The position numbers were made by a program, and so were the translations under genes. Shown piece after piece: positions 1 to 36,720 of a stretch of 36,720 nucleotides of DNA; the stretch's first letter is position 1, and each line of letters starts with the position of its first letter. The DNA lies in assembly GCF_000338295.1 (NCBI RefSeq), contig NZ_ANMO01000045.1, positions 1 to 36,720 of the forward strand, written 5' to 3'. This DNA comes from Rhodopirellula europaea 6C. GTDB lineage: Bacteria; Planctomycetota; Planctomycetia; Pirellulales; Pirellulaceae. The notes below the pieces were generated by a model. It ran no database searches, was not told the origin of the DNA, and was given only the letters and a program-made list of their open reading frames with translations.

Positions 1-803
1 CGTACTCCTTGCAGCAAGTACCCGGTGACGTCTGGCATTCCGGTTCGGCCAGCCAAATCTTTCCAGCTGCTTCGTTTGGCGTCGATGCCGAATGTCGCAG
101 TTCCCGCCGATGCCAATTGCGACGAAGCAGTGTCGGGGCCAGCAGTGTCGGGGCCAGCGGGCTCAGTCGGTCCCTTTTCGGCTCGCCATTCTGCCATCGC
201 GGCCGGGTCCCACCAGATCGCTTCTCGTGCGAGCAACACGTCGCCGAATCCGGCGTAGTCGCTGTAAAGACGAAAGTTGGGGCGTGAGATGACTCGTCCA
301 AGCGTCCGCAATTTGTCGCCTTCGATCAGAATCCCGGAGGATTGGTCGTAGGTCGGCATGACCGCTTGTTCGATGTCGCCGGAGAGGTTTTTCGCTTTCA
401 TGGTCAACGAATCGCGAAAACGGGGGATCACCCATTCGCGATTGGCTAGCTGGACCGAGATGATTGCGAGCGAAGCGATGACCATCGGTCGGAGGATCCG
501 CCCGTGGGAAACTCCCGCTGACAAAGTGGCGGTCAATTCTCCCGTTCGCCGCAGCCAACCGGCGGTGAAGAGGAACGCCATCAGCGTGATGATCGTGCCT
601 GTCATGTCGAAAAGCAGCAGCAGGTACGGCCCGTAGAACTTGGCCAGCACCAGCGGCAATGAATCGCCGACCTTGGATTGAGCGATCAGATCGTCCATCG
701 CTGTGAAGGCGTGAAACACGATGAAAATGCCCGCCAACGACAAAAAGCACACGCAAACGGTGCGCAAGAAGAGGATCAGGACATAGCGATCGATCTGGGT
801 CAC
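1..803 (-). CDS. LptF/LptG (YjgP/YjgQ) family permease, C-terminus beyond window edge
   Basis: Read on the minus strand, this frame is open from a GTG at 803 to the window edge, so about 267 N-terminal residues are present. The protein begins MTQIDRYVLILFLRT and has a first membrane segment at about residues 8-30, more hydrophobic stretches around 55-85 and 100-125, then a soluble part containing the ILIEGDKLRTLGRV region. This order fits the LptF/LptG family: inner-membrane subunits that, with the ATPase LptB, extract lipopolysaccharide and pass it to the periplasmic bridge. There is no clear Shine-Dalgarno site before the GTG; it was chosen because TQIDRY is the usual family start and the frame is closed shortly upstream. 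A 15-base tandem duplication near 130-159 repeats the residues AGPDT. Which paralogue (F or G) it is cannot be decided here. Confidence 0.85.
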   Translation of the reverse strand, partial: MTQIDRYVLILFLRTVCVCFLSLAGIFIVFHAFTAMDDLIAQSKVGDSLPLVLAKFYGPYLLLLFDMTGTIITLMAFLFTAGWLRRTGELTATLSAGVSHGRILRPMVIASLAIISVQLANREWVIPRFRDSLTMKAKNLSGDIEQAVMPTYDQSSGILIEGDKLRTLGRVISRPNFRLYSDYAGFGDVLLAREAIWWDPAAMAEWRAEKGPTEPAGPDTAGPDTASSQLASAGTATFGIDAKRSSWKDLAGRTGMPDVTGYLLQGV

Positions 804-956
804 GATGCGGCGGGCTGGGTCTTGAAGGCGAACCGGGCTGTTGAGAGCCAGGCTTCGAGATATCAGGTGAACGAGAGAAAACGGATTTCTCCCGTCCCGC
901 CTCACCATCGCATCCAACCCACCCACGCCTCAAGATCAATCGTCGGTGGCTGAATT

Positions 957-1020
957 TGTAGCACGGTGGTCACCACCGTGAGATTGCGCTCGGCTGGCTG
1001 GGAGGCCCCAGCCAGCTACG
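957..1020. repeat. Twin-hairpin intergenic repeat, copy 1
   Basis: The element has two perfect hairpins pointing at each other. The left one is TGTAG, then CACGGTGG, loop TCA, CCACCGTG (957-980). The right one is CTGGCTGGG, loop AGGC, CCCAGCCAG, ending in CTACG (994-1020). It differs from the copy at 1125-1188 at one of 64 positions. It lies in the 405-bp gap between the permease start and the lipoprotein stop, so the permease promoter should also be in this gap. No coding sequence was seen there. Confidence 0.85.
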
Positions 1021-1124
1021 GGGTTTTGCTTGCTGAGCTCGGGGCGGTTTGAGTCAACCGTCCCTTGCTGAAATGCGCGGACGTTGGGGAACCAGAATCA
1101 GGGCACCTCAGTCTGTGACCAACC

Positions 1125-1188
1125 TGTAGCACGGTGGTCTCCACCGTGAGATTGCGCTCGGCTGGCTGGGAGGCCCCAGCCAGCTACG
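1125..1188. repeat. Twin-hairpin intergenic repeat, copy 2
   Basis: This is a direct repeat of 957-1020 in the same orientation, 63 of 64 positions identical; the single change (A to T) lies in the left loop. It ends 20 bases past the stop codon of the minus-strand lipoprotein gene, the position expected for a 3'-end hairpin of that transcript. The 104 bases between the two copies hold nothing I recognise. Confidence 0.85.
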
Positions 1189-1208
1189 ATTTGGTTGCGA
1201 TGGCTGGA

Positions 1209-1820
1209 TCAGTCGACCAGTTGGGCGCCGGGGGGCAGTGGGTCGGCATGGATGATCACGTCGCCTTGCGAGTCAACTCGATTCGATTGGTAGGATCGAG
1301 GTGCGAATGAGTCGCTTTGGATGACTCCGCCGTATCCATCAGTGGGATAGCCACTGCCGGGGACGATGGTTTCACCGTAACCGAGCGTGCCGCTGCCGAG
1401 ATACGGGTCGACCGAGCCTTCGTAGTAACCTGGCATGCTGGCACTGTATTCACTGCCGCATCCGTCGCCGACATAGGCTTGCGGTGCTGGGCAGGTCGAG
1501 CAGGTTCCCGCGGAAGCTTGAGGTGCAGCGTAGGGCGCATAAGCAGGTGCGGGCGCATAAACCGGTTGTTGTGGGATCATCGGTGGAGCCGCGACGGCTG
1601 GGCCGCGATTGAATAATCCACAGGATCCCGTGTTGCAACCGCCAGAGCTTGGTGCGGGCGGTGGAGCAAACGGGTTGACGGCGCGACCGATCGCGCTGGC
1701 TCGATTGCAAAGACCACAGTTTGCACCACGGCCGAAGAAGAAGTTTCTCATTCCTGAGCAGCCGGTCGAGGTAACCGTGACCGTCACGAGCATCAGGAGC
1801 GTTAGAGTTCGGATTGTCAT
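1209..1820 (-). CDS. Cysteine-rich small lipoprotein, function unknown
   Basis: This 203-residue protein starts with a lipoprotein signal: MTIRTLTLLM, a hydrophobic run and STGC, so Cys21 is the likely lipidated residue. The start at 1820 has AAGGAA about 6 bases upstream; a longer in-frame start at 1913 would put the signal peptide internally and is rejected. The mature part has several Cys pairs (NCGLC, GCNTGSCG, TCSTC), Pro/Ala/Tyr-rich segments such as PVYAPAPAYAPYAAP and Gly/Tyr-rich stretches. The composition suggests an envelope-attached, possibly disulfide-linked structural protein, but no enzymatic domain is recognised. It reads in the same direction as the permease downstream; a 405-bp repeat-bearing gap argues against tight co-transcription. 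Confidence 0.75.
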   Translation of the reverse strand: MTIRTLTLLMLVTVTVTSTGCSGMRNFFFGRGANCGLCNRASAIGRAVNPFAPPPAPSSGGCNTGSCGLFNRGPAVAAPPMIPQQPVYAPAPAYAPYAAPQASAGTCSTCPAPQAYVGDGCGSEYSASMPGYYEGSVDPYLGSGTLGYGETIVPGSGYPTDGYGGVIQSDSFAPRSYQSNRVDSQGDVIIHADPLPPGAQLVD

Positions 1821-2100
1821 CAGAGTTTCCTTGACTGGCAAAGCAGGCGGATCGGGCAAGGTGGACCCAAAGGGAAAACCGAGCCTAAACGTTGGCCTTG
1901 GCATCAAGACCACTCAAAAGTAGGACGCTCTGCGTGTTGTGCAAATGCAACACGCTAATTTTGGGCAACAATTTGTTGACAAAACGCCACATCCCACCTT
2001 CAGAAGGGCTGTGGTAGCTTGGATGCCCCGCACGATTCATACGACCCGTTTGATTGTTCGCATGATGCAGCTCCCTCACTTTCACGACCACAAGTCGCTG

Positions 2101-3444
2101 ATGAACGACAACGCCATCAGCCGATCATCCGGTTCCTCGATTCGCGTCATCGCGGAACGGGGCACGCCCTCGCGTGCGATCCCGCCTTGGTCGCTCAGCG
2201 TCACAGCGCTCAAAATCACAGTGTTCAGCATCACAGCGTTCTGCATCACGCTATGCGGTGCGATCGTGTCACCACCGGCTCCAGCCCACGCGGGCCAGCC
2301 GTTGTCGTTTGACACGAGCAGCTTCTCAAAGCCTCTGACTTTGTCCGAGTCCAGCCATTGGACATCAAGCGAAACGATCGCGGCGAAAGATGTCGCCGAG
2401 CTCGAGCAGGCAGAAGAGATTGAGCGTCAGGCGGAAATGCAATTGGACGCGTCTGAGTCGCTGACGTCCGTCCGTCCAGCCGCGGACGCCGTGATTCATC
2501 CGTCGTCGATGAATCCGCCGGGATCGTTCACCGTTCCAGCACCCTCCAGTTTGCAGCGGTGTTTGTCGAGCGATCGCTATTGGTTGATCAGCACGCGCCA
2601 CATCACCAGCACGGCTTGTCGAGCTAACCTGCAGAATCCCAACCTGCGTATCTCGCGGCTGAATCGTTGCGGTCGAGTCACCCCGTCCAGTCTGGACGAA
2701 TACCTCGCGACGTTTGATCCCAGTCGCCCGCGAGTCATCTATGTACACGGCAACCGCCGGTCCGCACCGCTGGCCATCGAACGCGGTTTGGATGTCGCTC
2801 GCGAATTGGAATCGAACCGCTGCGGCCAAGTGCCGATGGATTTTGTCATCTGGAGTTGGCAGAGCGATCGTGAAACGTTCGCCATCACGGATGCTCGCAT
2901 TAAAGCTGAACGCACCGACGCCCAAGGTTTGTATTTGGCGTGGTTGCTGCATCGTCACGTGGACGCCGCTCAGCCGACGGCGTTGATCGGTTTCAGCTTT
3001 GGTGGCCGCATCGTGACAGGCAGCTTGCACGCTTTGGCGGGGGGCACGATTGGTCGTCGTCGATTGAGCGAAGAGCCCGTGATGGCCGCCAATCTCGATG
3101 TCGGTTTGCTGGCTCCCGCGATCCAGAGCGATTGGTTGATGCCGCACGGGTACCACCGTTTGGCGACTCAAAACATGAATCGACTGGTCCTGCTGTACAA
3201 CCAACGCGACGCAATCCTTAAGAACTACTGGCTGCTTTCGCGAATCCGTGGCACACGTGCTCTTGGGTACACGGGCCCAACGCGGTTTGCGCCTCGATAT
3301 GACGGATCGCCGCTGCCGGTTCGTTCGCGGGATTGTTCACCGACGGTCGGAAAGGCTCACTCAGAAGAAGATTACTACAAGCGATCGTGTTTCGCCGGTC
3401 GCGAAATGGCGACGTTGCTGACCAGTTGCCAGCAAATTGACTGA
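2101..3444 (+). CDS. Signal-anchored alpha/beta-hydrolase-fold protein
   Basis: The frame is open from 1939; the ATG at 2101 is preferred because it puts a hydrophobic segment (about residues 32-56) followed by PAPAHA and GQ as a long signal peptide. This choice is uncertain, since no start here has a clear ribosome site. The mature protein has a charged stretch (AELEQAEEIERQAE) and then an alpha/beta-hydrolase core: the strand VIYVHGNR (about residue 212-219), which supplies the oxyanion region, and the nucleophile elbow GFSFGG with Ser299. This resembles DUF900-type serine hydrolases, which often act as esterases or lipases of unknown substrate. A later LYNQRDAILKNYW segment may hold the acid residue. 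It is probably exported or anchored facing outward. It diverges from the lipoprotein gene upstream. Confidence 0.7.
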   Translation: MNDNAISRSSGSSIRVIAERGTPSRAIPPWSLSVTALKITVFSITAFCITLCGAIVSPPAPAHAGQPLSFDTSSFSKPLTLSESSHWTSSETIAAKDVAELEQAEEIERQAEMQLDASESLTSVRPAADAVIHPSSMNPPGSFTVPAPSSLQRCLSSDRYWLISTRHITSTACRANLQNPNLRISRLNRCGRVTPSSLDEYLATFDPSRPRVIYVHGNRRSAPLAIERGLDVARELESNRCGQVPMDFVIWSWQSDRETFAITDARIKAERTDAQGLYLAWLLHRHVDAAQPTALIGFSFGGRIVTGSLHALAGGTIGRRRLSEEPVMAANLDVGLLAPAIQSDWLMPHGYHRLATQNMNRLVLLYNQRDAILKNYWLLSRIRGTRALGYTGPTRFAPRYDGSPLPVRSRDCSPTVGKAHSEEDYYKRSCFAGREMATLLTSCQQID

Positions 3445-3723
3445 TTGGCGGTTTTGGTAGGCGGACGGTTGGTCTCATCGGCCGCAACGCGTCAGCGTCC
3501 GGTTCGTGGTTTGTTGCCGTGTGGTGACGCTCATCGGCTGGCTGTTGAAATCCCTGCAGCCCGAACAGTTTGACTAAGCCGAGGATTTTGCCTGTTGGTT
3601 GCGACGCGCGAAAGTGCGAACGCGTTGTACCGGACCGATCGATCGCGACGATTCGATGGGTGTCGCAAAGGATCTGCGACGTTTACATCGTTCGGTTTCG
3701 CAGGATGCAGTGCCACCAGTCTC

Positions 3724-4383
3724 ATGAAAGTCAACTCACTTCACGCGTCGGTTCCCGTATTGTTGGTTGCGATGTTGGCTGGTTGGGCCAGCAACGAGTG
3801 CCATGCCGATTGGCCCTTTCCGCTGTTGCGTCCCGACGGAGCTCAGCGGATCGATGTGATCGGACCGGTCGGTAGCCGGATGCCAGAATCGTATCGACGC
3901 CAATACAACCGTCCGACTTACCTAGGTGGCAAGACCGCAGCGATCATCGCTCCGTCCAGCCAAGAAGCACGCGCGTGGCAACGAGCCGATGCGTTGGGGT
4001 TGTATGACAACAATGGCATCAAAGGAGCACTGAACGGCAAGCATTGCCCGCCCCAGCGAGTCGAGCAACACTACTTCTATCCCAAGCCTTGGGAAGTTCT
4101 GACCGTTGGGCCGCGTCGATCGCGATCGGCCGATGCCGACGACGTCGATCGCTATGAAGAACCGGTATTGATGAAAGAGGTCGCCCAGGAATTGGAAGAA
4201 GCGGAAACGCTTGATCGCCCCAAACCCGACGAACTGGAATCGATTTTGCCGGAGCCTGAATTGCAACAACCTATTCAAGACCAAGACGCCGACACGCTTG
4301 ACTTAAACGACCAGTCGTCGCTTCCAAGTCTGATTCGCGATCCCGTCTTTGTGGCTCCCGTCAGCGGACTGATCCACCGCTAG
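3724..4383 (+). CDS. Secreted hypothetical protein with acidic C-terminal tail
   Basis: This 219-residue protein starts at an ATG (3724) directly followed by a signal peptide: MKVNSLHASV, the hydrophobic VLLVAMLAGW, and a probable cleavage near NECHA. Longer versions of the frame from 3595 add 43 arginine-rich, non-signal residues and are less likely. The mature protein begins DWPFPLLRPDG; its middle contains YFYPKPWEVLTVGP and its end is acidic and probably disordered (ELEEAETLDRPKPDELESILPEPELQ). I do not recognise a family. It follows the hydrolase gene after 279 bases in which I see no other gene, so it may have its own promoter. Confidence 0.65.
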   Translation: MKVNSLHASVPVLLVAMLAGWASNECHADWPFPLLRPDGAQRIDVIGPVGSRMPESYRRQYNRPTYLGGKTAAIIAPSSQEARAWQRADALGLYDNNGIKGALNGKHCPPQRVEQHYFYPKPWEVLTVGPRRSRSADADDVDRYEEPVLMKEVAQELEEAETLDRPKPDELESILPEPELQQPIQDQDADTLDLNDQSSLPSLIRDPVFVAPVSGLIHR

Positions 4384-4410
4384 TCTGCGAGCGTTCGAGC
4401 GGGTGGCATA

Positions 4411-4564
4411 GGCTTCCAGCGTTCTGTCCGCGCAATCACGGCCTGGAAGCCAACGCCACTTTTGGCGAGCCTTGCCCTCTTTTCCGGGGAATTCTCGCTC
4501 AACCTTTGCTTGACCAACAGGGAAACCGCCACTAACCTGTGCGTAAGCGGGGATTCACCCCGCT
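4411..4564. repeat. Two intergenic hairpins in the 3724-gene to cytochrome-gene gap
   Basis: The first inverted repeat is GGCTTCCAG (4411-4419) with CTGGAAGCC (4443-4451), preceded by CATA, 27 bases past the stop of the upstream gene. The second is AGCGGGG, loop ATTCA, CCCCGCT (4546-4564), preceded by GCGTA. Neither has a run of T, so they are not typical intrinsic terminators. Both may be worn relatives of the CGTAG hairpins elsewhere in the window. Confidence 0.5.
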
Positions 4565-4671
4565 CCCGCCTGCCACCTCCCACACGGCTACCGAATCAGT
4601 GTCTCCCCGGGATTGATTCGGATCGGCGATGATTTTTCGTCCCCATGCATTTGCTTGGAAGGAAATTCGTC

Positions 4672-7600
4672 GTGATAGATATTTCGTTGGTCACGCTGTC
4701 CAAACAGTCACCGCGATCCCCACTTCCCCACTTAGCCGTTGCGGGACTCTTCTTTTTCTCTGCCCTCGGTTCCCCACCGAGTTCGGCAGCGAATGAGCCC
4801 GATGCGGGCAACGTCAGTTTCCACGACGACGTCTTGCCAATCTTGCGAACCAATTGTTTTGGGTGCCATCAAGGTGCCAAGCAATTGGGCGAATACGTCA
4901 TGACTGACTTTGACGCGTTGATTCGCGGCGGGGAAAGCGGCGACGCAGCGATTGTTCCGGGCGACGCCGATTCGAGCTACTTGGTCTCGTTGATCACGTC
5001 GCAAGATGGCGTTGCAGAGATGCCCAAATCGCCTCGGAAACCTTTGCACGAAACCGAGGTCGAAACGATTCGGAAATGGATCGGACAAGGTGCCGCGAAC
5101 GATTCGCCCGAAACATCCGGTCCACGGTTTGATGCGGATCATCCGCCAGTCTACGCCGGGCCGCCGACCCTGCCATCGATCGATCTTTCGCCCGACGAGC
5201 AAACTCTCGCCATCGCGGGCTATCACGAAATCTGTCTGCTAGACGCCATTTCGGGCGAGATGCAAACTCGGTTGGTTGGCATCTCGCCTCGCATCAACTC
5301 CGTGCGTTTTTCACCCGATGGATCACGCATCGCGGCTGCCGGCGGCACACCTGGCGAACTCGGTGAGCTTCAAATTTGGAACGCATCGACCGGCGAGCTA
5401 GAACTTTCGCGGCAGGTCACCTACGACACGATCACTGGTTTGTCGTGGTCGCCCGATGGATCCAAGATCGCGATCGGAGCGAACGACAACACGGTGCGAG
5501 CCTTGGACGCGGCCAGTGGCGAACAAGTCTTGTTCCAAGGGGCTCACGAAGATTGGATTCGCGACACCGTGTTCACGCCGGACGGCAAGCACTTGGTTTC
5601 GGTCGCTCGCGACATGACGTGCAAGTTGACCGAAGTCGAGACCGAACGCTTTATCGACAACGTCACGTCCATCACACCGGGAGCTCTCTCTGGCGGCCTG
5701 TCCAGCGTCGCAATGCATCCTTCCCGCGATGAAATCGTGGTCGGCGGGGCCGATGGTGTGACCAAGGTCTATCGTGTTTTCCGTCAAACCAAACGACAAA
5801 TTGGTGACGACGCAAACTTGATCCGCAATCTGCCGCGGTTGAATGGACGCATTCGCCAAGTCGTTGTGAACTCAGCCGGCGCGCATCTCGCCGCCGTCGC
5901 AACGATCGACGGTCACTCTGAACTGAGAGTTTGGAAGTATGACTTCACCGGTGAATTGACCGACGAACTTAAAGCCATCCTCGGTAAACGCGTTGCGAAT
6001 CGTTCGGCCGAAGAAAAGAAGAAGGTCGACGAATCGGTCAATCAGACGACCACGCAAACGGTGCACTTCGAACTGCCCGAAGCGGCCGCCTATTCATTGG
6101 AATTAACCAATGACGGCAGTGTTTTTGTTGCCGCAAACGATGGACAAATTCGATACCTCGACGCAACCGGAAAATTGGTTCGAACCTTCCACGCGGTGCC
6201 GCAGTCTGGAGCGGAAGGGCGCGAGCCCTCCGGTTCCACTGCACCGGGCGGCTTGCGCCGCTCCGCTAAAGGCGAAGGTCCTCTCGGGACCGATCGCGAG
6301 CTGGACTTCTCATCCACCGCCAAAACTGACGATTTACCTTCCGAATCGCCGGTCAATCTGTCGGAACTGGTCGAACTATCCGTTGTTCCTGAATCGATTT
6401 CGCTGACTTCGCCGTACGACTACGTTCAACTCGTCGCCATCGGGAAACTGCGAGATGGATCGACGGTCGACGTGACGCGTCAAATCACCGTGTCAAAATC
6501 TGATGCCTTCGCCAGTCTTCCTGGTGGGCTGATTCGTCCTCGAAGCAATTCCGTTGGCGAAGTCACCGTCAGCTTTGGATCGCACCAACACACGCTGCCG
6601 ATCGAGATCACCGGTCAAGGCGATGCCTCCGTCGACTTTATCCGCGATGTTAATCCGGTGTTGTCTCGTTTGGGATGCAACCAAGGCACCTGCCACGGAG
6701 CACAAAAAGGCAAGAACGGATTTCGATTGTCGCTGCGAGGTTACGATCCCATCTTCGACATCCGAGCCCTGACGGATGACTTGGCCGCGCGACGTATCAA
6801 TCCATCGGCTCCCGACGATTCGATGATGCTTCGCAAACCGCTGGGCACCACGCCTCACGAAGGCGGCACGCTGATGATGAAGGGCGATCCCTATCACGCG
6901 GTTTTGCATCGCTGGATCGCTGACGGTTCCAAACTAGATTTGCAAACGCCACGCGTCGCCTCGCTAGAGATTTCGCCACGCAACCCCGTCGTTCAGTCCA
7001 CTGACGCTCGACAACAGGTCCGCATCGTTGCGACTTATGCCAACGGCGACATTCGAGACGTCACGCGGGAAGCGTTCATCAGTTCAGGCAACACCGAAAT
7101 CGCGACCGCGAAAACTGGCGGGTTGCTTCAGGCCGTTCGGCGTGGTGAAGCACCCGTGCTGGCTCGTTTCGAAGGTGCCTACGCCGCCACGACGTTGACC
7201 GTGATGGGTGACCGTTCGGGATACGAACAAGCCGAAGTGGATACTTGGGGGCGGATCGATGAGTTGGTCGCTCAAAAGTGGGATCGAATGAAGATCATTC
7301 CCAGCGACGTTGCCAACGACGCCACCTTCCTCCGCCGAGTGCACTTGGACCTGACTGGATTGCCTCCGACCAGCCAAGCGGTTCGCGAATTTTTGGCGGA
7401 TGAGACGCCTAGCAAATTGAAACGCCAAGCCGTGATCGATCGCTTGATCGGCAACGAGGACTTCGTCGAATATTGGACGAACAAGTGGGCGGATCTGTTG
7501 CAGGTCAACCGCAAGTTCCTCGGCGTCGAAGGCACGAAACTCTATCGCGATTGGATCCGCAAAGCGGTCGAGGAAAATCGTCCGTACGATGAGTTTGCCT

Positions 7601-9951
7601 ATCAAATCCTGACGGCGTCTGGTTCCAATCAAACCAACCCCGCCGCGTCGTACTACAAAGTCCTCCGGACTCCCGAGGACACAATGGAAAATACGACGCA
7701 CCTGTTCCTTGGCATTCGATTCAATTGCAACAAGTGCCACGATCACCCATTCGAACGCTGGACCCAAGACCAGTATTACGAACTGGCGGCCTACTTCGCC
7801 AAAGTCGATCGAAAGAAGGATCCAGATTCCGGCAATCGAAAGATCGGTGGCACGGCGGTCGAAGGTGCCACGCCGCTGTTCGAGATCATCGCCGACTCGG
7901 CTGATTCCGAAGTCCAACACGCTCGGACGGGCGAAGACGTTGTGCCGTCGTTCCCTTACGAATTGGCCGGCAACACCGACACTGAAGCTGATCAGCAGAC
8001 TCGAAGTGCGTCATCGGACGGACAAACATTGGTCTCAAAATCCGACGACGCACCGACACGACGTGAGGAACTGGCGAACTGGATGACGGATCCAACGAAT
8101 CCGTACTTCGCACGTTCTTACGTCAACCGCATCTGGGGCTACATGACCGGTGTTGGTTTGATCGAACCAATCGATGACATCCGGGCGGGCAACCCGCCGA
8201 CCAACCCACAATTGCTGGACTACCTGACCGACGAGTTTATTGGTTCGAACTTTGACACCCGACACTTGATGCGTTTGATCGTCAGTTCACGAACATATCA
8301 GTTGTCGGTTGAGTCCAACCAATGGAACGAAGACGATCACCTGAACTACTCTCACGCGACGCCGCGACGTTTGCCCGCCGAAGTGATTTTCGACGCGGTC
8401 CATTCGCTGACGGGTGCCACCAGCCAAATCCCTGGCATGCCAGCTGGGACACGGGCCGCCGCTGCGACGGATTCGGGTGTGGCGTTGACCGACGGATTCC
8501 TCGCGAATCTTGGTCGTCCTGTCCGAGAGACCGCGTGCGAATGTGAACGAGGCACGGATCTGCAACTCGGTCCAGTGATGGCGTTGATCAGTGGTCCGAC
8601 GATCGGTACCGCAATCAGTGACCCAAAGAACGAACTTGAAAAGATCGTCGCTGAAAACTCCACCGACGAAGCTGTCACGGAAGAAATTTTCTTGCGAGCT
8701 TTGGGACGCTACCCGAGCGACAAAGAGCGAGCCGCTTTCGCGACGATTCATTCGCAGATCGCTGGCGACCACGAAACGCTGGTTCAACGATTGGCCGATG
8801 CCGAGGCGGCTTGGGCGGAGCGTTTCCCCAAGTTAGAAACGTCTCGCAAGGAGATGTTGGCGAAGCTCGCCAAGGACATCGAAGATCGACGTGCGGAAAT
8901 CGCTGATGAACGAGCCAAGATGGAAGCCGAGCGGCAAAAGAAGATCGATGAGGCTACTCAGAAGCTTGCGGATCAAGAAGCGAAATTGCCCGAGTTGGTC
9001 AACGCGTTTCTGAAGGAGAAGAAGGCCGACACGGAATGGCATCCTTTGACACCGACCGCACTGTCCGCGACCAACCAAGCGACGTTGGCGGTCCAGCCCG
9101 ACCGCAGCGTTCTGGCGAGCGGGAAGCAGGGCAAAGGTTCCTACATTGTTGATTTTGAAACCAACCTGACCGGCATCACTGGTTTCCGTGTGGAAGCATT
9201 GACCGACCCAAGCCTGCCGCAAAACGGTCCCGGCCGCGCGGGCAATTTCGTGGTCACGGAAATCACCGTTCGTGCTGGCTCGGCTGCGGCTGGCTCGGAT
9301 GAGGCTGATACCAAACCCAAAGATTTGCCTGCGGTCAAAATTGCCCGCGCGTCAGCGGACTTCTTGCAGAACGGTTTCAAGATCGAAAGCACGTTCGATG
9401 GAAATGCGGGCAACCAATCTGCCTGGGCGGTTTCCGGAGCCAATGGACACGAGCACTGGGCAACGTTCCAGTTCGCCAAGCCGATCGACAGCGAAGGCAA
9501 AACACGTCTGCGATTTGAATTGGCGCAAAACCACAACGCAAAGGATCACCAACTCGGTCGGTTCCGCATCAGCGTGACCACCGACTCAGGCGAAATCCCA
9601 TTGGGATTGTCAGAGACTTTCGCGGCCGCGGAACGCACTCCGGCCGACCAGCGTGGCGAAGCATTGTCCAAGGCGATCGATCAGTACGTTTCCACGCTCA
9701 ACCCCGTTTTGAAGTCGGCTCGTGACGGACTGAACCAAGCCAAACGTCCGCTGCCGGAAGACGAGCAAATCGTCGCTCTGCAAAAGCGACTGAAACGCTT
9801 CGAGGCCGAAACACCGATCGACCCGTCATTGGTCGAACTGCGAGCCAACGTGGAACGGTCCAAGACTCAACTGGGCAGCATTCGCCTGACTGCCGCGGAA
9901 GACCTGGTCTGGGCTCTCGTCAACTCGCCCGCCTTTTTGTTCAACCACTGA
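4672..9951 (+). CDS. Giant WD40 / planctomycete cytochrome / DUF1549-DUF1553 protein
   Basis: About 1759 residues. The GTG at 4672 is chosen because AAGGAA lies 7 bases upstream; an in-frame ATG at 4645 (9 residues longer) has no such site. After a signal peptide ([14 protein letters not shown]) come: a PSCyt1-like domain with heme motif CFGCH (62-66); WD40-like repeats (about 150-395, [12 protein letters not shown] strands); a Gly-rich linker (513-541); an Ig-like BIG2-type domain; a second cytochrome motif CNQGTCH (669-675, four residues between the Cys); another BIG2-type domain; DUF1549 (about 855-1080) with [10 protein letters not shown] (1019-1028); DUF1553 (from about 1130); a coiled coil (about 1366-1450); a beta-rich domain; and a final [15 protein letters not shown] that normally closes DUF1553. 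The family is planctomycete-typical and its function is unproven; an envelope or periplasmic location is inferred from the signal and heme motifs. It is followed after 28 bases by its usual DUF1501 partner. Confidence 0.9.
6208..6291. repeat. Three-hairpin cluster inserted in frame in a coding region
   Basis: Three hairpins lie side by side inside the giant cytochrome gene. First: GGAAGGGC, loop GCGA, GCCCTCC (6213-6231, one bulge), extended by GGA with TCC at 6208-6237. Second: GGGCGGC, loop TTGC, GCCGCTC (6246-6263, one G-T pair). Third: GGTCC, loop TCTCG, GGACC (6277-6291). The encoded residues (about 513-541) are Gly/Ser/Arg-rich and fall between the WD40 part and the first BIG2-type domain. 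The reading frame is kept. The sequence looks like an intergenic palindromic element turned into a linker. Confidence 0.7.
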
Positions 9952-9979
9952 TTCGTCGCCACCAATCTTCGAGAAAACA

Positions 9980-11476
9980 ATGTTGTCTTTCAAAGGCCCG
10001 CGTGCCAAAGATCTTTGCGACCCTCATTTGGGCGAAACCCGGCGTGCGTTTTTGCGAGTCGGTGGTGCGTCGCTGTTTGGATTGTCGCTGCCACAAATCA
10101 TGCAGTTGCAATCGAACCAAGCTCAGGCTGCTGAGGCGACCGGCAAAGCGGACGCTCACCACAGCGGTGGACCGGGGTGGGGCAAGGCCAAGTCGATCAT
10201 CATGGTCTATCTTCAAGGTGGCCCGAGTCACTTGGATTTGTGGGACCCCAAGGAAAACGTTCCGGACAACGTCAAAAGCCAGTTCAAACCAATCTCGACC
10301 AAGATTCCCGGCGTCAAATTCACAGAGAATCTGCCGCGATTGTCTCAGGTGAACGACAAGTTCACGATGATTCGGTCGATGTCGTACACGCCCAACGGTT
10401 TGTTCAATCATACCGCGGCGATCTATCAAATGATGACGGGATACACGACCGACAAGGTCAGCCCATCGGGACAGCTTGAACCGCCATCGCCAAAGGACTT
10501 TCCGAACTTTGGCAGCAACATCGTCAAGATGAAGCCGCTCGACGAACCGATGTTGCCGTTCGTCATGCTGCCGCGTCCGTTGCAAGAGTCCAACGTGGTC
10601 GGCAAAGGTGGCACGGCTGGTTTTCTAGGTAAAGCGTTTGATCCATACACGCTGTATCCACCCGGCGATGACATGGACATGGACAAGCTGCAAAAGATTC
10701 GCACGGATGATCTGTCGCTTCGCGACGAGGTCTTTGATGTTCGTCTGCAGCGGCGAGCCAATCTGCGTCAGGCTTTGAACGAGCAAATGCCCGTTATCAA
10801 CGAAGCGGTTGAAAAGTTCGAGCTGGACCAAAACTACGACCGAGCACTCTCGTTGATTTTGTCCGGTCGTGCTCGCGACGCGTTCCAGTTGTCCGCCGAA
10901 GACGATGTGCTTCGCGACGCTTATGGTCGCAACTCATTCGGTCAAAGCTGCTTGCTCGCTCGTCGTCTGGTCGAGGCTGGCACGCGAGTCGTCGAAGTCA
11001 TCTGGCCCAAGGTCGCCAACAGTGACAATCATTCCTGGGACCATCACTCGGGGCTTTCCAAACGGATGAAGGATCAATCGGCTCCGATGCTGGACAACGG
11101 GTTGACGACCTTGATCGAGGATTTGGACCAACGTGGCATGTTGGAAGAGACCTTGGTCGTCGCTGTTGGCGAATTCGGGCGCAGCCCACAGCGTGGTGTC
11201 AGCACGTCGGGCAACAACAACTCCGACGACGGTCGCGATCACTGGCCCTATTGCTACACCGCCGTGGTTGCGGGTGCGGGCATGAAACGAGGTTTTGTCT
11301 ACGGAAAGAGCGACAAGACCGCATCGGCACCTGTTGATAATCCGGTGCATCCCGCCGAGCTCCTCGCAACGATCTACCACAGCTTCGGCATCGATCCTGA
11401 AACGATCGTTTACAACCACCTCAACCAACCCCGCGAGTTGGTCAAAGCACAGGCAGTGACGTCGCTGATGACTTGA
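9980..11476 (+). CDS. Tat-exported DUF1501 protein
   Basis: This 498-residue protein belongs to the DUF1501 family, whose fold is related to sulfatases and phosphatases and whose activity is undetermined. The N-terminus has a twin-arginine signal: [10 protein letters not shown] (Arg21-Arg22) followed by the hydrophobic [11 protein letters not shown], implying export of a folded protein. Family-typical segments follow: [46 protein letters not shown] and [11 protein letters not shown], and a final [18 protein letters not shown]. The Asp and His residues in these segments are candidates for metal binding. The start ATG lies 28 bases after the stop of the cytochrome/DUF1553 gene, so the two are very likely one operon, the common planctomycete arrangement. 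They probably act together outside the cytoplasm. Confidence 0.92.
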
Positions 11477-11487
11477 TCGGTTGGTAA

Positions 11488-11576
11488 CCGGAATTCGCCA
11501 GAATTCGGACGCGTCACTAGAAAGAGAACGTTAACCGTCTGCTTGCGCCACCGAATTCTTGGCGAATCCGGCTACG
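11488..11576. repeat. Head-to-head hairpin pair 12 bases after the DUF1501 gene
   Basis: The left hairpin is CCGGAATTC, loop GCCA, GAATTCGG (11488-11508); the right one, CCGAATTC, then TTGGC, GAATCCGG (11551-11571), ends in CTACG (11572-11576). The two 21-base arms are also inverted repeats of each other. The left hairpin is followed by ACGCGTCACTAGAAAG, which resembles the tail ACGAGCACTAGCAAAAC after the hairpin at 36075. The rest of the gap to 11845 contains an open frame (11578-11910) with no support as a gene. Confidence 0.75.
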
Positions 11577-11845
11577 GTTGGCGATTGCCGTAGTGGATGA
11601 GGTCACGAATCCTCGAGCGTGGGACTTGAGCATTGGACTCGTTGCCTCGTCCAGTACCGAAGTTGATTTGATGAAGTTGGTGGCAAGAATCAGTTCAACT
11701 GGCACAATCAGTTCAACCAGGCCGGACGTGGGGCGACTGCAAGGGATTCCGTTTTTCATGACGTGCTCGCTCGTTCGGCGGAGCAACAACTTCAATGGTC
11801 AACCTGTTGAATTTGATTGCTTCCACTTTTCCGAGTGTTTGAGCC

Positions 11846-13162
11846 GTGTCTCCATCGTTGTTTTTCGCTGCCATCTTCTGTGGAAGCTGCTTCCTTCTGT
11901 TCGTGGGTAGCGCCGACGCGATCGAAGAATGGGAATGGAAACGACTGACGCGAAAACGGCTTCCGAAACTCCGCAGCGGCAAAGCGTTTGATGCTGCTTC
12001 CGCGAGGTCGGTCGATCAGTCCGCCGCGGCGTCGAAGACCGATGTGACCAAACACCCGAACCGATGGAAAGGTTGGCGATCGGCGAGCGTGCAATCGGTC
12101 AAAGATGAATCCCCGGATTGTCGCTCTTTCGTTTTCGTTCCGACCGACGGCGAACCGTTTCCACCATTCTTGGGCGGCCAGTATTTGACCGTGCGATTGA
12201 ACGATCCTTCGACGGGCAAGAACGTTTCGCGTTGCTACAGCCTTTCGAGCGGACCCGATGAACCGCACTACCGAATCACGGTGAAACGGGTTCCGGGCGG
12301 GACGATGAGCAACTTGCTGCACGACACAATCGATGTGGGCGATCGGATCGAGATCCAAGCCCCCAAGGGCAAGTTCCATTACTCGGTGGAAGCGAGCCAA
12401 AGCCAGAGTCCGGAACCACTGAACTTGATCGCGGCGGGCATCGGGATCACGCCCATGCTTTCGATGCTGTTTCAGAGTCTGAATGAGCGGATGGACCGCG
12501 AAGTCAATTTGTTCTACCAAGTCCGAAATGCAGTCGACGCACCCTTCCTGGCACCCATTCGCGAGATTGCGAAAATGCTGGAGGCCACGACCGGCGTTCG
12601 TGTGCATCTTTGGTTCAGCAAACCTGAAGATGATGATCTACGACCTGGGGATTCGATCGGACGATTGTCAGCGGAGCAGATCGTGGATCGTCTCGGTCAT
12701 CACCGCGGCGAATATTTGATCTGCGGACCGGACGTGTTCATGAATGCGATTGCCGAGGGATTGATCGATTGTGGAGCGTCCGCGAATCACGTGATGTTCG
12801 AATCATTTGGCGTGAAGTCCAAGTCGGCGGGAGCGTTGGCGGTCCCGGCCTGCGACTCTTGTGTTGATGAGTCAGACGCCAATGAGACTGGATCAGACGA
12901 TTCGATTGGCTGTAACGTGACGTTTCAAACCAGCGAGAAGTCCGCCTCGTTTGAGGCTGGGATGGACGGACTGCTGGACGTGGCTGAATCGCTGGACGTG
13001 GATGTCGACTCAGGGTGCCGCTCGGGTGATTGTGGTGCTTGCGTCCGTCGTTTGCTCTCGGGCGAAGTGAAGTATGCCGAGCCGCCGGAATGCGACGTGG
13101 ACGAAGGCGAAGCGGTCCTGTGCGTTGCCAAGCCGGTCAGCGAAGTCGTCGTCGACGCGTGA
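11846..13162 (+). CDS. FAD/NAD(P)H oxidoreductase with C-terminal 2Fe-2S ferredoxin domain
   Basis: This 438-residue protein has the order FAD-binding barrel, NAD(P)-binding domain, plant-type ferredoxin, as in reductase components such as Hcr of the hybrid-cluster protein and related oxygenase reductases. Visible motifs: RCYSLSS (129-135) for flavin, GIGITPMLSML for nucleotide binding, and YLICGPDVFM. The ferredoxin cysteines are C391, C396, C399 and C426 (CX4CX2CX26C). It should pass electrons from NAD(P)H through FAD and the cluster to a partner that is not visible here. The start is a GTG. The first 25 residues (LFFAAIFCGSCFLLFVGSADA) are hydrophobic, a signal peptide or anchor, which is unusual for this normally cytosolic family; a downstream start without this segment cannot be excluded. 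Confidence 0.85.
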   Translation: MSPSLFFAAIFCGSCFLLFVGSADAIEEWEWKRLTRKRLPKLRSGKAFDAASARSVDQSAAASKTDVTKHPNRWKGWRSASVQSVKDESPDCRSFVFVPTDGEPFPPFLGGQYLTVRLNDPSTGKNVSRCYSLSSGPDEPHYRITVKRVPGGTMSNLLHDTIDVGDRIEIQAPKGKFHYSVEASQSQSPEPLNLIAAGIGITPMLSMLFQSLNERMDREVNLFYQVRNAVDAPFLAPIREIAKMLEATTGVRVHLWFSKPEDDDLRPGDSIGRLSAEQIVDRLGHHRGEYLICGPDVFMNAIAEGLIDCGASANHVMFESFGVKSKSAGALAVPACDSCVDESDANETGSDDSIGCNVTFQTSEKSASFEAGMDGLLDVAESLDVDVDSGCRSGDCGACVRRLLSGEVKYAEPPECDVDEGEAVLCVAKPVSEVVVDA

Positions 13163-13170
13163 TCTCATCC

Positions 13171-13301
13171 CGTAGGCCAGGTTCCACCTGGCGATGGTTG
13201 CAGGCCGGTTGAGTTTGCATCTCAATCGAACGATCGTTCGCGAGGACGCCTCGCTTGGTTCCCAAGCATCGGCGTGGTTGCCATGTGGAACATAGCCTAC
13301 G
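13171..13301. repeat. Head-to-head hairpin pair between convergent genes
   Basis: The left hairpin is CGTAG, GCCAGGT, loop TCC, ACCTGGC (13171-13192), 8 bases past the oxidoreductase stop. The right one, read on the minus strand, is CGTAG, GCTATGT, loop TCC, ACATGGC (13301-13280). Outer ends and loops agree, while the stems differ and remain paired (one G-T pair in the right stem). The spacer of about 87 bases holds nothing recognised. The position between two converging genes is suited to ending both transcripts. Confidence 0.75.
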
Positions 13302-13342
13302 GGGTGGGCGAGCATCGGCGGGGAAGAAAACGGTTTGCCGAT

Positions 13343-14173
13343 TTAGGCGGTGCTTTTGCTTAGCAGCCAATCGGCCAGTCTTGGTGAGATCGCGTTGATT
13401 GCCATCAAGGCTCGGACCTTTGGTGGCAACACGATTTCAATCTTGCGTTTTTGGATGCATCGCAAGACAGCATCCGCGACGTCTTCGGGTGGCAATCCCT
13501 TCAGCTTGGCACCGCCGCCGGGTTGAGCTGCCGTGGCGGGAACGCCGGCTTTCTTGTCGGTTTGGTAGCGGTCGATCGGTTGATCATCATCGCGGCGAAT
13601 GGGTCCCGGACACACCACGCCGACATGGATCCCGTCCGCTTCCAACTCCATTCGAAGTTGTCGCGAAAATCCGACTAGAGCGTGTTTCGCGATGACGTAG
13701 CCACCGAGGTAGCGCGGTGCGACTCGGGAGGCAAGCGAGCCAAGGTTGACGATCGTGCCTCGCGATTTCTTCAGTTCTTCGTAGGCGGCATGGCAACATG
13801 TCCATGCAGAGACAACATTGTCGCGAAACATTGATTCGAGTTCCGCGGCACCGCTATTGATCAGCAGCCCACGGTCGCTGCGTCCGACAACGTTGATCAA
13901 AACGTCCAGCGATCCAAATTTCGCAACGTGATGTTCGACCAATAAGTTCATCGCGTCCGAATCGCAAGCGTCACCGGCGAAGGTGTTGACATTCTCGCCA
14001 CTGAATTCGCTCGCCAGAGTCGTTGCCGCTTGGTCCAGCCGTTCTGGATTGCGTCCCAGCATCGTGATCGAATAGCCCTCGCCGAGCAGACGACGACAGA
14101 CGTGCAGACCCAGGCCCGCGGAAGCTCCCGTGACGATGGCCGATGCTGTCTTCGTCGGCGAAGTCACACCCAT
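13343..14173 (-). CDS. Short-chain dehydrogenase/reductase (second of a pair)
   Basis: This 276-residue classical SDR has TGASAGLG (15-22) for NAD(P) binding, INVVG (93-97, in place of the usual NAAG), the catalytic Ser146 in VNLGSLAS and the Tyr159/Lys163 pair in YVIAK. After Tyr comes a PGPIRRDDD substrate-loop region and a C-terminal extension (PPKVRALMAINAISPRLADWL) that resembles membrane-associated SDRs of lipid metabolism; the substrate is unknown. The ATG at 14173 lies inside the end of the upstream SDR gene (10-base overlap), which implies translational coupling; the longer open frame from 14581 overlaps that gene and is arginine/histidine-rich, so it is rejected. Confidence 0.88.
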   Translation of the reverse strand: MGVTSPTKTASAIVTGASAGLGLHVCRRLLGEGYSITMLGRNPERLDQAATTLASEFSGENVNTFAGDACDSDAMNLLVEHHVAKFGSLDVLINVVGRSDRGLLINSGAAELESMFRDNVVSAWTCCHAAYEELKKSRGTIVNLGSLASRVAPRYLGGYVIAKHALVGFSRQLRMELEADGIHVGVVCPGPIRRDDDQPIDRYQTDKKAGVPATAAQPGGGAKLKGLPPEDVADAVLRCIQKRKIEIVLPPKVRALMAINAISPRLADWLLSKSTA

Positions 14174-14895
14174 TCTTGCGTGGTGGGTTTGATCACGATT
14201 TCGGGCACACAAGCTCGCGGTGGCAGCTGGCAAATCGACAGCACGACCGACGCGATGTCTTCCGGCTGCAGGATCGATTCCTTGTGCTCTTGGCTGACCG
14301 GTACGGGACGGTTGTCCAAGATCGGCGTGTTGACTTCGCCCGGATAAACGTTGGTGATTCGAACGCCTTCGTGACGGACTTCGTTGGCGACAGCGGTGCC
14401 CATCGCGGTCATCGCGAACTTGCTGGCACAGTAAACGACTCCGCCCAGCGTGATGGCTCGTTTGCCGGCCACGGAGGAAATGTTGATGATCAGGCCATCG
14501 TGCCGGTCTCGCATCGCACCGATGACTTGGTGGATGCAGCGGTAGGCACCGGTGGCATTGATTCGAAGAACGCGGTCCCACTCATCTGGATCCATTTCCG
14601 CCATGGTCCGTTTGGCGATGTTGATCCCGGCGCTGTTGACCAAGATGTCCACGTCACCGACGTTCGTTCGGACGTCTTGGAAGAAAGCTTCGATGCTTTC
14701 GTTTTCGGCAACATCGATGGTGTGCGTTCGAACAGGGTTGGGCGAATCGATCGACCCGGCGAGTTCTTTCAGGGGTGCCTCACGACGGCCACCGATCGTG
14801 ACTTTCGCACCCGCCATCGCCAATTCGCGAGCGATCCCTGCACCGATTCCGGTGCCTCCACCGGTGATGGCAACGACTTTGTCTTTCAAATTCAT
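14164..14895 (-). CDS. Short-chain dehydrogenase/reductase (first of a pair)
   Basis: This 243-residue classical SDR starts MNLKDKVVAITGGG; an in-frame TTG four codons upstream (14907) is a poorer start. TGGGTGIG (11-18) forms the dinucleotide-binding turn, NSAG (87-90) follows strand 4, Ser141 sits in NISSVAG and Tyr155/Lys159 form the YCASK catalytic pair. The closing VYPGEVNTPI segment is typical of reductases resembling YdfG or clavaldehyde dehydrogenase types. The exact substrate cannot be told. It is the first gene of a two-SDR operon, with the next gene starting inside its last codons. Confidence 0.9.
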   Translation of the reverse strand: MNLKDKVVAITGGGTGIGAGIARELAMAGAKVTIGGRREAPLKELAGSIDSPNPVRTHTIDVAENESIEAFFQDVRTNVGDVDILVNSAGINIAKRTMAEMDPDEWDRVLRINATGAYRCIHQVIGAMRDRHDGLIINISSVAGKRAITLGGVVYCASKFAMTAMGTAVANEVRHEGVRITNVYPGEVNTPILDNRPVPVSQEHKESILQPEDIASVVLSICQLPPRACVPEIVIKPTTQEWV

Positions 14896-15044
14896 GGTGG
14901 AATGCAAGTTGGGGGGATGATGCGTGGGGGAAGTTTGATTTTCGATTTGCGGCGGGCATTTCGCAATCCCCCCTTGGCGACACGGTTATAGTGAGGATGC
15001 TTGTTTTGCTCCCCCCTCACTCTTGTTTTCCCACAGGAAAATCG

Positions 15045-15623
15045 ATGTCACGTTTTTTGCTTCTCACGCTCGCCCTGGGTTGTCTGATGAATGCTCCTCA
15101 ACCTGTTTCCGCCGCTGACTCCACCGCGGATCACGAATGCGTGTTGGCTCACGAGGCCAAAACCATCGAAGGCAAGGAAGTGGATCTGCACGACTACGAG
15201 GGCAAAGTCGTCCTGATCGTCAACGTCGCCAGCAAGTGCGGCTACACCAAGCAGTACGCTGGATTGCAATCGCTGTACGAAGCCCACAAAGACGACGGGT
15301 TGGTCATCCTCGGATTCCCTTGCAATCAATTCGGTTCGCAGGAACCAGGTACGAACGCGGATATCCTGGAATTCTGCAGCGCTCGGTACAACGTCACGTT
15401 CCCAATGATGGGCAAGGTCGACGTCAATGGCGATGACGCGTCGCCTTTGTACAAGCAGTTGACCAGCGTCGAAGCCAAACCGGCTGGCAAGGGTCCGATC
15501 AGTTGGAACTTTGAAAAGTTCTTGATCGGTCGCGATGGTCAAGTTGTTGGACGCTACAAATCAAGGGTTGCGCCATCGGACGAAGAATTGGTCTCGGCGA
15601 TCAAGTCCGCTTTGAAGGGCTGA
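15045..15623 (+). CDS. Exported glutathione-peroxidase-family protein
   Basis: This 192-residue protein has a signal peptide (MSRFLLLTLALGCLMNAPQP, cleavage near VSA-AD) and then a thioredoxin-fold peroxidase. The peroxidatic Cys65 is in SKCGYT, followed by GFPCNQFGSQEPG with the family Gln and by SWNFEKFLIG with the Trp and Asn of the catalytic tetrad. Non-animal members usually take electrons from thioredoxin rather than glutathione. The start at 15045 has AGGAAA 5 bases upstream; the longer frame from 14991 has no signal-like start. An intrinsic terminator follows the stop. It should remove hydrogen peroxide or lipid peroxides outside the cytoplasm. Confidence 0.92.
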   Translation: MSRFLLLTLALGCLMNAPQPVSAADSTADHECVLAHEAKTIEGKEVDLHDYEGKVVLIVNVASKCGYTKQYAGLQSLYEAHKDDGLVILGFPCNQFGSQEPGTNADILEFCSARYNVTFPMMGKVDVNGDDASPLYKQLTSVEAKPAGKGPISWNFEKFLIGRDGQVVGRYKSRVAPSDEELVSAIKSALKG

Positions 15624-15640
15624 TAGCGAGACGTCAGCGC

Positions 15641-15686
15641 AAAAAAAACGGGGCGAACTTGTCATGCAAGTTCGTCCCCATTTTTG
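15641..15686. terminator. Intrinsic terminator after the peroxidase gene
   Basis: The stem is GGGGCGAACTTG (15650-15661) with CAAGTTCGTCCCC (15667-15679), one bulged base, loop TCATG. ATTTTTGTTT follows and eight A precede it, so it could stop transcription from both sides between the convergent peroxidase and YTV genes. Confidence 0.9.
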
Positions 15687-15715
15687 TTTGATCGCGTAGA
15701 TTCCACAGGAGCACC

Positions 15716-15786
15716 CCGGTGACTTCGTGGCCGGTGATCCGTTGTTCGGTCGGATGTCCGGATCAACACGGCCGACGAAGTCGGTT
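15716..15786. repeat. Long imperfect inverted repeat 3' of the YTV gene
   Basis: The left arm (15716-15741, containing GACTTCGT and GGTGATCCG) pairs with the right arm (15759-15786, containing CGGATCAAC and ACGAAGTC), with a few mismatches and a loop of about 17 bases. It lies about 80 bases past the stop of the minus-strand YTV gene. It may protect or end that mRNA. Confidence 0.55.
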
Positions 15787-15867
15787 GAGGTCGCTTTGTG
15801 GAGAGCGTTACGTCAGTGGTTCTCTGGGTAGCCCCGTCGTAGGGGGCCCCCGGAGATCCGAATTCAA

Positions 15868-17607
15868 TTAGCAACCGCAAGCTGGTGCAACATCGCATCC
15901 AGCGTCGCAACCGCAGTCGTTTCCGCAGCCACATCCGTGTCCGCCGAGGATGCCCTTGAGCAAGCTACGGATAGGACCAGCCGAAGCAGGTGCACATGCT
16001 GGAGCACAAGCGTCTGCACAAGGATCTGCACATTCGCAAGCTGGAGCTGGGCAGCAAACAGTCACTGGGACTTGCTTGCAGACAACTCGTGGCACGCAAC
16101 GAGTCACGGTGTAAGGCTCGCAAACTTTGCGGCACTTCTTGACCTTGATCGTTTCTTGGTAGCACTCTTTGCGGCAAGTCGTGTGGCACACGGTCTTGGT
16201 ACGGCATTCTGGGACCATCTTGCAAACTTTGTACTCGCAAACTTTGGTGCGGCACTCAGGAACCATCTTGCAGACGGTGTACTTGCAAACTTTGGTGCGA
16301 GGCTCGCAAACCATCTTGCAAACGGTGTAGTTGCAAGTCTTGGTGCGGCACTCAGGAACCATTTTGCAGGTCGTGTAGTTCACAGTCTTTTGACGGTTTT
16401 CGCAAACCATCTTGCAGACTTTGTACTCAACGGTCTTGGTACGGCACTCAGGAACCATCTTGCACACGGTGTAGTTGCAAGTCTTGGTACGGCACTCAGG
16501 AACCATCTTGCACACTTTGTACTCAACGGTCTTGGTGCGGCACTCAGGAACTCGACGGCACACGGTGTAAGGGATTTCACGAGTACGGCATTCTGAGACA
16601 TACTTGGTGCAAGTCACTTCTTTTTGCTCGCAAGTTGGGACCCAGACTTTCTTGCAGATCGTCTTGGGGCAACCTTGAACGCATTCCACTCGGCATTTGC
16701 CGGGGCAGTACACGGTTCGGCAAGTTGCTGCATCGAAGTACGAAGTACCGGGCTCACGCACGGTGCGACGAATCATCGGTCCAGGAACGGTTTCCGTGAC
16801 AGTTTCCCAGTGTCCACCTTTGACCGTGATGGTCTTGGTGTACGTTTGAGGAACGCTGACGCGGTAGGTTTCCGTGCGAACTTTTTGTTCTTGCACGGTG
16901 TTGTAAACCGTGTAGTTGATGTTTCGCGTACGAGTTTCGTACGTTGGCACCATCACGGTGTAGTTGGTCACTTTTTGACGAGTTTCGTACACAGGTTTGT
17001 TGACCGTGTAGTTGATCGTCTTCGTACGAGTTTCGTACACAGGTTTCTTGACTGTGTAGTTGATCACCCGTTGGTGCTGTTCGTAAACAGGCTTGTTAAC
17101 GGTGTAGTTGATCGTTTTCGTACGTGTTTCGTACACAGGTTTCTTGACTGTGTAGTTGATGACCTTTTCACGAGTCTCGTACACAGGCTTGTTGACTGTG
17201 TAGTTGATCGTGCGTTGGCGTGTTTCGTACGACGGCACCATGACCGTGTACTGAACTTCTTTTTGGTGAGTCTCTGGAACCATTCGCGTACGGTTGACCA
17301 CTTGGTCTTCGAAGTACACTTCGTTCCGTGTGCGGTAGCGAGTCTCTTCGACTTGCTCCATCACAGTTTCGCGAACGGTTCGCATCACGGTGTATGAGCC
17401 ACCGGCGACGGCGGAACCGTCAGCGACAACCGAACCACCAGCGACAGCTGAGCCTTCTGCCATTACCGATCCATCGGCAACAACGGAACCACCACAGCTG
17501 CTACAACCTTCGTAGCTGATCGCGCCGCTGTAAGCAGCGTGAGCAGCATTAGCGCCCGAGACGATCGAGATGATCATCAATGCAGGCAACAACCACAAAC
17601 GTTTCAT
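15868..17607 (-). CDS. YTV-repeat, cysteine-rich cell-wall-type protein
   Basis: This 579-residue exported protein starts at 17607 with GGAGAAA upstream; the longer frame from 17844 would bury the signal peptide (MKRLWLLPALMIISIVSGANAAHA). A short Gly/Ser/Ala repeat (VVADGSVMAEGSAVAGGS) follows. Then come two blocks of 16-residue repeats: about seven NYTVNKPVYETRTKTI-type units without Cys (about residues 115-250) and about seven NYTVCKMVPECRTKTC-type units with up to three Cys each (about 335-475). The end is Cys-rich (ACECADPCADACAPAC, HGCGCGNDCGCDAGC). YTV proteins of Rhodopirellula have been linked to its proteinaceous, cystine-rich wall; a structural disulfide-linked role is inferred here. 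It diverges from the Rex gene across a 455-bp region. Confidence 0.9.
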   Translation of the reverse strand: MKRLWLLPALMIISIVSGANAAHAAYSGAISYEGCSSCGGSVVADGSVMAEGSAVAGGSVVADGSAVAGGSYTVMRTVRETVMEQVEETRYRTRNEVYFEDQVVNRTRMVPETHQKEVQYTVMVPSYETRQRTINYTVNKPVYETREKVINYTVKKPVYETRTKTINYTVNKPVYEQHQRVINYTVKKPVYETRTKTINYTVNKPVYETRQKVTNYTVMVPTYETRTRNINYTVYNTVQEQKVRTETYRVSVPQTYTKTITVKGGHWETVTETVPGPMIRRTVREPGTSYFDAATCRTVYCPGKCRVECVQGCPKTICKKVWVPTCEQKEVTCTKYVSECRTREIPYTVCRRVPECRTKTVEYKVCKMVPECRTKTCNYTVCKMVPECRTKTVEYKVCKMVCENRQKTVNYTTCKMVPECRTKTCNYTVCKMVCEPRTKVCKYTVCKMVPECRTKVCEYKVCKMVPECRTKTVCHTTCRKECYQETIKVKKCRKVCEPYTVTRCVPRVVCKQVPVTVCCPAPACECADPCADACAPACAPASAGPIRSLLKGILGGHGCGCGNDCGCDAGCDVAPACGC

Positions 17608-18062
17608 CGTAAGTTTCTCCACAGGTAACAACGGGACGTTGTATGAACGCAGCTTCCTTTGGCCTGCCGGATACCCCCCGGCTTGACCTCTAAACCAATC
17701 AAAACCCAGACTGCTAAACCGATCCGCTGCCTGATTCACTGTCACGGTCGTGCAGATTGCCCGTCGACTGAACGAAGGCCGAGGCTGCGGGAGTGAGAGC
17801 GGGACGGCCCACACGTGGGCCAGGGAGGGTCGGTAAGGCTTCACTTACCAGCCGGTCAGAGATAAGCTGTGCCCAATGCGTGTGAGGCACAGGCGAGAAC
17901 TCTGCGGACTAGTAAAACTGATCTTGATGCACAAACTTCATCGTCTGCGGAACACTCGTTGAACAAGCAAACAGGGCAGTCCTGGCAAAACGGAACGATT
18001 GGGTCGTCAAGTCCTACCGACCTTGCAGGTTGTTCCAATCGCAACGACTGTGCGGCTGGATC
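17608..18062. promoter_or_regulatory. Divergent promoter region between YTV gene and rex
   Basis: This 455-bp gap must hold promoters for both divergent genes. Close to the YTV start there is a perfect inverted repeat ACAACG-GGA-CGTTGT (17628-17642) that would lie in its 5' leader. GCCGG and CCGGC flank a C run near 17667-17682. I found no clear Rex operator (TTGTGAA-N4-TTCACAA type) and no convincing -35/-10 pair. Small open frames here lack support. Confidence 0.4.
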
Positions 18063-18743
18063 ATGAATATGAACACCGATCACGAAACGAGCGATTCAGG
18101 TGGTTCCGATGAGGGCGATCGTAGGGCCGAATTGTCGACTCCCGCGGTCGGTCGATTGTCTCTTTACTACCGCGAATTGCACCGGTTGCTGGCTTCGGGA
18201 GAGACCTCCACGAACAGCCGCGACCTGGGTGCGATGGTCAACGTTTCGCCCGCCGTCGTTCGTCGCGACCTCAGTTCGATTGGGTCAATTGGCCGCCGAG
18301 GTGTCGGATACGACGTGGCAATTCTGGCTGAACGGATTGGCGCGGTATTGGGGTCGGGCGTTCAGTGGAAAGCGGTGCTGATTGGCGTCGGTTCCCTGGG
18401 CAACGCGCTGTTGCGTTACCGCGGTTTTGAACGCCTGGGGTTCTCACTTGCGGCGGCGTTTGATACCGACCCAGCGAAGTATGGACACGAGGTCGGGGGC
18501 ACGACCGTTCGTTCGCTGGACGATTTGGAAGAAGTGCTGGCGACCGCGAAACCGGAACTCGCCATCTTGGCGGTCCCGAGCGAACAGGCCAGCCAAGTGG
18601 CAACGCGAGTTCTGGCCGGCGGAATTCAAGGCATCTTGAATTTCGCACCGACGACGCTTCGCGTGCCACCGGGAACAGCCATCATCAATGTCGATCTGGC
18701 CAGTGAGCTGCAGCAACTGGCATTTCGAATTCAGAACCGCTGA
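18063..18743 (+). CDS. rex: Rex-type redox-sensing transcriptional repressor
   Basis: This 226-residue protein has the two Rex domains. The N-terminal winged helix includes RLSLYYRELHRLLASGET, SPAVVRRDLSSIG and GRRGVGYDV. The C-terminal Rossmann fold has the NADH-binding turn GVGSLG (108-113), then FERLGFSLAAAFDTDP, LAILAVPSEQASQVA and ILNFAPTTLRVP. Rex dimers repress genes of respiration and fermentation when NAD+ dominates and leave DNA when NADH rises. The ATG at 18063 is used; an in-frame upstream start at 18030 adds 11 atypical residues. An acidic 25-residue N-terminal tail precedes the DNA-binding domain. Targets are not visible in this window. The gene converges with the sulfatase gene. 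Confidence 0.93.
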   Translation: MNMNTDHETSDSGGSDEGDRRAELSTPAVGRLSLYYRELHRLLASGETSTNSRDLGAMVNVSPAVVRRDLSSIGSIGRRGVGYDVAILAERIGAVLGSGVQWKAVLIGVGSLGNALLRYRGFERLGFSLAAAFDTDPAKYGHEVGGTTVRSLDDLEEVLATAKPELAILAVPSEQASQVATRVLAGGIQGILNFAPTTLRVPPGTAIINVDLASELQQLAFRIQNR

Positions 18744-18749
18744 CGGGTT

Positions 18750-18829
<80 letters not shown>

Positions 18830-18851
18830 CCGGCGACCCCGTCGCCTCTAC

Positions 18852-20384
18852 TCAGTCGTCGACGCGGAGCATTGGGTTCCAGTTGCCGACTTTGTATTCC
18901 GTCCGTTTTCCGGAGGCGGGCATTCCTTTGGCCATCTCAGCTTTCAGCTTCTGAGTCAGCTCGCGAATGACCTTGGCGTTGTTGGGATCGTTCTTTCTTT
19001 CGCCGTGTGCCAGGTTGGTGAACTCGTCGGGATCGTTTTGATGATCGTAGAGTTCGGTTCCTCGTTTGCCGTCGTCCCAAAGTGTCAATCGATAACGCTC
19101 CGTTCGAATGGAATAGCCGTAATACCGTTGTTTGGCTTGGCGATCATTTCGCGCGACCATCGACATGGAATAGCCGCGACCCGTTTCTGATGGATCACGC
19201 AACATCGGCACGAGCGATTGTCCTTGCATCAATTCTTGCGTGGGGACGTCGCACAGCTCAGCGAGTGTCGGATACAAGTCGACCAGGCCAACAGGTGACT
19301 TGGCGATCGCACCTTCCGTGCGTCCTGGTTCCGCGATGATGAGCGGCACGCCAGCGACTTTGTCGAACAAAGCCTGCTTTTGCCACAATCCTTTTTCGCC
19401 AAGGAAGTAACCGTGGTCGCTGGTGAAGACCACGATCGTGTTCTTGTCCAAACCGGTGCGTTTTAGCGTGTCGAGCACCTTGCCGACTTGCGCGTCCATG
19501 AACGTTGTGCTGGCGTAATAAGCCTGAATCGCTTGCCGTCGCAGTTCATCGTTGAGTTGATCTTGTTCCTTCTTCTTGCTCAACAGAGCCGCGGCGGGGA
19601 CGTCCGCGTTGTCTTCTTCCACGTTGTCGAACAAAGGCATGTCTTCCAACTTGTATGGCTCGAAGTATTCCTTCGGCGCGACATAGGGTGTGTGAGGTCG
19701 ATAGAAGCCGACGGCCAAGAAGAACGGTCGGTCGTTGCGTTTGGCACATCGTTCCAAGACCCACGATGCATCATCGGCGAGCATTCCGTCGGTGTGAGCT
19801 TCATCGGGGCGAGGGGATGCGTACCAAGAGAGTGTTCCGCCGAACGCACCTTTTCGAAGCGTGAAGATGTCTGGTTCTTCGATCAGTCGATCGCAACCGG
19901 CAGGGTTCAGTTCCAATTCCCACGACGCGGGATCGTCGTGGCCGTTGGTTCCGACCGACTTGGGAACGTTGTAGTGGTACAGTTTGCCGACTCGTCCGGC
20001 GAAGTACCCATCCAAGCGAAATGCTTGCGGAAGCGACCAACGCTGGGGGATGGAATCACGGAAGATTTGGGCGTTGCCGTGAATGCCTGTCGTGTCGGGA
20101 TAGAGACCGCACAGCATTGAATTGCGTGATGGGCCGCAGAGCGGGTATTGGCAGGCGGCGTTCTCGAACAAGACACCTCGAGCGGCCAGGCGATCGATGT
20201 TGGGTGTTTGAACGATCGGATCGCCATAACAACCGATGCGCGTGTTCAGGTCATCGGAGATAAGAAAGAGAACGTTCTTACGCTGGCTGCCTTGTTTAGC
20301 ATCCGGCTCTTGCCCAAATGCAGTTGGGGAACTGAAGGCAAAGCCGAGTAAGAGTCCGAGACAAAGGATCCGTTTGATGAACAT
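18852..20384 (-). CDS. Exported sulfatase, iduronate-2-sulfatase-like
   Basis: This 510-residue protein has a signal peptide (FIKRILCLGLLLGFAFSSPTAFG) and the full alkaline-phosphatase-like sulfatase core. NVLFLISDDLN supplies the metal-binding Asp44-Asp45. The signature LCGPSRNSMLCG contains Cys83, the residue converted to formylglycine. GFYRPHTPYVAPKEYFEPY and VVFTSDHGYFLGEKGLWQKQ supply further metal ligands and match iduronate-2-sulfatase-like enzymes. It should cleave sulfate esters from polysaccharides, a hallmark activity of marine planctomycetes; the precise glycan is unknown. GGAAG lies 8 bases before the ATG. Maturation needs a formylglycine-generating or anaerobic maturase enzyme encoded elsewhere. 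Confidence 0.93.
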   Translation of the reverse strand: MFIKRILCLGLLLGFAFSSPTAFGQEPDAKQGSQRKNVLFLISDDLNTRIGCYGDPIVQTPNIDRLAARGVLFENAACQYPLCGPSRNSMLCGLYPDTTGIHGNAQIFRDSIPQRWSLPQAFRLDGYFAGRVGKLYHYNVPKSVGTNGHDDPASWELELNPAGCDRLIEEPDIFTLRKGAFGGTLSWYASPRPDEAHTDGMLADDASWVLERCAKRNDRPFFLAVGFYRPHTPYVAPKEYFEPYKLEDMPLFDNVEEDNADVPAAALLSKKKEQDQLNDELRRQAIQAYYASTTFMDAQVGKVLDTLKRTGLDKNTIVVFTSDHGYFLGEKGLWQKQALFDKVAGVPLIIAEPGRTEGAIAKSPVGLVDLYPTLAELCDVPTQELMQGQSLVPMLRDPSETGRGYSMSMVARNDRQAKQRYYGYSIRTERYRLTLWDDGKRGTELYDHQNDPDEFTNLAHGERKNDPNNAKVIRELTQKLKAEMAKGMPASGKRTEYKVGNWNPMLRVDD

Positions 20385-20436
20385 CAATGCAACTTCCGCA
20401 CGAGGATTGAGACTGGTGCAGCAAGTATAAACGAGC

Positions 20437-20473
20437 GAAACCCACGACGTTGGGATTCAACATCGTGGGTTTC
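20437..20473. terminator. Strong hairpin downstream of the Pro/Ala-rich protein gene
   Basis: GAAACCCACGACGTTG pairs with CAACATCGTGGGTTTC over 16 positions with one G-T-type mismatch and a 5-base loop. It lies 56 bases past the stop of the minus-strand gene at 20529 and upstream of the sulfatase start. There is no T run on either side, so it may be an mRNA 3' stabiliser or a rho-assisted stop rather than a classical terminator. Confidence 0.65.
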
Positions 20474-20528
20474 AGCTTCGAAGCGATGATGTCGATTCGC
20501 GATTGGCGGCGAATCGTTTTGGCGCCTT

Positions 20529-22265
20529 CTAGCGTTGAACGCTCTTGTCTTCGGGACGCGTGGCCAATTGAGTTTCAGCATCCATCGCGGCCGGATCCAA
20601 TCCAGGATTCATCTTTGGATAAGCCGATTCAGGGACCACATCGACGGCGACAATCGATTCGATTCCGGTGGCCGTGTCCAAGCTCACGAGCCCATTGGGA
20701 ATTCCATCCGGCGTGGGTGCCGGGATCGCGTCGCCATCGACCAACATAGTCGGAATGGCTGGTGCCGACTCAGGTGCATCCGGTGCGGTGTCGGGCGTGG
20801 GTGCGGGAACCAAATCGCCATCGACCAACATGATTTCGATGATCGCCGAGTTGGGCAACTCATCGGGAACCGCGTCCGGAATCGGAGCCGGAATGACTTC
20901 GCCGTCGACGACCATCGTGTCGATCGAGTGGACGGCGTCCGGCTCCGCATCGGCGACCGGTTTCGGCACCGGTTCGCCATCGACCAACATCATCGGGACT
21001 GGTGTCGCAACGATCGACGCCAAGTCGTGGGCGACGACATCCAACACGTCCGCTTCGATGCTCGCCCGCCGACGCGAGACATCTGCCAACAATCCACCCA
21101 ATTCACGCGGCGTGAAGCATTCCGCCTGATCCGCCAACTTGCTGATTTGCCAAACCGCTTCATCGAGCAAGCAGTCCGGTGACGACTTCACCACCTGGGC
21201 TTGGTGAACGTCGCCTTCATTCAAATCGTATGGCAGATACGCTTCTTCCAACGTCACGATGACGGGCGAGCTTCCCGCCAAGCGATCGATGTCTTCCTCG
21301 ACAACTTCGGGTTCAGTCGCGGACTCAGCCGATGTCTCGATCGCGGGGGGCGAGTCGATCGCCGGGGCCAAGAAGTCATGCTTGGCGATGAAGGGCAAGA
21401 TCACCGAGGGCTGAGTGACATCGAAAGGTTCTTCCGCTGCGAGAGCAGCCAACTCTTCGCGAACGTCGATCGTGAATTTGTGAGGCGTCGGGGTTGGCTT
21501 CGATACTTTTTCAACGACTTGGCTTTGCAGCACGTTCTCGTCGGAGTCGACTTCCGGTTTGGATTCATCCAACCACCAACGGTTCAGAGCGACCGCTTGA
21601 GCCAAGGCTTCGTCGTCGGCGACGGCTGCTCCGACCGAAGGATCCAGTTCGCCGGCAACCGGTGGCAACTTTGCTTTGGTGCGAATCATCGCGAACGGTT
21701 CAAGGAACTGTTCCAGAGGAATGCCGATTTTGGCTGCGGTCGAAGCAGCGACGGCGGCCAGCATTTCGTTGAAGTCAGATGACGTGCGTCGAACGCTGGT
21801 GGTTTGAGCGGGAGCAACGTCAGTGTCGGCTGCGGCGAGTTGCAGTTCAGCGTTTGTTTCGGCGTCGTCCGTGGCGGGCAGGTCGGCTTCTGCGGGAGCG
21901 GCTTCAGGGGAAAGGTCGACGGTGACGGTTGGGATCGAATCGTGCGTGCCAGGAATCGCGACGATCTTTTGCTGGGCTTGGTCGGTGGCGGCTGCTTCGG
22001 TTGGCTTGGCGGATTCGTCGGTCTTCTTTTCGGTTTCGTCTTTGGCTTCTTCAACGACGACAGGTGTCGGATCGATGGGGGCGGCTTCTTCGTCAAAGCG
22101 ATGGACGAGAATCGAGATGCCGCCGGTCAGAGCCGTGTCCACTCGCTTGGCGTGGGCGAGTGAGGGGGCCAGTCCCGCAGCGAAGACTGAACCGGCGATT
22201 GCGACCGACAAAGCGAGGCGTTTGGCGGTACTGGAACAATGACGAATGGGGGAAAGAGTTTTCAT
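20529..22265 (-). CDS. Exported Pro/Ala/Asp-rich protein with VDG repeats, function unknown
   Basis: This 578-residue protein starts at 22265 with MKTLSPIRHCSSTAKR, a hydrophobic signal segment (LALSVAIAGSVFAAGLAPS) and LAHA as probable cleavage. A longer frame from 22430 would put this signal inside and is rejected. The mature protein is acidic and Pro/Ala/Glu-rich with a charged linker (EEAKDETEKKTDESAKPTEA). Near the C-terminus (about 20690-21000) four units of about 30 residues repeat the pattern M-[LV]-VDG-[ED]-x-[VI]-P-x-P-x-[AP]-D, for example MLVDGDLVPAPTPD and MVVDGEVIPAPIPD. I recognise no enzyme domain. It may be an extended surface or periplasmic scaffold. Confidence 0.75.
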   Translation of the reverse strand: MKTLSPIRHCSSTAKRLALSVAIAGSVFAAGLAPSLAHAKRVDTALTGGISILVHRFDEEAAPIDPTPVVVEEAKDETEKKTDESAKPTEAAATDQAQQKIVAIPGTHDSIPTVTVDLSPEAAPAEADLPATDDAETNAELQLAAADTDVAPAQTTSVRRTSSDFNEMLAAVAASTAAKIGIPLEQFLEPFAMIRTKAKLPPVAGELDPSVGAAVADDEALAQAVALNRWWLDESKPEVDSDENVLQSQVVEKVSKPTPTPHKFTIDVREELAALAAEEPFDVTQPSVILPFIAKHDFLAPAIDSPPAIETSAESATEPEVVEEDIDRLAGSSPVIVTLEEAYLPYDLNEGDVHQAQVVKSSPDCLLDEAVWQISKLADQAECFTPRELGGLLADVSRRRASIEADVLDVVAHDLASIVATPVPMMLVDGEPVPKPVADAEPDAVHSIDTMVVDGEVIPAPIPDAVPDELPNSAIIEIMLVDGDLVPAPTPDTAPDAPESAPAIPTMLVDGDAIPAPTPDGIPNGLVSLDTATGIESIVAVDVVPESAYPKMNPGLDPAAMDAETQLATRPEDKSVQR

Positions 22266-22763
22266 GATTCTATTTGGGCCGGAGGTCAGCGAACGACGTC
22301 TTGGAATAATAAGTTCACTGCGAAACCGGAGTTTGTATAAATGTGATGGTGGGCTGTGAGGTGGGACAGAGCGGCAAGGCATTGCCGAAGTTGGCGCCGC
22401 CAAAATCGTCTGATGGAGATCCCGCTCCAACGCACGCTATCGGCGACTTGGAGGGCTGGGGAATTGAAATCGCCTGGGAAAGCATTTCGTTTTCACCGCG
22501 ACCGTTCAGGTTGTTCCGGTTGGGTAAAGTCCAGCCGGTTTCACGCCCGGTTTGGTGAAGATTTCTCCGCAATTCGCCTGCTGAAACGGTGTTCACGATT
22601 TGCTTCGGGATGAAGTCAGCGATAGACGATTGGGTTGACGTTGAGCGGTGGTGCGAGTTTCCCACCATTCCCAAGCGGAACGAAGCCGGTACGCTTTTGG
22701 TTGCTGCGGCGATGTCACCGCGGCTGGTTGGTCCCGAAGAATTTCACGAGCAGGTTTGTAGTC
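22266..22763. other. Non-coding gap between divergent genes
   Basis: This gap of about 500 bp separates the start of the Pro/Ala-rich protein gene from the CBM9-like gene. It must hold both promoters, but I see no convincing -35/-10 pair, no hairpin of note and no gene. Short open frames in it (for example 22343-22613) look arbitrary. Confidence 0.4.
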
Positions 22764-23432
22764 TTGAGTTCTGCCAAAGGTCCCCTTCTCGATCCCACGA
22801 TGTTGTTCCGATTCGAAGTTCGGCTGCAACAACACGCGTTGGATTGGACCTCGCGAGGGTTGTCTCTTCCGACGTCGTGCCGGGTGCCATCCTTTGCCGC
22901 GCTGTCAGGTGGGCCGATTTACGCGGATGTTCGCATTGCCTGGGACGTGTCCGGCATCGGATTTCATTTGCTCGTCAATGGAAAACGTCAGCTGCCATGG
23001 TGCCGCGAGACCCGGTTGGACGAGAGCGATGGTCTGCATTTGTGGATGGACACGCGGAACAGTCCCAACATTCACCGAGCCACACAGCATTGCCACCGGT
23101 TTCTTTGGTTGCCCGCCGGTGGTGGCCCAAAGCGGGAACGACCCGTCGCAGCGATGGTGCCCATCAATCGGGCTCGGACGAATCCAAAGCCGATCCGGCC
23201 GGACTCTTTGAAGATCCACGCGATTCCGCGTCATGATGGTTATGAGTTATCGGGTTTGATACCCGCCGAGGCTTTGACGGGCTACGACCCGAAGGATCAA
23301 TCTCAGATCGGTTTCTACTATCTCGTCGCAGACCGAGAACTGGGCAACCAAGCGTTGACGCTCAGCACCGATTTCCCTGTCGCGGAAGATCCATCGTTGT
23401 GGTCCGAAGCCGCGTTAATCTCGAACTCTTAG
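22764..23432 (+). CDS. CBM9-like carbohydrate-binding-domain protein
   Basis: About 222 residues without a clear signal peptide. The conserved part starts at GPLLDPTMLFRFEV, and the frame has only a TTG at 22764 just before it; an ATG at 22800 would cut off the first conserved residues, and a TTG at 22635 adds an arginine-rich leader. The segments ADVRIAWDVSGIGFHLLVNGK, RETRLDESDGLHLWMDTR, CHRFLWLPAGGG and the closing GYELSGLIPAEALTGYDP/QIGFYYLVADRELG resemble DOMON/CBM9-like beta-sandwiches found in planctomycete proteins. Such domains bind sugars or, in some relatives, heme. It stands alone here, without a catalytic partner domain, and its role is unknown. The start codon is uncertain. Confidence 0.7.
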   Translation: MSSAKGPLLDPTMLFRFEVRLQQHALDWTSRGLSLPTSCRVPSFAALSGGPIYADVRIAWDVSGIGFHLLVNGKRQLPWCRETRLDESDGLHLWMDTRNSPNIHRATQHCHRFLWLPAGGGPKRERPVAAMVPINRARTNPKPIRPDSLKIHAIPRHDGYELSGLIPAEALTGYDPKDQSQIGFYYLVADRELGNQALTLSTDFPVAEDPSLWSEAALISNS

Positions 23433-23581
23433 ACCGTCGCGATGTTTGCGGCTACGTCCATGAAGAGTTGCGAATTCGACAGAGTCACGATGGGTGAGCT
23501 ATGTAGGCGTTCGCCTGGGCTGCTAACAGTTTGAGGTCGTGCAGTTTGCTGATGCAGATATTAATGCTGCTTTCACGCACC

Positions 23582-23616
23582 GTACCTCTCCCGAAACGAA
23601 GTTTGGGGAGAGGTAC
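23582..23616. repeat. Large perfect hairpin in a 563-bp non-coding gap
   Basis: GTACCTCTCCC pairs perfectly with GGGAGAGGTAC, and inside it AAAC pairs with GTTT around the loop GAA. After it comes a GAGGGTGAGGG segment of the kind common in dispersed palindromic elements. It lies about 150 bases past the CBM9-like gene. Another possible CGTAG-type hairpin (GTAGGCG-TTCGCCT) is near 23502-23516. Confidence 0.7.
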
Positions 23617-23748
23617 AGCGACGCCGTTCAGGCGTACGCGAGGGTGAGGGTCGAGCATGGGAAATGGCGCGGACAGCCCTCCCCGGAATTCTCGCTGAAC
23701 GCTCGCGTTCCGACCCCTCCCGCTGCTCGGGCGGGGTTCTTAAGGCAG

Positions 23749-23841
23749 TGCAAGCACAGTACTTAAAAACTGTACGACCTCTGCGTTCAGGAGGGTGATT
23801 TCAACCTTGCGAGCACGACACATAAGAACTGCACGACTTCC
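23749..23841. repeat. Degenerate 34-base direct repeat pair
   Basis: The segments 23749-23782 and 23808-23841 share the order GCAC, a TTAA/ATAA-like core, AACTG and ACGAC, with roughly three quarters of positions equal. They are 59 bases apart in the gap before the S10 peptidase stop. They are not part of a longer array. I see no gene here; the open frame at 23539-23766 crosses repeats and is not believed. Confidence 0.45.
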
Positions 23842-23995
23842 GAAATGGAGAGGGGAAGCTAATTTTCTTGTCCGTGCTATCGGGGCATCAACACAAAACA
23901 CTTATCAGACCTAGGCTAGCCTTGGTTCCACCACCACAGAATCGAGACAAGTATCCAAACGGTTTGTTCCAACATGCCCAGCGAAGCATCGGGGA

Positions 23996-25540
23996 TCAAT
24001 TCGTCGCATGCCCGACGGCGTCATCGTAGAACTCGACCAGGTCCTTGCGGAGTTGTTTGAGCGACGGTTCGTGGATGTACATCATGTGTCCACCTTCATA
24101 ATGCTTGATCGTCAGGTTCTTACTTCGTTCCGGCGACAGCCCCATGTGATCGATGGTGTATTCCATTGCGAAGTGTGGCGTTGCCAAATCGAAGTAGCCG
24201 CAGGCGACGAACAATTTCAAGGACGGGTTGGCGGCCATCGCGCCGCGAAGGGTTTCCGATGCGTCGACGTAGCGTCCTTCAAACGGTTTGTAGCTCCACG
24301 GGTGCACATTGCCTGTGAGGATCTCGTAGACACGGCGATCCTTGTAGTTCAATTCGCGATGCATGTAGTCGTTCAGGCATGCCGTGAAGGGGCCGAAGAT
24401 CGCAGCACCGCTGGCATCGAACTCAGGAGTTTCGCCGGCAGAGTCACGATCGATGCTGGTGTAGCGACCGTCGAATCGGCCGACCGTCAAACCTTCGTCG
24501 CGAAGCAGTTCTTTGCCGAACCGTTGCATCGAAAGCTTCAAGTTGGATGACAACAGGTAGTCTTCTGAAAGGCCAGTCAAACGAGCCAGTTCCTTGGCGA
24601 CGCGTTGGCGTTCTTTCTTGCCAATGCTGGTTCCTTTTAGCAGTGCGGGAGCGTATTGCCGGTAGGCGAACTTCTCTGACTGCGCGACCACCTCGGCCAA
24701 TGGCAGCGACTGCAGTTCGTCGTCCAGTTGTTTGTGGTAGTAAGCGGTCGCGGTGTAGGTTGGCAAGAAACAAACGTCTGGGACGTCGTTGCTAGGCGAG
24801 AATCGCAGCGTTTGAAAGTTGATCGCGCCGGAGATCACGACGGCGCCATTGAGTTCCATCTTGTAGTGATCACGCAGGTAACCGCTCAGTCCAGCGACGC
24901 GGAGGCCACCGTAGCTTTCACCCAGGATCACCTTTGGTGAAAGCCAACGTTCGAAGATCGTGGTGTAGTCGTGGATGAATTGGCCAACGCTACGAACGTC
25001 TTCGTTGTAACCATGAAATTCACTCTTGTTGACGTCCTTTGCCGGACGGCTGTAGCCGGTGCTGACCGGATCAATGAAGACTAAGTCTGTGATGTCGAGC
25101 AGGCTTTGGTGATTTTCATCCAAGTGATAGGGCGGTCGCAGAAACGACGCGTCATCGGGAAACCGGATGATCTTTGGTCCGAGCATCCCAAGGTGCAACC
25201 AAACCGATGACGAACCCGGGCCGCCGTTGAAGCAGAAGGTGATCGGACGCTTGGTGACGTCGTCTGTTTTGCGTGTGTAAGAAACGAAAAAGACTTCCGC
25301 CTTGGGATCGAGATCGTCCGTTTGCATGACGAGTCGACCGGCAGTGGCGGTGTAGTCGATCGTCTCGCCGGCGACGCTGAAAGAATGCTCGGTCGAGACG
25401 AACTTGTCCGTCAGCTCATCGTTTGTCTTTTCGGCGGCAGCTTTGTCTTTCGATGCAGATGTGTCATCGGCGTTCACCTGAGTACTCAGGAAAAACAACA
25501 CCAACAAGCTCGCGAAACATTTCCAATTCATCGGGTCCAT
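23996..25540 (-). CDS. Exported serine carboxypeptidase (peptidase family S10)
   Basis: This 514-residue protein has a signal peptide (MNWKCFASLLVLFFLSTQVNA) and an S10 alpha/beta-hydrolase core. FNGGPGSSSVW (104-114) forms the oxyanion region, FIDPVSTGYS matches the family's FLDQPVGTGFS-type segment, and GESYGG holds the nucleophile Ser209. The acid is in CGYFDLATPH and the catalytic His in YEGGHMMY near the end. These enzymes remove C-terminal residues from peptides, usually at acid pH and outside the cytoplasm. An ATG three codons downstream (25531) is an equally possible start. No partner gene lies next to it. Confidence 0.92.
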   Translation of the reverse strand: MDPMNWKCFASLLVLFFLSTQVNADDTSASKDKAAAEKTNDELTDKFVSTEHSFSVAGETIDYTATAGRLVMQTDDLDPKAEVFFVSYTRKTDDVTKRPITFCFNGGPGSSSVWLHLGMLGPKIIRFPDDASFLRPPYHLDENHQSLLDITDLVFIDPVSTGYSRPAKDVNKSEFHGYNEDVRSVGQFIHDYTTIFERWLSPKVILGESYGGLRVAGLSGYLRDHYKMELNGAVVISGAINFQTLRFSPSNDVPDVCFLPTYTATAYYHKQLDDELQSLPLAEVVAQSEKFAYRQYAPALLKGTSIGKKERQRVAKELARLTGLSEDYLLSSNLKLSMQRFGKELLRDEGLTVGRFDGRYTSIDRDSAGETPEFDASGAAIFGPFTACLNDYMHRELNYKDRRVYEILTGNVHPWSYKPFEGRYVDASETLRGAMAANPSLKLFVACGYFDLATPHFAMEYTIDHMGLSPERSKNLTIKHYEGGHMMYIHEPSLKQLRKDLVEFYDDAVGHATN

Positions 25541-25893
25541 CTCAGTTGTGACATTCGGGAAGCATTCAAGACGCGGTCCGCCAGATCGCCAGTGTACTTG
25601 CTGGTTGGCTGTGTGATTTCACCACCGGGATGACGATCCACGAGCGGGTCGCTTCCGGAAGCCTCACTGCCGATACGCTAGCGGAATGGAAGATGGCTCA
25701 CCTCTGTAGACGGCCGTTCTGTCGCGGTTTTGACTATTCAAACGCAGTGTCAATCGAACGTTGACGTAAATGCAAATTGAAGCCAATGGCTTGGTAGACA
25801 GGTGTCACTCGCCTAGTCTGTCCGCATTCATCGCAAGCATTGCGTTTGCGTTTTGTCGGAAGTGGTGCATAGCAAAAAGAGCGAGGCGACATT
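25541..25893. other. Non-coding gap upstream of mscL
   Basis: This 353-bp gap separates the divergent peptidase and mscL genes. A TTGACG box at 25761-25766 could be a -35 element, but no good -10 lies at the usual spacing. A small palindrome GCTTCCGGAAGC is near 25650. No gene is seen. Confidence 0.35.
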
Positions 25894-26358
25894 ATGGGGT
25901 TGGTTCAAGAGTTTAAAGAGTTTGCACTCAAGGGCAGTGTCATTGATTTGGCGGTCGGTGTTGTGATCGGCGGTGCGTTCAGTGGCATCGTGAAATCGTT
26001 GGTTGACAACATCATCATGCCACCGATCAATTTGTTGACAGCTCGTTCGGGGGTCAACTTCAAAGAGGCTGCTCTGACAATTGAAACGGAGTCGCCCAAG
26101 TTGGATGATGCGGGGAAGATTATCGAAGGCGACGGTGCCGGGTTGGTCGTTCAGGATTATCCGATTTTGAACTACGGCCCATTCACTCAAACCATTTTTG
26201 AGTTCCTGTTGATCGCCCTTGCCTTGTTCGTAGCGATTAAGCTGATCAACGCTGCTCGGTCGCGAATGGAAGATGAGCCAGAAGAGGAAGAAGTCGCCAA
26301 GCCGAGTGAGGACATTCAACTATTGCGAGAAATTCGCGACGCCCTTCAAAAGAGCTGA
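25894..26358 (+). CDS. mscL: Large-conductance mechanosensitive channel MscL
   Basis: This 154-residue protein has the MscL pattern: the N-terminal amphipathic helix GLVQEFKEFALKG, the pore-lining helix VIDLAVGVVIGGAFSGIVKSLVDNIIMPPI with its Gly/Ala-packed face, a periplasmic loop (about 50-90), the second helix FLLIALALFVAIKLINAA and an acidic cytoplasmic bundle (EDEPEEEEVAKPSEDIQLLREIRDAL). The pentameric channel opens under membrane tension and releases solutes after osmotic downshock. The length is normal; the EEEE stretch before the C-terminal helix is a little extended. The next gene starts 7 bases after the stop, so the two are probably co-transcribed. Confidence 0.97.
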   Translation: MGLVQEFKEFALKGSVIDLAVGVVIGGAFSGIVKSLVDNIIMPPINLLTARSGVNFKEAALTIETESPKLDDAGKIIEGDGAGLVVQDYPILNYGPFTQTIFEFLLIALALFVAIKLINAARSRMEDEPEEEEVAKPSEDIQLLREIRDALQKS

Positions 26359-26365
26359 GGACAAG

Positions 26366-27265
26366 ATGAGCCACCGACATTCGTTTGCATTTGTTTTTGC
26401 CGCCGCACTCATTTGCCAATCGATTGGAAGTGGCGATCGCGTTTCTGCCCAAGACGCCACGCTCGACACATCATCGAGCGATGTGGTTGAAGACCGATTC
26501 ATTTACAAGACGGTCGAGGATGAATCTTCGGGGAAGTCCACGGAACTGCACGTCGACTGGACGCGACCGGCGGATTGGTCGGCTGACGATTCACGTCCCG
26601 CCGCGGTGTTTTTCCATGGCGGAGGTTGGACGGGCGGGAAGCCGGGCCAGTTTGCGATGCATAGCAAGGAGCTGGCCGGCCGCGGAATGGTTTGCTTCCG
26701 AGTGAAGTATCGTTTGCTGGACAGGAAGTCAAAAACTCCGCCGGACAACTGCGTCGAAGATGCCTCGGATGCGTTTCGCTATATCCGAGAAAACGCCAAT
26801 AAGTTTGGCATCGATCCAAATCGGATGGCATCCGGTGGTGGCTCCGCAGGCGGTCATTTGGCGGCCTACCTGGGCACGATGGATGACCAGGTTGTTGATG
26901 GTGTTTCGCGAAAACCCGCGGCGATGTTGCTGTTCAATCCGGTTTACGACAACGGTCCCGGCGGATGGGGAACGGCACGCGTCGGCGACGAATTTGCAAA
27001 GTATTCGCCCGCCCACAACATCACGAAGGATGACCCACCATCGATCGTGTTCTTGGGAACCAAAGACAACTTGATCCCAGTTGCAACCGCAGAGCGTTTT
27101 CGCGACGACTGCAAAGAAGTTGGCGTTCGCAGTGAGTTGCATCTTTACGAAGGCCAGCCCCATGGTTTCTTCAATGCGAAGAAGACCGATGGGGGAGGGA
27201 AGATCTATCGCGACACGATGGAAAAGACGGTCGCGTTCCTAAAATTACTTGATTGGATCGAGTGA
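26366..27265 (+). CDS. Exported alpha/beta hydrolase (esterase/lipase, BD-FAE/HSL-like)
   Basis: This 299-residue protein has a signal peptide (FAFVFAAALICQSIGSGDRVSA) and an esterase core: HGGGW (84-88) as oxyanion hole, GGGSAGGH with Ser150 as nucleophile, an acid in GTKDNLIPVA, and the catalytic His in GQPHGFFN. This suits short-chain or carbohydrate esterases. GAGGA lies just before the ATG at 26366 and overlaps the end of mscL, so co-translation with the channel is likely. A longer frame from 26273 overlaps mscL without a signal and is rejected. The gene converges with msrB, 22 bases away. Confidence 0.9.
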   Translation: MSHRHSFAFVFAAALICQSIGSGDRVSAQDATLDTSSSDVVEDRFIYKTVEDESSGKSTELHVDWTRPADWSADDSRPAAVFFHGGGWTGGKPGQFAMHSKELAGRGMVCFRVKYRLLDRKSKTPPDNCVEDASDAFRYIRENANKFGIDPNRMASGGGSAGGHLAAYLGTMDDQVVDGVSRKPAAMLLFNPVYDNGPGGWGTARVGDEFAKYSPAHNITKDDPPSIVFLGTKDNLIPVATAERFRDDCKEVGVRSELHLYEGQPHGFFNAKKTDGGGKIYRDTMEKTVAFLKLLDWIE

Positions 27266-27287
27266 AGGTCTTTCGGTCGAGTGAAGT

Positions 27288-27992
27288 TTACTCGGCAGCG
27301 GTCTCTTTCTTGGCGGCTTTGGGCTCGGTCGCCTTCTCATCTTTTTTCACGTCACGAGCTTTGATCGGTTTCGGCATCTCTTTGCCTTCCGGGATGAACT
27401 TCATCGAAATCGAGTTCACGCAGTGACGCTCGTTCTTGGGCGTCAGGCGTTCGCCGTGAAAAACGTGACCGAGGTGGCCGTCGCAATTGGCACAGACGAT
27501 TTCGATTCGGCGCCCATCGGCATCACGTTGACGCTTGACCGCGCCTTCGATTTCATCATCAAAGCTGGGCCACCCACAATGACTGATGAATTTATCTTTC
27601 GCGTGATACAGCGGGGTGTTGCAGCGTTTGCAGATGTACGTGCCTGGATCCTTGGTCAGTGTGTAGCCGCCATCCCCAGGTGGTTCGGTGCCTTTGTGCA
27701 AAATCACGTAGGCTTCCGCTGGGCTTAGCTTGTTGAAAGGGCTCGAATCCATCTTCAGCTCATATCGGTTGTGGGTGAAAAGTGGCGTGGTCTTCTTGGT
27801 GGTCGACGCCTTTTCAGTCTTGGCGGTTTTCTCGGCGTCGCCTGCTTCGGTGTCAGAAGACTTCACCACCGGAGCGTCGTTGGCCTGGGTCGATGCCATT
27901 GGATCACCGCATCCGGCGACCGCGAAAACGAAGCCGCCCGCAACTGCGAGTCCAAAAAAGTGTTTCCAAAGAGGCTTTGAGAGCAGTGGCAT
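27288..27992 (-). CDS. msrB: Lipoprotein peptide-methionine (R)-S-oxide reductase MsrB
   Basis: This 234-residue protein reduces methionine R-sulfoxide in proteins. A lipoprotein signal (FVFAVAGC, Cys28) is followed by a Lys/Thr-rich linker and the MsrB fold. Two CxxC pairs, C121/C124 (CKRC) and C167/C170 (CANC), bind the structural zinc. The catalytic Cys191 is in RHCVNSISMKF; the CGWPSF Cys139 is the probable resolving residue. After the domain, a Lys/Glu/Ala-rich tail of about 30 residues extends the usual length. It should repair oxidised envelope proteins, complementing the exported peroxidase at 15045. Electron supply to this compartment is not visible here. Confidence 0.95.
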   Translation of the reverse strand: MPLLSKPLWKHFFGLAVAGGFVFAVAGCGDPMASTQANDAPVVKSSDTEAGDAEKTAKTEKASTTKKTTPLFTHNRYELKMDSSPFNKLSPAEAYVILHKGTEPPGDGGYTLTKDPGTYICKRCNTPLYHAKDKFISHCGWPSFDDEIEGAVKRQRDADGRRIEIVCANCDGHLGHVFHGERLTPKNERHCVNSISMKFIPEGKEMPKPIKARDVKKDEKATEPKAAKKETAAE

Positions 27993-28233
27993 CGTTCGGC
28001 CTTGTGGTTCAGGGCAAGGAAGGGGCGATTGAGGTGGGCAGAAGCAGCGTAGCGGCGAGTACAGGACTCGCTCGCTTAATCGCTCGAATAGTGTTCATTC
28101 ACAATGACGAGATGCAAACGCATAGTGAATGCTCAAGCGTGCTCCGTGTCCGCATCTATTTTACCGCAACGTACTACGCAGCAAACCGGCAATTTGGTTG
28201 CTGTGGTGGCTAGATTTTGACTCGATTTACAAT

Positions 28234-28260
28234 CCTAACCGCAAAGTCGGAACGGTTAGG
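28234..28260. terminator. Hairpin overlapping the stop codon of the membrane-protein gene
   Basis: CCTAACCG (28234-28241) and CGGTTAGG (28253-28260) form a perfect 8-bp stem that includes the stop codon of the minus-strand gene at 28256. There is no T run after it, so termination is a guess. Confidence 0.5.
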
Positions 28261-29218
28261 TGGTGGTGGAATCAAACGCTTCCGCATCGTGACGCGCTTC
28301 CATCGCCCCGCTGTAGATCTCGTGAGCAACCAAAACGACCATTCCAACCAGTAACGGCAAAATGTAATAGATGACGCGAAAGATGAGAACGGATGCGATG
28401 ACGGGTTTTCCGACCGTGTCCGCCAGAAGCGTCCAAAGAATCAGCTCGAGGACTCCCAGTCCGCCAGGAACCTGCGTGATCAGCGACACTGTGATTCCAA
28501 CCAAATACGCTGCCAAAACGGTCGGAAATGGGACAACCGCGTCACCGGGCATCACCAAGTAGAGCGCCGTGGCTGAGATTGTCAGGTCCACGATCGCGAC
28601 GGAGGCTTGCGCGGTCGCAAGTCCCAGGCTTGGCGGACGCAGATGCAATTTTCCGATCGGCCATGGTTTGTGCCAAACCAAGCAAATGATCGCGTAAAAG
28701 ACGGCAATCGAAAGCAGAATCGCGCCCAGCGTTCGCACTCCAAACGGCAGGTCAAACTTGGCGGGTAGTTCGATCGGGTGAAGAACCAGGACGACTCCGC
28801 CCAGCACGCAGACACCTGACCAGAACGTCAATGCCAGAACGCTCATCAGGGCAACGATTTGCCGGTGAGTCAGTCCCCAACGGTGATAGAACCGATAGCG
28901 GATCGGGGCGGCGGCGAGCAAAGTTCCCAGGTTGTTTCCCAAGGCATAGCCAAGAAACGCGACCAACGAGACTCGCCGGAGTGGAAGCGGGCGACAGACA
29001 TATCGGAGTGCCAATATGTCGTAGCAAATCAGCAGGCCGTAGTTCAGGGCCACCAGGAATGTCGCGATGATCAGGTAGGCGGTGGGAACGCCGGTCAATC
29101 CAGCGACGAAGTCATCCCACGACACTTTTTGGGCTTCGCCGATCAGCAGCCGGACGGCCAAGCCGAACAGCAGCAACGCCATGAACGGGCCGACGAGCTT
29201 GCGGGGATCGAATTTCAC
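28256..29218 (-). CDS. YbhN/MprF-type (LPG synthase transmembrane region) membrane protein
   Basis: This 320-residue protein has about eight hydrophobic segments and the family landmarks NNLGTLLAAAPIRYRFYHRWGL and VPGGLGVLELILW. It matches the flippase-like region shared by MprF, AglD and YbhN. Members are thought to move or handle lipid-linked molecules in the inner membrane; the substrate here is unknown. The start is a GTG at 29218, 36 bases after the stop of the small lipoprotein gene on the same strand, so the two may form an operon. Confidence 0.85.
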   Translation of the reverse strand: MKFDPRKLVGPFMALLLFGLAVRLLIGEAQKVSWDDFVAGLTGVPTAYLIIATFLVALNYGLLICYDILALRYVCRPLPLRRVSLVAFLGYALGNNLGTLLAAAPIRYRFYHRWGLTHRQIVALMSVLALTFWSGVCVLGGVVLVLHPIELPAKFDLPFGVRTLGAILLSIAVFYAIICLVWHKPWPIGKLHLRPPSLGLATAQASVAIVDLTISATALYLVMPGDAVVPFPTVLAAYLVGITVSLITQVPGGLGVLELILWTLLADTVGKPVIASVLIFRVIYYILPLLVGMVVLVAHEIYSGAMEARHDAEAFDSTTT

Positions 29219-29254
29219 GCACAGGGGCTTTGTTTTAGGAGCCGCCGAAGCTTG

Positions 29255-29725
29255 CTAGTTCCAATCCGATTGGTTTTCGCGTGGTTCGACGTAGCGGATG
29301 TCTTGCAGATTCAGGCCCTCCAGACGTTTTTCCAGTTCTTCGAGGTCTGCCTTCTCTTGTTCCGGCGTTTTGTCGTTGCCGCGAGTCTCTTCGTCAAGCT
29401 TCCGTTGCTCGTCGTCGGACTTCTTTTGACGATCTTCACCCGAATCGGATGAGCCATCGTTGTCGTACCGCGATTGGGCGCGGATTCGCCGATCGGCGGC
29501 TTCCGGATCGGTCCGGGCCTCGATATCAGCCGCTCGCACGCCACCGGGATCGAAGACACTGCCGACCCGCCCCGTTTCGCGAAGCGTTCTTTCCCAAGCT
29601 CCGCCATAAGCTGGATAGGCATCCATATCGCAATCACCGCACAAGCGGCAGCCGGTTGATGGGACCACCAGCGTGACCAGCAAGATCAGCGAAAAAACGG
29701 CAGAGGCGGTTCTTCGAGCGGACAT
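29255..29725 (-). CDS. Small lipoprotein, charged, function unknown
   Basis: This 156-residue protein begins MSARRTASAVFSLILLVTLV and VPSTGC, giving a lipobox with Cys26, then CRLCGDCDMD with three close cysteines. The rest is very charged (QKKSDDEQRKLDEETRGNDKTPEQEKADLEELEKRLEGL is helical and probably coiled). The C-terminus is INNLQDIR-like in style but not a known motif. The start at 29725 directly precedes the signal; the longer frame from 29863 is rejected. It shares the STGC lipobox and nearby Cys pairs with the lipoprotein at 1209. It precedes the YbhN-type gene. Confidence 0.7.
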   Translation of the reverse strand: MSARRTASAVFSLILLVTLVVPSTGCRLCGDCDMDAYPAYGGAWERTLRETGRVGSVFDPGGVRAADIEARTDPEAADRRIRAQSRYDNDGSSDSGEDRQKKSDDEQRKLDEETRGNDKTPEQEKADLEELEKRLEGLNLQDIRYVEPRENQSDWN

Positions 29726-30016
29726 GTGGGTTCGGAGAGGTGAAAGGGGGGAGGTTGTGACGGGTGGGAAGGCGGGCGAACGGAAACAATTGCTTCCGGC
29801 ATCCATTTCCCGGGGCTTGAGCTCGACGATTGGCAAGCGGTTTGCGAAAACGTCTGGGCACAAAACCCTCCACCATCCCTATCGGAATCGGGCAGATTTC
29901 GGGTGAGGTAATTTGGGGAGTTTTTGTCGATTATTTCGGTCGGTCCAAATTTTCCGGCAAAAATTTTGAAGTTCCGCTCAAGTTCGCTCTTCCACGAACC
30001 GGGGCAAACATGTGAC

Positions 30017-30048
30017 AAGAGCGTTCCCGGCGAGCAAGGAACGCTCTT
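30017..30048 (+). promoter_or_regulatory. Perfect 11-bp hairpin in the leader of the aroA transcript
   Basis: AAGAGCGTTCC and GGAACGCTCTT enclose a 10-base loop, and the T-rich TCTTCTTTTTGTT follows at 30056-30068. No plus-strand gene ends upstream, so it does not look like an ordinary gene-end terminator; it lies 45 bases before the small membrane protein that leads into aroA. It may be an attenuator or a leader structure. The rest of the 29726-30092 gap must hold two divergent promoters, which I could not place. Confidence 0.6.
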
Positions 30049-30092
30049 AACCGGTCTCTTCTTTTTGTTCCGCTTCACGCAGGATGCCAGTG

Positions 30093-30398
30093 ATGCCTCA
30101 GTTGATATTTTTGGCGACCGCCACCAGTGCCATCGGATTGCCTTTGATCGCATTGATCATGTTGATGGTCAGTAAATTGTCCGTGGGAGCTGCGGCCCGT
30201 CGTGCTGAACGGCGTTTTTTGGCATTATTGGTTATGATGAGCGTGATCACGGCCCATACCGTGACCACCAGCGAACCGACTTGGTTGATCCACACGGTGA
30301 CCTTGGCGGTCATGATTGTTGGATCCCTTTGGATTCCTGGGCAGCATCCACCCCGGACTTCGTCCTCACCTGAACACCCGACTCTAGCCGGTTCATGA
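30093..30398 (+). CDS. Small membrane protein translationally coupled to aroA
   Basis: This 101-residue protein has about three hydrophobic helices (LIFLATATSAIGLPLIALIML, FLALLVMMSVITAHTV, WLIHTVTLAVMIVGSLWI) and a basic loop (ARRAERRF). I do not recognise a family. The ATG at 30093 has AGGA about 8 bases upstream; another ATG at 30084 lies over that site. Its stop and the aroA start overlap as ATGA (30395-30398), so the two proteins are translationally coupled. Whether the function is linked to aromatic synthesis is unknown. Confidence 0.65.
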   Translation: MPQLIFLATATSAIGLPLIALIMLMVSKLSVGAAARRAERRFLALLVMMSVITAHTVTTSEPTWLIHTVTLAVMIVGSLWIPGQHPPRTSSSPEHPTLAGS

Positions 30399-31804
30399 AC
30401 TCGACCACCGAATCACCGTCCGACGCAATCGCCACCGTCCGAGTCATTCCCGGTGGTCCAGTCTGCGGTTCCATTCGGCCTCCCGGAAGCAAGAGTCTGA
30501 CCAATCGAGCCCTGTTGATGGCAGCGTTTGGTCGCGGCACCAGTCAACTGGAAGGTGCCTTGGTCAGCGAAGACACCCACGTCATGACGGATTCGCTCCG
30601 TAAGATTGGCGTCGATATCGAGTCGCAAGATGCCGGACGAACCCTCGTGGTCACCGGCGTCCAGTCCGCACCGAAATCAGATTCGCCGTTTGACCTTTAC
30701 ATTGCCAACAGCGGAACGACGGTTCGATTCTTGACCGCCGCCCTGTCAGCTCTGGGCGGCAACTACATTCTGTCGGGTGTCCCCCGAATGCACGAGCGTC
30801 CGATCGGAGACTTGGTCGATGCTCTTTCGCCAGTCGTTGAAGGTCGCATCGAAGCGGTCTCCGAAGGCGGTTGTCCTCCCGTTCACATTCAAACCTCGGG
30901 TTGGGCCAAACACGAGCTGAGCGTTGCCGGCAGCGTCAGCAGTCAATATCTCAGCGGATTGATGATGGCTGCACCACTGGCGAGTCGTCGATCAAATCAG
31001 CCCGTCACGATCCGAGTCGTCGGTGAATTGGTCTCACGTCCCTACGTTGAGATGACCGCCGATGCGATGCAGGTCTTTGGTGCGTCGGTCGAATTGCAAT
31101 GGCCAATGGCTGCCCAGAGCGATGTAGCTGGCCAGGGCGATGTTCTGGTTCAGATTTCGGGCGACTACGACGCGATTGGTTGGTCGATTGAGCCAGATGC
31201 TTCGGCGGCCAGTTATTTCTGGGCGGCCGCGGCAATCTCCGGCGGTGACGTTACGGTGAAGGGGCTTAGCCGAGCCGCGACTCAGGGCGACGTCGCGTTT
31301 GTTGATGTCCTGGAGATGATGGGCTGCCAGATCGAAGAAGGTGATGATTCCATCCGAGTCATCGCGACGGATTTGCCCGGCGGCCAGCTTGGCGGCGTTG
31401 ATGTCGACATGAATGCGATCAGCGACACGGTGCAGACTCTGGCGATGGTGGCGTTGTTCGCGAATTCGCCAACGCGTGTCCGCGGCGTCGCTCACAATCG
31501 ATTCAAAGAGACCGATCGCATTGGTGATTTGGCCTGCGAGCTTCGAAAGCTTGGGGCGACGATCCAAGAACATGACGACGGGATGACGATTCATCCGCTG
31601 AGCGAGCCCGCCGTCAGCGAAGGCAATCCAGTACGCCTGGATACGTACCACGACCACCGGATGGCGATGAGCTTTTCTTTGGCCGGGTTGCGACTGGGGG
31701 GAATCGAGATCGAAAACCCCGCCTGCACCGGCAAGACGTATCCGAACTATTGGTCGGATCTGGAACAGCTAATCGGCCGGGCGCACCACTGGACGGCGGA
31801 ATAA
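30395..31804 (+). CDS. aroA: 3-phosphoshikimate 1-carboxyvinyltransferase (EPSP synthase)
   Basis: This 469-residue protein joins phosphoenolpyruvate and shikimate-3-phosphate, the sixth step of the shikimate pathway to aromatic amino acids. Motifs seen: GSKSLTNRAL (31-40) with the phosphate-binding Lys33, NSGTTVRFLTA, SSQYLSGLMMAAP, AHNRFKETDRI and DTYHDHRMAMSFSLAGL. The length is slightly above the 430-450 residues usual for the family, mostly from a 20-residue N-terminal lead. The ATG overlaps the stop of the small membrane protein. A further gene follows after 15 bases. Confidence 0.97.
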   Translation: MNSTTESPSDAIATVRVIPGGPVCGSIRPPGSKSLTNRALLMAAFGRGTSQLEGALVSEDTHVMTDSLRKIGVDIESQDAGRTLVVTGVQSAPKSDSPFDLYIANSGTTVRFLTAALSALGGNYILSGVPRMHERPIGDLVDALSPVVEGRIEAVSEGGCPPVHIQTSGWAKHELSVAGSVSSQYLSGLMMAAPLASRRSNQPVTIRVVGELVSRPYVEMTADAMQVFGASVELQWPMAAQSDVAGQGDVLVQISGDYDAIGWSIEPDASAASYFWAAAAISGGDVTVKGLSRAATQGDVAFVDVLEMMGCQIEEGDDSIRVIATDLPGGQLGGVDVDMNAISDTVQTLAMVALFANSPTRVRGVAHNRFKETDRIGDLACELRKLGATIQEHDDGMTIHPLSEPAVSEGNPVRLDTYHDHRMAMSFSLAGLRLGGIEIENPACTGKTYPNYWSDLEQLIGRAHHWTAE

Positions 31805-31819
31805 AACGGGAGAACAGAG

Positions 31820-32581
31820 ATGGCTCTCTTAGTGACCTGCGACTCCGGAGGCGACCGGATCCCAGAATCACTGCGCGAGCCTTTGGCACTCGCCGGTTGG
31901 AAAGACACGTCCGCCGGCGTCGATGCGGTCGTCTCGTCACCGGCATCGCGATTGTCGCTGCCGTTGGTTGATCGAGACGCCCATTTCGCCGCTCGAATCA
32001 TTGCCGAGCACGCGGAGTGTGATTTGATAGCAAACCCGTTCCGGGCTGACTTGGTGGATGTCGGCCGGTCGGTCCACCACCGCAATCTTTTTCCGCCCGC
32101 GGTTCGGAAGCTGCCTGCGAAGGTACGCAAATCAGTTTTGTCGGAGATTCGCACACCGTACCGGGATGCGGTGCGACGCCGGGTGAGCGGCATGCTGCTG
32201 GAATTCCCCTACGTCGTTCATCTGTCCATTCGCACTTTCGCCGCTCGTTCCGTCTCGGGGCAATGGCAGCGCGGCGACGTCGGTTTGCTTTACGATCCCG
32301 GACGTGCGGACGAACTCGATTGGTGCCTGGATTTGTCCGACGAGCTGTATTTCGCGATGCCCGATCTTCGCGTCCGCCGCAACCATCCCGGCCGCGGAAC
32401 CAACGATTCGCTCACCAAAGCGATGCGAAAGCACTTTTACGACGTGCATTACCTGGGCGTGGAGGTTGTTCTCAATCGAGCCTGGGCCGCTCGCCCGGTC
32501 CGTCGTCGACGCGAGGTCCTGCGAGTCTTGGCCAACGCGATTCGAGAAGTGACGCCGGAAGCCACTCCTCAAGCCGCCTGA
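31820..32581 (+). CDS. N-formylglutamate-amidohydrolase-like protein with altered histidines
   Basis: This 253-residue protein matches the N-formylglutamate amidohydrolase (HutG-like) family along its length: LVTCDSGGDRIP, LVDVGRSVHHRNLF, HLSIRTF, GDVGLLYDPGRADE, RRNHPGRGTNDSLTKAMRKHF and YLGVEVVLNRAW. Family members normally have a His in the first block (CEHGGNRIP type) and in the third (HLSVHTF type); here these positions are Ser and Arg. I know these patterns from memory of the family, so the loss should be tested by alignment. It may be a changed or inactive enzyme. It starts 15 bases after aroA with GGGAGA upstream and is probably in the same operon. Confidence 0.8.
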   Translation: MALLVTCDSGGDRIPESLREPLALAGWKDTSAGVDAVVSSPASRLSLPLVDRDAHFAARIIAEHAECDLIANPFRADLVDVGRSVHHRNLFPPAVRKLPAKVRKSVLSEIRTPYRDAVRRRVSGMLLEFPYVVHLSIRTFAARSVSGQWQRGDVGLLYDPGRADELDWCLDLSDELYFAMPDLRVRRNHPGRGTNDSLTKAMRKHFYDVHYLGVEVVLNRAWAARPVRRRREVLRVLANAIREVTPEATPQAA

Positions 32582-32615
32582 GTCGACTATCAACCTGTCC
32601 ACAATCAACCTGCAG

Positions 32616-32686
32616 CTCGGTGGTCCCCCACCGAGACGAGCACTGAACAAAACAGGTAAATCTCGGTGGAGGACCACCGAGCTACG
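32616..32686. repeat. Head-to-head hairpin pair with CGAGCACT tail
   Basis: Left hairpin: CTCGGTGG, loop TCCC, CCACCGAG (32616-32635), followed by ACGAGCACTGAACAAAAC. Right hairpin: CTCGGTGG, loop AGGA, CCACCGAG (32662-32681), then CTACG. It starts 34 bases past the stop of the amidohydrolase-like gene. Compared with the elements at 957 and 1125 the stem has T-A where they have A-T, a paired change. Confidence 0.8.
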
Positions 32687-32894
32687 GAACTTGTTTCCGT
32701 TTGTTCCGGTCGTTGAAGCTATTCACCCGAGACCTTTTCGTTTGCAGCGGTCGTGCGTCGGCGAACAAATTCTTGCGTGATGGGTGACTTCCGTTGCCGA
32801 TCAACTCGATAGGCACCCGCATGAAGCGATCGACGGTGCCATTTCATGGACGAAGCTGGAATGTTCTTTTCCCCCCAGCCTTCGAGTCCTCCAC

Positions 32895-33725
32895 ATGCGA
32901 AATCTCACCCTCGGCACGATCATCGTTGTCGGCGGCTTACTCGCCGCGATTCCTTTTCGTCGCGACGCGGTTCACCCTGAGTCTTCTGATCCCAACGCGT
33001 TGGCAACCGGCCCCACGTCGGCTCCGTTCGCGATCGCTACGTCTGCTCCTCTCAATCCGCCCTGGGACACGGAGCCTTCGCTGGCCGGCCAACCGGAATC
33101 TGCTTCCGGTCGTTCGCAATCGAACGGTTGGCCCAACCAGTATCTGCCGGACCCGCCCAGCCAAGGTTTTGCCGCTCCGGCGAGGTCTGAAGCCTTTGCC
33201 GCAACTGGACCGGACGCCATCCCGTCGCATCAGCCCGCACGTCCACGTCGAGACGGTCGTTTGCCGCTGACTTACAACGATTTGGCGGTACCTCTGAGCA
33301 ATCCCCACTTCCCGGACCAGCGATTCAATGCGTTGTCGGGATCTCCTTCGAACCCGTTGCCGCGTCAGTCAATGCCGCCGATCGGGAAGGCCGAAGCTCG
33401 CGTTCACGGGGCGTCGCCGCCGAGCGAGGCACAAGTCGCTGCACAATCCCCGGCAACCGCCTCAGCAAATCTGGCGTCCAGCCCGGCTGTTCGCGAAGAG
33501 TCGACGCCAGCTCAGTTGGCCAGTTCCGCTCCTGAATCTCGGATGAGGCCGGATACGCGGCAGCAAGTTCTGCGTCCGCCAACGATGGATTTGCGAAGTT
33601 CGCCGTCGCCTCAGGAGCCGTCTCGGACGCGTTCCTTCCGAATCCCGGAAGTCGAAATGCCCGCGATGCCGCCCGCACCCAGCGTGATGGAACGGCAACG
33701 ACACTGGATCCGCCAGCCCGACTGA
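32895..33725 (+). CDS. Exported or anchored Pro/Ser/Ala-rich protein, function unknown
   Basis: This 276-residue protein begins MRNLTLGTIIVVGGLLAAIPF, a single N-terminal hydrophobic helix that is a signal or anchor. The longer frame from 32784 adds 37 residues before it and is not preferred. The remainder is low in complexity: Pro, Ser, Ala, Gln and Arg dominate (NPPWDTEPSLAGQPES, SPATASANLASSPAVREE), and the end is basic (MERQRHWIRQPD). No domain is recognised. The composition suggests a disordered envelope protein. It lies between repeat-rich gaps and upstream of parA. Confidence 0.65.
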   Translation: MRNLTLGTIIVVGGLLAAIPFRRDAVHPESSDPNALATGPTSAPFAIATSAPLNPPWDTEPSLAGQPESASGRSQSNGWPNQYLPDPPSQGFAAPARSEAFAATGPDAIPSHQPARPRRDGRLPLTYNDLAVPLSNPHFPDQRFNALSGSPSNPLPRQSMPPIGKAEARVHGASPPSEAQVAAQSPATASANLASSPAVREESTPAQLASSAPESRMRPDTRQQVLRPPTMDLRSSPSPQEPSRTRSFRIPEVEMPAMPPAPSVMERQRHWIRQPD

Positions 33726-33837
33726 ATTGGTTTTTCCGGTCGCTTGGTAGCCCGAGGTGTGACAGCCTGTTGGCTTAGTCAGATACCGAATGACAACAAT
33801 TAGCCGATGGGCGTTGGCCCTGGTTGGCGTTTGACTA

Positions 33838-34018
33838 ACCGCCGCTAACGCGGTACGGCTCATTAAATCAACAGCCCGGTGAGCGAGGATCGAGTGGGGC
33901 GTTGCTCGCGTGAATGGCCAATGGCCTCTTTCAACCTAGCCTGGGGCAACGCCCCAGGACGAGGAAAGCACACCCTCGCTTTGGCCAACGGCCAAACTCA
34001 GCGTCCCTGAGGCTATGT
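33838..34018. repeat. Group of hairpins upstream of parA
   Basis: Four hairpins are visible: ACCGC with GCGGT (33838-33854); CTGGGGC, loop AAC, GCCCCAG (33941-33957), preceded by CCTAGC and followed by GACGAGGAAAGC; TTTGGCC, loop AAC, GGCCAAA (33980-33996); and CTCAG, loop CGTCC, CTGAG (33997-34011), followed by GCTATG. The outer CTAG/CTATG ends and the GACGAG tail recall the CGTAG family. The gap 33726-34210 has no gene that I can support. Confidence 0.6.
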
Positions 34019-34027
34019 CGCTCGCCC

Positions 34028-34043
34028 AATTTCACACGAAACT
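34028..34043. promoter_or_regulatory. Possible parS-like site upstream of parA
   Basis: The 16 bases AATTTCACACGAAACT agree with the common parS palindrome TGTTTCACGTGAAACA at 11 of 16 positions and keep the TTTCAC and GAAAC half sites. A second half site, TGTTTCAC, lies at about 34114. It is about 170 bases before parA. This is a weak match and may be chance. Confidence 0.3.
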
Positions 34044-34210
34044 CGCGCAGGCACAAACACGCATGGCAAGTCAAGGCCGGTTTCTTATGAAACCAGTCTT
34101 GTTTCGCGAGCTTTGTTTCACCTAGTTTCCCGCTTGTCCAAGGAGTTCCTTGGTCGGTCGGCAAACGGAATTGCCGGCAATGTGATTCATCCATCTCGGA
34201 CGCATTCAAC

Positions 34211-34957
34211 GTGGCGAAGATCTTGTCAGTCGTGAACCAGAAAGGAGGCGTTGGGAAGACCACCACATCGGTCAACCTCTCCGCCGCCCTGGCCATGTCT
34301 GGCAAGAAAACCTTGTTGGTCGACATCGACCCACAATGCAACGCCACGTCGGCTTTGGGCCAATCGCCCGCCGCACATCACGGATTGACGGGAACCGAAT
34401 CGCTTCCTGATTCGATCGTCGAAACCGATGTGCAGCATCTTGGGTTGTTGCCCGGTAGTCGTTCTTTCCATGACGCTGACTTGCTTGCAGAAACCGGCGA
34501 TCGTTCGACCGCTCGGGTTCGCAAACATCTCGACAGTGTGATGAGCGAGTACGAATACATCTTGATCGATTGCCCGCCCAGTGCGGGTGCCATGACGGAA
34601 ACGGCTTTGACCGCCAGCACCGAAGTGTTGATTCCGATTCAGTGCGAGTACTTCGCGATGGTCGGCGTCACACAACTGATTGGAACGATCAAGAAAGTCA
34701 TCACCGCCACCGATGGTCGTCTGACCTTTGGCGGCATCCTGCTGACGATGTACGACGAATCACTTGAATTGACCCGTGAAGTCGACGAAGAGGTCCGTGA
34801 CTTCTTTGGCGACATCGTTTTCGAAAGTGTTGTGCCTCGGGACGTCGCACTGTGCGAAGCCCCCAGCCACGGCCAAACCGTTTTCCAGTACGCCCCGCGA
34901 AGTCGCGGCGCGTTCGCTTATACCCAACTGTGCATGGAGGTACTGCAACGTGACTAA
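34211..34957 (+). CDS. parA: Chromosome-partitioning ATPase ParA (Soj)
   Basis: This 248-residue protein is a ParA/MinD-type ATPase. The deviant Walker A motif KGGVGKTT (11-18) has the signature Lys11 and Lys16; LLVDIDPQCNAT is the switch region and YILIDCPPSAG the Walker B region. ATP-bound dimers bind DNA nonspecifically and are released by ParB, moving the origin region. There is no N-terminal DNA-binding domain, as in chromosomal Soj. The start is a GTG. parB begins inside its last codons. Confidence 0.96.
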   Translation: MAKILSVVNQKGGVGKTTTSVNLSAALAMSGKKTLLVDIDPQCNATSALGQSPAAHHGLTGTESLPDSIVETDVQHLGLLPGSRSFHDADLLAETGDRSTARVRKHLDSVMSEYEYILIDCPPSAGAMTETALTASTEVLIPIQCEYFAMVGVTQLIGTIKKVITATDGRLTFGGILLTMYDESLELTREVDEEVRDFFGDIVFESVVPRDVALCEAPSHGQTVFQYAPRSRGAFAYTQLCMEVLQRD

Positions 34958-35939
34958 CGCGACAACCAATCCAACGAACACCAGTAAAGCACCCGCTGGC
35001 AAAGACCGCCGCCTTGGAAAAGGCTTGGCAGCATTGTTGGGTGAGCCAATGGACGACATCGTTCCTCCTGGCGAAACCAACGACGCTCCTAAACCTGGCA
35101 TCCAATCGCTCGAGTTGCCAATCGACTCGGTCGAAGCCAACCCGTTCCAGCCACGCCGGGAATTCAATCCCGACGAGATCGCTTCGCTGGCCGAATCGAT
35201 CAAGAACCATCAGCAGTTGCAACCGATCTTGGTTCGCATCGTCGACGGTCGCTACCAACTGATCAGCGGCGAACGTCGCTTGCGTGCGACTATCCACGCC
35301 GGTTTGAAAACGATCCGCGCCGAAGTTCGCGAAGCCGACGATCGCTTGGTCGCTGAGCTGGCCATCATCGAGAACTTGCAACGCAAGGACTTGAACGCGA
35401 TCGAAAAAGCGATGTCGTTCAAACGCTACATCGATGAGCACAAGTGCAAACAAGACGACCTGGCTCGCCGCTTGAGCATCGACCGAAGCACGATCGCCAA
35501 CCTGATGCGTTTGCTGGAACTGCCACAGCCAATCGTTGAGATGGTGACCAGTGGCGAATTGACCGCGGGACACGCTCGGGCACTCTTGCCAATCGGCGAA
35601 GTGGAAGTCCAAGTCGCAACGGCCAAGAAGATCCTGGAAGAAGGCTGGAGCGTTCGCAAGACTGAGACCGGCGTTGCTGAATTGCTGCGTGCAGAAGAAG
35701 ACAGCGACACCGGATTGAAAGTCACCAACGTCTCGCGTCAAAAACGCAAACCTGTTCCTCCGCACATCGAAGCGATGCAGCAAGAGATGCGGATGGTGTT
35801 CGGCACCAAGGTTGAAATCAAAGCCTCGGCTCGCAGCCGCGGGAAGATCACGATCCACTTCAGCGACGCGGAAGAGTTCGAGCGAATTCGCGGCTTGCTC
35901 GGCGGCGTCAATCGCCCACAGCTTCGCGTTGCGGGCTGA
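34950..35939 (+). CDS. parB: Chromosome-partitioning protein ParB
   Basis: This 329-residue protein has the ParB order: a basic N-terminal ParA-contact segment (KDRRLGKGLAALLGE), the CTP-binding domain with ANPFQPRREF, the GERR box (SGERRLRA, 106-113) and ENLQR (141-145), the HTH region (KQDDLARRLSIDRSTIANLMRLLELP), and a C-terminal dimerisation part. It binds parS, slides as a CTP clamp and stimulates ParA. The GTG at 34950 overlaps the parA stop by 8 bases and has GGAGG about 10 bases upstream; an ATG at 34776 lies deep in parA and is rejected. An intrinsic terminator follows. Confidence 0.96.
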   Translation: MTNATTNPTNTSKAPAGKDRRLGKGLAALLGEPMDDIVPPGETNDAPKPGIQSLELPIDSVEANPFQPRREFNPDEIASLAESIKNHQQLQPILVRIVDGRYQLISGERRLRATIHAGLKTIRAEVREADDRLVAELAIIENLQRKDLNAIEKAMSFKRYIDEHKCKQDDLARRLSIDRSTIANLMRLLELPQPIVEMVTSGELTAGHARALLPIGEVEVQVATAKKILEEGWSVRKTETGVAELLRAEEDSDTGLKVTNVSRQKRKPVPPHIEAMQQEMRMVFGTKVEIKASARSRGKITIHFSDAEEFERIRGLLGGVNRPQLRVAG

Positions 35940-35991
35940 TCAAAATCGGCTGAGCGGAGATCGCTGAGCCATCGAAGATTCACCTGGCCGG

Positions 35992-36032
35992 CGTGGTGTC
36001 GCAGATCCAATCTGTCACCACGTCGGTTTTTT
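35992..36032 (+). terminator. Intrinsic terminator after parB
   Basis: CGTGGTG (35992-35998) pairs with CACCACG (36016-36022), and CAGAT with ATCTG inside it; TCGG and six T follow. It ends the parA-parB operon 53 bases past the stop. Confidence 0.85.
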
Positions 36033-36074
36033 CATGCGCCCGTCGAGTTCTCGTTTGGGTTGGCGCCTCGGTTC

Positions 36075-36360
36075 CGTAGGTTGGGCTTCCAAGCCCGACG
36101 AGCACTAGCAAAACAACCAGTCTTCACGCTCCGCGAAGGAAGCCGTGCAGTCTTACTTTACCCTCCCCTTGGGAGGGTCGAGCGAGGCGAGGGGAGGGTT
36201 CAGCACTGAATCCAGTCCGTAACCCTCCCGAGCCCGAAGCGGACCGACCCTCCCAAAGGGAGTGTGGAGCAAAACGGCGCGACCTCGAAGCGGGGCGAGG
36301 GGAGGCAGGGCAATTTGAATGAATGCGGTTGCTTCGTCGGGCTTGCAAGCCCAGCGTATC
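36075..36360. repeat. Two inward-facing hairpins flanking a G/C-rich palindrome block
   Basis: Left: CGTAG, G, TTGGGCTT, loop CC, AAGCCCGA (36075-36098), then CGAGCACTAGCAAAAC. Right, read on the minus strand: GATACGCT, GGGCTTG, CAAGCCC, then GACGAAGC (36360-36331). Between them is a block of other palindromes, including ACCCTCCC, loop CTT, GGGAGGGT (36160-36178) and CTCCC-AAA-GGGAG (36250-36260). The gap 35940-36459 has no other gene seen. Confidence 0.7.
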
Positions 36361-36459
36361 GGGTGGACGAATGTGGCGTGGAATTGCACTCCCCCGAGCG
36401 GTCGGACCGTCCAGGCAAGCTGATCTGGCCTATCCGGCTGTATTCTGAACCATGCCAAG

Positions 36460-36720
36460 GTGATTTCTGCTCTTAGGCCTACGTGGGCGGTACCCCGCCG
36501 TCTAAAATCCAATGCGCGACTAATCGGCGACGTTGCCGTGCATTTTTCGCGGGTGATGCCCCCTTCGGACGTGTTGATGTCCAGCCTGATTGAGACGATT
36601 GAAGTTGACGCCGCTCTGGCAAACCGTTTGGCAGAGATGCCTGCCGACTCGCAGACACTCACGCTTTCGCTCGATGCGATCGCTAGTGGTGGATCGGCCG
36701 CGGGTGTGTTGCAGCATCCC
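36460..36720 (+). CDS. Unknown protein, start only; runs off the window
   Basis: This plus-strand frame is open from 36424 to the window end. From the GTG at 36460 it reads VISALRPTWAVPRRLKSNARL, then a helical stretch (SDVLMSSLIETIEVDAALANRLAEM) and TLTLSLDAIASGG. The regular hydrophobic pattern makes it more likely to be coding than the arginine-rich minus-strand frames opposite. GTG or ATG codons at 36538, 36553 and 36556 are other possible starts. The family cannot be told from 87 residues. Confidence 0.4.
   Translation, partial: MISALRPTWAVPRRLKSNARLIGDVAVHFSRVMPPSDVLMSSLIETIEVDAALANRLAEMPADSQTLTLSLDAIASGGSAAGVLQHP

Follow-up and report, generated by a model that had tools for sequence, protein, structure and literature searches.

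GTAG-type REP hairpins of several families in a contig of Rhodopirellula europaea 6C, and RAYT transposase genes linked to most of their stem types in the genus

Background

The GTAG superfamily of REP elements was defined by Di Nocera et al. (2013, PMC3733652). In the sections of that article drawn on here, its members have an unpaired GTAG, a stem of 5-13 bp and a short loop, the stems form complementary sub-families, heterodimers and G.T pairs occur, and the elements are mostly intergenic. Planctomycetes are among the host phyla, and R. baltica is said there to host different REP families and many tyrosine transposases with flanking repeats. The predominance of heterodimers, in the words of the same source, "has no obvious explanation". 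Co-evolution of REPs with their transposases (RAYTs), and a general correlation between the two, were described by Nunvar et al. (2010, PMC2817692, the parts concerning REP and RAYT). Bertels and Rainey (2011, PMC3116915) described REPINs, with compensatory changes in their hairpins according to the portion cited here. For the TnpAREP/REP systems of E. coli and S. maltophilia, the relevant sections of Corneloup et al. (2021, PMC8266576) give a model in which the GTAG and hairpin of single-stranded DNA are recognised by a HUH/Y1 enzyme specific to the family.

We analysed a stretch of 36,720 nucleotides (the window), which is contig C45 of the 7.19 Mb genome of R. europaea 6C, assembled in 273 contigs. 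Genomes of the genus are given by our own numbers, with G000 for this genome. The hairpins of the window belong to the GTAG REP superfamily. They resemble it, as far as the cited sections of PMC3733652 describe it, in the foot, the lengths of stem and loop, the complementary stem variants, the head-to-head hetero- and homodimers and the flanking of RAYT genes. Since GTAG REPs, their heterodimers, their G.T pairs and R. baltica as a host had already been published, the window hairpins are further members of described elements, and the original prediction erred in supposing the design to be without a named family. Some of the window families may be those listed for R. baltica, the comparison being one of description.

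As in REPINs and their RAYTs (PMC3116915, PMC2817692, in the parts cited), inverted REPs are paired as a unit, RAYTs are flanked by cognate REPs and the two co-evolve. GTAG plus hairpin is common to the systems of PMC8266576, whose group 3 REPs, as described in the sections cited, resemble the near-perfect short stems found here. The comparison with those systems is, on our side, one of sequence. We are highly confident in explaining the hairpins as GTAG-type REPs of several families, mostly arranged head to head, each of which would be read and moved by its own HUH/Y1 RAYT. What had been a guess from raw sequence is settled in that the compensated hairpins prove to be REPs to which transposase genes are linked, and the phylum is remote from the gamma-proteobacteria that usually serve as models.

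Hairpins of the window

The original prediction placed hairpins at 957, 1125, 11488, 13171, 32616 and 36075, and every one of these places does carry them, ten clear hairpins and one degenerate. In all of them the design is an unpaired foot, directly followed by a stem of 7-9 bp with a loop of 2-5 nt. The foot is GTAG in 9 of the 11 copies, the exceptions being GCAG at 32612 and GTAA at 11484. It had been taken for an outer CGTAG or a close variant, but the preceding base varies and the pattern CGTAG..CTACG has no match in the window; the conserved unit is GTAG plus stem. A search of the window against Rfam returned no match.

At the left end of the window, a REP of the CTCGGTGG family (958..980, plus strand; GTAG and CACGGTGG/CCACCGTG, loop tca) stands head to head with a REP of a 9-bp gcc(t) type (994..1019, minus strand; GTAG and CTGGCTGGG/CCCAGCCAG, loop gcct). 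A second copy of this pair, 1126/1187, lies 168 bp further along and consists of GTAG with CACGGTGG and loop tct (1126..1148, plus) and its partner, GTAG with CTGGCTGGG and loop gcct (1162..1187, minus). The pair expected at 11488 is sound on its right side, where GTAG is followed by CCGGATTC/GAATTCGG with loop gccaa and a G.T wobble (11551..11575, minus). Its left partner (11484..11508, plus) is degenerate, with the foot GTAA and a bulged stem, CCGGAATTC..GAATTCGG, as judged by eye.

The unit at 13171..13303 is a complete REPIN with its spacer. GTAG and GCCAGGT/ACCTGGC, loop tcc (13172..13192, plus), stand head to head with GTAG and GCTATGT/ACATGGC, loop tcc, with one T.G wobble (13280..13300, minus). 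The next pair has the degenerate foot GCAG and CTCGGTGG/CCACCGAG, loop tccc (32612..32635, plus), opposite GTAG and CTCGGTGG/CCACCGAG, loop tcct (32662..32685, minus). A lone REP completes the set, GTAG and GTTGGGCTT/AAGCCCGAC with loop cc and a T.G wobble (36076..36099, plus). The head-to-head standing that had been called usual is indeed so, with five pairs in the window (958/1019, 1126/1187, 11484/11575, 13172/13300 and 32612/32685). It is also the commonest arrangement of neighbouring GTAG hairpins scoring at least 6 in the window and a sample of the genome: 14 head to head, 6 tail to tail and 2 head to tail.

One may ask whether such hairpins are simply chance palindromes picked out by eye. 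An excess over shuffled sequence had been set as a test of the prediction, and we scored hairpins with wobble pairs at 0, mismatches at -3 and a threshold of at least 7. On this score the window has 9 GTAG hairpins, where 200 dinucleotide shuffles gave 0.1 on average and never more than 2. In a sample of 60 stretches of the genome (1,194,030 bases) there are 50, where 20 shuffles gave 2.5 on average and at most 8. As a hairpin foot, in 20 of the 60 sampled stretches, GTAG ranks second among the 256 tetranucleotides behind AAAA, with 13.4 hairpins per thousand occurrences against 17.6 for AAAA and a median of 2.0. The only doubtful case is a hairpin at 24911, one of the nine scored, which has one mismatch and one wobble and is itself probably due to chance. 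Given these controls, together with those by reversed patterns below, we regard chance as a practically negligible explanation of the set as a whole.

Stem types, copy numbers and compensation

The window hairpins had been seen as copies of one modular family. They are in fact several REP families mixed, with at least four stem types that go with different RAYTs. Pattern matches in the own genome number 108 for the GCCAGGT type (reversed control 1), 39 for CCGGATTC, 26 for CTCGGTGG, 4 for CTxGCTGGG and 2 for GTTGGGCTT; many dispersed copies per genome are therefore clear for three of the five stem types, and the other two are rare. The CTCGGTGG type has 48 matches in G004. The GCCAGGT pattern has between 67 and 171 matches in each of the six genomes that have it (171 in G004, 87 in G002); reversed, as a control, it has 0 to 2 in a genome. 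The inverted pair with its spacer is repeated as a unit, and among the matches listed, full-length copies of about 13171-13303 are present in at least six genomes (G000, G002, G004, G005, G009 and G011).

Changes in the stems are mostly compensated. A pattern for the CTCGGTGG family, GTAGCNCGGNGGN{3,4}CCNCCGNG, in which pairing is left free at the N positions of two stem pairs, was searched in 13 genomes of the genus and matches 143 places, spread over 6 of them; its reversed control matches none in all 13 (one double-foot hairpin enters the count of 143 on both strands). Pair 2 is Watson-Crick in 141 of 143 (T-A 81, A-T 60; the rest T-C 1 and T-T 1), and pair 6 in 139 of 143 (T-A 102, C-G 37; the rest T.G 2 and C-A 2). 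For the GCCAGGT pattern, the 95 matches of G005 alone are Watson-Crick in 91 and 93 at the two free pairs. Many of the copies behind all these counts are tandem or inherited and hence are not independent events. The claim that stems vary while staying paired is accordingly upheld, except that two stem types keep a wobble. The G.T pair of CCGGATTC/GAATTCGG is the usual form of its family among the matches listed, and GTTGGGCTT keeps its T.G pair in 12 of 12 matches as pair 2 alternates between T-A and C-G.

Stems with exactly one non-Watson-Crick pair, in the window and the sample, have G.T or T.G in 20 cases, A.C or C.A in 7 and others in 19, a small count in which five copies come from one family. 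More G.T than A.C is to be expected if the GTAG strand folds.

Concerning the inner tail, which had been noticed in several copies, the long form starting with GACGAGCACTAG occurs only once in the window. A shorter tail, NCGAGC, is present in some families, following 6 of 11 distinct CTCGGTGG copies, 4 of 4 CTxGCTGGG, 3 of 7 CCGACTGAG and 1 of 6 GTTGGGCTT. One tail common to all families was considered and rejected.

Linkage of stem types to transposase genes

The model for REP-associated tyrosine transposases, NF047646, was searched in 40 genomes including the own one; it has matches in 34 and exceeds its cut-off in 19. It found the own-genome RAYTs on contigs C11 and C113, both of which were missed by the Pfam Y1_Tnp model. 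Flanks were read for 78 RAYT-like ORFs from 13 genomes of the genus, picked by a profile made from 14 RAYTs of these loci, and these 78 are a subset, as NF047646 counts 168 matches in the same 13 genomes. At least one GTAG hairpin lies within 500 bp in 29 of the 78, at least two in 26, and hairpins stand on both sides in 22. In random 1.7-kb windows of the own genome, the corresponding control, one hairpin occurs in 4.0% and two in 1.2%. The remaining 49 of the 78 have no GTAG hairpin within 500 bp.

Four of the five stem types of the window (GCCAGGT, CTCGGTGG, GTTGGGCTT and CCGGATTC) flank a RAYT somewhere in the genus. In the own genome, REPs with GCCAGGT and GCCATGT stems, which make up the family seen at 13172/13300, lie around the RAYT L083 on contig C11; this RAYT matches PDB 4er8, "TnpArep" (E 2.8e-40), and scores 171.7 bits against NF047646, where the cut-off is 80. 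REPs of the AACAGTTG type, absent from the window, flank a RAYT in the own genome as well. The partners of the other types are found in other genomes of the genus. CTCGGTGG/CACGGCGG REPs flank L159 (contig C29 of G011) on both sides and L131 (G005) on one, GTTGGGCTT flanks L098 (G004) and L114 (G002), and CCGGATTC flanks L126 (G004) and L116 (G002). The fifth type, CTGGCTGGG, was seen beside no RAYT in the flanks read. What is found there is the related CCGACTGAG/CTGACCGAG type with gcct loop, beside L102, L124 and L130, which has its stem length, its loop and the NCGAGC tail in common with CTGGCTGGG.

Stem type follows RAYT relationship. For the 32 RAYTs that have two hairpins or more (26 from the genus and 6 from outside), protein identity and stem edit distance are correlated at -0.65, and none of 5000 permutations was as low. 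A stem edit distance of at most 1 was found for 28 of 28 RAYT pairs with at least 60% identity, most of which are orthologues in related species and so not independent, and for 1 of 433 pairs below 45%.

The RAYTs themselves, judged by their sequence, have the HUH motif, a tyrosine and similarity to TnpAREP. Residues H153, H155, R202, Y213 and N217 (L159 numbering) are the same in all 16 RAYTs that were aligned, H153 and H155 forming the HUH motif, and we infer the identity of the catalytic tyrosine. L083 alone is over the cut-off in an NCBIfam scan of eight RAYTs, a further difference from the systems of PMC8266576 as described in the cited sections. L159 (E 1e-13 against the RAYT model), L131, L098, L124 and L126, which were scanned for the other four stem types, are below it, and for L159 there is no match in PDB by sequence.

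The anatomy of the hairpins and their linkage to RAYTs together fit the published RAYT model, and the linkage gives good support to the suggestion of a REP-type Y1 transposase that reads the structure, as RAYTs are flanked by the same hairpins, in one case in the own genome. Following that literature, the RAYT of a family would recognise the single-stranded hairpin with its GTAG foot, cleave, and then copy or move the REP pair (REPIN or BIME), the source being probably single-stranded DNA during replication. Active movement of this kind, with its choice of strand, would bring REP pairs into intergenic DNA near gene ends, where copies may later decay by mutation, by loss of the foot or by deletion between repeated arms.

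Unlike the general correlation of Nunvar et al. (PMC2817692, in the part cited), some genomes rich in copies have no detectable cognate RAYT. The search for a close homologue of the CTCGGTGG-family RAYT was negative both in the own genome (273 contigs), where the best has 46%, and in the single-contig G004, where it has 42%. Among the NF047646 matches listed, no L083-like RAYT is present in G004 or G002; the only one of G002 to exceed the cut-off, L091, bears no relation to L083 in the blastp matches listed. For genomes with many copies and no close RAYT, the simplest account would be that the RAYT was lost after its REPs had spread. We considered the C113 RAYT as the partner of CTCGGTGG, whose REPs its contig carries, and rejected it, for it has no GTAG hairpin adjoining and is closest to L129 and L096.

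Several other loci were observed in passing. L009 (G000, C181:1-2711) is an IS200-type transposase between two GTAG hairpins of the same orientation, with stem CTCGGGG and 6-nt loops, and also has opposite TTAG hairpins of that stem; the element is IS200-like, with terminal hairpins that resemble REPs. L014 (C266) and L015 (C30), both in G000, are divergent Y1 proteins without GTAG hairpin, adjoined by other repeated palindromes, by eye of GTTAGCGGCAGGGCGC type and AACCCGCCGCGT type. The RAYT clade of L012 (C269:1-2279 in G000), common in the genus (L128, L145, L156, L134, L135, L139), has no GTAG hairpin near; upstream of L012 itself there is a GTTG-CCACGGGC hairpin. In G011, L086 (C14) is a GCCAGGT-clade RAYT in two overlapping ORFs amid eight GTAG hairpins, apparently decayed.

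Orthologous sites in the genus

The same sites differ between species. At 32616, G000 carries the head-to-head pair. In G004 the right REP has a GCAG foot, and the left REP has GTCG as a degenerate foot and another stem, TCGCTGG/CCAGCGA, paired at 7 of 8 positions and followed by a tail nearly as in G000; this left REP may belong, in decayed form, to the CTCGCTGGG type. G005 has a single hairpin with GTAG and CTAC on its two sides, a "double foot", as a deletion between two direct CCACCGAG arms would leave; such a form could arise through central deletion according to section 12 of PMC6006769, the part cited here. No GTAG hairpin is present at this site in G002 and G011, which have a short sequence only, or in G009, which has other sequence.

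At 13172, GCCATGT stands on both sides in G005, and G004 and G009 have GCCAGGT pairs with the inner tails swapped, that is, the unit inverted. The pair in G002, CGGAACTC/CGAAAGTC, is of another family, and its stems are close to those beside the RAYTs L117 and L118, also in G002. There is no pair in G011. The REP at 36076 is in the same place in G004 and has diverged in G005 and G009.

It could be argued that the REPs are old and no longer transpose, that they owe their spread only to recombination, slippage and vertical descent, and that the structure is kept for a role in the host such as binding of gyrase or IHF-type proteins. The tandem copy at 958/1126 would suit this view, as would families that persist where a cognate RAYT was not found, and the REP at 36076, whose position is shared by G004 and, in diverged form, by G005 and G009. 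Against it, the stem type tracks the RAYT clade, and the 13172 site holds other families and other orientations in other species. In our opinion this makes the passive explanation unlikely, and we prefer REPs moved by their own RAYTs.

A more radical idea is that REPs are re-written in place, a RAYT swapping the stem of a resident REP in one step instead of by slow paired mutation. One-step replacement would explain the compensated changes between copies. The idea comes from the left REP of G004 at 32616, whose stem differs and whose tail is kept, and from the families and orientations that differ by species at 13172. We give it little credence, somewhat less than passive descent, but site-by-site replacement is the part of this work that may merit the attention of specialists. 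The genus, with several RAYT/REP pairs in one genome, families without a detectable RAYT, and sites that are empty, deleted, inverted or differently occupied, lends itself well, as a natural experiment, to the questions of how stems are recognised by RAYTs and why heterodimers predominate.

Position relative to genes

Gene context was taken from the ORFs of the window. The REP at 11484 starts 7 bp past the stop of the ORF 9980-11476, that at 13172 starts 9 bp past the stop of 11846-13162, and that at 32612 starts 30 bp past the stop of 31820-32581. A parB-like ORF stops 136 bp before the REP at 36076, and a separate hairpin that has a T run lies between the two. The ORFs 5' of these four sites (7-136 bp) have Pfam matches, the one before 32612 just below the cut-off, and those around 958-1187 have none.

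Such closeness to stop codons at three sites (7 to 30 bp) invites the explanation that the hairpins are selected as RNA, as intrinsic transcription terminators or stabilisers of mRNA 3' ends. In stems with a single non-Watson-Crick pair, G.T is also commoner on the GTAG strand than A.C (20 vs 7), as would suit a folded strand, be it RNA or single-stranded DNA. An intrinsic terminator is a hairpin followed by a T run, and the GTAG hairpins are not of this form: a run of at least 5 T in 8 nt follows the stem on the GTAG strand in 1 of 59, and lies beyond the foot on the other strand in 1 of 59. Furthermore, the distinct hairpin with a T run that precedes the 36076 REP is conserved, and a terminator would explain neither the GTAG, nor the linkage to RAYTs, nor the inverted copies. 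Termination is thus unlikely to be the main role of the hairpins, and we consider selection as RNA a very improbable explanation of them, as compared with REPs read by RAYTs. Adjoining the 36076 REP, at 36139-36286, there is also an imperfect inverted repeat with 42-nt arms (CCCTCCC..GGGAGGGTCG type), which does not have the GTAG design.
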